From Acidobacteriota bacterium (GTDB lineage: Bacteria; Acidobacteriota; Terriglobia; Terriglobales; Acidobacteriaceae), in NCBI GenBank assembly GCA_021836865.1, contig JAKBHH010000009.1:1-60133 (forward strand): a stretch of 60,133 nt of DNA, given 5' to 3'. Each line of letters starts with the position of its first letter. The first letter of the stretch is position 1. Below, in pieces: positions 1-60,133 of the stretch. Below the pieces are notes generated by a model. That model saw nothing but the letters and a program-made list of their open reading frames with translations, was not told the DNA's origin and searched no databases. The translations under genes and the position numbers were made by a program.

Positions 1-818
<818 letters not shown>

Positions 819-848
819 CAGGGACCGAGGGACCAGGGGACCAGGGAA
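819..848. repeat. Short tandem repeat CAGGGAC after tuf
   Basis: Immediately after the tuf stop codon, four imperfect units of CAGGGAC follow each other (819-825, 826-833, 834-841, 842-848), of 7, 8, 8 and 7 bp. They resemble the stricter 7-bp arrays in other spacers of this operon (5891, 11790, 16221, 16991, 17142). The rest of the spacer to rpsJ shows no gene. Confidence 0.6.
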
Positions 849-1005
849 TGGAAACCGAGTCTCTCGGGACAGCGACAAGTCGATCCGGGGAACAGGGCTG
901 CGGCACGATTGCTGCCTGAAGCAAAGCGGAACTGATTGCCGGATCGGCAAGAGATTCAGGCGCGCGGGCCACAAGAGGCGAGGCCCGCGGGGAAGCTGGG
1001 AGCAA

Positions 1006-1323
1006 ATGGTAGGACAAAGAATTCGCATCCGGTTGAAGGCATACGATTATCGCGTGCTGGACACCTCGACCGGCGAGATTGTGGAGACGGCCAAGCGTAC
1101 CGGAGCAACGGTGGCTGGCCCGATTCCCTTGCCGACGATCAAGAACAAGTATTGCGTGCTGCGTTCGCCGCACGTGGACAAGAAGTCGCGCGAGGCATTT
1201 GAGATTCGCACGCACAAGCGGCTGATCGACATTCTCGAGCCGACCCAGCAGACGGTGGACGCGCTGATGAAGCTCGATCTGCCGGCCGGTGTGGACGTCG
1301 AGATCAAGGCCTTCGAGAAATAG
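1006..1323 (+). CDS. rpsJ: 30S ribosomal protein S10
   Basis: S10 (NusE) is a 30S head protein and also part of the NusB/NusE antitermination complex. The 105-residue product has the usual length and sequence: it begins [15 protein letters not shown], has the tip loop around [12 protein letters not shown], and ends with [10 protein letters not shown]. The ATG at 1006 was chosen because it gives the standard N-terminus and lies just after GGAAGCTGGGAG. The open frame continues upstream to 757, but that extension overlaps tuf and has no S10 similarity. First gene of the S10 segment. Confidence 0.97.
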
Positions 1324-1331
1324 GTGCCTGT

Positions 1332-1394
1332 GGTGCGGCCAATTGCGCCGTGCGGCGCACCGTCCGAGGCGAAGACAAACGCGCCCTTCGGCGC
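1332..1394 (+). repeat. Paired GCGCC/GGCGC hairpins in the rplC leader
   Basis: Two small hairpins lie between rpsJ and rplC: TGCGCC (1344-1349) pairs with GGCGCA (1354-1359) over a GTGC loop, and GCGCC (1381-1385) pairs with GGCGC (1390-1394) over CTTC. The first sits in a 28-nt block starting GGTGCGGC that recurs before rplD at 2222. No T-run follows, so neither is a terminator. They could shape the leader RNA or be a small dispersed repeat. Confidence 0.5.
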
Positions 1395-1487
1395 AAAGAT
1401 TTCGCGGTAAGCGCGAGGCGGCAAAGAGGCTCGGAAGAGCCCCGGCAGTGCGATGAGATTCGCATCGCATGATGAGGAGAGGAAGTT

Positions 1488-2213
1488 ATGGGTGTTGTAG
1501 GAATTCTAGGAAAAAAGATCGGCATGACGCAGGTCTTCGACGAGAAGGGCGATGTGCACCCGATTACGGTGTTGCAGGCCGGCCCGTGCGTGATTACGCA
1601 GTTGAAGACGGCAGCCAGGGACGGCTATGACGCCGCGCAGATCGGGCTGGTGGAGTTCATCAAGGCGAAGAATGTGACCAAACCGCAGGCCGGCCACTTT
1701 GCCAAGACAGAAGCACCGCCGGTGAAGGTGATCAAGGAAGTCGACGTCGAGGCGGCTTCGGAAGGCGAGGAGAACACCAAGGCTGGCGATCGCGTGCTGG
1801 TGGACATCTTCTCCAACGTTAAGTTTGTCGATGTGATCGGCACCTCCAAGGGCCGTGGCTTTGCCGGCGTGGTGCGCCGTCACGGTTTCGGCGGCGGTCC
1901 CAAGTCGCATGGACATATGTTCCAGGTGCAGGGTTCGATCGGCGCCTCCAGTTTTCCGTCGCGCGTGTTTCCGGGGCAGCGCATGCCGGGCCACATGGGC
2001 GATAAGCAAATCACGGTTCGCAACCTGCGCATTCGCGGCATCGACCTTGAGGAGAATCTCCTGATGGTCGAGGGCGCGGTGCCGGGATCGCGCGAGGGCT
2101 ATGTGCTGATCTCGAAGGCCAAGACTCCGCCGCGCGAGCGTCGTGGATTTGCCGGCTCCGGCACGGTCGATCCGCTGAAGGCTTCAAAGAAGGCAACGGC
2201 GAAGCGCAAATAG
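1488..2213 (+). CDS. rplC: 50S ribosomal protein L3
   Basis: L3 is an early 23S rRNA-binding protein whose long loop reaches the peptidyl-transferase centre. The 241-residue product starts [17 protein letters not shown], typical for L3, and carries the conserved central loop [16 protein letters not shown] and GHMGD. Start ATG 1488 follows a GAGGAGAGGAAG ribosome-binding site. The C-terminus is about 25-30 residues longer than in E. coli, Lys/Arg/Ala-rich and probably disordered. The 164-nt leader upstream carries the GC hairpins noted separately. Confidence 0.97.
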
Positions 2214-2221
2214 GCAGCTGC

Positions 2222-2248
2222 GGTGCGGCAGAAGCGCCTTGCGGCGCA
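2222..2248 (+). repeat. Second copy of the GC hairpin block, rplD leader
   Basis: The block GGTGCGGC...GCGCCTTGCGGCGCA is nearly the same as 1332-1359. Both copies lie in the spacer before a large-subunit gene (rplC, rplD). GCGCC (2234-2238) pairs with GGCGC (2243-2247) over TTGC. Confidence 0.5.
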
Positions 2249-2291
2249 TGAGATTGTGAGCCGGGAGAAATTCCGGCGGAAGAAGAAGACG

Positions 2292-2969
2292 ATGGCAAAA
2301 GTAGATGTAGTGAATCTGAACGGTGAAAAGGTGGGCTCGATGGAGCTGGCCGACGCGGTATTTGCGCCCGACCAGGTGAACGAGGCTCTGCTGTGGGAGG
2401 CGGTGAAGCACTACCGCGCCTCGCTGCGCCAGGGCACGCACAAGACCAAGAGCCGCACCGAGGTTGCCGGATCCGGCAAGAAGCTGTGGAAGCAGAAAGG
2501 TACGGGCCGGGCTCGTATCGGTTCGGTGCGTTCGCCCCTGTGGCGTCACGGCTACACGGTCCACGGACCTCAGCCGCGTAGTTACGAGTATGCTTTCCCG
2601 CGTAAGAAGCTGCTGGGAGCGCTCCGCTCTGCGCTGGCCGCGAAGCTGGCCGACGGCAAGCTGACGGTGGTCGATACGCTGGAGATCAAGGAAGCCAGGA
2701 CCAAGCTCTACCGCACGGCGCTGGACAAGCTGGCGGTGACGCGCACCGCGTTGCTGGTGGAAAACGGCAAGACGCTTACGCAGGCGCTGGTGCTGGGCGC
2801 GCGCAACCTGAAGGGCGTGGAGCTGGTGCTCAACAACGAAGTCCATCCCTACGATCTGCTGCGCTACGATCGGGCCATCTTCTCAAAGTCCGCGATCGAG
2901 CAGCTCTCCGAGGCTCTGGAAAAATCCGTGTCGAAGCGCAAGCTCGCCGCGCAGACGGAGGCCGCGTAA
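2292..2969 (+). CDS. rplD: 50S ribosomal protein L4
   Basis: L4 binds 23S domain I and lines the peptide exit tunnel; in E. coli it also represses the S10 operon. The 225-residue product begins MAKVDVVNLNGEKVG and has the tunnel-loop region with RTHGTKT-like basic residues (KTKSRTEVAGSGKKLW, GTGRARIGS) and the conserved C-terminal half. ATG 2292 was chosen over the longer frame from 2223 because the first 23 codons overlap the leader hairpin and look non-coding. GGAAGAAG precedes the start. The stop overlaps the rplW start by one base (TAATG). Confidence 0.97.
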   Translation: MAKVDVVNLNGEKVGSMELADAVFAPDQVNEALLWEAVKHYRASLRQGTHKTKSRTEVAGSGKKLWKQKGTGRARIGSVRSPLWRHGYTVHGPQPRSYEYAFPRKKLLGALRSALAAKLADGKLTVVDTLEIKEARTKLYRTALDKLAVTRTALLVENGKTLTQALVLGARNLKGVELVLNNEVHPYDLLRYDRAIFSKSAIEQLSEALEKSVSKRKLAAQTEAA

Positions 2970-3262
2970 TGCCGACTCTTTATACAGTGATTCGCCGCCC
3001 GCTGATTACCGAAAAGGGGCTGGGCGTGAAGGAGACCGAGGGGACGCTGGTGTTTGACGTGGCTCCCGAGGCGACCAAGACGGAAGTGAAGCAGGCCGTC
3101 GAGGCTCTCTTCAAGGTGAAGGTGGCCGGTGTCCGCACTTCCAACATGCCGGGCAAGGAGCGCCGCCGCGGCAAGTTCGCGGGCTTCCGGCCGGACTGGA
3201 AGAAGGCGTACGTCCGGCTGAAGGCCGGTGAGAAGTTGCCGGAGTACGTGAGCAACCTGTAA
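2969..3262 (+). CDS. rplW: 50S ribosomal protein L23
   Basis: L23 sits at the tunnel exit and is the docking site for trigger factor and SRP. The 97-residue product starts MPTLYTVIRRPLITEKG, the standard L23 opening, and keeps the KVKVAGVRTSNMPGK...RRGKFAGFRPDWKKAYV pattern. The start overlaps the rplD stop by one base, so translation is probably coupled. A 129-nt spacer without an evident gene follows. Confidence 0.96.
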   Translation: MPTLYTVIRRPLITEKGLGVKETEGTLVFDVAPEATKTEVKQAVEALFKVKVAGVRTSNMPGKERRRGKFAGFRPDWKKAYVRLKAGEKLPEYVSNL

Positions 3263-3391
3263 AGCGGTTGACTGGCCGCGGGATGCGGCTGGATGTGAAG
3301 GACTATCGGGACCCTGCAAGAACACTTTGGGGCTCCGGAGAAACGGGGAAGGCGGCGCTGAAGCTCGCGCAGGCTTTCCAGGACAAAGACG

Positions 3392-4216
<825 letters not shown>

Positions 4217-4231
4217 AGGAGCGGAAGATTT

Positions 4232-4525
4232 ATGGCACGTTCGACAAAGAAGGGCCCGTTTGTGGATGCGCACCTGAGTGTGAAGATCGAGGTGCTCAAC
4301 CAGGCCAACGACAAGAAAGTGGTGAAGACCTGGTCGCGGCGTTCGACGATCTTCCCGGAGTTTGTGGGTCACACCATTGCCGTGCACAACGGGAAGAAGT
4401 TTGTTCCGGTGTATGTGACCGAGAACATGGTGGGACACAAGCTGGGCGAGTTCGCTCCGACGCGCACGTTCAAGGGGCACACCGGCGGCAGCAAGGCCGC
4501 GGAAGCTGGCGCGAAGGCGCGATAG
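4232..4525 (+). CDS. rpsS: 30S ribosomal protein S19
   Basis: S19 pairs with S13 in the head of the 30S subunit near the A and P sites. The 97-residue product starts [15 protein letters not shown] and has the conserved [22 protein letters not shown] core and [24 protein letters not shown] precedes ATG 4232. A short Ala/Lys tail ([11 protein letters not shown]) replaces the usual terminus. Confidence 0.97.
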
Positions 4526-4590
4526 CAAGGGATTGAGCGTTCCAGGGGACTGTGCCTCCGGCGCGCAACGAGATTGAGGAAGGCAGACCA

Positions 4591-5088
4591 ATGGCAGTCG
4601 AGACAAAAGAATACCGGGCCGAGGCCAAGTTTCAGCGCGTGTCGCCGCAGAAGGCGCGGCTGGTGCTCGATTTAATCAAGGGCCGGGGAGTGCAGGAAGC
4701 GCTGGAGACGGCGGCCTTCACCAAAAAGCGCATCGCCCCGGTGATCCACAAGCTGTTGACCTCGGCGGTGGACAACGCCAAGTACGTGGCCGAAGAGCAG
4801 GGCGTGGACCTGGACGTGGACAACCTCTACGTAAAGCAGGCTCTGGCCAATGACGGACCGCGCATGAAGCGCATCCGCCCCGCGCCGATGGGACGGGCGT
4901 TCCGTTACCAGCGCAGGCTGGCGCACATCGTGTTGTCCGTGGCGGAGCGCGACCATGGGACGGCCCTCGTGACCAAGGTAGAAGAGCCGGTTGTCGAGGC
5001 CAAGCCGGCGAAAAAGGCAAAGACGGGAGCGGCGCCCAAGAAGGCGGCAGCGCCCAAGGCAACGAAGACGGCCAGCAAGAAGGCCTAA
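4591..5088 (+). CDS. rplV: 50S ribosomal protein L22 with basic C-terminal tail
   Basis: L22 lines the exit tunnel with L4. The first ~115 residues (165 in total) form a normal L22: [16 protein letters not shown] near the start and the beta-hairpin region [13 protein letters not shown]. After this comes a tail of about 45 residues made of Ala, Lys and Pro ([17 protein letters not shown]), probably disordered and RNA-binding. The ATG at 4591 was chosen after GAGGAAGG; the open frame back to 4552 adds a non-conserved N-terminus. Confidence 0.96.
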
Positions 5089-5108
5089 GAGAGTTTGAGG
5101 GAAGAATT

Positions 5109-5777
5109 ATGGGACAGAAAGTCCATCCTTACGGGTTCCGGCTGGGAGTGAATAAGCCGTGGCGTTCGCGCTGGTTCTCAGAGCGCGACTATGACAAGCT
5201 CCTGGTCGAGGACGTGAAGCTCAGGGCCGAGCTGAAGGACAAGCTCAAGGCCGCGGGCGTCAGCTCGGTGGAGATTGAGCGTCCAGGCAACAAGCTGCGC
5301 TTCCTGATTCGCACCGCGCGTCCGGGCATCGTGATCGGCCGCAAGGGCGCGGAGATCGAAAAGCTCAAGACCGAACTGGGCAAGCGCACCAACCGCGAAG
5401 TGTTCATCGACATCATCGAGGTGAACAAGCCGGAGCTGGATGCGCAACTGGTCTCAGAGAGCATCGCTCTGCAGCTGGAAAAGCGCGTGAGCTTTCGGCG
5501 CGCGATGCGCAAGAGCGTAGACTCGGCGCTGCGCTTTGGTTGCAAGGGCATCAAGGTGCGTGTTTCAGGCCGGCTGAACGGCAATGAAATCGCGCGTTCG
5601 GAGTGGTATCTGCAGGGACGTCTGCCGCTGCACACGCTGCGCGCGGATATCGACTACGGATTCACCGAGGCGCACACGACCTACGGCGTGATCGGCGTGA
5701 AGACGTGGATCTATCGCGGCGATATTTATGAGCAGAAGCGTCGCCAGGTTCCCGCGGTTGGCACAAGCGTGTTTTAG
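5109..5777 (+). CDS. rpsC: 30S ribosomal protein S3
   Basis: S3 sits at the mRNA entry pore of the 30S subunit and helps the ribosomal helicase activity. The 222-residue product opens [13 protein letters not shown], has a type II KH domain with the GRKG loop ([12 protein letters not shown]), and the S3 C-terminal domain ([14 protein letters not shown]...[13 protein letters not shown]). GAGGGAAGAATT precedes ATG 5109. It lies 20 nt after rplV. Repeats start directly after its stop codon. Confidence 0.98.
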
Positions 5778-5918
5778 GTCAGAGGCCGGGGGAAAGCGAT
5801 CAGAAGTCTCTTCTTCCCGGAGCTTTGGGTACATCGGTTATCAAGGTTTGTTGCAAGTTGCCGGGACGCGTGGCGAGGCGGGATCGAACGGATCTCCGAT
5901 CTCTGACCTCCGATCTCT
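5778..5918. repeat. 7-bp-periodic tandem repeat between rpsC and rplP
   Basis: Four heptads follow without interruption: GATCTCC (5891-5897), GATCTCT (5898-5904), GACCTCC (5905-5911), GATCTCT (5912-5918). On the other strand the unit reads about AGAGATC. Related fragments GTCAGAG (5778) and ATCAGAA (5799) lie 21 bp, three units, apart just after the rpsC stop. No coding capacity is evident in this 159-nt spacer. Confidence 0.7.
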
Positions 5919-5936
5919 GGTTTTGAGGGTTTCGTT

Positions 5937-6374
5937 ATGTTGATGCCAAAGAAGGTGAAGTTTCGCAAGCAGCAGAAGGGCAAGAGGCGCGGCAAGGCGT
6001 GGCGCGGATCTTCCCTCTCGTTTGGCGAGTACGGATTGAAGGTCATGGAGTGCGGCTACATTACCGATCGGCAGATCGAAGCAAGCCGTATTGCCATGAC
6101 GCGCTTCATCAAGCGCGGCGGCAAGATATGGCTGCGGCTGTTTCCGGACAAGCCGATTACCAAGAAGCCGGCTGAAGTCCGCATGGGCTCGGGCAAGGGC
6201 GCGCTGGACCACTGGGTTGCGGTGGTGCGGCCGGGCAAGATCCTCTTTGAGATGGAGGGTGTGGCCCAGGATGTGGCGCAGGAAGCGATGCGTCTGGCGT
6301 CGAACAAGCTGCCGCTGAAGACGAAGTTCGTGACGCGGCCAGGCGCCGAAAAGGTAGTGGCCGCCGCCAAGTAG
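5937..6374 (+). CDS. rplP: 50S ribosomal protein L16
   Basis: L16 contacts A-site tRNA and is one of the last proteins to join the 50S subunit. The 145-residue product begins [15 protein letters not shown], carries [21 protein letters not shown] and the conserved [18 protein letters not shown] stretch, and ends with a short Ala/Lys tail. ATG 5937 follows GAGGG with normal spacing; the second ATG at 5943 is possible but less likely. Confidence 0.97.
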
Positions 6375-6438
6375 GCGGGCCGGTAGAGAAGGACGCGCCA
6401 TCGGGCCGCAAGGCCGGACCGGGCGCCGGAGAGAAACG

Positions 6439-6696
6439 ATGGAACTCAATAAGATTCGCAATTTGAGCGACGCCGAACTGCAGCACCAGGAGAGGACGGC
6501 GGCCGAGCAGCTTTTCCGGCTCCGCTTTCAGGTTTCGCTGGGGCAGAACGACGGAGTGAAGAAACTTCGCCAGCTGCGCAAGGAGATCGCGCAGATCAAG
6601 ACCGTGGCGCGCGAGCGCGAGATGGGTATTCGTGGCGCGCAGAACGATGTCACGGCGGTCGAGGCCAGCGCTAAGGCAGGGAAGGGAGCCCGATAA
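6439..6696 (+). CDS. rpmC: 50S ribosomal protein L29
   Basis: L29 is a small two-helix protein near the tunnel exit. The 85-residue product has the family core ([46 protein letters not shown]) plus about 20 extra residues at the C-terminus. ATG 6439 follows GGAGAG. Its stop codon directly abuts the rpsQ start codon with no intervening base, so the two are translationally coupled. Confidence 0.95.
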
Positions 6697-7017
6697 ATGA
6701 CGGCGACGACAGAGGCAGTGCAGACGCCGGCAACATCGCGGCGTAACGAGAAGGTCGGCCAGGTGGTTTCGACCAAGATGCAGAAGACCATTGTGGTCGA
6801 AGTCGAGATGCGCAAGGCGCACCCGAAGTACAAACGGATTGTGCGCAGCTCGAAGAAGTTCTACGCGCACGACGAGCAGAACTCGGCGCGCGTGGGCGAT
6901 GTGGTGCGCATCCGCGAGACCCGCCCGCTGAGCAAGCTGAAGCGGTGGTCCCTTGAAGAGATTGTGCGGCGCTCGAACCTCAGCCAGATTGAGGATGCGG
7001 CGCCCTCGGCGAAGTAG
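6697..7017 (+). CDS. rpsQ: 30S ribosomal protein S17
   Basis: S17 is a primary 16S rRNA-binding OB-fold protein. The core ([51 protein letters not shown]) is preceded by an extra ~17 residues rich in Thr/Ala, so the 106-residue product is longer than the usual 84. The ATG directly follows the rpmC stop and GGGAG is the likely ribosome-binding site inside rpmC. No internal start gives the classic N-terminus, which supports the extension. Confidence 0.95.
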
Positions 7018-7052
7018 CGGCGGCGAGTAGCGGCGAGTAAGGAGAAGAACCG

Positions 7053-7424
7053 ATGGCAGTGCAAATGAGAACCATGCTCGCGGTGGCCGATAATTCCGGC
7101 GCGCGCAAGCTGCAGGTGATTTTGCCGCTGGGCGGCGGACTGGGCAAGAAGGCCGGTCTCGGCGACATTGTGACGGCGGCGGTAAAGGAAGCTTCGCCGG
7201 ATGGCACGGTGAAGAAGGGCAAGGTGGTGAAGGCCGTCATTGTCCGCACCCGCAAGGAACACCGGCGCCGCGACGGCACCTACATCCGGTTCGATGAGAA
7301 CGCGGCGGTGGTGATCGACGACGCGCACGAGCCGGTGGGAACGCGCGTCTTTGGGCCGGTGGCTCGCGAACTGCGCGAAAAGAAGTTTTTGAAGATTGTT
7401 TCGCTGGCTCCGGAAGTTGTTTAG
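7053..7424 (+). CDS. rplN: 50S ribosomal protein L14
   Basis: L14 lies at the subunit interface and contributes to bridge B8. The 123-residue product matches the usual 122: [51 protein letters not shown] and the terminal [17 protein letters not shown] precedes ATG 7053. The spacer upstream holds two copies of CGGCGAGTA (7020 and 7030), 10 bp apart. Confidence 0.97.
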
Positions 7425-7451
7425 CAGCGAGCCGCTGATTTTGGAGAAGAG

Positions 7452-7778
7452 ATGCCGAGTTTGATGATTCATCGCAACGATACGGTCAAGGTGCTGACGG
7501 GCGCCGATCGCGGCAAGACAGGCCGTGTGCTGCGCGCCATTCCCGACAAGGGCACGGTGCTGGTGGAGCATGTGCGCGTGGTCAAGAAGACGGTTTCAAG
7601 CAAGACCGGTCAGCGGACCAAGGGCGGCATTGCCGAGCACGAGTCGCCGATCAATGTGTCCAACGTGGCGCTGCTCTGCTCCAACTGCGGCACGGCGCGT
7701 GTGGGCATCAGGATCGAAGGCGATGCGCGCATCCGAGTGTGCAAGAAGTGCGGGCAGACGCTGCCCACGAAGAAGTAA
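7452..7778 (+). CDS. rplX: 50S ribosomal protein L24, zinc-ribbon form
   Basis: L24 is an assembly initiator at the 5' end of 23S rRNA. Residues 1-45 hold the KOW motif (DTVKVLTGADRGKTGRV). The C-terminal part has two CxxC pairs (CSNC and CKKC), the zinc-ribbon form found in many bacteria. Length 108 is normal. TTGGAGAAGAG precedes ATG 7452. Confidence 0.96.
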   Translation: MPSLMIHRNDTVKVLTGADRGKTGRVLRAIPDKGTVLVEHVRVVKKTVSSKTGQRTKGGIAEHESPINVSNVALLCSNCGTARVGIRIEGDARIRVCKKCGQTLPTKK

Positions 7779-7780
7779 TC

Positions 7781-7810
7781 CCGGCCGACTGGGCCGGAGT
7801 CGCAGGACTC
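7781..7810 (+). other. Adjacent GC hairpins after rplX
   Basis: Three bases after the rplX stop, CCGGCC (7781-7786) pairs with GGCCGG (7792-7797) over GACTG. Directly after it, GAGTC (7797-7801) pairs with GACTC (7806-7810) over GCAG. There is no T-run, so this is unlikely to terminate transcription. It may protect or separate the rplX and rplE parts of the transcript. The remaining ~85 nt to rplE show nothing else. Confidence 0.4.
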
Positions 7811-7896
7811 CACCCGGACGGCAAGCCCTTCCGTAGCGGTACACGGTTCGCTGGAGCGGGCCAATCCGAAAAGCGGAAGAAAGAGAGCAAAGCAAC

Positions 7897-8445
7897 ATGG
7901 CGGCAAGGTTGAAAGAGAAGTACAACAAAGAGATCAAGCAGGCTCTGAAGAAGGAGCTTGGGCTCGACAACGCGATGGCGGTGCCGAGGCTGGAAAAGAT
8001 CGTGATCAACATGGGCCTGGGCGAGGCCACGCAGAACAACAAGTTGCTGGACCCGCTGGTGGGCGACCTGACGGCGATTGCGGGGCAGAAGCCGGTGACC
8101 ACCAAGGCGAAGAAGTCGATTGCGGCCTTCAAGGTGCGCGCCGGCATGTCGATCGGGGCCATGGTGACCTTGCGCAACGAGAAGGCCTACGAATTTCTGG
8201 ACCGACTGATTTCGACCGCGCTGCCGCGGGTGCGCGATTTTCGCGGCGTTTCAACGAAGAGCTTTGACGGGCGCGGCAACTACACGCTCGGTCTGCGCGA
8301 TCAGCTGATCTTCCCGGAGATCGACTATTCCAAGGTAGAGAAGCTGAAGGGCATGAACATCACCATCGTGACCACGGCCAAGGACGACAACGAAGCGCGC
8401 GCGCTGCTGCGGCACTTCGGGATGCCGTTCCGCCAGGGCGCGTAA
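7897..8445 (+). CDS. rplE: 50S ribosomal protein L5
   Basis: L5 binds 5S rRNA in the central protuberance and contacts S13 and P-site tRNA. The 182-residue product shows the family pattern: [54 protein letters not shown] and [11 protein letters not shown]. Start ATG 7897 lies after GAAAGAGAGCAAAGC. Normal length. Confidence 0.97.
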
Positions 8446-8479
8446 GAGCGGCCCGCGCAGGACAGAGGATAAGAGGATT

Positions 8480-8665
8480 ATGGCAACCACTGCAAAACGA
8501 GTGAAGGACGCGCGGAAGCCGAAGTTCAGCTGCCGCAAGCACAACCGGTGCAAGCTCTGCGGAAGGCCGCGGGGCTACCTGAGGAAGTTCGGCGTGTGCC
8601 GTTTGTGCTTCCGCGGACTGGCGCTGAAGGGTGAGATCCCGGGCGTCGTGAAGTCAAGCTGGTAG
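8480..8665 (+). CDS. rpsN: 30S ribosomal protein S14 type Z
   Basis: This is the short, zinc-containing S14 of the 30S head. The 61 residues include CKLC and CRLC separated by 12 residues ([12 protein letters not shown]), the zinc-binding pattern of type Z S14, and end with [11 protein letters not shown] as in the family. The first Cys-rich segment also has an extra Cys at position 18 (SCRKH), outside the canonical four. Gene order rplE-rpsN-rpsH is the standard spc order. Confidence 0.97.
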
Positions 8666-8710
8666 AACGACAGCGACCGGCAACAACAGGCTGGGAGCTG
8701 TTTTGTACAC

Positions 8711-8749
8711 ATTCCCGCAGGTTCCCGCAGGTGCGGGCGAACGGGGAAT
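8711..8749 (+). other. Nested hairpin upstream of rpsH
   Basis: ATTCCC (8711-8716) can pair with GGGAAT (8744-8749), enclosing CCCGC (8724-8728) paired with GCGGG (8733-8737) over AGGT. A 10-bp direct repeat (CCCGCAGGTK) occurs at 8714 and 8724. The structure ends just before the rpsH ribosome-binding site GAAGGAGAAGG, so it could influence rpsH translation. Confidence 0.45.
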
Positions 8750-8761
8750 GAAGGAGAAGGA

Positions 8762-9157
8762 ATGAGTCTGACCGACCCAGTAGCAGATTTTCTGGCGCGC
8801 ATCCGGAATGCGATCCGCGCGCGTCACCAGAAGCTGGATGTGCCGGCTTCAAAGCTGAAGACCGAGATTGCCCGCATTCTCAAGGAAGAGGGCTACATCT
8901 CGAACTACAAGACGCAGGAAGAGGACGGCAAGCTGATCCTCCGCGTGTACCTGAAGTACGGCGGGCAGGAAGCAGCCATTCGCGACCTGGCGCGCATCTC
9001 GCGTCCCGGTTGCCGCGTCTACATCGGCCGCGATGAGATCAAGCGCGTGCAGGGGGGCCTCGGCATCTCGATCATGACCACGCCCAAGGGCGTAATGACG
9101 GGCCGCCAGGCGCGCCGCGAGGGTGTAGGCGGCGAAGTGCTCTGCGAAGTCTGGTAG
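8762..9157 (+). CDS. rpsH: 30S ribosomal protein S8
   Basis: S8 is a primary 16S rRNA-binding protein; in E. coli it is the repressor of the spc operon. The 131-residue product begins MSLTDPVADFLARIRNA and ends with the conserved GLGISIMTTPKGVMTGRQAR and GGEVLCEVW. Length is normal. A strong GAAGGAGAAGG site precedes ATG 8762. A 153-nt spacer follows, in which no gene or clear repeat is seen. Confidence 0.97.
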   Translation: MSLTDPVADFLARIRNAIRARHQKLDVPASKLKTEIARILKEEGYISNYKTQEEDGKLILRVYLKYGGQEAAIRDLARISRPGCRVYIGRDEIKRVQGGLGISIMTTPKGVMTGRQARREGVGGEVLCEVW

Positions 9158-9310
9158 AACTGGCCGTCCCGGCAAAAGCCCTCGGCGTTTTTCCGCTGGC
9201 CTTTGCGAGAGTTCAAGAAAGCTTGTTTCGAGGGTACCGCCCTCTGGGCTGCAGTGGAACGAAGGATTGAAACTCCATCGGGACTCGCAAGCCAACGAAG
9301 GATTAAATCG

Positions 9311-9850
9311 ATGTCGCGCATTGGAAAAAAACCGATCCCGCTGCCTGCGGGCGTGAAGTACAAGGTCGAGGGCAACACGGTGCTGGTGGAAGGCCCGAAG
9401 GGCAAGGTCTCGGCGCTGATTGCTGAAGGCATCAAGCTGGAGACCAAGGATGGACTTCTGCTGGTGGAGCGCGAGAGCGACAAGCATTCCGCGGCGCATG
9501 GACTGACGCGGGCGCTGGTGTTTAACGCAGTCGAGGGCGTCACCAAAGGCTGGACCCGCGATCTGGATATTGTGGGCATCGGCTACCGCGCCGAGCTGAA
9601 GGGCAAGGGCACGGTGGTCTTTACGCTGGGCTACTCACACCCGATCGAGTTTCCGCTGCCGAGCGGGATCGAGGTGGCCATCGATCCCAAGCAGACGCAC
9701 CTGACCGTCTCCGGCATTGACCGGCAGAAGGTGGGCCAAGTGGCCGCGGATATGCGTTCGCTGCGCAAGCCCGACCCCTATAAGAACAAGGGCGTACGCT
9801 ACTCGAACGAGAAGCTGAAGAAGAAGGCCGGCAAGACCGGAGCCAAGTAA
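9311..9850 (+). CDS. rplF: 50S ribosomal protein L6
   Basis: L6 lies near the factor-binding site of the 50S subunit and has two similar domains. The 179-residue product begins [15 protein letters not shown], has the hinge and second domain with [17 protein letters not shown] and [35 protein letters not shown] 9311 was chosen because it gives the family N-terminus. The open frame back to 9203 covers spacer. The upstream site GAAGGATT is weak to moderate. Confidence 0.97.
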
Positions 9851-9942
9851 GAAGGCAGGCGGCGGGGAGTGGCAAGAGCCGACTCCGCCAGCCACAACCG
9901 AACGGGACCGCAGGGCGGCTCCGCTGATAGGAAGAGAGAACC

Positions 9943-10299
9943 ATGATTACGCAGACCAAGAGAAACGCGATTCGCCAGCGCATTCACGCGCGCATCCGCC
10001 AGAAGCTTTCCGGCTCCGGCGAGCGGCCGCGGCTGAATGTGTACCGCTCGCTGAACCACATCTATGCGCAGGTGATTGACGACCAGAAGGGCGAGACGCT
10101 GGTTTCTGCCTCGACGCTAGAGCTGAAGGTGAAGACCGGCGGCAGCGTGGCGGCGGCCAAGGAGATTGGCAAGGCAGTGGCGGAGAAGGCAGTGGCCAAG
10201 GGCATCAAGAAAGTGGTTTTTGACCGCGGCGGCTTCCTCTATCACGGCCGCATCAAGGCGCTGGCCGATGCAGCGCGCGAGGCGGGCCTGGAGTTCTGA
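9943..10299 (+). CDS. rplR: 50S ribosomal protein L18
   Basis: L18 binds 5S rRNA together with L5. The 118-residue product has the basic N-terminus ([16 protein letters not shown]), then [20 protein letters not shown] and the C-terminal [29 protein letters not shown] typical of L18. AGGAAGAGAG precedes ATG 9943. Normal length. Confidence 0.97.
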
Positions 10300-10399
10300 G
10301 GCGCTTCCGGTGCGCAGGATCTTCCGGTCGAGAATTCCGGCCGGCACAAAAGGCTTTTCCAGGGAAGCGTGAAGCGGCCCGGAAGGACAGACAAGAGCA

Positions 10400-10909
10400 A
10401 TGATGATTTTGAAGAAGAAACTCGATGCCAACCAGTACAACCTGAAGGATCAGGTGGTGGCCATCAATCGCGTGACCAAGGTGGTGAAGGGCGGCAAGAA
10501 CATGTCCTTTGCGGCGCTGGTGGTGGTGGGCGACGCCGCCTCGGGCGTGGTGGGCTACGGTTCCGGCAAGGCCAAGGAGGTTCCCCAGGCGATTCGCAAG
10601 GGGATCGAGTCGGCCAAGAAGAACCTGGTGCGCGTGAACCTGACGCAGACGACGATTCCACACCAGGTGCTGGGCCGTTTCGGCTCGGGCCAGGTGCTGC
10701 TGAAGCCGGCGCCGGAAGGCACGGGCGTGATTGCCGGCGGCGCGGTGCGCGCGGTGATGACCTCGGCGGGCGTGCAGAACGTGCTGACCAAGAGCCTGGG
10801 CTCTCCCAATCCCCACAATGTCATCAAGGCGACTTTTGACGCCCTGGTGCAGCTCCGCGACAAGGGCGAAGTGGCCACCATGCGCGGCAAGACTGTGGAG
10901 GAGATGTAA
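10400..10909 (+). CDS. rpsE: 30S ribosomal protein S5
   Basis: S5 acts in decoding fidelity and in the mRNA helicase of the 30S subunit. The 169-residue product has the dsRBD-like N-domain ([30 protein letters not shown]) and the C-domain ([39 protein letters not shown]). Two consecutive ATG codons (10400, 10403) are possible starts after GACAAGAGC. rpmD begins 3 nt after its stop. Confidence 0.97.
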
Positions 10910-10912
10910 TCG

Positions 10913-11101
10913 ATGGCTGACACCAAGAAAATTCGCATTCAGTACTACCGCTCGAAGAACTCCACGCCTGCCAAGCACAAGGCCGTGGTGAAGGGTCTTG
11001 GATTCACGCGGCTCAATCAAATCGTCGAGCGCGTGGATACGGAATCCATCCGCGGCATGGTGAAGACGGTACCCCACCTGGTCCGCATTCTGGAGAGCTA
11101 G
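10913..11101 (+). CDS. rpmD: 50S ribosomal protein L30
   Basis: L30 is a small 50S protein. The 62-residue product shows the family pattern: KIRIQYYRSKNSTPAKHKAVVKGLGFTRLNQIV and a C-terminal MVKTVPHLVRILE. It starts 3 nt after rpsE, using GGAGGAG located inside the rpsE end, so translation is coupled. Confidence 0.96.
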   Translation: MADTKKIRIQYYRSKNSTPAKHKAVVKGLGFTRLNQIVERVDTESIRGMVKTVPHLVRILES

Positions 11102-11119
11102 CCCTCTCCAGTCTCAGGG

Positions 11120-11162
11120 CACCCCACCCTTGTCGCAGTTTGGTTGTGGCAGGCGCGGGGTG
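11120..11162. repeat. Degenerate inverted repeat between rpmD and rplO
   Basis: CACCCC (11120-11125) and GGGGTG (11157-11162) form the ends of a 43-bp imperfect inverted repeat (CACCCCACCCTTGTCGC ... GGCGCGGGGTG). Elements of the CACCCCACCCTT...GGGGTG type are, from memory, common in acidobacterial spacers; a genome search would be needed to confirm that this is one copy of a family. It has no T-run. Confidence 0.4.
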
Positions 11163-11221
11163 ATCCACTTACAGCGCGAGTCGGCGGGGCTCAACCCGGC
11201 CGGCGTTACAGCGAGGAAAAC

Positions 11222-11683
11222 ATGGCAAAGAATCTTTCAAATCTGCGTGCGCCCAGGAAAGCCAACACCGCGCGCAAGCGTGTCGGCCGCGGTATGGGCT
11301 CGGGCATGGGCAAGACCTCAACCCGCGGCCACAAGGGCCAGGGCTCCCGCTCCGGCTTCAGCCTGATGCGCGGTTTTGAAGGCGGCCAGATGCCGCTGCA
11401 CCGCCGTCTGCCCAAGCGCGGCTTCACGAACATCTTCCGCACCGAGTACACAGTCATCAATCTGGACCGGATTGAGGCGCTTGCGGTGGCCGAGATTGGG
11501 CTGGACGACTACAAGAAGCTTGGGCTGGCCTCGAGCAAGAAGGCGCTGATCAAGATTCTGGGCTCGGGTGAGCTGACCTCGGCGAAGACCATCCACGCGC
11601 ACAAGTTCTCAAAGTCGGCCGTGGAAAAGATTGAAAAGGCCGGCGGCAAGGCTGTATTGGTCGGCGGCGAGGCCGCGGCTTAA
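11222..11683 (+). CDS. rplO: 50S ribosomal protein L15
   Basis: L15 is a late-assembling 50S protein. The 153-residue product starts [20 protein letters not shown], has the Gly/Arg-rich RNA-binding arm ([22 protein letters not shown]), [18 protein letters not shown] and a C-terminal domain ending in [11 protein letters not shown]. The ATG at 11222 follows GCGAGGAAAAC. The longer frame from 11144 covers the inverted repeat and was rejected. Confidence 0.97.
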
Positions 11684-11693
11684 GAGTGCAGGC

Positions 11694-11728
11694 AGCCCCG
11701 GCTTCAGGAGTAGGAGCCGGGGTTGTTT
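11694..11728 (+). terminator. Terminator-like hairpin between rplO and secY
   Basis: CCCCGGCT (11696-11703) pairs perfectly with AGCCGGGG (11715-11722), extended by one G-T and one A-T pair at the base (11694-11724), over an 11-nt loop. It is followed by GTTTG, a weak U-tract. It lies in a 228-nt spacer in mid-operon, so it is more likely a partial terminator or processing site that lowers secY and downstream expression than a full stop. Confidence 0.55.
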
Positions 11729-11789
11729 GATTGCGAAGGCGGGATGCTGTGTCGCGCGACACACCGCAACCGGGCTCCGATGTTTAAGA

Positions 11790-11824
11790 ATCGGAGATCG
11801 GGGAGTGGGAAGCCAGGATATCGA
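11790..11824. repeat. Degenerate heptad repeat upstream of secY
   Basis: Five 7-bp units in phase: ATCGGAG (11790), ATCGGGG (11797), AGTGGGA (11804), AGCCAGG (11811), ATATCGA (11818). The first two are the reverse complement of the CTCCGAT-type unit found after rpsC. Decay increases to the right. Confidence 0.5.
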
Positions 11825-11911
11825 GACCCGTTCCAAGGGGAGCTTTCGCGGCTAAGATGGAAATTGGCAGTGATTCGACAGGTGGTAGACGCCTGACGCG
11901 GATAACCAGAC

Positions 11912-13297
11912 ATGCTTGAAAAGTTCCTCAATATCTTCCGGATTCCCGACCTGCGTAAGCGGGTGCTGTTCACCCTGGCAATTCTGGCCGTGTATCGGCT
12001 GGGCGCTTTCATCCCGACACCGGGCGTGGATACGCACCAGCTGGAGCTCTTGTTCAACCAGCAGAACGGGTCGGCGCTGGGGCTGATGGATCTGTTTGGC
12101 GGGGGCAACCTGCGCCGCATGACAATCTTCGCTCTGGGCATCATGCCCTACATCACGGCCTCGATTATCTTTCAGCTGCTGACGGTGGTATATGAACCTC
12201 TTGCGCGGATCCAGAAGGAAGGCGAGCTGGGCCGGCGGAAGATTACGCAGTGGACGCGTTACGTCACAGTGGTTCTGGGCGTTCTGCAGTCGATCGGCAT
12301 TGCCGCCATTTTGACCAAGCAGGGGCTGGTGCTGCATCCGGGTGCGGGGTTCATCCTGATGACGGTGCTTACGCTATCGGCGGGCACCACATTCATCATG
12401 TGGCTGGGTGAGCAGATTACGGACCGCGGCATCGGCAACGGCATGAGCCTGCTGATCTTTGCCGGCATTGTGGCGGGCCTGCCGCGCGGCGTGGGCGACC
12501 TGTTGCAGAAGGTGCAGACCAACGCCTGGGGATCGCTGACCATCCTGGCGGTTTTCCTGCTGCTGGGGGCCATGGTCGCGGTGGTGGGGTTCATCGTGTT
12601 CGTCGAGCGGGCGGAGCGGCGGATCCCGATCCAGAGCGCACGGCGCATTGTGGGCCGGCGCATGATGGGCGGCCAGTCCAGCCATTTGCCCCTAAAGGTG
12701 AACTCGGGCGGCGTGATGCCGATCATCTTTGCCAGCTCGATTCTCTCCGCGCCGCTCTTGTTCGGGCAGGTGGACTGGATACAGAACAGCCGGTTCCTGC
12801 AGCCGATCCTGCAGGCCATTCAGCCGGGCTATCCCTGGTATGTGGTCCTGAATGCGCTGATGATTGTGTTCTTTGCGTACTTTTACGTGTCGATCATCAT
12901 GAAGCCGGACGATATTGCGGATAACTTCCGCAAGTCGGGTTCATTCATCCCGGGCATTCGGCCGGGCAAGCGCACGTCGGACTTTATTAACGACATTCTG
13001 ACCCGGATCACTCTGGTGGGCGCGATCTACCTGATTCTGGTGCAGATGGTGCCAACCTTCCTGATTTCGGGCATCCGGTTTGACAAGATCTGGCTTGTGG
13101 GCAGGGCGTTTGAGAGCCTGCCGACCTGGGTAACACACGGTTTGGGGGTCAACTTCTACTTTGGCGGCACCTCGCTGCTTATCGTTGTGGGTGTGGCCAT
13201 GGATACCATCAACCAGATCGAATCGCAGCTGATCATGCGTCACTATGACGGCTTTTCCCCTCGTTCCGGTCGCATTCGAGGAAGGAAGACCTGGTAA
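11912..13297 (+). CDS. secY: Preprotein translocase subunit SecY
   Basis: SecY is the channel of the SecYEG translocon in the inner membrane. The 461-residue product has about ten hydrophobic segments; residues 1-40 (MLEKFLNIFRIPDLRKR, then the first membrane helix) are typical. Conserved features include GIGNGMSLLIFAGI, the cytoplasmic loop ERAERRIPIQ, and RPGKRT in the loop that contacts SecA and the ribosome. Length is slightly above E. coli SecY (443). ATG 11912 has no strong ribosome-binding site (GGATAACCAGAC). The stop overlaps the adk start by one base. secY-adk-map-infA-rpmJ is a common bacterial order. Confidence 0.98.
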   Translation: MLEKFLNIFRIPDLRKRVLFTLAILAVYRLGAFIPTPGVDTHQLELLFNQQNGSALGLMDLFGGGNLRRMTIFALGIMPYITASIIFQLLTVVYEPLARIQKEGELGRRKITQWTRYVTVVLGVLQSIGIAAILTKQGLVLHPGAGFILMTVLTLSAGTTFIMWLGEQITDRGIGNGMSLLIFAGIVAGLPRGVGDLLQKVQTNAWGSLTILAVFLLLGAMVAVVGFIVFVERAERRIPIQSARRIVGRRMMGGQSSHLPLKVNSGGVMPIIFASSILSAPLLFGQVDWIQNSRFLQPILQAIQPGYPWYVVLNALMIVFFAYFYVSIIMKPDDIADNFRKSGSFIPGIRPGKRTSDFINDILTRITLVGAIYLILVQMVPTFLISGIRFDKIWLVGRAFESLPTWVTHGLGVNFYFGGTSLLIVVGVAMDTINQIESQLIMRHYDGFSPRSGRIRGRKTW

Positions 13298-14013
13298 TGT
13301 CGTCTACGATGGCCGATGTTGAACGAGGACCGGAAACGGGTCGGAAGACCCTGCCTGGTCCGATTCTTTTGTTGGGCGCACCGGGCGCGGGCAAGGGCAC
13401 GCAGGCCAAGGAACTGGTTAAACTGTGGGGGATTCCGCAGATTTCCACCGGAGACCTGCTGCGCGCGCACGTGGCGCAGGGGACGGCTCTGGGCAAGGCC
13501 GCCAAGGATGTGATCGCGCGAGGCATCCTGGTACCGGACTCGGTGGTGAATGAGATGGTGGCGGGCAGGCTGAAGGAGCCAGACACGGCAAGGGGCTACA
13601 TTCTGGACGGATTTCCCCGGACGCTGCCCCAGGCCACATGGCTGGATAGCCGTCTGGCGGGGCAAGGTGAAGCGCTGCCGGTGATTGCCGTCAGCCTGCA
13701 TGTGGACTATAATCAGTTATTGCGCCGTATTACGGGGCGCAGGAACTGTCCAGTTTGCCAGCGCATTTACAACGTCTATTCGAATCCACCTCGGCAGGAA
13801 GGGTTCTGCGATGTGGAAGGCGCCGCGCTGGTCCAGCGAGCGGATGACACAGAAGAGGTTTTTGCGGAGCGTATGCGCGCTTATACCGCACAGACCGCGC
13901 CGGTGGTGGAACACTACCGCGCGCATGGCCGCTTTGCGGAAGTGGATGGGGACGGAACGATTGCCGCAATTGCGGCTGGAATTGTTGCCGCTGTCGGGCG
14001 GTTGCGCAAGTAG
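13297..14013 (+). CDS. adk: Adenylate kinase
   Basis: Adenylate kinase interconverts ATP + AMP and 2 ADP. The 238-residue product carries the P-loop GAPGAGKGTQ, the AMP-binding region (STGDLLRAHVAQGT), the DGFPRTLPQA motif and a LID domain with CPVC followed by FCDVEG, suggesting a zinc-type LID with three Cys plus an acidic residue. About 20 non-conserved residues precede the P-loop strand. An internal start is possible (ATG at 13309), but the ATG at 13297 overlaps the secY stop and follows AGGAAGGAAG, which supports it. Confidence 0.96.
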   Translation: MSSTMADVERGPETGRKTLPGPILLLGAPGAGKGTQAKELVKLWGIPQISTGDLLRAHVAQGTALGKAAKDVIARGILVPDSVVNEMVAGRLKEPDTARGYILDGFPRTLPQATWLDSRLAGQGEALPVIAVSLHVDYNQLLRRITGRRNCPVCQRIYNVYSNPPRQEGFCDVEGAALVQRADDTEEVFAERMRAYTAQTAPVVEHYRAHGRFAEVDGDGTIAAIAAGIVAAVGRLRK

Positions 14014-14066
14014 CGCAACCGACGGGCGGTTTGTGCGTTGCAAGCGCTGAGAGCGGGGTTGGTCGG

Positions 14067-14819
14067 GTGGCGGTGGTACTGAAGTCGGCTCAGGAGATCG
14101 AGAAGATGCGCCGGGCGGGCCGGGTGGTCCGCGAGGTGCTGGAGCTTGTGAGGAGCCATGTGAAGCCCGGCGCGACGACGCTTGACCTGGAGAAGGTGGC
14201 GGAGAAGCGTATCGCGGATCTGGGCGCGAAGCCGGCCTTCAAGGGGTATCACGGCTTTCCGTGCGTGCTTTGTACCTCGATTAACAGCGAGGTGGTGCAC
14301 GGCATTCCGTCGAAGAAGCGTGTGCTGAAGGAAGGCGACATCGTCTCAGTGGATTGCGGGGCGGTGATTGACGGGTATTACGGTGATGCGGCCATCACGG
14401 TGCCGGTAGGCGAGAAGATTGCTCCCGATACGGCACGGCTGCTGAAGGTGACCGAGGCGTCGCTGCATACCGCGATTGCGGCGGTGAAGCCGGGAGCGAC
14501 CCTGGGCGATATCGGCGCGGCGGTGCAGGGTGTGGTGGAAGCGGAAGGTTTTTCAGTCGTGCGGGATTTTGTGGGGCACGGTATCGGGTCGCACATGCAC
14601 GAGGATCCGCAGGTGCCGAACTATGGTCAGGCCGGGCAGGGCATGAGACTGCGCGCCGGCATGGTGATTGCGATTGAGCCGATGGTGAATGCCGGCAAGG
14701 CAGGCGTGCGGGTGCTCAAGGATGGTTGGACGGCAGTGACCGATGACGGCAGCATGAGCGCTCACTTTGAACACACGGTTGCGGTGACCGATAGCGGAGC
14801 GAAGATTCTGACTGAGTAA
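14067..14819 (+). CDS. map: Methionine aminopeptidase type I
   Basis: MetAP removes the initiator Met from nascent proteins. With a GTG start at 14067 the product has 250 residues, the normal length. All five metal ligands are visible: D96 (SVDCGA), D107 (YYGDAA), H171 (GHGIG), E204 (IEPM) and E235 (FEHTV). The frame is open from a TTG at 14031, but that adds residues outside the family. GTG 14073 is an alternative start. No strong ribosome-binding site is seen. It follows adk by about 50 nt. Confidence 0.95.
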   Translation: MAVVLKSAQEIEKMRRAGRVVREVLELVRSHVKPGATTLDLEKVAEKRIADLGAKPAFKGYHGFPCVLCTSINSEVVHGIPSKKRVLKEGDIVSVDCGAVIDGYYGDAAITVPVGEKIAPDTARLLKVTEASLHTAIAAVKPGATLGDIGAAVQGVVEAEGFSVVRDFVGHGIGSHMHEDPQVPNYGQAGQGMRLRAGMVIAIEPMVNAGKAGVRVLKDGWTAVTDDGSMSAHFEHTVAVTDSGAKILTE

Positions 14820-14870
14820 CACGCTCAGTCCAAAAGTGAAAGGCGCGAAGGCGCCGGAGCGGGAGACGGA

Positions 14871-15089
14871 TTGTCGAAAGAAGATGCGATTGAGGTTATG
14901 GCGACGGTGACTGAGACGTTGCCAAATGCCATGTTCAAGGTCAAGCTCGAGAACAACCATGAGGTCCTGACCCATGTTTCGGGGAGAATGCGCAAGAACT
15001 TTATTCGCATCTTACCTGGCGACCGTGTGGCTGTGGAGTTGAGCCCGTACGACCTGAATCGCGGTCGGATCGTGTACCGCTACAAGTAG
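14871..15089 (+). CDS. infA: Translation initiation factor IF-1
   Basis: IF-1 is an OB-fold protein that occupies the 30S A site during initiation. The 72 residues match the family ([43 protein letters not shown], and the C-terminal RGRIVYRYK). The only start that gives the full N-terminus is TTG at 14871, preceded by GCGGGAGACGGA; no ATG is available before codon 10. A rare start on an initiation-factor gene could limit its synthesis. Confidence 0.96.
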
Positions 15090-15143
15090 GGTTTTTATCA
15101 CCGCGTTTTCTTTTAAGGGATGCGCGGAGAAGGCGAGCAGCAA

Positions 15144-15257
15144 ATGAAGGTCCGTGCATCGGTAAAGAAGATTTGCGTGAAATGCAAGGTCATCAACCGC
15201 CGTGGGGTGGTTCGCGTGATCTGCGAGAACGCAAAGCACAAGCAGCGCCAGGGCTAA
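15144..15257 (+). CDS. rpmJ: 50S ribosomal protein L36
   Basis: The smallest ribosomal protein, 37 residues ([20 protein letters not shown]...). Zinc ligands C11, C14, C27 and H32 are all present, so it is the C+ form. AGAAGGCGAGC precedes ATG 15144. Gene order infA-rpmJ-rpsM is standard. A 152-nt spacer follows that holds no gene or clear repeat. Confidence 0.96.
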
Positions 15258-15409
15258 GCGCCCCGGCACCAGCGGAACCCTCCATCGCCGCAAGGCAAGG
15301 GGCTAGTTAGCTTGATCCAAGGCTAGCGATGAACCCCGGAGCAACCGTACCACCCGTGCGAGCCGGTTAAGGCCGGAGGCACACAAACGGAAGCAGCAAA
15401 GGAACAGGA

Positions 15410-15796
15410 ATGGCACGTATTGCTGGCGTCGATCTGCCCCGCAACAAGCAGGCCCGGATCGCGCTTACTTACATTTTCGGGATCGGCAATCCGCGTGCGC
15501 TCAAGATTCTGGAGAAGGCAAGTGTAGATGCCTTCAAGAAGATCCAGGATCTGGGCGAAGACGAGGTGAACCGCATCCGTCAGGTGATTGAAGACGAGGG
15601 CGAAGTGGAGGGCGACCTGCGCAAGGACGTCCAGATGCACATCAAGCGCCTCATCGACATTCAGAGCTATCGCGGCAATCGCCACCGGCGGTCGCTGCCG
15701 GTGCGCGGCCAGCGCACTCACACCAATGCTCGCACCCGGAAGGGCCCGCGCAAGGGCACGGTTGCAGGCAAGAAGAAAGCGAGTGCGAAGACCTAA
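15410..15796 (+). CDS. rpsM: 30S ribosomal protein S13
   Basis: S13 in the 30S head contacts P-site tRNA and L5. The 128-residue product begins [21 protein letters not shown], has the helix-hairpin-helix part ([14 protein letters not shown]), [27 protein letters not shown] near the C-terminus and a basic tail. AAAGGAACAGGA precedes ATG 15410. The stop overlaps the rpsK start by one base. Confidence 0.97.
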
Positions 15797-16218
15797 TGGC
15801 GAAACCAGAGCAGAAGGCGGGCGCCGGCAAGGCCGGCAAGAACAAAAAGTTCAAGAAGCGCGAGCGCAAGAATGTGCCGTTCGGGATTGCGTACATTCAA
15901 GCCTCGTTCAACAACACGATTGTGACCATCACCGACCAAGTGGGGAACACGCTGAGCTGGAAGAGCTCGGGTTCGCTCGGCTTCCGCGGTTCGCGCAAGG
16001 GCACGCCGTTCGCGGCGCAGCAGGCTGCGTCGAACGCGGCCAGCATGGCGCGCGACCACGGTATGCGTGCGGTCGATGTGCGCGTCGCCGGTCCCGGATC
16101 GGGCCGCGAGTCGGCCATCCGCGCGCTGGCTGCCGCCGGCATCGAGGTCAAGTCCATTCGCGACGTGACGCCGGTGCCGCACAACGGCTGCCGTCCGCCG
16201 AAGCGGCGCAGAGTGTAA
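15796..16218 (+). CDS. rpsK: 30S ribosomal protein S11
   Basis: S11 forms part of the 30S platform near the E site. The 140-residue product has a Lys-rich N-terminal extension of ~20 residues and then the conserved core ([72 protein letters not shown]). Translation is coupled to rpsM by a TAATG overlap. Confidence 0.97.
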
Positions 16219-16288
16219 GCCAGAGAGCAGTTGTCAGAGAGCACAGCGGATGGCGACATTCTCTGATCTCTGACGACGAATCTCTGAT
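16219..16288. repeat. Two opposing heptad arrays between rpsK and rpsD
   Basis: Right after the rpsK stop, heptads run in phase: CAGAGAG (16221), CAGTTGT (16228), CAGAGAG (16235), CACAGCG (16242). After 12 nt a complementary array follows: CTCTGAT (16261), CTCTGAC (16268), GACGAAT (16275), CTCTGAT (16282). The arrays are near reverse complements; GTCAGAGA (16234-16241) can pair with TCTCTGAC (16267-16274), giving a slippable stem. Confidence 0.7.
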
Positions 16289-16359
16289 AATTGAAGCGGG
16301 CCGGGACGAAGTGTCCTCCGGATATGTAAACCGGCCGTCATCCGAAGTCAGGAGAAGAA

Positions 16360-16989
16360 ATGGCACGTTATACCGGAGCAGTCTGCCGCCTTTGCCGTCG
16401 CGAAGGCACCAAGCTTTTTTTGAAGGGTTCCAAGTGTACTTCTGAGCGTTGCCCGCTGGAGAAGCGCAACTTTGCGCCTGGCCAGCACGGTAAGGACCGC
16501 AAGGCCAAGATCGTGGGCTACGGTCTGCAACTGCATGAGAAGCAGAAGGCCAAGCGCATCTACTTCACGCTGGAAGGCCAGTTCCGCGAGTACTACGAGA
16601 AGGCCAACCGCGCGCAGGGCGTGACGGGCGAGCTGCTCATCCAGCAGTTGGAGCGCCGTCTGGACAATGTGGCCTTCCGACTCGGTTTTGCCATGTCGCG
16701 CCGCCAGGCTCGCCAGGTGGTTCGCCACGGACATGTGCAGGTGAACGGCCGCAAGGTCAACATCCCCTCCTTCCAGGTGAGCGCGGGCGACGAGATCGCG
16801 ATTCGCGAGGGAGCCAGGAAGCTGGTTATCGTGGAGCAGGCTGCGCAGTACGCCGCCTCCAACCCGGTGCCCGCGTGGCTTGAGGTGAACTTTGAGAATC
16901 TGTCCGGCCGTGTGCTGAGTCTGCCCGGACGCAAGGACGTGAACCTGCCCGTCAACGAGCAGCTGATCGTCGAACTGTACAGCAAGTAG
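16360..16989 (+). CDS. rpsD: 30S ribosomal protein S4 (zinc form)
   Basis: S4 initiates 30S assembly at the 16S 5' domain and can repress the alpha operon. The 209-residue product has normal length. Its N-terminus contains CRLC and CTSERC, a C+ zinc site. The S4 RNA-binding domain is visible around [34 protein letters not shown] precedes ATG 16360. Heptads begin directly after its stop. Confidence 0.97.
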
Positions 16990-17176
16990 AGATCCGAGGC
17001 CAGAGGCCAGTTCTCCATCGCGGAAGCGAACAGCAACTTCGATGGAACCGGGTCCGATTTCTGGCCAAGGATGGATTGAGAAGAGAAGCAGGTATCGGGG
17101 GTATGGGGCAGTCGTCAAGCCATGGAACCGGCTAGACCAAACTGCTCTCTGCTCGCTGATATCCGATAACTGACAA
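16990..17176. repeat. Heptad arrays in the rpsD-rpoA spacer
   Basis: At the left end of this 260-nt spacer the phase is AGATCCG (16990), AGGCCAG (16997), AGGCCAG (17004). Near the right end five heptads follow each other: CTGCTCT (17142), CTGCTCG (17149), CTGATAT (17156), CCGATAA (17163), CTGACAA (17170). The left array resembles the complement of the right one, as in the rpsK-rpsD spacer. The middle part shows no coding potential. Confidence 0.65.
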
Positions 17177-17249
17177 ACGAAGGAGAACTTGCGCGGCCGC
17201 CGCAAAATGCATCGCGACGTACCTGCCGCGCGGGAAACGAGATCAAGAT

Positions 17250-18344
17250 ATGTTGTGGAGAGGATTCCAGAAACCGAAGCGCCTGGCAGTTGAGGCCGAG
17301 ACGCTGACTGACATTTACGGCAAATTCAGCGCGCAGCCTTTTGAGCGCGGATTTGGCACCACGATTGGCAATGCCCTGCGCCGCACGCTGCTCAGCTCGA
17401 TTGAGGGCGCCGCGGTGACCGCGGTGCGCATTGAGGGCGTGCTGCACGAGTTCCAGTCCATCCCCGGCGTGGTGGAAGACGCCACCGACATCATTCTGAA
17501 CCTGAAGCAGGTTCCCTTCAAGCTCTCCGGCGAAGGGCCCAAGGCGCTTTACCTGCGGGCAGATCAACCCGGCGTGGTGACCAGCGGCATGATTGAAGCC
17601 GACGGCGACGTCGAGATCCTGGACAAGAATGTGTACATTGCCACGGTCTCCGAGGGCGGCCACCTGGAGATGGAGATGCGCTTGAAGCGCGGGCGCGGCT
17701 ATGTCTCCGCCGACAAGAACTTTGACGCCGATCTGGGCCTGGGCTTTATTCCGGTGGATTCGGTCCATTCGCCTGTGCGTCGCGTGAACTATGTGGTGGA
17801 AGCCGCTCGTCTGGGTCAGATCACCGACTACGACAAGCTGACCCTTGAAGTGTGGACCAATGGCGCGGTTGTGCCGGCCGATGCGGTGGGACTGGCCGCC
17901 AAGCTGCTCAAGGACCACATGAACATCTTCATCAACTTCGAGGAAGAAATCGAAGCCGAGGCGCGTGGCGAAGAAGGCCGCGTAATGCTGCGCAATGACA
18001 ATCTGAACCGCTCAGTAGAAGAGCTGGAGCTGAGCGTCCGCAGCTACAACTGCCTGAAGAACGCCAACATTCAATCCATCGGCGAGCTGGTGCAGAAGAC
18101 CGAAGCCGAGATGCTGAAGACCAAGAACTTTGGCCGCAAGAGTCTGAACGAGATCAAGGAAATTCTCGCGCAGATGGGCCTCTCGCTGGGCATGCGGATT
18201 GACGAGAGCGGCAATCCGGTACCGGGGCCGACGAGCATTCCGCCCGCGACGGCGCTGGCAGCAAGCTACAGCCACTTTGACGACGAAGACGAGCCACTGG
18301 ATTCGGTTGATCTCCAGTTGCCCACTGAGACCGAGAACTTCTAA
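17250..18344 (+). CDS. rpoA: RNA polymerase subunit alpha
   Basis: Alpha dimerises to nucleate RNA polymerase assembly, and its C-terminal domain contacts UP elements and activators. In the 364-residue product residues 1-~235 form the N-terminal domain ([36 protein letters not shown]). After a linker comes the helix-hairpin-helix C-terminal domain ([31 protein letters not shown]). About 45 extra residues at the end are Pro/Ala then acidic ([15 protein letters not shown]), longer than in E. coli alpha (329). ATG 17250 has only a weak ribosome-binding site. Confidence 0.97.
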
Positions 18345-18373
18345 GGCGGTCTCGGACTGCATGATTTCGGGTA

Positions 18374-18401
18374 TCCCAGGCCTCGTGGTTGAGACCTGGG
18401 A
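18374..18401 (+). repeat. Hairpin TCCCAGG/CCTGGGA between rpoA and rplQ
   Basis: TCCCAGG (18374-18380) pairs with CCTGGGA (18395-18401) over a 14-nt loop containing GAGA. There is no T-run. Similar GAGACCTGGG hairpins are, from memory, dispersed in acidobacterial spacers. It may be one copy of such a repeat or simply an RNA spacer element. Confidence 0.4.
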
Positions 18402-18433
18402 CCCACGAAAAATTCTGAAAGAGAGTAACACCC

Positions 18434-18907
18434 ATGCGCCATCGCAATGCAGGATTCAAGCTCGGACGCAACACCAGCCACCGCCGCGCGCTGCTGCGGA
18501 ACCTGGTCACGTCCGTTCTCGTGGAAGACCGCGTGGAGACGACCGTGGCCAAGGCCAAGGCTGTCCGTCCGCTGGTTGAAAAAATGATCACTCTGGGCAA
18601 GAAGGGTGATGTCCACTCGCGCCGTCAGGCGCTCAGCTACCTGATGACCGACAAGTCCGTCGAGCGGCTGTTTGATACCGTGGCTCCGCGCTACGGCGAC
18701 CGGCAGGGCGGCTATCTGCGCATCGTGCGGACCGGATTTCAAAAGGGCGACGGGGCGGAGAAGGCCTTCATCGAACTGCTGGGCGCCGAGAAGCAGCTTG
18801 AAGTGAAGCGCCAGAAGCGTGTAGACCTGAAGGCCAAGAAGCGCGCCGAGCTGGAAAAGCAACTGGAAGAAGCCAAAAAGGAAGAGGGCGGCGAGGAAGC
18901 GGCGTAA
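18434..18907 (+). CDS. rplQ: 50S ribosomal protein L17
   Basis: L17 lies at the base of the 50S subunit near the tunnel exit. The 157-residue product has the family core (MRHRNAGFKLGRNTSHRRALLRNLVTSVL, VRPLVEKMITLGKKGD, YLRIVRTGFQKGDGAEKAFIELL) and an extra charged, probably helical tail of ~35 residues (Lys/Glu/Ala). GAAAGAGAGTAAC precedes ATG 18434. It is the last gene of the ribosomal cluster. Confidence 0.97.
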   Translation: MRHRNAGFKLGRNTSHRRALLRNLVTSVLVEDRVETTVAKAKAVRPLVEKMITLGKKGDVHSRRQALSYLMTDKSVERLFDTVAPRYGDRQGGYLRIVRTGFQKGDGAEKAFIELLGAEKQLEVKRQKRVDLKAKKRAELEKQLEEAKKEEGGEEAA

Positions 18908-18952
18908 CACCTGCCGCTTTGGACCGAACTCCCCCTTTCACAGCAGGACCGA

Positions 18953-18987
18953 CGGGCACATCCCATGCAGGGATGTGCCCGTTTTTT
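18953..18987 (+). terminator. Intrinsic terminator of the ribosomal operon
   Basis: CGGGCACATCCC (18953-18964) pairs perfectly with GGGATGTGCCCG (18970-18981) over the 5-nt loop ATGCA, followed by TTTTTT (18982-18987). This is the strongest intrinsic terminator in the window and marks the end of the tuf-to-rplQ transcription unit. Confidence 0.95.
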
Positions 18988-19073
18988 GGTGCGCCCGTCT
19001 ATGCCGATGCCCGACAAAACCCGCGGCGGGATGATCGGTGCAGCGTGGAGCGGCTCGCGTGCCATACTGGGGC

Positions 19074-19580
19074 ATGGTTCTCAGGTTGGCGGAACCCACC
19101 GATGCGATGGCAGTGGCGCGTGTGCATGTTCGGTCATGGCAGGCGGCTTACCGCGGGCTCATCCCGGATGAGTACCTCGATCAACTTCGCGCCGAAGACC
19201 GGGCGCAGAGATATAACTTCTCCCATGCAGACCCGGTGAAGCCGCAGACGATGGTGGCCGTCGAAGAGGAGCAGATCTGCGGGTTTGTCACAATTGCCGC
19301 ATCGAGGGATCCGGTGCTTAAGGACTTTGGCGAACTGTGCGCACTTTATGTGGATCCGGAGCAGTGGGGGCGGCGCATGGGTGTGGCGCTGGTTTCCGCG
19401 GCACGTACCCGCCTGCGCGATCTTGGATACCGCAGCGCGTTTCTCTGGGTTCTGGCCGGCAATCTTCGCGCGGAGCGTTTTTATGCGCGAGATGGATGGA
19501 CGCCGGACGGCGAGCACCGCACGGAGAAGATATGGGGAATCGCTCTGGACGAAGTACGCCGCAGGCGTGCGCTTGCATGA
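19074..19580 (+). CDS. GNAT-family N-acetyltransferase
   Basis: Acyl-CoA-dependent acetyltransferase of the GNAT fold; the substrate cannot be told. In the 168-residue product the acetyl-CoA loop is seen as QWGRRMGVALV (motif A), preceded by the strand ELCALYVDP, and followed by motif B with ERFYARDGW. The N-terminal MVLRLAEPTDAMAVARVH is typical of RimI-like members. ATG 19074 is the first ATG, with a poor ribosome-binding site; GTG 19038 would add 12 residues. It stands alone after the ribosomal terminator and converges with the VanZ-like gene, 13 nt apart. Confidence 0.8.
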   Translation: MVLRLAEPTDAMAVARVHVRSWQAAYRGLIPDEYLDQLRAEDRAQRYNFSHADPVKPQTMVAVEEEQICGFVTIAASRDPVLKDFGELCALYVDPEQWGRRMGVALVSAARTRLRDLGYRSAFLWVLAGNLRAERFYARDGWTPDGEHRTEKIWGIALDEVRRRRALA

Positions 19581-19593
19581 AGCGGGCCGGGCC

Positions 19594-20082
19594 CTAGTCT
19601 GCCCGGTGGAGCTGCTGGGGCCGGAAGAACCGCAGGACGAAGTAGACCAGCAGCAAGAGGGTGACGGCGCCGCAGCAGTCGAGCACCACGTCGGTAGGAA
19701 CGCCGGTGCGATTGGGCAGGAACGACTGATGGAACTCGTCGCTGCCGGCGACGACGGCGGTGCTGAGCAGGGCGAGAAATGCGTCCTGCAAGAATCCGGA
19801 TCTGGGCAGGGTCATCCACCAGGCGCGCAGCCAGGTGAGGCCGACCGTTCCATAGCCGATGAAGTGGCCGCTCTTGCGGATCAAGTGGTGCAGGTGCTCC
19901 CACCGGCCATCAGATACCGGCCCGAAGATATGCTCGAAGATCCAGCGCAATGGCGCGGAGGTTTGATCTGCGCCGAAGTAGCGCGTGGATTCAATCGCGA
20001 TGATTGCAATGGCGAAGACGACCGGGCTCCAGGCGCTGAGCCAGTACCGGAGCGGTCTTGGAGATTCAGATACAGTCGTCAA
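19594..20082 (-). CDS. VanZ-like membrane protein
   Basis: Small integral membrane protein of the VanZ family, named after the teicoplanin-resistance protein but mostly of unknown role. The 162-residue product has four hydrophobic segments and both family signatures: RKSGHFIGYGTVGL (membrane helix 2) and SDEFHQSFLPNRTGVPTDVVLDC. The only reasonable start is TTG at 20082, preceded by GGGAGG at good spacing. The gene lies 82 nt downstream of guaB on the same strand and may be read through from it. No resistance genes are nearby, so the name should not be taken as function. Confidence 0.8.
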   Translation of the reverse strand: MTTVSESPRPLRYWLSAWSPVVFAIAIIAIESTRYFGADQTSAPLRWIFEHIFGPVSDGRWEHLHHLIRKSGHFIGYGTVGLTWLRAWWMTLPRSGFLQDAFLALLSTAVVAGSDEFHQSFLPNRTGVPTDVVLDCCGAVTLLLLVYFVLRFFRPQQLHRAD

Positions 20083-20164
20083 ACGGTGCCGCCTCCCGCT
20101 GCGGATCAGTCAACGTTGGCCGGATTGTGCAGTATGTTTCGGCAGGTGCAGTCTCAGACTTCAG

Positions 20165-21790
<1,626 letters not shown>

Positions 21791-21803
21791 TCACACCCCG
21801 GCG

Positions 21804-22274
21804 TCATTCAATGGGAAGAGACTCATTTGTGACTCTTTCCATGATTCCCAGCTTGCGCGCCATCCGCTCTGAAATGCGCATGGGAATCTGTTCTTCCAGG
21901 CCGAGCGTGAGGACCACGTATCGCCGCCAGAAGTACTTTGTACGAGAGAAGCGAATTTCGTTCCACGGAATGCGCAGAGGTGGGTGGCCGATGCGGAATA
22001 GCAACAGCACGGAAACGTAGAGCGCATCGTTCGCAGAGGTGATGCGGACCACGCTGCTGTAGTGTGTCCAGAGGCGGAGATAGATGGCGTAAAAGAAGGG
22101 GCCTGCTGTCTTGATTTCCCCTGATGCCTGCAGGACTGTGGCGAATCGTCTGGCGAGGATCCACCACCCGCTCAAGGAACTGAGGAAAAGGCTGACAAGC
22201 GCCCAGGCGCCAAGGAAAAGGACGGGGAATAGTAGCCAGAAGTGAGGCGGCAACGTATTGGGAGAAGCTTGCAT
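21804..22274 (-). CDS. Small membrane protein of unknown function
   Basis: Not assigned to a named family. The 156-residue product has one or two membrane segments (about residues 12-34, FWLLFPVLFLGAWALVSLFLSSL). A soluble part follows with the pattern FRIGHPPLRIPWNEIRFSRT, which I recall in many bacterial hypothetical proteins with a PH-like surface-sensing look. GGGAG precedes the ATG at 22274. It lies between the GT2 gene upstream and guaB downstream, all on the minus strand. Confidence 0.6.
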   Translation of the reverse strand: MQASPNTLPPHFWLLFPVLFLGAWALVSLFLSSLSGWWILARRFATVLQASGEIKTAGPFFYAIYLRLWTHYSSVVRITSANDALYVSVLLLFRIGHPPLRIPWNEIRFSRTKYFWRRYVVLTLGLEEQIPMRISERMARKLGIMERVTNESLPIE

Positions 22275-22335
22275 GGGGATTCACTCCCTGGCGTGGCACC
22301 TCACACATTGCGAGAGGTGCTGAATCCGTGGCTGA

Positions 22336-23955
<1,620 letters not shown>

Positions 23956-24154
23956 TCGCGGCGGCAAGGCGCGAAGCTGGGTGGCGGAGAGATTGAGGCT
24001 GGCGGCAAGCGCGGCGAACAGGGCAGAGCCTCCACGACTGGAATAACTGCAATTCTACGCGATGGCAGGCACCCGGGAATCGACGCGAACTGCGAAGTTG
24101 CCGCCACTCAGGTAGCGGGCGTAAGGTGGGCAGAGTCAGGAGTCCTTTGTCCTT

Positions 24155-25954
24155 ATGTCCTCTATTGCCGATTCGCCTGTTGTTGCCGCCGCGGGCGGCA
24201 GTTTCCTGCTTGAGAGTCGCTCGCCCGCCGAGGTTTTTACCCCGGAAGATCTGACCGAGGAGCAGCGCCAGATTGCCGCCACCGCCGCTCAGTTTGCGCG
24301 CGAGGAGATTCTGCCCGCGGCCGACGAGATTGAAGCCAAAAAGCCCGGCGTGCTTGCGGGCCTGCTGCGCAAGGCCGGCGAGATGGGGCTGACGGCGGTG
24401 GATATTCCCGAGGAGTACGGCGGGATGGGGCTGGACAAGGTCAGCTCGACACTGATCACCGACCACATCTCCGTGCTGGCCAGCTTTTCCACGGCCTTCG
24501 GCGCGCATATCGGCATCGCAACGTTGCCGCTGGTCTGGTACGGAACGGAAGAGCAGAAGCGGCGCTACCTGCCGAAGCTGGCGACGGCGGAGTGGATTGG
24601 CGCGTATGGGTTGTCGGAGGCAAGCTCAGGCTCAGATGCCATGAATATCCGCACGCGGGCGACCCTCTCGGACGATGGCAGTACCTACACGCTGAACGGT
24701 GAGAAGATGTGGATCACCAACTGCGGGATCGCGGGGCTGTACACGGTGTTTGCCAAGATCGACGGGGAGAAGTTTTCGGCCTTTGTCATCGAGCGCGAGA
24801 CACCGGGGCTGACCGTCGGCGCCGAGGAGCACAAGCTGGGGATTCGCGGGTCGTCGACCTGCCCGCTGATTTTGCAGGACTGCAAGGTGCCTGCGGCAAA
24901 CCTTCTGGGCGAGCCGGGCAAGGGACATCACATCGCCTTCAACGTGTTGAATGTGGGGCGGTTCAAGCTGGGAGTGGCCTGCGTGGGCGGGGCGCGGCAT
25001 GGGCTGGCGCACATGGTGCGCTATGCCAAAGAGCGGGTCGCCTTCGGCAAGCCGATTGCGGAGTTTGGCCTGATTCAGCGCAAGATTTCGACTGCGGCGG
25101 CGCGGCTTTACGCTGCGGAGAGCATGGCCTACCGCACGGCGGGGCTGATGGACGCGGGGATGGCAGGGTTGAGCGCGGAGGGAGCGAAGACGCCCCGCGA
25201 GATTCAGAAGCGCATCGAGGAGTACGCCGTCGAGTGCTCCATTTTGAAGGTCTATGGGTCAGAGATGCTGTCAATGGTGGCCGACGAGCTGGTGGCGACG
25301 ATGGGCGGCTACGGCTACGTGGAGGACTACCCGGCAGAGCGCTTTTACCGCGATGCGCGCATCAATCGGATCTTCGAAGGAACCAATGAAATCAATCGGT
25401 TGATCATTACCGGCTGGCTGATGAAGCGGGCGATGAGCGGGCAGCTTCCACTGCTGCGGTCCATTAAGACACTCATGGAAGAGGTGATGCAGCCGCCGTC
25501 GTTCGACGCTGCTGCGGAGACAGGCGAGGCGCTGGCGCATGAGGCGGAAGCGCTGACGGCGGTGAAGAAGATTGCGTTGTTTGCGGCGGGGGTGGCCAGC
25601 CAGCGGTTTATGACGGCGCTGCAGGACCAGCAGGAAGTGATGGCAGATCTGGCCGATATCATCAGCCAGGTCTATGCGTTGGAGTCGGCGCTGTTGCGGG
25701 CACGCAAGCTGGCCGCGGCGGGGCGCGGGACGGCTGCGGTGGCTGCGGCGATGACCGGCCTGCTGGCCGATGAGAGCCTGGCGCTGGCTGACCAGTCGGC
25801 GCGTCGGGTGCTGGCGGCCTGCGGCGAGGGCGATGCTTTGCGGACGCAACTGGTGATTCTGCGGCGGTTGGCGCGGTCTACCCCGGCGGATACAGTGGCT
25901 CTGAGCCGAGCGGTGGCCCAGCGGTGCGTGGAGGCGGAGAAGTATCCGCTGTGA
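24155..25954 (+). CDS. Acyl-CoA dehydrogenase, VLCAD-like length
   Basis: FAD-dependent enzyme for the first step of fatty-acid beta-oxidation. The 599-residue product has the classical fold in residues ~30-420: EEYGGMGL, GLSEASSGSDA, MWITNCGIAG, and the catalytic-base region RIFEGTNEINR with E408. A further ~180 residues form a second helical domain as in very-long-chain or FadE-type enzymes, so long-chain substrates are likely. ATG 24155 follows CAGGAG at long spacing. The gene diverges from the GT2 gene; no other beta-oxidation genes are nearby. Confidence 0.9.
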   Translation: MSSIADSPVVAAAGGSFLLESRSPAEVFTPEDLTEEQRQIAATAAQFAREEILPAADEIEAKKPGVLAGLLRKAGEMGLTAVDIPEEYGGMGLDKVSSTLITDHISVLASFSTAFGAHIGIATLPLVWYGTEEQKRRYLPKLATAEWIGAYGLSEASSGSDAMNIRTRATLSDDGSTYTLNGEKMWITNCGIAGLYTVFAKIDGEKFSAFVIERETPGLTVGAEEHKLGIRGSSTCPLILQDCKVPAANLLGEPGKGHHIAFNVLNVGRFKLGVACVGGARHGLAHMVRYAKERVAFGKPIAEFGLIQRKISTAAARLYAAESMAYRTAGLMDAGMAGLSAEGAKTPREIQKRIEEYAVECSILKVYGSEMLSMVADELVATMGGYGYVEDYPAERFYRDARINRIFEGTNEINRLIITGWLMKRAMSGQLPLLRSIKTLMEEVMQPPSFDAAAETGEALAHEAEALTAVKKIALFAAGVASQRFMTALQDQQEVMADLADIISQVYALESALLRARKLAAAGRGTAAVAAAMTGLLADESLALADQSARRVLAACGEGDALRTQLVILRRLARSTPADTVALSRAVAQRCVEAEKYPL

Positions 25955-26078
25955 CACGGCTGCTGCAATGAACCCTGGCAGACGTCTGGGCCGTCTTAGA
26001 ATAGAGATGCAGGCATTTGTTCCCCGCACCGGACGAACTGAGCGGGAACGGTGGCCTGTGCAGTACGGAGGAAATTAC

Positions 26079-26849
26079 ATGGCCCTGATGAAGACATCGA
26101 ACCCGGCACTTGGCGACCAGACCTTTCGCAACCTGGCGGGCAGCCAATATGGCGGCGCCATTGATGCGACGGACCGGATGACCCTGAGCGGCACGGTGAA
26201 CAAGACCGGAATTCTGCTCATCTGTGCATTCGCCACTGCGGCCTGGACGTGGCACTTGTTCCTGCAATCGCGCGACATGGCCGCCGTGGCTCCGCTGATG
26301 TTGGTGGGTGGGATTGGCGGATTCATTCTCGCGATGGTGACGGTGTTCAAGAAGGAGTGGTCACCGGCGACGGCGCCGGTCTATGCGCTGCTGGAAGGGC
26401 TTTTTCTGGGCGGCATCTCGGCGATGTTTGATCTGCGCTATCCGGGCATCGGCCTTGAGGCGGTTGGGCTCACGTTTGGCACACTGTTTGTGCTGTTGCT
26501 GGCTTACAGCTCGCGACTGATTCGCGTGACGCAGAAGTTTCGCCTCGGCGTGGTTGCTGCGACGGGCGGCATCATGGTTTTCTATCTGATGGAGATGGTG
26601 CTGGGCTTCTTCGGCGTTCACTTCAACGCGGTGAACGGCTCCGGGATGCTGGGCATCGGCTTCAGCCTGTTTATTGTGGCAATTGCCGCATTGAACCTGG
26701 TGCTGGACTTCGACTTCATCGAGCAGGGCGTGGCTTATGGCGCGCCGCGCTATATGGAGTGGTACGGCGCCTTCGGCATCATGGTCACGCTGGTGTGGCT
26801 CTACCTGGAGATTCTGCGGCTGCTCTCGAAGATGCGCGACCGCAACTAA
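26079..26849 (+). CDS. Bax inhibitor-1-like membrane protein
   Basis: Seven-helix membrane protein of the Bax-I/YccA superfamily, of a bacterial subgroup recognised by the N-terminal motif SNPALGDQTFRN. The 256-residue product has about seven hydrophobic segments and the acidic/aromatic C-terminal part (LDFDFIEQGVAYGAPRYMEWYGAFG). Some relatives form calcium-leak channels; a role here cannot be inferred. Start ATG 26079 was chosen because of the excellent CGGAGGAAATT site; the open frame back to 25968 is spurious. Confidence 0.85.
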   Translation: MALMKTSNPALGDQTFRNLAGSQYGGAIDATDRMTLSGTVNKTGILLICAFATAAWTWHLFLQSRDMAAVAPLMLVGGIGGFILAMVTVFKKEWSPATAPVYALLEGLFLGGISAMFDLRYPGIGLEAVGLTFGTLFVLLLAYSSRLIRVTQKFRLGVVAATGGIMVFYLMEMVLGFFGVHFNAVNGSGMLGIGFSLFIVAIAALNLVLDFDFIEQGVAYGAPRYMEWYGAFGIMVTLVWLYLEILRLLSKMRDRN

Positions 26850-26897
26850 AAATCAGGCCGGGCGCAAGACGGGAGAGAACCCGGCCGATGGCAAGAC

Positions 26898-26930
26898 GGC
26901 CGCGGAGCGGCAAGGCTTCGCGGCCTTCCT
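26898..26930 (+). terminator. Possible terminator after the Bax-I-like gene
   Basis: GGCCGCG (26898-26904) pairs with CGCGGCC (26919-26925) over a 14-nt loop, followed by TTCCTTTA. The stem is GC-rich but the T-tract is interrupted, so termination may be partial. Confidence 0.4.
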
Positions 26931-26992
26931 TTATCGAAGGACGCTCTTGAGCAAGAGCGATTCCACTTGTGCGAAGGAGCTTCAGCACCGCA

Positions 26993-27577
26993 ATGTTGAA
27001 CCGCCTCTGTTCCCTGCTTGCGCTCTTGTCCCTGGGATTTCCGCTTTGCGCACAAACACCGAAGGAAGCTCCCGCGCGCTACCGGCTCTTTGCCGGATAC
27101 AGTTTTCTGTCCAACTCTTTTAACGGTGTGCAGGGGTCGCATCAGCCGCTGAATGGCTGGGATTTCTCGCTTGCATTTCCGGCGTGGCACGGGCTGCGCT
27201 TCAAGGTGGATACGACGGGCTATCGCGGGACGAATCTGAATGCGCCTCAGCATGCGTACTTCATTATGGGCGGCGCGGAGTACAGCCACCAATTCGGGCG
27301 CGAGACTCTGTATGTCGAGGGGCTGGGCGGCGACGGCGGGCTGAACCGCTTCTGGGGCGCGAACCAGACGCCGGGCCAGACGGCATCCTTTGCCGCTTTC
27401 ATGGGCGGCGGAGTGGATACCCCGATCTCGCGGCGGTTTGCGTGGCGCGTGGATGGCGGCTATCAGTACTCATACTTCCAGCTCATCCAAAGCCTCGCGA
27501 CCCTGATTCCTGTCTACAATACCAACCTGCCGATGAACTTCGGCCGGCTCTCGACGGGGCTGGTGTGGCAGTTCTGA
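26993..27577 (+). CDS. Small outer-membrane beta-barrel protein
   Basis: Likely an 8-stranded outer-membrane barrel. The 194-residue product begins with a signal peptide (MLNRLCSLLALLSLGFPLCAQ). Alternating short hydrophobic strands follow (YRLFAGYSFLS, YFIMGGAEYSHQF, WRVDGGYQYSYFQ), ending LSTGLVWQF with a C-terminal Phe, the barrel-assembly signal. GAAGGAG lies about 14 nt upstream of ATG 26993, longer than ideal. Substrate or binding role unknown. Convergent with the polygalacturonase gene. Confidence 0.7.
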   Translation: MLNRLCSLLALLSLGFPLCAQTPKEAPARYRLFAGYSFLSNSFNGVQGSHQPLNGWDFSLAFPAWHGLRFKVDTTGYRGTNLNAPQHAYFIMGGAEYSHQFGRETLYVEGLGGDGGLNRFWGANQTPGQTASFAAFMGGGVDTPISRRFAWRVDGGYQYSYFQLIQSLATLIPVYNTNLPMNFGRLSTGLVWQF

Positions 27578-27596
27578 AGCGCGCATCAGCCGCTGA

Positions 27597-27648
27597 GACA
27601 AAAGAACGCCCCGACACCTCCGGTTCCATCGTGGAGGTTGCCAGGGCG
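27597..27648 (-). terminator. Terminator of the polygalacturonase gene
   Basis: Read on the minus strand, a long imperfect stem (27607-27648: CGCCC...CACCTCC against GGAGGT...GGGCG, with small bulges) is followed by TTCTTTTGTC. It lies in the 141-nt space between convergent genes. Its T-tract is on the minus-strand side, so it serves the polygalacturonase transcript. Confidence 0.5.
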
Positions 27649-27718
27649 CAAGGCGCTTGTGCGAAACGACTCTCCGGATCAGGCCAGTGCCCGGACGAGT
27701 CCAGTCAGAGACCTCTTG

Positions 27719-28963
27719 TTACTCATCGTGATGCAGGTTGAACGGGAACGCCGTCACGCCGGTGCCCGCCGGAGTGATGGTGGAATCGTCGAGCCCGACA
27801 TTGGCATATTGACTGCTCTGCTGGTTGTTGACATCCAGATAGACGTGGGCGAGGTACAGCTCAAGCGGATTCGCGGCGTTGTAGCCCTCGAATTCGGAGT
27901 AGGCGCCTGACTGCGAATCGCGCGCGTAGACGCCGTCCACCACGATGTCCTGGTAGACCGGGATTCCCTTGGTCCCCGAGCAGCTTCCGTAAGACGTGTT
28001 GAAGATGAGCAGATGCTTGATGCCCGTGAGGTGAGTCTGGCGATAGGTGACCTGCTTGACCAGGCCGCCGCAGTCGTAATCGGACTTGATGTTGATGCCG
28101 TTGTTGTCTGTGGAGACGTTGCCGAATTTATCCGTGCCGAAGAGCATGTTGTCTTCAAAGAGCACGTTGGTGACCCCGCGCATCGTCTGGCTGCCGATGG
28201 AGATGCCGTGGGTGCCGTAGAAGCGGTTGTCGCGGATGGTGATGTTGGAGGCTGGCCCTGAGTTGGTCTTGATGGCCACGCCGTCGTCGCCATCTTCGAT
28301 GGAAGAGAATGCAACGGTTGCGTTGGTGAGGCTGTCGATGTCGATGCCGTCGGTGTTCTTTGTGTTGGCCGGCGTTTCGATGTGCACGCGGAGTGCTGTG
28401 AAGTTGCTGCCGCCCTCCACGTACAGGTGCATCTTCGCCGCGTGCCGCAGGGTGACGTTGTAGACGGTGAGGCCAACGGCATTCTTGGAGTTGATGAGCC
28501 GGGGCGTGCCGCTGATCAGATCGCCACGGCCGTCGATGACGCCGGGGCCGAAGATGGAGGGGTTGTTGCCGGAGACGGAGATCAACTCGCCAGAGCTGCC
28601 GTAGGTGTTGTTGCCGAAGAGCGTGACACCGCGCGCGACGATGAGCGCTTCGCCGTTGAGCGAGAGCTTGCCGGAATAAAAGGCGTCGTTCGATCCGCTG
28701 GCGAGGAGCAGAACGGCCTTGCCCGAGCCTGAGCAGGAGGAGAGCGCGGAGGCGAGGCGGGTGGTGTCGTCCGAAGCAGGCGGCGTGGCGCGCTGGGTGG
28801 AGCTGAACTGAGCCTGCAGGGCCGTGCAAACCATCGGATACTGTGGCTCAGGGATGAGCTTGCGAGCGTCTCCGGTGGCCAGCGTCTGGGCGGATAGAGT
28901 GGATGCGAGCAGGATGAGGATCGTGGATGTGCCGAGCGAATTGGCCAGGCGGCGGATAAGCAT
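27719..28963 (-). CDS. Secreted polygalacturonase-like glycoside hydrolase GH28
   Basis: Hydrolyses pectin-type galacturonan, outside the cytoplasm. The 414-residue product has a signal peptide (residues 1-25, ending LSAQ) and a right-handed beta-helix. GH28 catalytic motifs are visible: NTDG at 203-206 (D205), DD at 226-227, and THG at 251-253. The usual RIK motif is NIK (291-293), so the substrate-binding Arg is absent and specificity may differ from endopolygalacturonase. AGGAGG precedes the ATG at 28963. A strong promoter with operator-like palindromes lies upstream. No other pectin genes are next to it in the window. Confidence 0.88.
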   Translation of the reverse strand: MLIRRLANSLGTSTILILLASTLSAQTLATGDARKLIPEPQYPMVCTALQAQFSSTQRATPPASDDTTRLASALSSCSGSGKAVLLLASGSNDAFYSGKLSLNGEALIVARGVTLFGNNTYGSSGELISVSGNNPSIFGPGVIDGRGDLISGTPRLINSKNAVGLTVYNVTLRHAAKMHLYVEGGSNFTALRVHIETPANTKNTDGIDIDSLTNATVAFSSIEDGDDGVAIKTNSGPASNITIRDNRFYGTHGISIGSQTMRGVTNVLFEDNMLFGTDKFGNVSTDNNGINIKSDYDCGGLVKQVTYRQTHLTGIKHLLIFNTSYGSCSGTKGIPVYQDIVVDGVYARDSQSGAYSEFEGYNAANPLELYLAHVYLDVNNQQSSQYANVGLDDSTITPAGTGVTAFPFNLHHDE

Positions 28964-29008
28964 GTGCAGCCTCCTAAGGTATCACCTGTTTTTTTGATAA
29001 AAAAGAAA

Positions 29009-29019
29009 TGGTCAGACCA
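29009..29019 (-). promoter_or_regulatory. Palindromic operator TGGTCAGACCA
   Basis: A perfect 11-bp palindrome (TGGTC-A-GACCA). It lies about +6 to +17 from the start of transcription predicted by the promoter at 29032-29061, the position where a repressor would block the polygalacturonase gene. Sites of the TGGTNNNACCA type are bound by GntR/FadR-family regulators of sugar acids; no such regulator gene is in the window. Confidence 0.55.
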
Positions 29020-29031
29020 CTACAGCGAAGA

Positions 29032-29061
29032 TTTATACAAATCAATTGGAATAGATGTCAA
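29032..29061 (-). promoter_or_regulatory. Sigma-70 promoter of the polygalacturonase gene
   Basis: On the minus strand a perfect -35 box TTGACA (29061-29056) and a -10 box TATAAA (29037-29032) are separated by 18 nt (17 if the -10 is read as GTATAA). The region is AT-rich against a GC-rich background. The predicted start near 29025 leaves a leader of about 60 nt before the AGGAGG site. Confidence 0.75.
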
Positions 29062-29093
29062 GACATTTGTAGAAGAGAGGATGACGAAAGAGA

Positions 29094-29102
29094 GGTCTGA
29101 CC
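29094..29102 (-). promoter_or_regulatory. Second operator-like site GGTCTGACC
   Basis: GGTC-T-GACC repeats the core of the palindrome at 29009-29019. The centres are 84 bp apart, eight helical turns, and the two sites flank the promoter. This spacing would suit DNA looping. The sequence GGTCTGACCCC also resembles the ends of REP-associated transposase elements, so it may be a relic instead. Confidence 0.4.
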
Positions 29103-29153
29103 CCGTTATTGAGGTTGACCGTTGCGGATAAGTCCGCTGGCAGGCAAACAGCG

Positions 29154-29179
29154 GGCCCGTTCGAGCGTGGGAACGGGCC
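29154..29179 (-). terminator. Hairpin after the sigma-factor operon
   Basis: GGCCCGTTC (29154-29162) and GAACGGGCC (29171-29179) form a perfect 9-bp stem over 8 nt. On the minus strand it is followed by CGCTGTTTGCC, a weak U-tract. It lies 25 nt after the last gene of the ECF operon and before the polygalacturonase promoter. Confidence 0.5.
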
Positions 29180-29203
29180 GGATAGGGGATCGCAGCCGGG
29201 CTT

Positions 29204-29773
29204 CTACTCCAGCGGTGTGGCTGTGACGGTGACCTGCAGGCTGCCCTTGCTGTCGAGCGAGTCGGACTTGAAGACGACGGTAGGCTTGCCGAGGGGCACA
29301 AGCACCGGTGCGTACCAGCGGTTCTGACGGATGATGGTTTGATGGATTCTCGCGTCCAGCGAATCCGCGATGCTGCTGATTTCAGCGGAAAGTTCGAAGG
29401 CAAGAGTGTGGCCCACCTCCGCCGCATGCGCGAAGTCGAAGTTGACCCCGACATCCATGTATTGAAACTGGACGTTGGTGAGCGGCTGGTCCTTCCCGGT
29501 CTCATACGCGCCTGTGGCGATGGGGATGCGCGAGCCGGTACGGATAGAACCTCTGAAAACACGGTCTGTGCTGACGCTGGTGCTATACGTGCGGCTGTTG
29601 AGGGGCTTGTCCGTTCCGTCGAGCTCCTGCACGAGGAAGACGAGGTGGTAGTAGTGCACAGGCAGTGCGGCTTGGGTTGATTCGGCGAGTTTGGCGACGT
29701 CTTGCGTGTTGGCGAGGCCCGGCCACACAAGGAGCGAGACGAAGAGAAGAGTGAGCGGAACGAACTTGCGCAT
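29204..29773 (-). CDS. Secreted protein of unknown function in the ECF operon
   Basis: Not a family I can name. The 189-residue product has a signal peptide (MRKFVPLTLLFVSLLVWPGLANT). The mature part is predicted beta-rich: YYHLVFLVQELDG, SRTYSTSVS, GSRIPIATG, FQYMDVGVNFD and a C-terminal LQVTVTATPLE. It resembles a stand-alone, beta-rich domain of periplasmic or secretin-associated type, but this is inference. AGGAG precedes the ATG at 29773. It starts 6 nt after the anti-sigma gene, so it belongs to that operon and may be its sensory or target component. Confidence 0.65.
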   Translation of the reverse strand: MRKFVPLTLLFVSLLVWPGLANTQDVAKLAESTQAALPVHYYHLVFLVQELDGTDKPLNSRTYSTSVSTDRVFRGSIRTGSRIPIATGAYETGKDQPLTNVQFQYMDVGVNFDFAHAAEVGHTLAFELSAEISSIADSLDARIHQTIIRQNRWYAPVLVPLGKPTVVFKSDSLDSKGSLQVTVTATPLE

Positions 29774-29779
29774 GGTGGA

Positions 29780-30325
29780 TTACTCCTGGCCCTCGGCGGG
29801 CGGTGAGATGGGTGGAATCGAGATGGCGGAGATGCGGATGGGCGTATCAGGCTCTTGCTGTGCCGCAAGCAGCGCACGGCGTTGATCCTCTGTGGACTGT
29901 GCGACGACTCGCACCAGTGCCTGTTCTGCGGGACTGAGCGGCGCCGGAGCGGGGAAGACACTGAGCTTGGGCAAGGCGGCGGGCCGGGGAACTGGATGGG
30001 GCGTGGCAACTCGATGCGGGTGAGATGCTGGGCGTGCCGGTGCAGTGTTGCCACTGCGGGCCGGCGGCAACGTCGCGATCAAGGTGCGCGCTCCGGGTCC
30101 TGCCTGCGGTGCCGGCGAACGATGCCAGAATGCAGGTACGAAGAAGAGGAAGGCCGCAACAATCACTGCGAATCCGCCTGCCCACAACCACGGCGGGCGA
30201 TGCGAACGGACTGGCTCGCTTCCCTCGACACGCGCGAGGATGCGCTCTTCGAGGCCGGAATCAGGATTGGCATAGGTGGCCAGAGCGGCATCGAGCATCC
30301 GATCAAAATCGTCGCGTTCAGCCAT
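29780..30325 (-). CDS. Putative membrane-bound anti-sigma factor
   Basis: Probably holds the adjacent ECF sigma factor at the membrane. With the ATG at 30325 (AGGAGG site) the product has 181 residues. It has a short cytoplasmic part (MAERDDFDRMLDAALATYANPDSGLEERIL), one membrane helix (WLWAGGFAVIVAAFLFFVPAF), and a Pro/Ala-rich periplasmic part. The cytoplasmic part lacks the HxxxCxxC of zinc anti-sigma factors, so the assignment rests on context and topology. The start overlaps the sigma gene by 8 nt. The longer frame to 30439 is rejected because it overlaps the sigma gene widely. Confidence 0.65.
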   Translation of the reverse strand: MAERDDFDRMLDAALATYANPDSGLEERILARVEGSEPVRSHRPPWLWAGGFAVIVAAFLFFVPAFWHRSPAPQAGPGARTLIATLPPARSGNTAPARPASHPHRVATPHPVPRPAALPKLSVFPAPAPLSPAEQALVRVVAQSTEDQRRALLAAQQEPDTPIRISAISIPPISPPAEGQE

Positions 30326-30857
30326 GACGGACCTCCTGGGCGCGGACCTGGAGCCGTGCAAGTTTTTCGCGCAGCAGACTGCGGGCGCGTTGCAGGCGCG
30401 TGCGCACCGTGCCCTCGGGAATGCCGAGCGCGGAACCAATCTCGCGGGAATTGAGTTCCTCGAAAGACGAGAGCAGCAACGGCAAGCGCAGTTCCTCCGG
30501 CAGTGTGTTCAACGCGGAGTGAACCCGCGCGTGCTGGCCCGCCGAGAGCAGGATCTTTTCTGGGCCTGGCTCCGGAGTCGGGATGGCGTCGGCGCAGTCG
30601 AGCGAGTCGAGCATTGCGAGAGACCGTGGACCGCGCGGGCGCAGATCCAGCGCGACGCGCCAGGCTGTTCGAGCCAGGAATGCCCGCTCATTCTTGGCAC
30701 GCTGCCAGCCCCCATTGCGATAGAGCTTCAGGAACGTTTCCTGCACCGCATCCTCCGCTTCATGCGCACTGAGCAGGACCGCATACGCGACCTGAAAGAC
30801 GAAGCGTGCCTGACGCAGTACGAGAGCCGTGAACTCCGCGTCTGAATCGGTGGTCAC
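30318..30857 (-). CDS. ECF-type RNA polymerase sigma factor
   Basis: Alternative sigma factor with regions 2 and 4 only. In the 179-residue product region 2 is seen as ARFVFQVAYAVLLSAHEAEDAVQETFLKLYRN. Region 4 has LNTLPEELRLPLLLSSFEELNSREIGSALGIPEGTVRTRLQRAR, the helix-turn-helix for the -35 box. The start is GTG at 30857 with AAGGAG about 11 nt upstream. It overlaps the anti-sigma gene by 8 nt and leads the three-gene operon. Its target promoters are not obvious in the window. Confidence 0.9.
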   Translation of the reverse strand: MTTDSDAEFTALVLRQARFVFQVAYAVLLSAHEAEDAVQETFLKLYRNGGWQRAKNERAFLARTAWRVALDLRPRGPRSLAMLDSLDCADAIPTPEPGPEKILLSAGQHARVHSALNTLPEELRLPLLLSSFEELNSREIGSALGIPEGTVRTRLQRARSLLREKLARLQVRAQEVRHG

Positions 30858-30968
30858 GCTTGTGCGTTCTCCTTGCGATAGCCGGATGGCGCAAAGGCCG
30901 GCTGCGCGCTCGTCTTCTTTCTACCCGCTAAGACGGCAAAGGATTCCGATGTGTTCATTTTTCCGGGG

Positions 30969-31005
30969 AAAGAAAACGGCCCGCGGCAGAAATCTGCCAC
31001 GGGCC
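30969..31005 (-). terminator. Intrinsic terminator of the rimP-nusA-infB operon
   Basis: On the minus strand GGCCCGTGGCAG pairs with CTGCCGCGGGCC (30978-31005, one G-U pair) over the loop ATTT, followed by GTTTTCTTT. It lies 24 nt after the infB stop codon. Confidence 0.85.
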
Positions 31006-31028
31006 GAGGGTTGGAACCCTTAGCGCTG

Positions 31029-34000
31029 TTATGCCTTGGCTGACGTGAGCGCGCCAAGGTCGGCTGCCATCTTTTCGGTCGAGAAGGCTTCGATGAGGTC
31101 GCCTTCCTTCAGGTCGCTGTAGCCGTTGATGCCGATGCCGCACTCCATGCCGTTGGTGACTTCGCGGGCGTCGTCCTTGAATCGCTTGAGCGAGCCGATC
31201 TTGCCTTTGAAGACCTGTTCGTCGCCGCGCATCACCTTGATCTCCGCATCGCGGCGGATGACGCCATCCAGCACGCGACAGCCGGCGATGGTGCCGACCT
31301 TGGGGATCTTGAAGATGTTGAGCACTTCGGCGCGGCCCACGTAGTTCTCCTTGAACGTGGGTTCGAGCAGGCCCATCATGGCCAGCCGCATCTCGTCCTG
31401 CAACTCGTAGATGATGGAGTGCAGGCGGATTTCGACATCCTCCTGCTGCGCCAGCTCGGCGGCCTTGCGCTCGGGGCGCACGTTGAAGCCGATGATGATG
31501 GCGTTGGAGGCGGTGGCAAGAAGAACGTCGCTCTCCGTGATGGAGCCGACGCCGGAGTGGATGACCTTGACGCGCACCTTCTCTGTGGACATCTTGATGA
31601 GCGAGTCGGCCAGCACTTCGACCGAGCCGGTGACGTCGCCCTTGATGATGAGGGCAAGGTCTTTGACGCCGGCCTGGCGGATCTGCTCGGCAAGTCCTTC
31701 GAGAGAGACGCGGGAGCTCTTGGCGAGCTGAGCCTCGCGCTCCTTCATCTTGCGATACTGCGCGATGCCCTTGGCCTTGTCGCGATCCGCGACGACGAGG
31801 AACGTGTCGCCGGAGTCGGGCATGGCCTCAAGACCCAGAACTTCCACGGGAGTAGAGGGGCCGGCTTCTTCAATGGCGCGTCCGCGGTCATCGAACATGG
31901 CGCGCACCTTGCCGAAGGTGTTGCCGACGATGTAGCTGTCGTTCAAGCGCAGGGTACCATCCTGAACCAGGACCGTGGCGACGGCGCCGCGACCGCGGTC
32001 GAGCTTGGCTTCAAGCACGGAGCCGACGGCCTTGCGACCGGGGGTGGCCTTGGGCGCCTTGATGTCGCTGACGAGGCAGATCATCTCGAGCAGCAGATCG
32101 AGATTGAGGCGCTTCTTGGCGGAGACTTCGACGAAGACGGTGGAGCTTTCGCCGCCTCCCGCCCATTCTTCAGGGATGAGACCACGATCGGCGAGCTGCT
32201 TCTTTACGCGATCTGGATTCGCTTCCGGTTTGTCGATCTTATTGACGGCCACGATGATGGGCACTTCCGCGGCCTTGGCGTGGTCGATGGCTTCGAGGGT
32301 CTGCGGCATGACGCCGTCGTCTGCTGCGACGACGATCACGACAATGTCGGTGACCTTGGCGCCGCGGGCTCTCATGCGGGTAAAGGCTTCGTGGCCCGGC
32401 GTATCGAGGAAGACGATCTCGCGCCCGGATGCGGGGGAGCCTTCCTTGGCGAACTTCACCTTGTAGGCGCCAATGTGCTGGGTGATGCCGCCGGCTTCGC
32501 CTGCGGCAACATCCGTCTCGCGGATCGCGTCGAGCAGCGAAGTCTTGCCATGATCGACGTGACCCATGACGGTGACCACGGGCGACCGGGGAACCTCGAG
32601 TTCGCCCGTATTTTCGGCTTCGAGAACCTGCTCGATCGACTGGTTTGCGATCTCCTCCTCATAGCTGATGACGGTCGCACCGGCGCCGAACTTCGCGGCG
32701 ACGTCTTTGACCATCTCAGCGTCGAGGGACTGGTTGACGGTGACGAAGACGCCGCGCATGAGCAGCACCGCGATGAGATCCTTGGCGCGGATGCCGAGCT
32801 TTTCGGCCAGATCCTTAACGCTGATGCCCTCGGTAACGGTGATCTCGCGGGTGATGGGCAGCGGCTCGGTGCTGAACTGTGTGGCTCCGCCAAAACGTGG
32901 CGGCGGCACAAAGCCCTTCATCGGGCCTTCTTTGGTCTTGGGATACTGCGGGCGACCACCGCGACCTCTTGAGGGAGCGCGCTGGGGACGCGGCGCCTCG
33001 CCCGCGGGCGGTGCGCCGCCGGGAGCAAAGCCCCCCGGACGGGGACCTCCAAAGCCGCCGGGGCGCGGAGCTCCGAAGCCGGGCCGTGCGCCAAAGCCGG
33101 GACGGCCGCCTGGAGCGCCCGGACCGCCGGGGCCGGCGTATCCGCCGGGCGTGACGCGCGTGGGGTGCTTGGGGCGCGGGCCACCGGGAAACTGCCCGGG
33201 AGCCCCACTGGGCGGGCGCTGCGGATATCCGCCTGGGCCAGCCGGAGCGCCGGAAGGACGGCGATCGAAGATGGGTCTGCCGCGCTGCAGGCCGGTGGGC
33301 TGCGCACCTGGCGGAACCGCACCGGGAACAACCGGCGGAGCTTTGTAAACCGGGCGCGGGCCGGTCTGCGGCATGACAATGCGGCGGACAGGAGGCGCGG
33401 GGACGACAGGCTCGGACGGTTCGGGGGACACAACGATAGGCTCAGCGGCTGCAGGTTCACTGGATGCAGCTACGGAGACGGTCTCGGCAGGGCTGGGCGT
33501 CGGAGCCGGCTTCTCCTCGACGGCGGGCACAACCGGCTCGGCAACGGGGACCGCGGCGGACGCGGAGACAGAGACCACGGGGGCATGGACCGGCGCGGCT
33601 GGCACGGGGACATGCGCCGCGGGCCGGGCGGTTGCCGGAGCCTGGTCCGCCGTTGCGGCGGAGACTTCGCGCGGCGGCTTGACGACGACGGCGGCTGCCG
33701 GTGGAATGACGGCTACAGCGGGGCGCGCGGCAGGAGGAACTCCGGCGGGCGCCTTGGCGACCACGGGGCCTGCAGGCGGACGACTCGCGATGGCCGGCGG
33801 CGTATGAGGAGCCGGGATGATGGGCGGCGCAGGGCGAGCCGCGGGGACGATCCTGCGCGGTTCGGGCTTTGCCGGCTCAGGGACAGCAGGCACGGCGGCA
33901 ACCACCGGGGGCTGCTTGGCGCTTACCTTGGGCGCATCCGGTGGAGCAGCGGGCCGGACGGGCGCAGGCCTCCTGCGCGCGTCTGCTTCCGCCTCCTGCT

Positions 34001-34274
34001 TTTTCGCCAGGATGGCCTTCATCACGTCGCCGGGCTTGGAGACGTGGGAGAGATCGATCTTGGGTGCGATTATGCCTTGCGCTGCGCGGGACGCGCCCGA
34101 CGTGGAGGCGCGCCCACGCTCGAATTGTGCGCGTACCTTCTCGGCTTCGTGGTCTTCGATGGAACTGGAGTGGGTCTTGCCGGCGCCCAGGCCCAGCTCT
34201 GCGAGGACGTCAAGAATCTGTTTGCTCTTGACTTCCATCTCGCGCGCGAGATCGTTGATTCGAACCTTACTCAT
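31029..34274 (-). CDS. infB: Translation initiation factor IF-2
   Basis: IF-2 is the GTPase that brings fMet-tRNA to the 30S subunit and promotes subunit joining. The 1081-residue product is longer than most (E. coli 890). Residues 1-50 are the IF2-N domain. Residues ~100-445 form a Pro/Ala-rich linker that becomes Gly/Pro/Arg-rich (~340-445). A second IF2-N-like domain follows (~478-530), then the G domain with GHVDHGKT (571-578), DTPGH (624-628) and NKID (678-681), and the C-terminal fMet-tRNA-binding domains. AAGAGG precedes the ATG at 34274. It is the last gene of the operon. Confidence 0.97.
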
Positions 34275-34392
34275 CCGCCTCTTTTCGAAAGATGCATCCC
34301 AAAGCCCTTAGTCGCTCATAGCTACCCCATGGCAGTGGCTGCGTTTCACACTACAATTATTGCCTGAATGGCTCTTAGAAGCGGGGCGCATC

Positions 34393-35955
34393 TTACGCGC
34401 CCTCTTCCTCGGCCGCCTGCTCGTCCTGCGCTTCAATCTCTGCGTGATTCTGTTCCGAGGCCTCATCGGCGCTCGGCGCATTTTCAATTGCTGTTTCCAT
34501 CGCTGTGGGGAGATCGGTGTCCGCCGTGGCTGCCTGTACGCTTTCGGCTTCTTCCAGAACCACGGCGGCGTTCTCGGCTTCGGCCTCTGCATCCGCCAGA
34601 ACGGCTGGCGCGCTCTGCACCTCAGCCTCGCCAGGCTGCGCCTCGGCGGCCTCTTCCGGTACGTGCCCTTCTTCGCCTTCTTCAAAGTGTCCGAAGTAAT
34701 GGCGTACGGCGACGCTGATCTTTTCCAGGGTCTTTTCGCCGATGCCCGGGATCTCTTCAAGCTGCTCGGGAGTCATGTCGGCCAGTCCCTCGACGGTGGT
34801 GATGCCCGCGGCGACAAGCTTCTGGATGATGCCCTCGCCCAGCTCAGTCACCTGCTCGATGGGCGTGGTGGGGCCGCCAGACATGGCCTGCATCTGCTCT
34901 TCGACCTCCTGGCGCTTTTCTTCTTCGCTCTTGATGTCGATCTTCCAGCCCAGCAGCTTGGCGGCCAGGCGCACGTTCTGGCCTTTTTTGCCGATGGCGA
35001 GCGAGAGCTGGGTGTCGTCCACAATGACTTCAAGCTGCTTTTCACTGAGGTCGCTGATGGAGACGCGGCTGACCTTGGCTGGCTGCAGCGCCTTCTCAGC
35101 AAAGGTAGTGATCTCATCCGAGAACTCGATGATGTCGATCTTTTCGCCGCGCAACTCGCGAATGATGGACTGCACGCGCATCCCCTTCATTCCGACGCAG
35201 GCACCCACCGGGTCAACGTCCTTGTCGCGGCTCTGGACGGCAATCTTGGTGCGCTCACCCGCCTCGCGTGCAATGGCGCGGATGGCGACGGTGTTGTCGT
35301 AGATTTCCGGCACTTCCGACTGGAAGAGATTCGACACCAGTTCGGGCGCGGCGCGGGAGACGATGACCTGCGGGCCCTTGGCCGCACGGTCCACCTTGAG
35401 CAGCACAACACGGACGCGCTCGCCGATGGAGAACTGTTCGAGGCGCGACTGCTCGCGCTTGGGGCAGCGGGCTTCAGCCTTGCCCAGGTCGTAGATCACG
35501 TCCTGACCCTCGATGCGTTTCACGGTGGCGTTGAGGACTTCCTTTTCGCGGTGCGCGTACTCCTGGAAGACGGTGTCGCGCTCCGCCTCGCGGACCTTCT
35601 GGAAGATAACCTGCTTGGCCAGTTGTGCGGCGATGCGGCCGAGCGGGCTGGTGTCGCGATAGAGACGAATCTCACTGCCAACCTCGACGCCGGGAGCCAG
35701 TTCGCTGGCCTCTGCGAGGGTGATCTGGTTGACTGGGTCTTCGATCTCGCTTTCATCGGCCACAACGGTTTTGAAGACATAGGCGGTGATCTCGCCGGTG
35801 TCCTTGTTCAGTTCCCCGCGCATGTTTTCCTGGGTTTTGTAGAACTTGCGCGTGGCCAGGGCGATAGCCTCTTCCACGGCTCCGACAACGATCGCGGGCT
35901 CAATGCCCTTCTCGCGGCTGAGGAGTTCGATGCTCTGATATAAAGCGCTGGCCAT
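34393..35955 (-). CDS. nusA: Transcription termination/antitermination protein NusA
   Basis: NusA binds RNA polymerase and controls pausing, termination and antitermination. The 520-residue product from ATG 35955 starts MASALYQSIELLSREKGIEP. It contains the N-terminal polymerase-binding domain, an S1 domain (KEVLNATVKRIEGQDVIYDLG), two KH domains (VGACVGMKGMRVQSII and LSLAIGKKGQNVRLAAKL) and one helix-hairpin-helix unit (DMTPEQLEEIPGIGEKTLEKI). About 95 further acidic residues are probably disordered. The open frame upstream to 36051 is rejected. It sits between rimP and infB with 118-nt spacers on both sides. Confidence 0.97.
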   Translation of the reverse strand: MASALYQSIELLSREKGIEPAIVVGAVEEAIALATRKFYKTQENMRGELNKDTGEITAYVFKTVVADESEIEDPVNQITLAEASELAPGVEVGSEIRLYRDTSPLGRIAAQLAKQVIFQKVREAERDTVFQEYAHREKEVLNATVKRIEGQDVIYDLGKAEARCPKREQSRLEQFSIGERVRVVLLKVDRAAKGPQVIVSRAAPELVSNLFQSEVPEIYDNTVAIRAIAREAGERTKIAVQSRDKDVDPVGACVGMKGMRVQSIIRELRGEKIDIIEFSDEITTFAEKALQPAKVSRVSISDLSEKQLEVIVDDTQLSLAIGKKGQNVRLAAKLLGWKIDIKSEEEKRQEVEEQMQAMSGGPTTPIEQVTELGEGIIQKLVAAGITTVEGLADMTPEQLEEIPGIGEKTLEKISVAVRHYFGHFEEGEEGHVPEEAAEAQPGEAEVQSAPAVLADAEAEAENAAVVLEEAESVQAATADTDLPTAMETAIENAPSADEASEQNHAEIEAQDEQAAEEEGA

Positions 35956-36073
35956 AACGGTACTTGCTCTCTCGGGTTTTAAACGCCAGCGGCGGAGGCT
36001 GGCGGGCAGTCTCTGCCGGTTGACGTGTTGGGTGGCCGGCTGTGCGGGCATCTGGCCCGCCTGCCGGCACCGG

Positions 36074-36664
36074 TTAAATCTCGGGAATCAGCTGCGCCTT
36101 TTCGATGTTGCCTAGCGCAATTTCTACCGTGCTGACGCCCGTCTTGCGGCTCTTGCTGTTCTGGTGGAGGGCTGAGAGGTCGAGCGAGATCTCCGCGCCC
36201 GCGCCTGCTGCCAGCCGGCCTTGCCAGTGACGGTTGTTGCGGATCGGCTCGAAGGTCTGCACCTTCACCAGGCATCCGGCAAATCGTTGAAAATCCTCGG
36301 GCCGGGTCAACTTGCGATCCAGACCGGGTGAGCTGGCCTCCAGCGTATATTCGTCGCCGGGTACCATGCCTTCCACATCCAGCAGCACACCAAAGTCGCG
36401 GCTGAAGGCGGCGCAATCTTCGTGCGTGACGCCGGAAAGCTGCTCGATGCTCAGCTTGCCCTCACGCAGCCGTTCGGGAAGGTCTTCGCGCTCGGCCCCT
36501 GCCTCGATTGCGGCCTTCAGTTTGGCGCGGCCCTCGGCGTTTTTCTCCAGAAAGACGCACAGGGTGCGATCCTTTGCAGGGCCTGCGAACTCGATGTCCA
36601 CCACGTCGAGCCCGTGCGAGGCGGCGACGCGTTCAGCTGCCGATCGGATTGCGTCCAGCTTCAC
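36074..36664 (-). CDS. rimP: Ribosome maturation factor RimP
   Basis: RimP assists 30S assembly. In the 196-residue product the N-terminal domain (LDVVDIEFAGPAKDRTLCVFLEK) and the signature segment YTLEASSPGLDRKLTRPEDFQRFAG are clear, followed by the SH3-like domain ending in VEIALGNIEKAQLIPEI. An insertion near residues 45-72 (RAKLKAAIEAGAEREDLP) is not usual in short RimP proteins. First gene of rimP-nusA-infB. A terminator-like hairpin lies 67 nt upstream of its start. Confidence 0.95.
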   Translation of the reverse strand: MKLDAIRSAAERVAASHGLDVVDIEFAGPAKDRTLCVFLEKNAEGRAKLKAAIEAGAEREDLPERLREGKLSIEQLSGVTHEDCAAFSRDFGVLLDVEGMVPGDEYTLEASSPGLDRKLTRPEDFQRFAGCLVKVQTFEPIRNNRHWQGRLAAGAGAEISLDLSALHQNSKSRKTGVSTVEIALGNIEKAQLIPEI

Positions 36665-36730
36665 CGCGATTGTTCCTTGCCGCTTGAATCCAAGGCACTT
36701 AGTCCATGGTCAAGCGGGAAAATTGAGCCC

Positions 36731-36757
36731 AAATAAAAAGTGGGCTATAAGCCCACT
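36731..36757 (-). promoter_or_regulatory. Terminator-like hairpin in the rimP leader
   Basis: On the minus strand AGTGGGCT (36757-36750) pairs with AGCCCACT (36746-36739) over TAT, followed by TTTTATTT, a good intrinsic terminator. Upstream on this strand lies only the divergent decarboxylase gene, so no transcript other than the rimP leader needs stopping here. An attenuator controlling rimP-nusA-infB is the simplest reading. Termination of antisense transcription is the alternative. Confidence 0.6.
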
Positions 36758-36846
36758 CATCTCTCCGCCAGCCGGCGTGCTCACGGCACCTCAGGCGGAC
36801 AAACTCGTCTGCACTTTTAGAATACGTCGAAACGGCGGGAAATTCA

Positions 36847-38268
36847 ATGGCAATGCTACACTCAGCCATGTCTTCCGGGATTTCTCCTGTGTCGATTTTG
36901 ACCCAAACTTCCTTTGACCCTTACGAGCCCGTTCTGCGGCAGGCGCTCGGAGATGCGCTGCGCTATCTCAAAGAGATTGAAGAGCGTGCGGTGAGGCCCG
37001 ATGCGGCAGCCGTGGCGCAACTGGAGCAGATGTGCGGCGCATTGCCGGAGTGGCCCGAGGCCCCGGAAGCGGTTCTGGAAGAGCTGGATACGCTGGGGTC
37101 TCCGGCCACGGTGGCAAAGAATAATGGCCGCTACTTCGGATTTGTGAACGGCGGCTGCCTGCCGGCGGCGATGGGTGCGGCGTGGCTGGTGACGGCGTGG
37201 GACCAGAATGCATCTTTCCAGGTGCAATCGCCAGTGGCCGCGGCGCTGGAGGAGACGGCGCTGGAATGGACCCGGCAGATGCTGGGTCTGCCGCAGGGCA
37301 CAGGCGGCGCGGTGGTGACCGGCGCCACCATGGCCAACTTTACCGCTCTGGCGGCGGCCCGCCACGCGCTGTATACGCGGATGGGCTGGGATGTGGAGAA
37401 CGACGGCCTGATGGGTGCGCCGGAGTTGCGCGTGGTGGTGGGCGAAGAGGCGCATCCCTCGTTGATGAAGGCGCTGGGCCTGCTGGGCATGGGCCGCAGC
37501 CGCGTGGTGCGCGTGCCGGTGGACGGCCAGGGAAGGATGCGCGCCGATGCGCTGCCGCGGATGGATGAGCGGACGATCCTGTGTTTGCAGGCAGGCAATG
37601 TGAATACCGGCGGGTTTGACCCGGCGGCAGCGATTGTGCCCGTGGCGCGGGGGGCGGGAGCCTGGGTTCACGTGGATGGAGCCTTCGGACTGTGGGCTGC
37701 GGCTTCGCCACAGTATCGACATCTGGTGCAGGGATTTGAACTGGCCGACTCCTGGGCGACGGATGGGCACAAGTGGCCCAACATCGGCTATGACTGTGGA
37801 GTTGCGCTGGTGCGCGAGCCGGCTGAGCTGCGGGCGGCGATGTCCATTGACGCGCCCTATCTGGTGATGGGCCGGCAGCGCGAGCCGGCGGACTATACGC
37901 CGGAGTTTTCGCGGCGTGCGCGGGGCGTAGAGCTCTGGGCAGGGTTGCGGTCACTGGGCCGGCAGGGCATGGCGCAGCTTGTGGAGCGGACCTGCGCTCA
38001 TGCGCGGCGGTTTGCCGAGGCATTGCATGCAGCGGGTTTTCAAATTCTGAATGAGGTTGCGATCAACCAGGTTCTCGTGTCATTCGGCTCGAAGGAAAAG
38101 ACCCTGCGGACGATTGCCAGGATCCAGCAGGACGGCACATGCTGGTGCGGATCGACGGTGTGGCAGGGGCGCACTGCGATGCGGATCAGCGTGTCGTCTT
38201 GGGTGACGACGGAAGAGGATGTGGAGCGCAGCCTTGCGGCGATGATCCGGGTCGCGCGGGAGGGGTAA
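36847..38268 (+). CDS. PLP-dependent group II decarboxylase-family protein
   Basis: Pyridoxal-phosphate enzyme of the aromatic/glutamate/diaminobutyrate decarboxylase fold; substrate unknown. In the 473-residue product K309 in DGHKWPN is the Schiff-base Lys. D277 (WVHVDGAFG) binds the pyridine nitrogen and H203 (EEAHPS) stacks on the ring. The N-terminal part (YFGFVNGGCLPAAMGAAWL) resembles the less-studied bacterial subgroup rather than GadB or DDC. Three in-frame ATG codons (36847, 36853, 36868) are possible starts. The stop overlaps the start of the peptidase gene by one base, so the two are coupled. Confidence 0.85.
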   Translation: MAMLHSAMSSGISPVSILTQTSFDPYEPVLRQALGDALRYLKEIEERAVRPDAAAVAQLEQMCGALPEWPEAPEAVLEELDTLGSPATVAKNNGRYFGFVNGGCLPAAMGAAWLVTAWDQNASFQVQSPVAAALEETALEWTRQMLGLPQGTGGAVVTGATMANFTALAAARHALYTRMGWDVENDGLMGAPELRVVVGEEAHPSLMKALGLLGMGRSRVVRVPVDGQGRMRADALPRMDERTILCLQAGNVNTGGFDPAAAIVPVARGAGAWVHVDGAFGLWAAASPQYRHLVQGFELADSWATDGHKWPNIGYDCGVALVREPAELRAAMSIDAPYLVMGRQREPADYTPEFSRRARGVELWAGLRSLGRQGMAQLVERTCAHARRFAEALHAAGFQILNEVAINQVLVSFGSKEKTLRTIARIQQDGTCWCGSTVWQGRTAMRISVSSWVTTEEDVERSLAAMIRVAREG

Positions 38269-39614
38269 TGGGGATGGTGAGTACGAGGCGATGGACAGCA
38301 GTCCTGGCGTTGGCCGCGGCAACTGTGGCCTGCATGGGGCAGGCACTGACGAAGCAGCCGGCGAGCGTGTATCACGCGCGGCGCGTGGCTCTGGCCGGGG
38401 AACTGAAGGGCGGCGTGGCGATTCTGTTTGCAGCCGCAGAGCCGGTGCTGGACTTCATGCCCTATCGGCAGGATGAGGATTTCTACTACCTGACGGGATG
38501 GAATGAGCCGGGCGCGGCTCTGCTGGTGGAGGGCGCGAACGGAACGGAACGCGGCTACCGGGAGATTCTCTTTCTGCCTACGCGCAACCTGCGCGCAGAG
38601 ACCTATACAGGGCCCAAGCTCGATGCGGATTCGCCGGGCGTGACAGCGGCGACGGGCGTGGACGCGGTGGAGCCGATGACGGCGCTGGCCACGGATCTGA
38701 ACCACATGATCGACGCGGACCGCAAGCTGGCATTCAACCTGTGGACCCAGCCGGCTTCCGCGCAGGCGCGCGCGGTGATTGGTTTCACCGCGGCCACGCT
38801 GGGCGAGGACCAGTCGCCAACCGCGCATGACGTGACGACCTTGACGATGCCGCTGCGCGAGGTGAAGGACGCCGGCGAGGTTGACTTGATTGAGAAAGCG
38901 ACGGCTGCATCCATCGCCGCGCAGCGCGCGATGTTTCGCGTCGTGAAGCCCGGAGTGACGGAGCGGGCCGTTGCCGGGGAGATGACGGCGGTGTGGATGG
39001 AGCAGGGCTGTGAGCGGCAGGCGTATGCGCCGATTGTTGGCTCGGGGATCAACTCGACGACGCTGCATTACTCGGCCAACTCGCGCACGATTGAGGATGG
39101 CGACGTTGTGGTGGTGGATGCGGCGTGCGAGTTCTCGATGTATGCGTCGGACATTACGCGGACCGTTCCGGCGAATGGCCACTTCACTGCGCGACAGCGG
39201 GAGATTTATGACATCGTGCTGGGCGCGCAGCAGGCGGCGATGGACGCGTTTGTCGCGGGCAAATCGACGATCAACGACTACTACCGCAAAGATCCCAACT
39301 CGCTGGACACGGCTGCATACAACTATGTGAACACGCATGGCAAAGACCTGCACGGGCAGCCGCTGGGCAAGTACTGGCTGCACGGGCTGGGGCACATGGT
39401 GGGCATCGATGTGCACGATCCGGCGAACTATCCGGCGGTGCTGAAGCCGGGGATGGTCTTCACGATCGAACCGGGTGTCTACATTCCCGAGGAGAAGATC
39501 GGCGTGCGGATTGAATGCGACTTTCTGGTGGGCGCCGATGGCAAGTTGATCGACCTTGACGCCGCGCTGCCGCACACCGCCGAGGATGTGGAAGCGGCAA
39601 TGCGGGGGAAGTGA
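38268..39614 (+). CDS. Secreted Xaa-Pro aminopeptidase (M24B)
   Basis: Dinuclear-metal peptidase that removes the residue before Pro. The 448-residue product from ATG 38268 has a probable signal peptide (MGMVSTRRWTAVLALAAATVACMGQA), unlike the cytoplasmic PepP of E. coli. The N-terminal AMP_N domain is seen in DFMPYRQDEDFYYLTGWNEPGA. Metal ligands are D284 (VVDAA), D295 (ASDIT), H376 (GLGHMVG), E401 (TIEPG) and E416 (RIECDF). GGGAGGGG precedes the start, which overlaps the upstream stop (TAATG). Confidence 0.92.
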   Translation: MGMVSTRRWTAVLALAAATVACMGQALTKQPASVYHARRVALAGELKGGVAILFAAAEPVLDFMPYRQDEDFYYLTGWNEPGAALLVEGANGTERGYREILFLPTRNLRAETYTGPKLDADSPGVTAATGVDAVEPMTALATDLNHMIDADRKLAFNLWTQPASAQARAVIGFTAATLGEDQSPTAHDVTTLTMPLREVKDAGEVDLIEKATAASIAAQRAMFRVVKPGVTERAVAGEMTAVWMEQGCERQAYAPIVGSGINSTTLHYSANSRTIEDGDVVVVDAACEFSMYASDITRTVPANGHFTARQREIYDIVLGAQQAAMDAFVAGKSTINDYYRKDPNSLDTAAYNYVNTHGKDLHGQPLGKYWLHGLGHMVGIDVHDPANYPAVLKPGMVFTIEPGVYIPEEKIGVRIECDFLVGADGKLIDLDAALPHTAEDVEAAMRGK

Positions 39615-39626
39615 GCGGGGAATCGC

Positions 39627-39992
39627 ATGGACTCGCACGAGGGAATGGGCTCTGAACAACTGGAGACGCTGAGCCGCGTCTTTGCCGAACAACTGCTGGC
39701 CTGTCTGGCGGAGTGCGGACGGGGACGGCGCGGGCTGTTCTCTGACGTTTCTCTGGAGGATGAGAGTCACGCGTGGCCGGAGGCGGCGCGGCTGCGCGAG
39801 CTGGCCATCGCGCTGCAGGCGATTTCGCATCAGACGGAAGAGCCGAATGCACTGTGCGACGAGTTCCTCGACCTATGCACGATTCACGGAGAGAGCCATC
39901 CCGGCGAGCCCCGGCTGGCACGGGAGTTTTTAGCGCGCATTGGGCGCGGCGAAGTGGGCACGCCGACCGAGTCGGAGTACAAGCCGTGGTGA
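39627..39992 (+). CDS. Conserved-looking hypothetical protein
   Basis: Unrecognised 121-residue protein, acidic and predicted mostly helical, without membrane segment or signal peptide. It has two Cys in DEFLDLCTIHGES-like context and one in LLACLAECG. ATG 39627 follows GCGGGGAA, 12 nt after the peptidase gene. Its stop overlaps the next ATG (TGATG), so the two probably act together. Confidence 0.6.
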   Translation: MDSHEGMGSEQLETLSRVFAEQLLACLAECGRGRRGLFSDVSLEDESHAWPEAARLRELAIALQAISHQTEEPNALCDEFLDLCTIHGESHPGEPRLAREFLARIGRGEVGTPTESEYKPW

Positions 39993-40375
39993 TGCTGCAC
40001 GCATTCTTGGCGCTGGCGGCAGGCTTCGGGGCGGCCATGCTGCTGGTGCTGGCGCTGCGCGGCATGTTGCAGAGCGTGGCGCCGAGCCTTGCGGCGGTGG
40101 AAGCGCGGCCGGGGTTCAGCTACACGCTGGTGAATCTGGGCGCGTCGTTTCTGGCAGGTGCCGCGGGCGGGTATGTAGCGGCGTGGGTCGCCGCGGCCAA
40201 TCCACTTATCCATGTGCTGGCGCTGGGATTGATTCTGCTGGCGCTGGCAGCGTTAAGCGCGTTGCAGGCGCACGGAAAGCAGCCGGTCTGGTACCAGCTT
40301 GCCCAGGTGGCCATCGCGCCGCTGGGCGTGCTGGCAGGCGGACTGGTGCGGCTGCGGGTTCTGGGCATCCTGTAA
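39992..40375 (+). CDS. Small four-helix membrane protein, unknown function
   Basis: The 127-residue product has four hydrophobic segments (about residues 2-25, 44-68, 71-91 and 99-120) and almost no loops. I do not recognise the family. ATG 39992 overlaps the preceding stop by one base; two in-frame GTG codons lie just upstream. It is last in a four-gene run with the decarboxylase, the peptidase and the small soluble protein. Confidence 0.65.
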   Translation: MLHAFLALAAGFGAAMLLVLALRGMLQSVAPSLAAVEARPGFSYTLVNLGASFLAGAAGGYVAAWVAAANPLIHVLALGLILLALAALSALQAHGKQPVWYQLAQVAIAPLGVLAGGLVRLRVLGIL

Positions 40376-40454
40376 CCGCCGCAAATGGGAAGGCCCCCGG
40401 CGGCGATCAAATGGAGCGCACGCGTGGGGGGCCGATCTGGCAGGGAAAAAACCG

Positions 40455-41345
40455 CTACCAGCGAACGCCAAAAGTTACAGGAAGCAAGTGGGTTCCGGAG
40501 TTGACAGACACCGTGTTCAAACCGTTTGGCTGGGTGGTGACCGATGGGGTCAGGACATCCAGGTAGCGGACTTCAGCAAAGAGCTTGACGCGGCTCTCGC
40601 CATACATGCCGCCGAGCCTGTGCTCATACCCGCCGCCGATGTTCCAGCCGCCCTGGTTGCTGGAGAAGTGGCCTGCCACCTGGTTGACATAGGTGACGCC
40701 GCAATAAAAATAACTGCAATACTGCGCAGGCGCGGGGTTGGTGAAGTTTGTGACTTTCCGGTAGAAGCCGTAGCCGCCGGTGGCGTACACATCGTTGGAG
40801 CTCTTGGGGAAGAACTCATAGACGGGAGCCAGCGTGAAGGACCAGATGTGGGCGTTGCCGCCGGTGGCGCCGGTTTCAGCGATCAACTTGCCGGGCAACT
40901 TGTCGTCGATGAACTGGTACTCAAGCAACGCGCTGAATTTTGGGTTGAAGCGATAGCCTGCGCCGAGATTGAGGTTGCCGCCCCAGGTGATGAAGTTGTT
41001 GGCACTGCCGATGGGACCGTTGAAGCCGCCGCCCGCTTCAAAGACGAGACTGCTCCACAGGCTGTGTTCGTGATAGCCGTGGCTGCCGCCGTAGCCGCCG
41101 CTTTGGGCGGCTCCTGCAGCGGGCGCAGCCGCAGCAGGCTCAGGCGCCGCGGGCAGCCCAGCAGCTTCGTTCATAGCGACAAGAGTGGGGGCGGCGGAAC
41201 TGGATTCAGAAGCCGCGACCGCCGGCGCGCTGGAAGATGCGGATGAAGTTGAGAACTGGGCACTCGCAGAGACTGCGGAGAAAATTACCGCGGCTGAAAT
41301 GGGAAGAACATACCTGAACAGCGACATCGAACTTGGCGATGACAT
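40455..41345 (-). CDS. Outer-membrane beta-barrel protein
   Basis: The 296-residue product has a signal peptide (FRYVLPISAAVIFSAVSASAQ) and an Ala/Ser/Pro-rich low-complexity segment (~30-90). A barrel of about 200 residues follows with alternating strands (SSLVFEAGGGFNG, NLNLGAGYRFNPKFSALLEYQFI, GGWNIGGGYEHRL), ending in LLPVTFGVRW with the terminal aromatic residue of outer-membrane proteins. Two Cys (QYCSYFYC) may form a loop disulfide. GAGG precedes ATG 41345; ATG 41327 is an alternative start. Downstream of rng on the same strand but separated by a terminator. Confidence 0.75.
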   Translation of the reverse strand: MSSPSSMSLFRYVLPISAAVIFSAVSASAQFSTSSASSSAPAVAASESSSAAPTLVAMNEAAGLPAAPEPAAAAPAAGAAQSGGYGGSHGYHEHSLWSSLVFEAGGGFNGPIGSANNFITWGGNLNLGAGYRFNPKFSALLEYQFIDDKLPGKLIAETGATGGNAHIWSFTLAPVYEFFPKSSNDVYATGGYGFYRKVTNFTNPAPAQYCSYFYCGVTYVNQVAGHFSSNQGGWNIGGGYEHRLGGMYGESRVKLFAEVRYLDVLTPSVTTQPNGLNTVSVNSGTHLLPVTFGVRW

Positions 41346-41487
41346 GTCTGTACCTCGTGGGTCGGATTTTCCTTACCTGCGCAACCCTTACGCAGCTTCG
41401 ATTATGCACACTTAGACACGGGATTGGACCAGGAGGTTGCGCGGAGCGGAGCAGAAAGAGCAATCGAAGGTAAGAGGTTGCGCGGCA

Positions 41488-41524
41488 TAAAGAATGCAAC
41501 AGGCCGGAGACGGGCTCCGGCCTG
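41488..41524 (-). terminator. Terminator after rng
   Basis: CAGGCCGGAG pairs with CTCCGGCCTG (41500-41524) over a 5-nt loop, a perfect 10-bp stem. On the minus strand it is followed by TTGCATTCTTT. It lies 35 nt after the rng stop. Confidence 0.7.
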
Positions 41525-41559
41525 CGTGGTTTTCGGCCCGCTTTGCGGGCAGGTGAGGC

Positions 41560-44427
41560 TCAGCCCTGAATATCGAACTGCTCAGGGTGTAGAGCCGGAT
41601 CGCTCTTGACCAGGATATTCTTGCCGACCAGTTCCTCGAATTCGGTGAGCCAGCGGGCGTTGTTGGATTTGAGCACTTTGACGGTTTCGGGATTCACGCG
41701 CAGCAGTACGTCGGCGCTCTCGAAGTGCTTCCGCATCTTGCGCAACTCGGTGTAAATCTCATTGCACACGGTGGCGGGGCTCTTGACCATGCCTGTGGCC
41801 TGGCAGGTGGGGCAGGGTACGCTCAGGGTGCGTTCCAGCGACTGCTTGACGCGTTTGCGGGTGATGGCGACTAGGCCGAAGTCATTGAATTGCAGGACTT
41901 TAGTTGGAGCGCGGTCATTCTTGAGCGCCTCTTCAAGAGCGGCCATCACTTTGAAGCGGTTCTTGCGCTCGTCCATGTCGATGAAGTCGATGATGATGAT
42001 GCCGCCAAGGTCGCGGAGGCGAATCTGGCGGACAATCTCCGGGATGGCATCGAGGTTGGTCTTGACGATGGTGTCTTCAAGGCGTGCGGTCTTGCCGACG
42101 TATTTGCCGGTGTTGATGTCGATGGCGACCAGGGCTTCAGTCTGGTTAATGACGATGGAGCCGCCGGACTTGAGCCAGACCTTGGAGCGCAGGGCCTTGG
42201 AGATTTCATCCTGGATGCCGAAGTGTTCGAAGAGTGGAACCTCTTTGGTGTAAAGCTTGACCCGGCGCACCAGCGTGGGCGAGAAGCGGTTGAGGAAGCG
42301 GACAATGCGCTCGTAATCTTCCTGCGAGTCGACCCAGATGGAGGAGAAGTTGGCGCTGACCTGGTCGCGGAGGATGCGCTCGATGAGCGACAGATCGTGA
42401 TAGATGAGCGCGGGGGACTTTGAGGACTCGGAGCGCTGCTTGATCTCGTTCCACAGGTGGATGAGGAAGCGGAGATCGGCGCGCAGCTCTTCTTCCGAGG
42501 CGCCCTCGGCGGCGGTGCGGACGATGAAGCCGCCCGAGGCCTCGCCGCGCTCGCTGACGAGAACCCTCTTCAGCCGCTGACGTTCTTCATCGGAGGCGAT
42601 TTTGCGGCTGACGCCGACGTGCGAGACCGTGGGCATGAAGACCAGGAAGCGGCCAGGCAGGGCGATATGCGAGGTGATCCGTGCGCCCTTCTTGGCGATG
42701 GGCTCCTTGGCAATTTGAACGAGAATCTCCTGGCCGGGCTTCAGCAGGTCAGAGATGATAGGCAGATTCGTTGTCTGTGCCGAGCGGCGCGAGGGGCCGC
42801 GGCGGTCGCCTGGTCGGGGTGGCGGTTGCCCTCGTCCACGGCGGCCACGGCCTCCGCGATCGCGGCGCTGCGGGGCTTGTCCTTCACCGGCGGGCTGGCC
42901 CTCGGCTGTGGCGGACTCTTCCTCGCCCTCTTCTCCTTCGGCCTCGAATGCTTCGTCTTCGTCGTCTTCCCCGTTTACGGAGTCGAAGTTCATCTGGATG
43001 CGGTGGTCGAGGTGAGCTTCCTGGAGCATCTCGCCGATCTCGCCGGAGCGAACTTGCGTCTGGAGTGTCTCCTCCTCGTACTCGTCGAGGTCGTGCTCGT
43101 CGGTCTTGTGGCGCGGGTGCTGCGCGACGTCGTACTCTGCTCCCTCGATGGTTTCCTCTTCCACCAGGCCGCTGCCGGGCGCGAATGCGGAGACGGATGC
43201 AACGGAGCTTACTGCCGGAGCGGTATCTTTGGCCTGCGGCTCATCCTTTTTCTTTTTGCCGCCGAGGCCGAAGAGGCGGAAGCCATTCGGCGGAAGCGGA
43301 TCGACATGATGGGAGGCAGAGGCATCGGGCTCGGCGCCGTCGTCCTCGGGCTCAGCCGATGCCTCGAGGCCGGAAGTCTCAAGCGGAGCGTCCGTGGTTT
43401 CCTCGGTCATTTCCTCTTCGACGAAGAATTGTCCGGCGGGCTGGCCTTGCGGTGCTTCCGCGGAAGGCTCGACGGGGGCCGAAGTCAGGTGGTGAGCCTC
43501 TGCCTCAGGTTGCACACCGGGAGCGTCGGCAAAGGTGCCTTGCGGTTCGCCATTCACCCGGTTTGCGGGCTCGATTGAGCGGCTGCGGTGGCGCGCGAGT
43601 GACTCACCGGGGAGCAGGCCGCTGCCGTCCCACGAGAGAGGACCCTCCATGAGTGTGGCGGGGCGATAGGTGGAGGCAGGACGCGCGGGAGGCTCGGGCT
43701 CCGCGGGCCTGGAGGTCTCTTCTGCCGGCGTGCCGCCGTATTTCGAGAGCGATTCGCCGGGCAGCACAAAGGGCGTAGGAGTGCGCTCGGCGCGCGGCGC
43801 GGCGGTGGCGTGGATTTCGTAGGTTTCGGCGGGCTCAGTCTCCCCTTCTTGCGCGTGCTGCGTCTCTTGGAGTTCGACTGTGCCTTTTGAGCCTTCGTCC
43901 TGGGGACCGGACGAGCCGCGGCCACCGCGGCGGCGTCGGCGACCACGCCAGCGGCGCGCGCCGTGCTCATCGACAGCGTCCGGCGCCGCCTCATTGAGGC
44001 CCGGCGTGGCTTGCTGCGGTTCCGTTGTTTCGGATTCGGTCTCTTCAGCTTCAGGGGCGGCTTCAGGAGCCGGACGTCGATCGCGGCGTTCGGAACGCTG
44101 GCGCTGGCCGCGCTCGCCAGCGGGGCGCACCTCGCGGGGAGGCTGGGTGCTGCCGGTCGAGGCCGCCTTTTCGAGCTCGTCGGTCTCTTCCTGGTCTTCC
44201 AGTTCGAGGAAGTCGGTTACATAGAGGAATGCGTCGCGCTCCAGGCCAATATCGACGAAAGCCGATTGCATGCCAGGCAGTACGCGCGTGACCCTGCCGT
44301 TGTATATGGAGCCTGCGAGCGTGTACTCGTTTTCGCGCTCGTAGTAGATTTCCGCGAGTTGATCGTCTTCAAGAATCGCGAGCCGCGTCTCATGCGGCGT
44401 AGAGGAGATACAGATTTCCTTTGCCAT
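41560..44427 (-). CDS. rng: Ribonuclease E/G with a large insertion in its S1 domain
   Basis: Endoribonuclease for mRNA decay and rRNA processing. With ATG 44427 (GGAAAGG site) the product has 955 residues; RNase G of E. coli has 489. The S1 domain begins normally (YNGRVTRVLPGMQSAFVDIG, 42-61) but is interrupted at about residue 76. It resumes near 560 with LLKPGQEILVQIAKEPIAKKG. The ~480-residue insertion is low-complexity (Glu, Pro, Arg, Gly), with two LPGESL motifs (222-227, 272-277). The catalytic Asp pair (D770 in AIDINTG, D814 in IIIDFIDM) and the zinc link CPTC (872-875) are intact. It follows rodA in the shape cluster, as rng follows mre genes in E. coli. Confidence 0.93.
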   Translation of the reverse strand: MAKEICISSTPHETRLAILEDDQLAEIYYERENEYTLAGSIYNGRVTRVLPGMQSAFVDIGLERDAFLYVTDFLELEDQEETDELEKAASTGSTQPPREVRPAGERGQRQRSERRDRRPAPEAAPEAEETESETTEPQQATPGLNEAAPDAVDEHGARRWRGRRRRRGGRGSSGPQDEGSKGTVELQETQHAQEGETEPAETYEIHATAAPRAERTPTPFVLPGESLSKYGGTPAEETSRPAEPEPPARPASTYRPATLMEGPLSWDGSGLLPGESLARHRSRSIEPANRVNGEPQGTFADAPGVQPEAEAHHLTSAPVEPSAEAPQGQPAGQFFVEEEMTEETTDAPLETSGLEASAEPEDDGAEPDASASHHVDPLPPNGFRLFGLGGKKKKDEPQAKDTAPAVSSVASVSAFAPGSGLVEEETIEGAEYDVAQHPRHKTDEHDLDEYEEETLQTQVRSGEIGEMLQEAHLDHRIQMNFDSVNGEDDEDEAFEAEGEEGEEESATAEGQPAGEGQAPQRRDRGGRGRRGRGQPPPRPGDRRGPSRRSAQTTNLPIISDLLKPGQEILVQIAKEPIAKKGARITSHIALPGRFLVFMPTVSHVGVSRKIASDEERQRLKRVLVSERGEASGGFIVRTAAEGASEEELRADLRFLIHLWNEIKQRSESSKSPALIYHDLSLIERILRDQVSANFSSIWVDSQEDYERIVRFLNRFSPTLVRRVKLYTKEVPLFEHFGIQDEISKALRSKVWLKSGGSIVINQTEALVAIDINTGKYVGKTARLEDTIVKTNLDAIPEIVRQIRLRDLGGIIIIDFIDMDERKNRFKVMAALEEALKNDRAPTKVLQFNDFGLVAITRKRVKQSLERTLSVPCPTCQATGMVKSPATVCNEIYTELRKMRKHFESADVLLRVNPETVKVLKSNNARWLTEFEELVGKNILVKSDPALHPEQFDIQG

Positions 44428-44952
44428 CGTACCTTTCCGCCCGGCGGCTGTAAGCTGCCGGGGCCTGCGGCGAGGCGGGATGGAAAGACGCGAGACCGGG
44501 AGGGATGGGAATGTGCGGGAGGGATGACCTGCGATTCGCTGGTGTTCCGACGGCGGCGCGGTTGCCGGCCCGAGAGGGCGGCGTGCCGCAGCGGTCGTCC
44601 TGACCGACAAGCTGTTCGATGGGGCGATCCTTGTGCAAAGAGTCTGTGACCCAGCTCGCCGGAGGCTCCGGCGGGGCCGTTGTACCGTTGGCGATTGCAC
44701 CGCCCTGGCGCGCGCCTGTGACGCGGGGCGAACCGCTCCACGCCTCCGCGCGCTCGGTGCAAGATGTACGCTGCCAACGGGTTTCCCGTCTTTGCGAGCT
44801 CATGAACCCAATCCTGCCGGGCCTTGCGGTCCATCGGGACCTGGCCGGCGTAAATACTTCAAAAATATGCCTCTTGCGATTCGGACCCCTCCGAGCATCG
44901 CAAGCGGGGTGAACTTGTGTCTCCAGCGTCCCATCCTATCGGGCAGAGACGC
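44428..44952 (-). other. Long leader between rodA and rng
   Basis: A 525-nt stretch without a convincing gene: open frames here lack start signals and codon bias. It is GC-rich except for an AT-rich patch near 44850-44880 that might hold a promoter for rng, though no clear -35/-10 pair was found. A long untranslated leader would parallel the autoregulatory 5' leader of rne in E. coli. Confidence 0.4.
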
Positions 44953-46065
44953 CTAGTTTACGAACCGGCGCATGCGCACGTTCATCGCGACACCCAGCGC
45001 CAGGAAGGTAAACAACACCGAAGATCCGCCGTAACTCATTAACGGTAATGGGATTCCGGTGACGGGCATAAACCCTATGACCATGCCTACATTGACCGCG
45101 ATCTGGAAGGTCAATACAGCCACGATTCCCATAATAAGGAGGGCCCCGGGCAGGTCGGCGGCTGTTTGAGCGTTTTGAATCAAACGCATCAATATGGAGA
45201 AGTATAACAGTAGGACCAGAATCGCGCCGACAAAGCCATGTTCCTCACTGAAGGCGGCGAAGATGAAGTCGGCGTGGGGGATGGGCAGAAAATCGCCCTG
45301 GGTCTGGGTGCCTTTTTCCGCGCCTTTGCCCCAGATGCCGCCGGAGCCGACGGCGATGAGGGACTGGCGAATCTGGTAGCCGCTGCCGCGCGGGTCGTTG
45401 TCGGGGTTAATGAAGCTGGTGAGACGGGCCTTCTGGTAGGGCTTGAGGACTTTGCCACTGGTCCATGCTCCGGCGATGAGGACCAGACCCGCGGTGAAAA
45501 GAATGATCGACTGGCGGATGCTGATGCCGCCGAGGAAGAGGCCTGCCATGAGAATGGGCGCGTAGGTGAGTGTGGTGCCGAGGTCGGGCTGCTTGAGGAC
45601 GAGCAGCATGGGGACGCCGACCAGGACGAAGGCCTTGAAGATGTCGCGCCCGGTGAGGGAACGGCCGCCCAGATTGGCGAAATAGCGAGCTACGGCGAGA
45701 ATGAGCACCAGCTTGACCCACTCGGACGGCTGGAAGAGGACCGGCCCGAGCTTGATCCAGCGGCGCGCGCCGAGGGCTTTGTGGCCGATGCCGGGGATCA
45801 AAACGATGCCGAGCAAGAAGAGAAAGACGCCATATATCCAGGGGGCGAAGTCGATGAGCTTGTGGTAGTCGATTTTGGCAAAGAGGAACATGCCGAAGAG
45901 ACCGCCGACGATCCAGAAGACCTGTTTGGTGTGAAAGCCGGTGTACCGGGTGTGCAGCGTGGCGGAGTAGATTTCAAAGATCGACAGGGCGCAGAGCACC
46001 AGCACCATTGCCAAAAGAGCCCAGTCGAAGTCGCGGAAGCTGAGGAAGCGGCGCGCCGGATTCAT
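44953..46065 (-). CDS. rodA: Peptidoglycan glycosyltransferase RodA
   Basis: SEDS-family membrane enzyme that polymerises glycan strands with PBP2 in the elongasome. The 370-residue product has about ten membrane helices. Family motifs include ARRWIKLGPVLFQPSEWVKL, LKQPDLGTTLTYAPI, the catalytic-loop region GDFLPIPHADFIFAAFSEEHGF, and the C-terminal TGIPLPLMSYGGSS. The start overlaps the mrdA stop (ATGA), so synthesis of the pair is coupled. AAGGA precedes the start. Confidence 0.96.
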   Translation of the reverse strand: MNPARRFLSFRDFDWALLAMVLVLCALSIFEIYSATLHTRYTGFHTKQVFWIVGGLFGMFLFAKIDYHKLIDFAPWIYGVFLFLLGIVLIPGIGHKALGARRWIKLGPVLFQPSEWVKLVLILAVARYFANLGGRSLTGRDIFKAFVLVGVPMLLVLKQPDLGTTLTYAPILMAGLFLGGISIRQSIILFTAGLVLIAGAWTSGKVLKPYQKARLTSFINPDNDPRGSGYQIRQSLIAVGSGGIWGKGAEKGTQTQGDFLPIPHADFIFAAFSEEHGFVGAILVLLLYFSILMRLIQNAQTAADLPGALLIMGIVAVLTFQIAVNVGMVIGFMPVTGIPLPLMSYGGSSVLFTFLALGVAMNVRMRRFVN

Positions 46066-48143
46066 GGAGTCCTTATCTGCCGTGGCGGCAGGGCGAGAGC
46101 GAGCCGCCCTGGCAGAGCGGAAGCCGTGCGCGGAGCATGTGCGGAGGCGGCTGTGGCGTGTACGCCGCCGGGCGCAGGCGGATTCACGAAGAAATGGCCG
46201 GCGCGAATGCGCGCAACCGGCTGACCGTTGCCGGTCTCCGGCTGCGACCAGATGGCGCCGACCTCGGCGGGTTTGGGAGGCGCAGCCGGCGCGGTGGCGG
46301 CCTTGACGGCGGGCAGATTATGGGCCAGGCGGCGCTGCTTTTCAACATATGCGGCGACAACCTGGGCGCCGATGCGGGCGGGGTAGTAGCTGAACTCGCC
46401 GTTCTGCCAGAGGACGGTGACGACCAGCTCGGGATTGCGGCGCGGGGTGACCCCGACGAACCAGACATTGGGATAGGTGATGCGGCCCTTGCTGGTGCGG
46501 TCCAGCGCTTCGTGGCTCATCACCTGGGCGGTGCCGGTTTTGCCCGCGAGGTCAATGCCTTCAAGATGCGCGGAGCCTGCGGTGTGGTAAAGGCCGGGCT
46601 GGGTAACCTCGGCCATGCCGTCGGTGATGGTCATCCAGGCATCGGGGTCGAGGGGGATATCGACCTTTCCGGAGCCGGGGTAGGTGTCGAGCAGCGCGTG
46701 GCGAAAGTCGGCGGGAAGCTGGTCAGGAAAAACGGTGTGAGGACGAACCAGGTGGCCGTCTGAGGCGATGCCGCCGATGATGCGGGCGAGCTGCAGGGGC
46801 GTGGCCTCGATGGCGCCCTGACCGATACCGACAGAGATGGTTTCGCCGGCGTACCACTTGCGGTGGTAGTTCTTCATCACCCACTGCGCGGAGGGCATAA
46901 GGCCAGCCTGTTCGCCGGGCAGGTCGATACCGGTCTTCTGGCCGTAGCCGAATTCCGTGGCATAGCGCGAGATGCGATCGATGCCAAGCTTGTCAGCGAG
47001 GGTGTAGTAGAAGGTATCGCACGACATGGGGATGGCGTTGTGGATGTCTACCAGGCCGTGCTTTTCATCGCAGTGGTAGTAATGGCCGTAGAAGTTGGCC
47101 CCGCCATTGCATTCGACGCGGAGGTTTTGCGCGATGCCCTCTTCAAGGCCGGCGACCGACATGAGGACCTTGAAGGTGGACCCTGGAGCGAGCTGCGCCT
47201 GGATGGCCTTGTTCAAGAGCGGGTGTTCGGGGTCGGTGATGAGTTTGTTCCAGGCGGTGCGGTCGATGCGAACAGCGAAGTCATTGGGATCAAAGCTTGG
47301 CCGGGAGACCATGGCGAGTATCTCGCCGTTGCGCGGGTCCATGGCGACGATGGCGCCCTGGCGGTCGCCGAGTGCGAGTTCGGCGGCGCGCTGCAGGTCG
47401 TTGTCGATGGTGAGGCGGAGGTCCTGGCCGGGGATGGCGTGCTGGGTGCGCAGGTAGCCGACCTCGCGGCCGCGGCTGTCGACGATGACGTCGCGGGAGC
47501 CGTCCTGGCCGCGGAGAAGCTGGTCGTAGCTTTCTTCGACGCCGGCTTTGCCGACGACGTCGCCGGGCTCATAGGCGGCATAGCGCGGGTCATTGAGCAT
47601 CTCTTCACTGACTTCGCCGACGTAGCCGATGAGGTGGGCAGCGTAGCCGTCGCGGGGATAGAGACGGCGTTCCTGGTCAATGGTTTCAAGCTCGGGCAGT
47701 TCGCTGGCATGGGCGGCGATAAAGGCCTGCTCGTCGGGCGTCACTTCCTGCTTGATGGGGATGGGCTGGTAGCCGGGCGCGCTGCGGTAGCGGCGCAGGG
47801 TAGCGCGCAACTGGTCGAGGTCGAGACCGAGGCCGCGGGCGATCAGGGGCAGGTCGGCGTCCACATTGTGGCCCTGTTCGCGGACGAGGAAGCAGGAGAC
47901 GGAGGGATAGTTGTCGACGATGAGGCGGTTTTCGCGGTCGAAGAGCTTGCCGCGGGGAGCGAGGATGGGGACTTTGCGAATGCGATTCTGCTCGGCGAGG
48001 ACGCGGAAGTTGTCTGCGCCCAGCACCTGGAGCCGCCACAGCCCCGCACCGAGCGCGAGCATCATCACGAGGATGCCGTATTGCACTACGGTCAGCTTGA
48101 GGCTGGAGAGCTTTTCGCCGCGTGTGAACCTGTCAAAAGCCAT
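46062..48143 (-). CDS. mrdA: Penicillin-binding protein 2 (transpeptidase)
   Basis: Class B PBP that cross-links peptidoglycan with RodA during elongation. The 693-residue product has a cytoplasmic start, one membrane helix (residues ~20-38), the PBP dimer/pedestal domain, and the transpeptidase domain with STFK (322-325, nucleophile S322), SCD (374-376) and KTG (535-537). About 60 C-terminal residues are Pro/Ala-rich and not part of the fold. Coupled to rodA by a 4-nt overlap; 95 nt after mreD. Confidence 0.96.
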   Translation of the reverse strand: MAFDRFTRGEKLSSLKLTVVQYGILVMMLALGAGLWRLQVLGADNFRVLAEQNRIRKVPILAPRGKLFDRENRLIVDNYPSVSCFLVREQGHNVDADLPLIARGLGLDLDQLRATLRRYRSAPGYQPIPIKQEVTPDEQAFIAAHASELPELETIDQERRLYPRDGYAAHLIGYVGEVSEEMLNDPRYAAYEPGDVVGKAGVEESYDQLLRGQDGSRDVIVDSRGREVGYLRTQHAIPGQDLRLTIDNDLQRAAELALGDRQGAIVAMDPRNGEILAMVSRPSFDPNDFAVRIDRTAWNKLITDPEHPLLNKAIQAQLAPGSTFKVLMSVAGLEEGIAQNLRVECNGGANFYGHYYHCDEKHGLVDIHNAIPMSCDTFYYTLADKLGIDRISRYATEFGYGQKTGIDLPGEQAGLMPSAQWVMKNYHRKWYAGETISVGIGQGAIEATPLQLARIIGGIASDGHLVRPHTVFPDQLPADFRHALLDTYPGSGKVDIPLDPDAWMTITDGMAEVTQPGLYHTAGSAHLEGIDLAGKTGTAQVMSHEALDRTSKGRITYPNVWFVGVTPRRNPELVVTVLWQNGEFSYYPARIGAQVVAAYVEKQRRLAHNLPAVKAATAPAAPPKPAEVGAIWSQPETGNGQPVARIRAGHFFVNPPAPGGVHATAASAHAPRTASALPGRLALALPPRQIRTP

Positions 48144-48238
48144 TTGCCTGCACTCTCAGGATACCGCGATACGGGTTGGGCATTCGATGCGCACCGCGGG
48201 GAAAAACAATCCGGTGAAAACCGGGAGCGCATCCGCGC

Positions 48239-48760
48239 TCAATCCCGGATACGGAAGCGGTCAAGCAGGGGAAAGAGCGCCAGCGCAAGGATGGAGTTTC
48301 CGGCGGCTTTGAGCAACTCGTCGAGCCAGTTCCAGTCCAGCGAGAGGCCCAGCAGGATGCGGTAGACAGAGACATAGAGTGTGCTGGAAAGCAGGGAGAA
48401 GAACAGCACCAGCAGGACCCGGATGGTGTGGTTCTCCACGTCAATGCGCACGCCGAAGGAGGATGCGAGAAAGCCAACCAGGGTTTTGGCGATGCCGTTG
48501 ATGCCGATGGCGTGCTGCGTGAGCGCATCCTGAAAGATGCCGAGGACAAAGCCCATCACCGTTCCCTGAATGGGGCTGGGTCTGCCGAGCGCGAAGTAGA
48601 CGATGATGAGCAGAGGCAGATCGAACCAGGCGAAGCGGCCGAGCACGCGGGGCAGCCAGGCTTGCAGGACCACCGCCGTGAGCGGTACAAGCGCATAGAC
48701 GAGAACTGGGAAGCGGTGAATATCGAGTTCGCGGCGCGAATTGGCGGAGAGGACGGGCAT
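48239..48760 (-). CDS. mreD: Rod shape-determining protein MreD
   Basis: Inner-membrane elongasome component. The 173-residue product has 5-6 hydrophobic segments and the weakly conserved MreD pattern WFDLPLLIIVYFALGRPSPIQGTVMGFVLGIFQDAL. It starts 2 nt after the mreC stop. Identification rests on this motif and on its place between mreC and mrdA. Confidence 0.9.
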   Translation of the reverse strand: MPVLSANSRRELDIHRFPVLVYALVPLTAVVLQAWLPRVLGRFAWFDLPLLIIVYFALGRPSPIQGTVMGFVLGIFQDALTQHAIGINGIAKTLVGFLASSFGVRIDVENHTIRVLLVLFFSLLSSTLYVSVYRILLGLSLDWNWLDELLKAAGNSILALALFPLLDRFRIRD

Positions 48761-48762
48761 GG

Positions 48763-49926
48763 TTATGGATTCCTCTGCGGCGTCTGTGTAGACTGCGCGG
48801 GCGCGCCGGGCTGGCTGTTTTGCAGGTCGGGCGCGGTGCCCGGCGTGAAGCGGTCCGGGCGCAGGGGCTGCGGGGGGTGGGCCACGGGTACGGGCGGGGT
48901 GCTGTCATGGAGCGGTTGCTGGTCCGGGGGCAGGTTGGGGTCGATGAGGCCGGGCAACCGCTCGGCCATGATCGCGGAAGCTTTTTTCTGGGCCTCCTCC
49001 TGCTGGACCTCTGCGCCTTTGAGAGCCTGGCTCACGGCCATGTCCTGCTGCTGGTCGGGCGAGAAGCGCGGTTGGGTGGAGGTGATCACGAGCACTTCGT
49101 CGAGGCGGTCGAGCTTGGCATAGGGTTTGACGATGACGTTGATGAAGCCGTCGCGTTGAGGGTCGCGTACCACCTTGTCGACGACGCCGACGGGCAGGCC
49201 GCGGGGAAATATCTGGTCGCCGCCGGCGGTGAGGACGCGCTCGCCGGGCTGGATGCGGTTGTCGGCGATAATGCCGACGATCTGCGGCTGGCCCTGAGCG
49301 TTGCCGCGCAGGATGCCGCGAATGCGCGTGGTTTCAAGGATGACCCCTGCGCCGCTGGTCTGGTCGTTGATGACGAGGATCTGGGATGCGTGGGAAAAGG
49401 CGTCGCGCACCTTGCCGACGATGCCGTCCGGGGTGATGACGGCCATGTCGTGCTGGAGGCCGTCGACTGTGCCCTTGTCGATGTAGAGGACGCGGGACTG
49501 GGTGGTGCCGCTGGAGCCGATGACCTGTGCGGGGAGCGTTTTGTAGAGGTACGTTTCCTGGAAGTGCAGGAGTGCCTGCAGGCGCTGGCCCTGGCGTGCG
49601 TCTTCAAGCAACGCGGCTTGTTCAAGGCGGAGGCGGTCGACGGTTTTCTGCAGGTCCTGGTTCTGCTGACGGACATGACGCAGGTCAATATAGTTCTGCC
49701 AGAGATCGAGCAGGTCGAGTCCTGAGGAATGAATGAGCCGCTCGGGGGGCGATACGAATGCACTAGCCCAGAGGCGGATGAGGCGCACTCCGCCGGAGTC
49801 GCGTGGATCAAGGCTCATGCGTCCGGAATCGGCACGGTGCACCTGCACGGCGAGGCCGACGACCTGTACCGCCAGCAGGGCCAGAAGCACCAGAAGATTC
49901 CGATAACGGACGAAGAACGGTTCCAT
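48763..49926 (-). CDS. mreC: Rod shape-determining protein MreC
   Basis: Periplasmic scaffold that activates PBP2/RodA. The 387-residue product has a membrane helix near residues 10-28. A coiled coil follows (~75-110, RHVRQQNQDLQKTVDRLRLEQAALLED), then the double beta-barrel domain (YIDKGTVDGLQHDMAVITPDGIVGKV, LTAGGDQIFPRGLPVGVVDKVVRD). A ~90-residue Pro/Gln-rich tail rarely seen in E. coli-type MreC completes it. It follows mreB after 70 nt. Confidence 0.94.
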   Translation of the reverse strand: MEPFFVRYRNLLVLLALLAVQVVGLAVQVHRADSGRMSLDPRDSGGVRLIRLWASAFVSPPERLIHSSGLDLLDLWQNYIDLRHVRQQNQDLQKTVDRLRLEQAALLEDARQGQRLQALLHFQETYLYKTLPAQVIGSSGTTQSRVLYIDKGTVDGLQHDMAVITPDGIVGKVRDAFSHASQILVINDQTSGAGVILETTRIRGILRGNAQGQPQIVGIIADNRIQPGERVLTAGGDQIFPRGLPVGVVDKVVRDPQRDGFINVIVKPYAKLDRLDEVLVITSTQPRFSPDQQQDMAVSQALKGAEVQQEEAQKKASAIMAERLPGLIDPNLPPDQQPLHDSTPPVPVAHPPQPLRPDRFTPGTAPDLQNSQPGAPAQSTQTPQRNP

Positions 49927-49996
49927 GGCAAAGCTCAGGGCCCAAGCCCGGGCGCGCGGGGAAAGATTTGTTTACCGGCCCCGTCAATCCCGCCGC

Positions 49997-51079
<1,083 letters not shown>

Positions 51080-51235
51080 TCAATATGCATTGTACGGCCA
51101 CCGGGGGCCTCGCTGCCTGCGCCGCGAAGTGACTACCGTGCGAAAAGATGCCGGCGTGCGGTAGACTCATTGATTGCGCCGCAGGGGCGACGGCTCCGCG
51201 CGCGAAGGGTATTGATCCACTTCTGCGAGGCTTAT

Positions 51236-52726
51236 ATGACTTATCCCGTGTATCGCAATCTTATCGACGGCCAGTGGCTCCCGGCCAGGAGCGGCAAGAC
51301 CATCCTCAACCTGAACCCGGCAGACCATGCGGATGTTGTTGGTGCGTTCCCCTCCTCGTCCGCGGAAGATGTAGCGCAGGCGGTGGCTGCGGCGAAGAAG
51401 GCCTACACGACGTGGCGTCTGGTGCCTGCGCCGAAGCGGGCTGAGATTCTGGTGCGCGCGGGACTGCTGCTGCAGGAGCGCAAGGAGCAGTACGCCCGCG
51501 ATATGACCCGCGAGATGGGCAAGGTGCTGGCGGAGACGCGCGGCGACGTGCAGGAGGCGATTGACGAAGCGTTCTATGTAGCGGGTGAGGGGCGGCGGCT
51601 TTTTGGGGTGACGACGCCGAGCGAGCTGCAAAACAAGTTTGCCATGAGCGTGCGCATGCCGCTGGGGGTGGTGGGCCTGATTACGCCGTGGAACTTCCCC
51701 ATGGCGATTCCTAGCTGGAAGCTGTTTCCCGCTCTGGTGGCGGGGAATACGTGCGTCATCAAGCCGGCGACGGATACGCCGCTTTCAACCTACAACCTGG
51801 TGCAGGCGCTGGTGGATGCGGGGCTGCCTGCTGGGGTGGTGAACCTGGTGAGCGGCAGCGGTTCGGCCACCGGCACGCCGCTGCTGGAGCACCCGGATGT
51901 GCGCGCGATCAGCTTTACTGGGTCCAGCGAAGTGGGTTCGCTGGTGGGGCAGCGGGCCGCGGCTACGTTCAAGCCTGTCTCGCTGGAGATGGGCGGCAAA
52001 AATGCGCAGATTGTGCTCAACGACGCCAATCTTGATCTGGCGCTGGACGGCGCGCTTTGGGGCGCGTTCGGAACGACGGGGCAGCGCTGCACGGCCACCA
52101 GCCGCATTCTGTTGCAGAAGGGAATTGCGGAGAAGTTTACGACGGAATTTGTGACGCGGGCCAGGGCATTGAAGGTTGGCAATGGACTTGACGAGTCAGT
52201 TGAAGTGGGTCCGCAGGTGAACGCGGGACAAATTGAGACCTCAAAGAAATATGTGGAGATTGCGCTGGCCGAGGGAGCAAAGCTGCTTACGGGCGGCCAT
52301 GCGTTGACTGAGGGAGCATACAGCAAAGGCACGTTCTTTGAGCCGACGGTGCTGGGCGGCGTGACGCCGACGATGCGGATTGCGCGGGAAGAGGTGTTTG
52401 GCCCGGTGGTGAGCCTGATTGAATTCGAGAGCTTTGAGCAGGGGCTTGAGATCGCAAACTCCATCGACTACGGTCTTTCGACGGCGCTGTACACCAAGGA
52501 CGTGAACCGGGCCTTTGCGGCGATTCGCGATCTGGAGGCGGGGATTACGTACATCAACGCGCCGACGATTGGCGCGGAGGTGCATCTGCCGTTTGGCGGC
52601 GTAAAGCAGACGGGGAACGGACACCGCGAGGGGCTGGGCGCGATCGAGTTCTTCACGACCTGGAAGGCCGTGTATGTGGATTACTCCGACAAACTGCAGC
52701 GGGCGCAGATTGATAACGCGGAGTGA
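51236..52726 (+). CDS. NAD(P)-dependent aldehyde dehydrogenase
   Basis: Oxidises an aldehyde to an acid. The 496-residue product has all active-site elements: N153 (PWNFP), K176 (IKPA), the nucleotide-binding FTGSSEVG, E251 (LEMGGKN) and the nucleophile C285 (GQRCTATSR). Sequence style is close to succinate- or 2-oxoglutarate-semialdehyde dehydrogenases, but the substrate is not fixed. ATG 51236 with GCGAGG was chosen; the frame extends to 51170 without a better start. It diverges from mreB. Confidence 0.9.
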
Positions 52727-52789
52727 CCTGCCGCTGCTTGCGCATTCCCGAAGGGTAGGATGCACTGCGCGATAGAGCGTCGGGAAGAA

Positions 52790-53947
52790 TCAGTCGTTCA
52801 ACCTGCCATAGATGACATTGGCTGTGCCGGAGTGGGTGAGGGCGCACTGTGCGTGCTGGTCGCACTTGTAGTGGATGAGTGCGAAGTTGGCGGCCCAGCT
52901 GGCGGCGATGGGCTGATCAGTCTTTCTGCCGATGAAGAAGCTTCTGCCGGGGCTGGTGGCAAGCAGCTCCCTGGAAGCATCGTAGCCCGTGATATGTTCA
53001 TCGCCCTGAATGTAGAAGCCGGAGACGGGCCGGCGGGCATTTTTCTGCGCGCCGCCGCGGCGCGCCGCCCGTGCCCGCTCATCCGCTTGCTGCGCGTTGT
53101 GGTTCATAAGCGCCTGTTGATCATCCAGGGTGGGAAAGTTTGTGGTGATCTCCCAGTAATCGACGTGCTTGTAGGCCTGCTTGGAGCAGGGGATTTCGCC
53201 CTGAGCATCGATGGCGACAATCTTGCGGTCGTTGTCGCGCTGATCATAGAAGATGTCCTGGCCGTGCCTGCGCGCGTCTTCCTGCGCCTGCAGTTGAGCG
53301 ACCTGCGCCCGGCGCGCCGACTCAGCCTGCTGGATGCGCGCGGCGGCGGCCTTGTTCGCAGGCAGATGCGCCGGCACGGCGACGGGCGGCAGAGCGTCTG
53401 CTGGGTTGTAAGGGATGACAACGTCCTTCTGGCACAGGGCGAAACCGGAGGAGTCGACGAGGCGAATGGTGAGGTTGATGGGCAGGGGAGGGTTGTTCAG
53501 GACGAAATTGAATCCTGCCGCAACCGTGGGGTCGATGGGCTCAATCTGGACCTGATAGTGCAGCTTGCCATCCCAGCGGACAAGCAGGTGGCCCCGGAGG
53601 CCGGCCGGCTTGTAGATGCCCTCGCCGAGGTCCTGGGAGTCGGCACTGGGCGTCTCTTCTCCGTTATGGTGAAACGCGAAGAGGACGACAAGCAGCGTGA
53701 GGAGCACTGCGAATCCAGCCATCACGAGGGGAAGCTGTTTAGAGGGAGCCTTGCGGAGAGATACAGGGGGTTCGGGTTCGGTGCGAGGAGCGTCGGAATG
53801 GAAGATACCATCATTATGGTCGTTAGCTCCAGACGCCGCACCGCTGGAGGCCGCAGGGGTTTCCGGGGCCGATGCAGGATCGGTGTCGCCAGTCTTTGCC
53901 GGGTCAGCGCCCGGCAGGCCGGCTTCATTCTCGGCAGACTCATTCAT
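52790..53947 (-). CDS. Membrane-anchored protein of unknown function
   Basis: Not recognised. The 385-residue product has ~70 cytoplasmic residues rich in Ala/Pro/Glu, one membrane helix (about 73-92, LPLVMAGFAVLLTLLVVLFAF), and a large periplasmic part. The latter has a beta-like domain (HLLVRWDGKLHYQVQIEPID, LPINLTIRLVDSSGFALC), an Ala/Gln/Arg-rich helix (~197-230) and a second domain with paired Cys (CSKQ and CDQHAQC). AGGGGAAC precedes the ATG at 53947. It is convergent with the aldehyde dehydrogenase. Confidence 0.65.
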   Translation of the reverse strand: MNESAENEAGLPGADPAKTGDTDPASAPETPAASSGAASGANDHNDGIFHSDAPRTEPEPPVSLRKAPSKQLPLVMAGFAVLLTLLVVLFAFHHNGEETPSADSQDLGEGIYKPAGLRGHLLVRWDGKLHYQVQIEPIDPTVAAGFNFVLNNPPLPINLTIRLVDSSGFALCQKDVVIPYNPADALPPVAVPAHLPANKAAAARIQQAESARRAQVAQLQAQEDARRHGQDIFYDQRDNDRKIVAIDAQGEIPCSKQAYKHVDYWEITTNFPTLDDQQALMNHNAQQADERARAARRGGAQKNARRPVSGFYIQGDEHITGYDASRELLATSPGRSFFIGRKTDQPIAASWAANFALIHYKCDQHAQCALTHSGTANVIYGRLND

Positions 53948-54134
53948 GTAACAGTTCCCCTGGTCTCTTTATAGGTATAGGAGCGTGTCAGTCTTAAGGC
54001 CATTGGAGCATGCCGATGGTGCTGTGACAACGTTGAACCGGCAAGATGGGTCACCTTCGTAACCGGCAGCGATGCGGCGGACCGGGTTCAGGGGCCGCGA
54101 GCGCTGGCCTGGCCTGCCGGGCCAGCGACGGTTT

Positions 54135-55055
54135 TTACTGCGCCTCCCACGGACTCTTGACGGGGATGGCGCTCTGCAGCCATGCGCTGTAGATCAAGTC
54201 GCGCAACATGCTGGCACCGGCGGCCAGGCGCTCCGCGGCAAAGTCACGGGACTGGGCCGAGCCGGCACCGGTGAATCCACCCGACTTTTCAAACATGTAG
54301 ACCTGCTCCACCTGGGTAGCGGACTGGCGCAGATAGGCGACGTAGGGGTCAAAGACGTCCCCCTGAATGGGCTGCAGGGGCGCGATAAGCGCCTGTACCT
54401 GGGGTGGGTGAATATTGGCTCCGATAAAGGGGCCTTCAAATTCCCAGTGAATCTGATGGGCGGTGGTGTAGCCGTTCGGATTGGCCCCAACCCAGCCGTT
54501 GTAGCGGATGGTGGTGTGAAGCGGCTGCGAGCCGTCGCCGACGTAGTGGCCGAGCCAGCCGGCGTAGAAGATGGCTGCCTGCTCGACCGGCGCGGTGTCT
54601 TGCCCGGAGGCGGCCAGATGACGGTAGGCGCGCAGGGCAGCTTTGAGGCGTTCCCAGACCTCGGTCGTTTGCCAGGGCTGCAGGCCGATCTTCTCAGGAC
54701 GCTCGCCGGCGGCGAAGACTTTGGCTTCAAAGTCGAAGCGGCGGTGCGGAAGCGGGCCGAGGGCGTCGGCGAGTTCGAGGTCGATGAAGTGCTCGGGGGC
54801 CTGTGCGTCGACTAGTTCAGGTTCAGACGGGGAGCGCCAGCGATCAGGCTCGGGGCCGAGGTACTCGATCTCGCGGATGGCAGCTTCAGAGCGCAGGAAC
54901 GCGGGGGCATCGCTGGGAAGGTTGAAGATGGCAAGCCGGTTGATGATGCAGTGTCCCTCATCGCCCCAGGCATGGGCTAGGGGAGGATGCACGGTGAAGA
55001 AGCCCAGAATGAGGAGTAAGCAGGCGTGGCGTGGGTTCAGGATGGTGCGTTCCAT
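54135..55055 (-). CDS. Secreted S1/P1-type nuclease
   Basis: Zinc-dependent nuclease/phosphodiesterase family. The 306-residue product from ATG 55055 has a signal peptide cut most likely after HA (residue 29), leaving Trp30 as the mature first residue, as S1/P1 enzymes need for zinc binding. Further ligands are H35 (GDEGH), HFIDLE, the H-x3-D motif GHYVGDGSQPLH, and a final H-rich motif HQIHWEFEG. The last motif ends in Glu where Asp is usual. No strong ribosome-binding site is seen. The frame continues upstream to 56096 but that part lies antisense to the kinase gene. Confidence 0.8.
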   Translation of the reverse strand: MERTILNPRHACLLLILGFFTVHPPLAHAWGDEGHCIINRLAIFNLPSDAPAFLRSEAAIREIEYLGPEPDRWRSPSEPELVDAQAPEHFIDLELADALGPLPHRRFDFEAKVFAAGERPEKIGLQPWQTTEVWERLKAALRAYRHLAASGQDTAPVEQAAIFYAGWLGHYVGDGSQPLHTTIRYNGWVGANPNGYTTAHQIHWEFEGPFIGANIHPPQVQALIAPLQPIQGDVFDPYVAYLRQSATQVEQVYMFEKSGGFTGAGSAQSRDFAAERLAAGASMLRDLIYSAWLQSAIPVKSPWEAQ

Positions 55056-55505
55056 GGAGCCAGTATAAGGAGGAGGCGCGTTTGGGCTGTGCGGGGAGAC
55101 GATATAGGATAGGCCCGATTGCGGACGAAAGAGAGGCGGATGACGGGTAGATTTCTCCAATGCCAGGCCAATTACGGGCGGGATGCGGGAAGCATAATTT
55201 GGCGTGGCAGCCCCGACAAAGAGGCGTAAGGTAAAGGACCATAGGCTGCCGAGAGAGCCGAATGGGCCGAGTTCTGCCGCGCACTGGAAGGCGCACCCGC
55301 GCGTCGTCTGCGCCGCCATTTGCAGTACGACCGTGCGTGCAGAGGTTCCAAGAGTAACTTTTTGAAGAATTTGACTCTTTTGCGGGATGCTTTTTTCAGG
55401 ATGAGCGTGGCTAGAATGATGTAGACGTTCGAATACCCTGTACCTCTCTGGAGGGGGACAGGTCGATCGCAGCTGAAATAGGAATCTCAGGAGAGCGCAG
55501 GCGGC
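55056..55505. other. Divergent spacer between nuclease and kinase genes
   Basis: A 450-nt stretch without a convincing gene. The right half (55350-55440) is AT-rich, with TTGACT near 55370 and TAGAAT near 55412, but their spacing does not form one standard promoter. A small inverted repeat, ACCTCTCTGGAGGGGG, lies at about 55442. Promoters for both flanking genes are expected here. Confidence 0.35.
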
Positions 55506-58500
55506 ATGGAGAATGACGGAGCCCGGCATGTGAAGCAGGTGGCGCGAGAGACCTCTCCATCCACATGGTCTGCTCTGGCTGTGCTTGCGCTTGCCATGGC
55601 GGCGGGAGGCATAACTGCGCGCCTTGAGGCCGGCCCGCGCTATGACTGGCTGCTGTTGATGACCGCCATGGGTCTCACAGCGGCGGTCGCGATGCGTCTG
55701 CTGGCGGACAATTCCGCAGAACGGGAAGCGGCCCTTCGCTATGCCGGCGATCCGCTGAAGGACCTGCTGGATTCTGCCGGGCCGATCATTCTCTCCATCG
55801 GACTTGACGGGCGTTTCACCTACGCCAATCCCGCAGCCGAGCGGTTGCTGGGCTATCACGCAGAGGAACTCGCGGGACTGAGGGGAACCGGAGATTTGCT
55901 GGCACCTGGGGAAGCGGATCGCCTGGTGCGAGAAGTGCAAAGGCTCTGCGGCATCGAACGGCAGACCGAAGATTCGCCGGAGGGGCGGATCGAAGCCTAC
56001 GCGGAGATTGCCCGCTGTCTTGCTCCCAGTATGACGCCGGCGATTGACACGAGTCTGCGCCGTAAGGACGGGAGCCTGCTGCCCGTCAGACTGCATCTCT
56101 CAACTCTGCGCAACCGGGATGGCGATCCGGTGGGCATGGTGGCGGTCGGGTTGATCCAGAGCGCGACGGGGCGAAAGGAACTGCTGAAGCGCGAGACGCG
56201 CGATCGCTTCAGGGATGTGTTCGAGAACTCGAGCGAGATGATCGCGACGCTGGATCTTTCGGGACGGTTCCTCTATGCGAACCCGGCCTGGAGGAGGTGC
56301 TTCGGCAACAGCGGCGACCCGGGCGCAGACGAGGGATCCTTCGAGGACGCATTCGGGCCGGGTACGCGGGCAGAGGCCGCCTCGCTGCTTCGGCGGTCGC
56401 TGAGCGGTGAGACGATTGACCGCGCGCCGCTGCGCAATGAGGGGAAAGACGGGCATCTGGTGGAGTTGGAGCTGAGTCTGCACCAGCGACGCCGGGCGGG
56501 AAAGCCGATGGCAGTGCAATGCCAGGCGCGCGACGTAACCCAGCAGAAGCGCCGCGAACAGCGCCTCGCGTTGCAACTGTTGGTGAGCCAGATTCTTGGG
56601 GAAAACCTGTCGGCGGATACCGCGGCTGTGCGTGTTCTTGAGGCGCTCTGTGTCTCCCAGGGCTGGGATATGGCTGTGAAGTGGGACGTGAACCAGGACG
56701 AGCGGCGTCTGGAGTTCAGCACGGCCTGGGGTCTGCCCGGCGGCGAGATCGAGTCATTTATCCAGCAGAGCATGGCAAAGCCGCTGTTGCTCGGGGAAGA
56801 GCTTCCGGGGAGGACATGGAAAGAGGGCCGGCTGGTGTGGGTGACCGATCTGCGGGAGCTGCGCGGAAGTGCGCGAGCGCAGGCTGCGGTGGAGCGGAAT
56901 ATGGTGTCGGGTTGGGCGGCTCCGATCCAGGTGGGCAACTCGGTTCTGGCGGTTCTTGAGTTTTACAGTCATCTGCGGCTGCGCGAGGATGCGGAAATCT
57001 CGGCGGCGATGGAAACGGTGGCCTCTTCACTGGGACAGATGCTGGCCCGGACGCGTGAACGGGAACGCGCTGAGGAGCTGAGCCGTCAGCAGAAGATCCT
57101 GTTGCACTCCGTGGCGGACGGCATCTGCGGCATCGACAGGAATGGACTGGTGCGGTTTGCCAATCCGGCAGCGACGAGGCTGCTGGGCGCGCCCGCGGCC
57201 AGCCTGATCGGCAAGACAGTGCATGACCTGCTGCACGGCGGAATGCCGGCAGGCAAGCGATGCGATGACGATTGCGCGCTGCGGCGCGCGGCTATGCAGC
57301 GGGTACCCGCGACGGGCGAAAACACGATCTACCGGGCCAATGGCGCGGGTTTTCCAGCGGAGTACTTCCTGAACCCGATCATGGATCAGGGACGCTTCTC
57401 CGGCTCGGTGCTGAGTTTCAGGGACATCAGTCAACGCTATGCCCTGGACCGGCTCAAGGATGAGTTTGTTTCGACGGTGAGCCATGAGCTGCGCACTCCG
57501 TTGACTTCTATTCGCGGCGCGCTGGGCTTGCTGACATCAGGGATTCTTGGCGAGGTAAGCGATAAGGCAACGAATCTGCTGCGCATCGCGCTCACGAACT
57601 CGGATCGTCTGGTGCGGCTGATCAACGACATTCTGGACCTTGAACGGGCGCAGGGCGGGCGGGAGCCTCTGGTCTTCCGTCCGATACAGATGGGGGACCT
57701 GGTGCGGCAGGCGATGGATGGTATGCAGCTGGTGGCGGAGCAGGCCGGCGTGATGCTGATCCACGACAAGACGCAGGTAGAGGTGATGGGCGATGCGGAT
57801 CGCCTGGTGCAGGTGCTCACGAATCTGTTGTCGAACGCGGTCAAGTTTTCGCCGCCCAACTCGGCAGTGTCCGTGATGTTGCGGCCCGGCTCGAGCGGGG
57901 TGACGCTGTCGGTGATCGACCAAGGGCGCGGCATTCCCGCGGACAAGCTGGAGGCCGTGTTTGGGCGATTCCAGCAGGTGGATGCTTCCGACTCGCGGCA
58001 GAAGGGTGGGAGCGGGCTGGGTCTGGCGATTTGCCGGGCAATCGTGACGCAGCATAGCGGACGCATCTGGGCCGAACGGAATCCAACGCGCGGTACGACG
58101 TTCCGCGTATTTTTGCCCTATCACCCGGCTGCGGCGGCGAAGCGCAAGGTGGACACCTCGAATTCGCCGGGCCAGGGAGTTGTGCTCCTGGCGAGTGCGA
58201 CGGTTGCCACTCGACCGGTAATTGGTGCGCAGCTTGCCGACTACGGCTATCGGATTTTGGAGACCGACACGGTGGAACAGACCGCGACGGCTGCCCATGA
58301 CGGAGTGGAAGCGATTGTCATTGACGGATCGTTCTCGGCGGTCAACGGGTGGGAAGTGGTGCCGCAACTACGCAGAGCGAGCCCGGAAGCGCACACGCCA
58401 CTGATTTTGTTGAGCCTGGATCATCATCAGATGACGTCGGCATCGCCGTCCAACGGAGATGGCACACATCTGCGCGAAGATGCAGCGATGAAGGAGATTT

Positions 58501-58946
58501 CACGCGCACTGACAAACCCCGGAGAACTGCTGCGGATCCTTGTTGTTGAGGATGACGCGAACCTTTCGCGAACCGTTTGCGATGCGGTGGCAGGCGATCG
58601 AACTCAGGTGCAGGCGGCGCGGACGCGCATGGAGGCGATTGAGCAATGCTCCAGGTTCAAGCCGCATGTGCTGGTGTTGAACATCGGCCTGGCGGGCGGT
58701 GAGGCATTCAACGTGGTGGATAGGTTTCGCGAGCAGGAGATCCTGGGGCAGCTCCCACTCCTGATTTACTCGGGCAGCGAATTTTCTGCTGAGGATCGCG
58801 TTCATATGGACAGGGGCCTGACTCAGCTTCTTGCCAAGGGAAGAGTGCAGCCGCATCAGCTGGAGACGCTGATCCTCACGATTCTGCGGAATACGAAGCA
58901 GGTGGATGAGGGATTGGCTGATCCATCGAGCTTGCGAGAGATATGA
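55506..58946 (+). CDS. Hybrid sensor histidine kinase with two degenerate receivers
   Basis: The 1146-residue product has two membrane helices (21-40, 46-66), PAS (~82-215), PAS (~232-345), GAF (~360-515) and PAS (~525-642) domains. The HisKA domain has the phospho-acceptor H660 (STVSHELRTP), and the ATPase domain has N773/N777, DQGRGIP (805-811) and GSGLGL (835-840). Receiver 1 (~891-1003) keeps D940 but has lost the acidic pair (VVLLAS). Receiver 2 (~1009-1127) keeps E1015, D1016, D1017, S1089 and K1111 but has Asn at 1059 in place of the phospho-acceptor Asp. ATG 55506 follows CAGGAGAGC. The next genes encode a response regulator and an HPt protein. Confidence 0.9.
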   Translation: MENDGARHVKQVARETSPSTWSALAVLALAMAAGGITARLEAGPRYDWLLLMTAMGLTAAVAMRLLADNSAEREAALRYAGDPLKDLLDSAGPIILSIGLDGRFTYANPAAERLLGYHAEELAGLRGTGDLLAPGEADRLVREVQRLCGIERQTEDSPEGRIEAYAEIARCLAPSMTPAIDTSLRRKDGSLLPVRLHLSTLRNRDGDPVGMVAVGLIQSATGRKELLKRETRDRFRDVFENSSEMIATLDLSGRFLYANPAWRRCFGNSGDPGADEGSFEDAFGPGTRAEAASLLRRSLSGETIDRAPLRNEGKDGHLVELELSLHQRRRAGKPMAVQCQARDVTQQKRREQRLALQLLVSQILGENLSADTAAVRVLEALCVSQGWDMAVKWDVNQDERRLEFSTAWGLPGGEIESFIQQSMAKPLLLGEELPGRTWKEGRLVWVTDLRELRGSARAQAAVERNMVSGWAAPIQVGNSVLAVLEFYSHLRLREDAEISAAMETVASSLGQMLARTRERERAEELSRQQKILLHSVADGICGIDRNGLVRFANPAATRLLGAPAASLIGKTVHDLLHGGMPAGKRCDDDCALRRAAMQRVPATGENTIYRANGAGFPAEYFLNPIMDQGRFSGSVLSFRDISQRYALDRLKDEFVSTVSHELRTPLTSIRGALGLLTSGILGEVSDKATNLLRIALTNSDRLVRLINDILDLERAQGGREPLVFRPIQMGDLVRQAMDGMQLVAEQAGVMLIHDKTQVEVMGDADRLVQVLTNLLSNAVKFSPPNSAVSVMLRPGSSGVTLSVIDQGRGIPADKLEAVFGRFQQVDASDSRQKGGSGLGLAICRAIVTQHSGRIWAERNPTRGTTFRVFLPYHPAAAAKRKVDTSNSPGQGVVLLASATVATRPVIGAQLADYGYRILETDTVEQTATAAHDGVEAIVIDGSFSAVNGWEVVPQLRRASPEAHTPLILLSLDHHQMTSASPSNGDGTHLREDAAMKEISRALTNPGELLRILVVEDDANLSRTVCDAVAGDRTQVQAARTRMEAIEQCSRFKPHVLVLNIGLAGGEAFNVVDRFREQEILGQLPLLIYSGSEFSAEDRVHMDRGLTQLLAKGRVQPHQLETLILTILRNTKQVDEGLADPSSLREI

Positions 58947-59138
58947 GAATGATAGCTCTTTGTTGCCGCTGGACCGGGCGAGTTGCGAGGGCGGGCCAGG
59001 GGGGAGCGCAAAGACAGCGGTTCGTTGGGATGGGTGGAATTTTGCAGGCTCGGTCGGCAGACCGGCTTGCAGCGGGCAGTGAGGCGCAGGTTTAACCGGT
59101 CAGGGAAGGGCAGACTGGCAGCGTCGGGAGACTTAAAT

Positions 59139-59513
59139 ATGCGGCACCGAATACTGATTATCGATGATGAAGATGATATTCGCGAGATTGCTGCCATGAG
59201 TCTGGAGAGCGTGGCGGGATGGGAAGTCATGGTCGCCAACTCCGGGGCGCAGGGGCTGGTGCGTGCGGCCAACTACAAGCCGGATGCTATCCTGCTGGAC
59301 GTGATGATGCCGGGCATGGATGGTCCTTCCACGTTCAGGGAGCTGCGCAGCAATCCTGCCACGGCAAGGATTCCTGTGCTTTTTCTTACGGCCAAGGTGC
59401 AGGCCAGTGATCGTCAGCGATTTGCCGGAATCGGCGTAGAGGCAGTGCTCGTGAAGCCGTTCGATCCGATGACGCTCTCCACGCAGATTTCGTCGGCGTT
59501 GGGTTGGAACTGA
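59139..59513 (+). CDS. Single-domain response regulator (CheY-like)
   Basis: The 124-residue product is a receiver domain only, with no output domain. All key residues are present: the acidic pocket D9/D10/E11, phospho-acceptor D54 (LLDVMMPGMDG), T84 (FLTAK) and K106 (LVKPFD). ATG 59139 follows CGGGAG; the open frame back to 58983 is rejected. It lies 192 nt after the hybrid kinase and 14 nt before the HPt gene. An intact receiver next to a kinase with defective receivers makes it the likely phosphoryl target. Confidence 0.92.
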   Translation: MRHRILIIDDEDDIREIAAMSLESVAGWEVMVANSGAQGLVRAANYKPDAILLDVMMPGMDGPSTFRELRSNPATARIPVLFLTAKVQASDRQRFAGIGVEAVLVKPFDPMTLSTQISSALGWN

Positions 59514-59527
59514 TATAGAGGACTCGC

Positions 59528-59860
59528 ATGCAAGCAGGCGGGCAGTGGCCCCTTGAAGAGGCCATGACGCAACTATGGACGCGCTTTCTTCCGCATATGG
59601 AAGAGCGGGTTCGGGCGCTTGAAATGGCAGCGTGTGGACTGTCGCAGGAGAACTTTGCGCCCGGCGATTGCGCGGTGGGCAGCGCAGCCGCGCACAAACT
59701 GGCTGGTGTGCTGGGCAGTTTTGGCTTGCACGAGGGCACGCACCTTGCGCGCGAAGCCGAAACGCTTTGTGCCGATGCTGCGGGGCCCGATCCGGTGGCC
59801 TCGGCCCGAGTGGCCGAGATTGCATTGCAGCTCCGTGCGATGCTGGCCGAGCGCGGATAG
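59528..59860 (+). CDS. Stand-alone histidine phosphotransfer (HPt) protein
   Basis: The 110-residue, mainly helical product contains the HPt signature AAAHKLAGVLGSFG, with H56 as the phospho-acceptor, followed by LHEGTHLAREAE. Length fits a single HPt domain. No catalytic domain is present. Its place directly after the response regulator gene suggests a relay between kinase, HPt and regulator. Start ATG 59528 lacks a strong ribosome-binding site; ATG 59564 is an alternative. Confidence 0.8.
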   Translation: MQAGGQWPLEEAMTQLWTRFLPHMEERVRALEMAACGLSQENFAPGDCAVGSAAAHKLAGVLGSFGLHEGTHLAREAETLCADAAGPDPVASARVAEIALQLRAMLAERG

Positions 59861-59894
59861 TGCATGTGGAATCGAGCCCGGTACAATTTGGAAG

Positions 59895-60133
59895 GTGAAA
59901 CCCTCCCACGCCATTGCGCGCCAGCTCGACCTTGCTTTTGCAGAGGAGCAATCGCCGCGACGAATCTGGTCTGTCCACGGGCTTGTCGAGCAACTCCGCG
60001 AGCGCGTGGAGACGGAATGGGCGGATGCGTGGGTGGAGGGCGAAGTCTCCAACTTGCGGGCTGCTCCTTCGGGGCACTTGTATTTCACGCTGAAAGACGC
60101 CGAGGCGCAGTTGCCGGTGGTGCTTTTTCGCCG
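59895..60133 (+). CDS. xseA: Exodeoxyribonuclease VII large subunit (3' truncated)
   Basis: Exo VII degrades single-stranded DNA in both directions together with XseB. Only the first 79 codons are in the window. They include WSVHGLVEQLRERVE and the N-terminal OB-fold pattern WVEGEVSNLRAAPSGHLYFTLKD...LPVVLFR that defines XseA. The start is most likely GTG 59895; the nearest purine-rich stretch, TTTGGAAG, touches the start codon, so the exact start is uncertain. The gene continues beyond the window end. Confidence 0.85.
   Translation, partial: MKPSHAIARQLDLAFAEEQSPRRIWSVHGLVEQLRERVETEWADAWVEGEVSNLRAAPSGHLYFTLKDAEAQLPVVLFR

Follow-up and report, generated by a model that had tools for sequence, protein, structure and literature searches.

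The window, a stretch of 60,133 nucleotides from an Acidobacteriota bacterium, contains an RNase E/G gene on the minus strand whose translation (41560-44427) gives 955 aa plus a stop, at the coordinates and on the strand assigned by the first-pass annotation. Profile searches place the catalytic region PF10150 at residues 590-860 (345.5 bits, cut-off 25.5), which establishes RNase E/G family membership, and TIGR00757 is likewise exceeded (484 bits, cut-off 325.95); PF20833, at the C-terminus, lies just below its threshold (26.2 vs 26.8). No second RNase E/G match was found in the source genome, which is 96% complete. The gene and its features are as follows.

41560..44427, minus strand: RNase E/G gene, RNase G-type; 955 codons, PF10150 and TIGR00757 over cut-off
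44215..44427, minus strand: N-terminal part and first S1 half, residues 1-71; aligned to E. coli up to 71, pLDDT 84-97 (1-70)
42769..44214, minus strand: S1 insert, residues 72-553; without E. coli counterpart, mostly pLDDT <50, mostly predicted disordered
44158..44217, minus strand: acidic entry helix, residues 71-90; second AlphaFold model, block pLDDT 68
43915..43959, minus strand: Arg-rich block 1, residues 157-171, with WRGRRRRRGGRG at 160-171; by position, conserved island
43738..43764, minus strand: LPGESLSKY, first motif copy, residues 222-230; class-wide broad motif by pattern counts
43588..43632, minus strand: WDGSGLLPGESLARH, second motif copy, residues 266-280; island scoring 0.98 in close relatives
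43246..43281, minus strand: FRLFGLGGKKKK, near-relative motif, residues 383-394; loose form in 17/133
42985..43059, minus strand: predicted helix in the insert, residues 457-481; block pLDDT ~70 (461-480), kept in close relatives
42793..42867, minus strand: Arg/Gly-rich block 2, residues 521-545; by position, conserved island
42670..42768, minus strand: second S1 half, residues 554-586; aligned to E. coli from 86, pLDDT 92-95 (561-590)
41848..42660, minus strand: catalytic RNase_E_G region (PF10150), residues 590-860; profile match
44953..51061, minus strand: RodA, PBP2, MreD, MreC and MreB reading frames, upstream; open reading frames

The upstream reading frames are presumably RodA, PBP2, MreD, MreC and MreB, names given by similarity to known proteins. 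Where the upstream DNA reaches 1500 bases or more, as it does at 71 named loci (from the best 80 of 579 relatives), a RodA frame is present in 69. The adjacency to elongasome genes had been offered as meaningful, but it is an ordinary placement: E. coli rng likewise sits after mre genes, at mreBCD-yhdE-rng, so the arrangement is ancestral and gives no functional hint.

Alignment with phmmer to E. coli RNase E (2bx2, numbered after subtraction of a 7-residue tag offset) covers residues 4-71 and 554-888. On the E. coli side the two stretches end at 71 and restart at 86, leaving 14 residues there vs 482 in the window protein, and the S1 domain is indeed split by ~480 residues (72-553), as first described. 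The same alignment pairs residues of the window protein with those that in E. coli bind the metal, form the 5'-sensor and make the Zn-link; all eight, K580, R637, T638, D770, N772, D814, C872 and C875, are invariant in 130 aligned rows.

Structure prediction of the reassembled S1 domain, proposed earlier as a check, agrees with this layout. The AlphaFold model built from 130 aligned relatives closes S1 across the break (strands 41-50, 55-59, 66-69, 567-574 and 583-585) around a low-confidence insert, with block pLDDT of 84-97 for residues 31-70, 92-95 for 561-590 and <50 for most of 92-535. Two insert helices reach intermediate confidence, 71-90 (68) and 457-481 (~70). Blocks holding the two motif copies average 46 and 43, and the model gives the copies no placement. 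A first model, built from 73 rows, gave low confidence for the S1 halves and did not close the domain. Foldseek returned E. coli RNase E chains as top matches with rmsd values of 15-18.6 over 276-406 columns (ranks 1-19), so the domain arrangement of the model is unreliable; a match to the S1/5'-sensor part of Caulobacter 4oxp gives an rmsd of 3.0 over 135 columns.

Disorder-promoting residues make up 70% of the insert (taken as 74-564) vs 49% of the core, and acidic and Arg-rich charge blocks alternate along it. The elements originally reported are where they were said to be: LPGESL at 222-227 and 272-277, FRLFGLGGKKKK at 383-394, and two Arg-rich stretches, 160-171 and 524-533. The WRGRRRRRGGRG block is a conserved island in each of the five groups examined by sliding comparison. 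The protein carries a mostly predicted disordered insert in its S1 domain, as S1-insert RNase E does, and lacks the disordered C-terminal tail of scaffold-type RNase E. Its short C-terminus, already remarked upon, is general: the tail is <60 aa in 74/74 proteins (the window protein and named loci with both S1 halves, drawn from the best 80 of 579 relatives).

In a maximum-likelihood tree built quickly from 59 insert-free cores, 11 C-tailed proteins join E. coli RNase E, and all others, every insert row among them, join E. coli RNase G (SH-aLRT 100); the E. coli rows drew a long-branch warning from the program. The 31 insert rows form one clade (97), within which the window's class is nested (100), giving one change of state. 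L126, with 99 aa between the anchors flanking the break, was scored as short; scoring it as an insert gives two changes, and adding L130 (63 aa) returns the count to one. The window protein is better read as RNase G-type than as RNase E: the RNase E/G assignment of the first-pass annotation stands through PF10150 and TIGR00757, and its RNase E label gives way to the grouping with RNase G. Because the RNase G equivalog NF008689 is not reached (503.5 bits vs a cut-off of 594), the term RNase G-type is used here rather than RNase G.

Tails and inserts were scored in 60 genomes picked from 255 with a match, each family being represented by one or a few among the matches listed; L168, whose left half is missing, was dropped to give 59 proteins, and several tail lengths are lower bounds, the available stretch having run out. 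In this set, a tail is absent from all 36 proteins whose anchors lie at least 99 aa apart, each being the single RNase E/G of its genome, and all 12 tailed proteins combine a short S1 loop with a further RNase E/G copy in the genome. The anchors lie 20-51 aa apart in most short, insert-less forms. Since the insert rows are one clade in the tree, the absence of tails counts as about one event, not 36. In the phylum sample of 297 genomes, 42 lack any RNase E/G match, and some of the others encode both a C-tailed RNase E and a short RNase G.

Conservation of LPGESL, a hexamer chosen by the earlier sequence reading before testing, was followed in named relatives, the best 80 of 579. These were found by peptide patterns partly drawn from the insert, so the set is biased to insert-bearing matches; the genome samples (297 of the phylum, 81 of the class) are free of that bias. 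Four of the 80 (L078-L081) do not belong to the motif-bearing group; among the remaining 76, the left S1 half is missing in 7, leaving 69 class relatives with both halves. In this selection from the best 80 of 579, an insert is present in 69/69 (343-875 aa, median 531), every one of these inserts contains [LIVM]PGE[ST][LIM]x[KR][YHF], and 49/69 carry exact LPGESL, around which the motif reads LPGE[ST][LI]xKY. After 500 composition-preserving shuffles exact LPGESL occurs in a mean of 0.006 sequences (maximum 1), a control that ignores shared descent. Two or more copies occur in 45/70 sequences (window included; best 80 of 579) at a median spacing of 51, the middle half being 49-52. In the 7 partial loci, three copies are seen in L028 and none in the other 6, whose open frames lack the N-terminal half. 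Across classes, 76 of 110 inserts of at least 90 aa contain the motif, in 110 copies (shuffles expect 0.0); the 34 motif-less inserts comprise one class member with LPGEFIAKY (L120) and 33 from outside the motif-bearing class.

The motif is held within an insert that drifts. Over 12 relatives, insert identity, calculated on the length of the longer insert, drops from 66% to 21-30% in the far ones, with the core at 65-79%. By sliding comparison the score of the motif in close relatives is 0.95, third behind two other islands, and the motif is the top island in the three more distant class groups (0.99, 0.94 and 0.89); it is not among the conserved islands of other classes. At its nine positions the 76 sequences use between 2 and 10 different codons, which places the constraint on the protein. 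Selection is argued from this codon diversity and from the drift of the surrounding insert, since the shuffles take no account of common ancestry. The proposal that LPGESL persists in otherwise variable insertions is upheld.

Genome-wide counts gave the same distribution. The DNA pattern for LPGExLxKY occurs in 64 of 81 genomes of a second sample from the class, the reversed control in 0/81, and 29 of 30 fetched class loci with the pattern are the RNase gene (exception, L189). The 17 class genomes without the pattern comprise 3 without an RNase E/G match, 2 with loci cut near the insert, 10 with LPGESL and a changed end lacking KY, 1 with a degenerate PGESLA and 1 with none in the fetched part. 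In the phylum sample the pattern is present in 32 of 33 class genomes and in 1 of 264 others (reversed control, 2/297); the sole class miss, G171, has LPGESLSRY. A search for the motif in a second protein of the source genome was negative: a shorter pattern gave 8 matches (6 reversed), 2 of them in the RNase gene and the remaining 6 without the KY end. One of the source-genome loci, L088 on contig C152, is a 379-aa open frame whose start resembles a signal sequence; it carries LLPGESLAIARF, without the KY end. One family member holds two RNase E/G genes with a pattern match near each (G273:C26 and G273:C71). L250, with a degenerate LPGESL, and L249, with none in the fetched part, are long enzymes of one family (G310 and G317, respectively); they are natural motif losses, useful as controls.

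FRLFGLGGKKKK, whose conservation was to be checked alongside that of LPGESL, is limited to near relatives: its loose form occurs in 17 of 133 sequences and its exact form in 7/133, and each of these belongs either to the window protein or to one of its near relatives. As a class-wide motif it is ruled out.

The sister class (the class of G025) has a different motif in the same place. LPGExLxKY is found in 0/78 of its genomes (reversed control, 1/78), and in the sliding comparison its S1 inserts carry FER[VI]xD[DE][DE] (L125, L129, L134, L135, L157, L158, L162, L170, L171 and L172). The corresponding DNA pattern occurs in 55 of 78 sister-class genomes, often with two copies ~50-57 codons apart, and 26 of 30 fetched loci are the RNase gene. 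In the window's class the pattern occurs in 10 of 81 genomes and never at the RNase gene: 9 occurrences are on other contigs and 1 is on the same contig >300 kb away. A 349-aa non-RNase open frame (L236, genome G406) contains FERIVDDE, possibly as a second motif protein and possibly by chance. The presence of another motif in the same insert suggests that putative docking sites were replaced or gained separately.

Our preferred reading, which we hold to be probable, is that the disordered S1 insert lets this RNase G-type endoribonuclease serve as a scaffold, with the motif docking a candidate partner. Both S1 halves and the catalytic residues are preserved around the insert, leaving the nuclease intact, and a scaffold inside S1 would replace the C-terminal tail used by RNase E. 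LPGE[ST][LI]xKY would dock a putative partner protein, with a DEAD-box helicase, PNPase or RNase J as candidates, and the Arg-rich blocks on both sides of the motif may hold RNA in the manner of those of Pseudomonas RNase E (PMC11964227). Among 21 genomes (the source and relatives), RNase J, for which we take TIGR00649 to be the model, exceeds its cut-off in 20 and PNPase in 19; RNase Y exceeds its cut-off in 0/21, with weak matches in 10. The PNPase match of the source genome is split over two contigs (G000:C86 and G000:C39). As the insert leaves S1 near the RNA channel, docking may be coupled to substrate access. Such coupling is plausible because, according to the accessible part of PMC4245959, RhlB is bound by a Caulobacter RNase E fragment (1-274) that includes the S1 insert, a helix of which protrudes into the predicted RNA site.

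Conservation within a drifting insert makes LPGESL look like a docking motif. Against docking, the motif could act within the protein itself; the absence of tails in insert-bearing proteins is, on the tree, one evolutionary event; and a few class members have a degenerate motif (L250) or none found (L249), with 10 others lacking the KY end. On a rival reading the insert is mainly a gate, in which the acidic entry helix or the motif folds onto the S1/5'-sensor cleft and competes with RNA. The Caulobacter helix just described is a precedent, and the predicted helix 71-90 directly follows the first S1 half; the motif copies, however, are unplaced by AlphaFold and lie far in sequence from the S1 halves, at a varying distance, and we regard a mainly gating insert as unlikely, if the strongest of the competing readings.

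More doubtful still is a reading in which the Arg-rich and acidic blocks, by driving condensates or binding RNA, account for most of what the insert does, with the motif secondary. The alternating charge blocks, the Arg-rich islands also found in other classes and, in the accessible part of PMC11964227, the Arg-rich motifs of Pseudomonas RNase E that mediate RNA binding and foci all speak for such a role, but charge blocks alone leave an exact nine-residue motif with one basic residue unexplained. FRLFGLGGKKKK places hydrophobic residues before a Lys run in an otherwise Lys-poor insert and, we assume, resembles the E. coli membrane motif; its confinement to near relatives nevertheless makes a membrane anchor tethering the enzyme, as the RNase E membrane motif does, very improbable. 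Least credible is an assembly error, or a biased composition with accidental motifs. The insert is of low complexity and variable in length, yet its presence in 69/69 class relatives from many assemblies (best 80 of 579), the shuffle mean and the absence of the reversed pattern from the class genomes contradict both readings, the first of which had been named as a ground for refutation.

If the scaffold reading is extended to the phylum, Acidobacteriota may have a degradosome built on RNase G through an S1 scaffold, with class-specific motifs (LPGE[ST][LI]xKY; FER[VI]xD[DE][DE]) acquired there afterwards, whose docking, as the scaffold departs from the RNA channel, would directly control substrate access, a proposal we make tentatively and give somewhat less than an even chance. 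A 2011 review lists a Fibrobacteres/Acidobacteria enzyme of 511 aa, whose size is the reason given in its accessible part for denying degradosome potential (PMC3071783); many of the enzymes sampled here far exceed 511 aa, and the extra mass is internal. The nine-residue class-wide motif is a ready bait, for which the natural losses and the sister class already supply controls. Binding of a partner would mean that scaffolds for RNA decay arose in another paralogue and another place, beside the RNA channel.

Smaller S1 inserts and motif-bearing C-terminal tails are already known; in the open-access literature we found nothing on LPGESL, nor on S1-inserted or disordered RNase E/G of Acidobacteria/Acidobacteriota. 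Like alpha-proteobacterial and plant RNase E as presented in the accessible part of PMC4245959, the window protein has S1 interrupted by a charged, predicted disordered, species-variable insert. Those inserts span ~50-150 aa, in contrast to 343-875 aa in the 69 class relatives (best 80 of 579); the Caulobacter enzyme bears, in addition, a scaffold tail at its C-terminus, which the window protein lacks, and the same part of that paper does not mention the class-wide motif. The window protein shares with E. coli RNase G (rng/cafA) its side of the tree, its place after mre genes and the lack of a tail; E. coli RNase G has 489 aa and an uninterrupted S1, whereas S1 is interrupted here. The C-terminal scaffolds of E. 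coli and Pseudomonas RNase E, in the accessible parts of PMC4435900 and PMC11964227, are disordered and carry short conserved motifs, some of them duplicated, together with Arg-rich blocks that bind RNA. The insert resembles them in its disorder, its short conserved motifs, some duplicated, and its Arg-rich blocks, and by analogy we infer that it works like such a scaffold; it differs from them in lying inside S1 and in the RNase G lineage.
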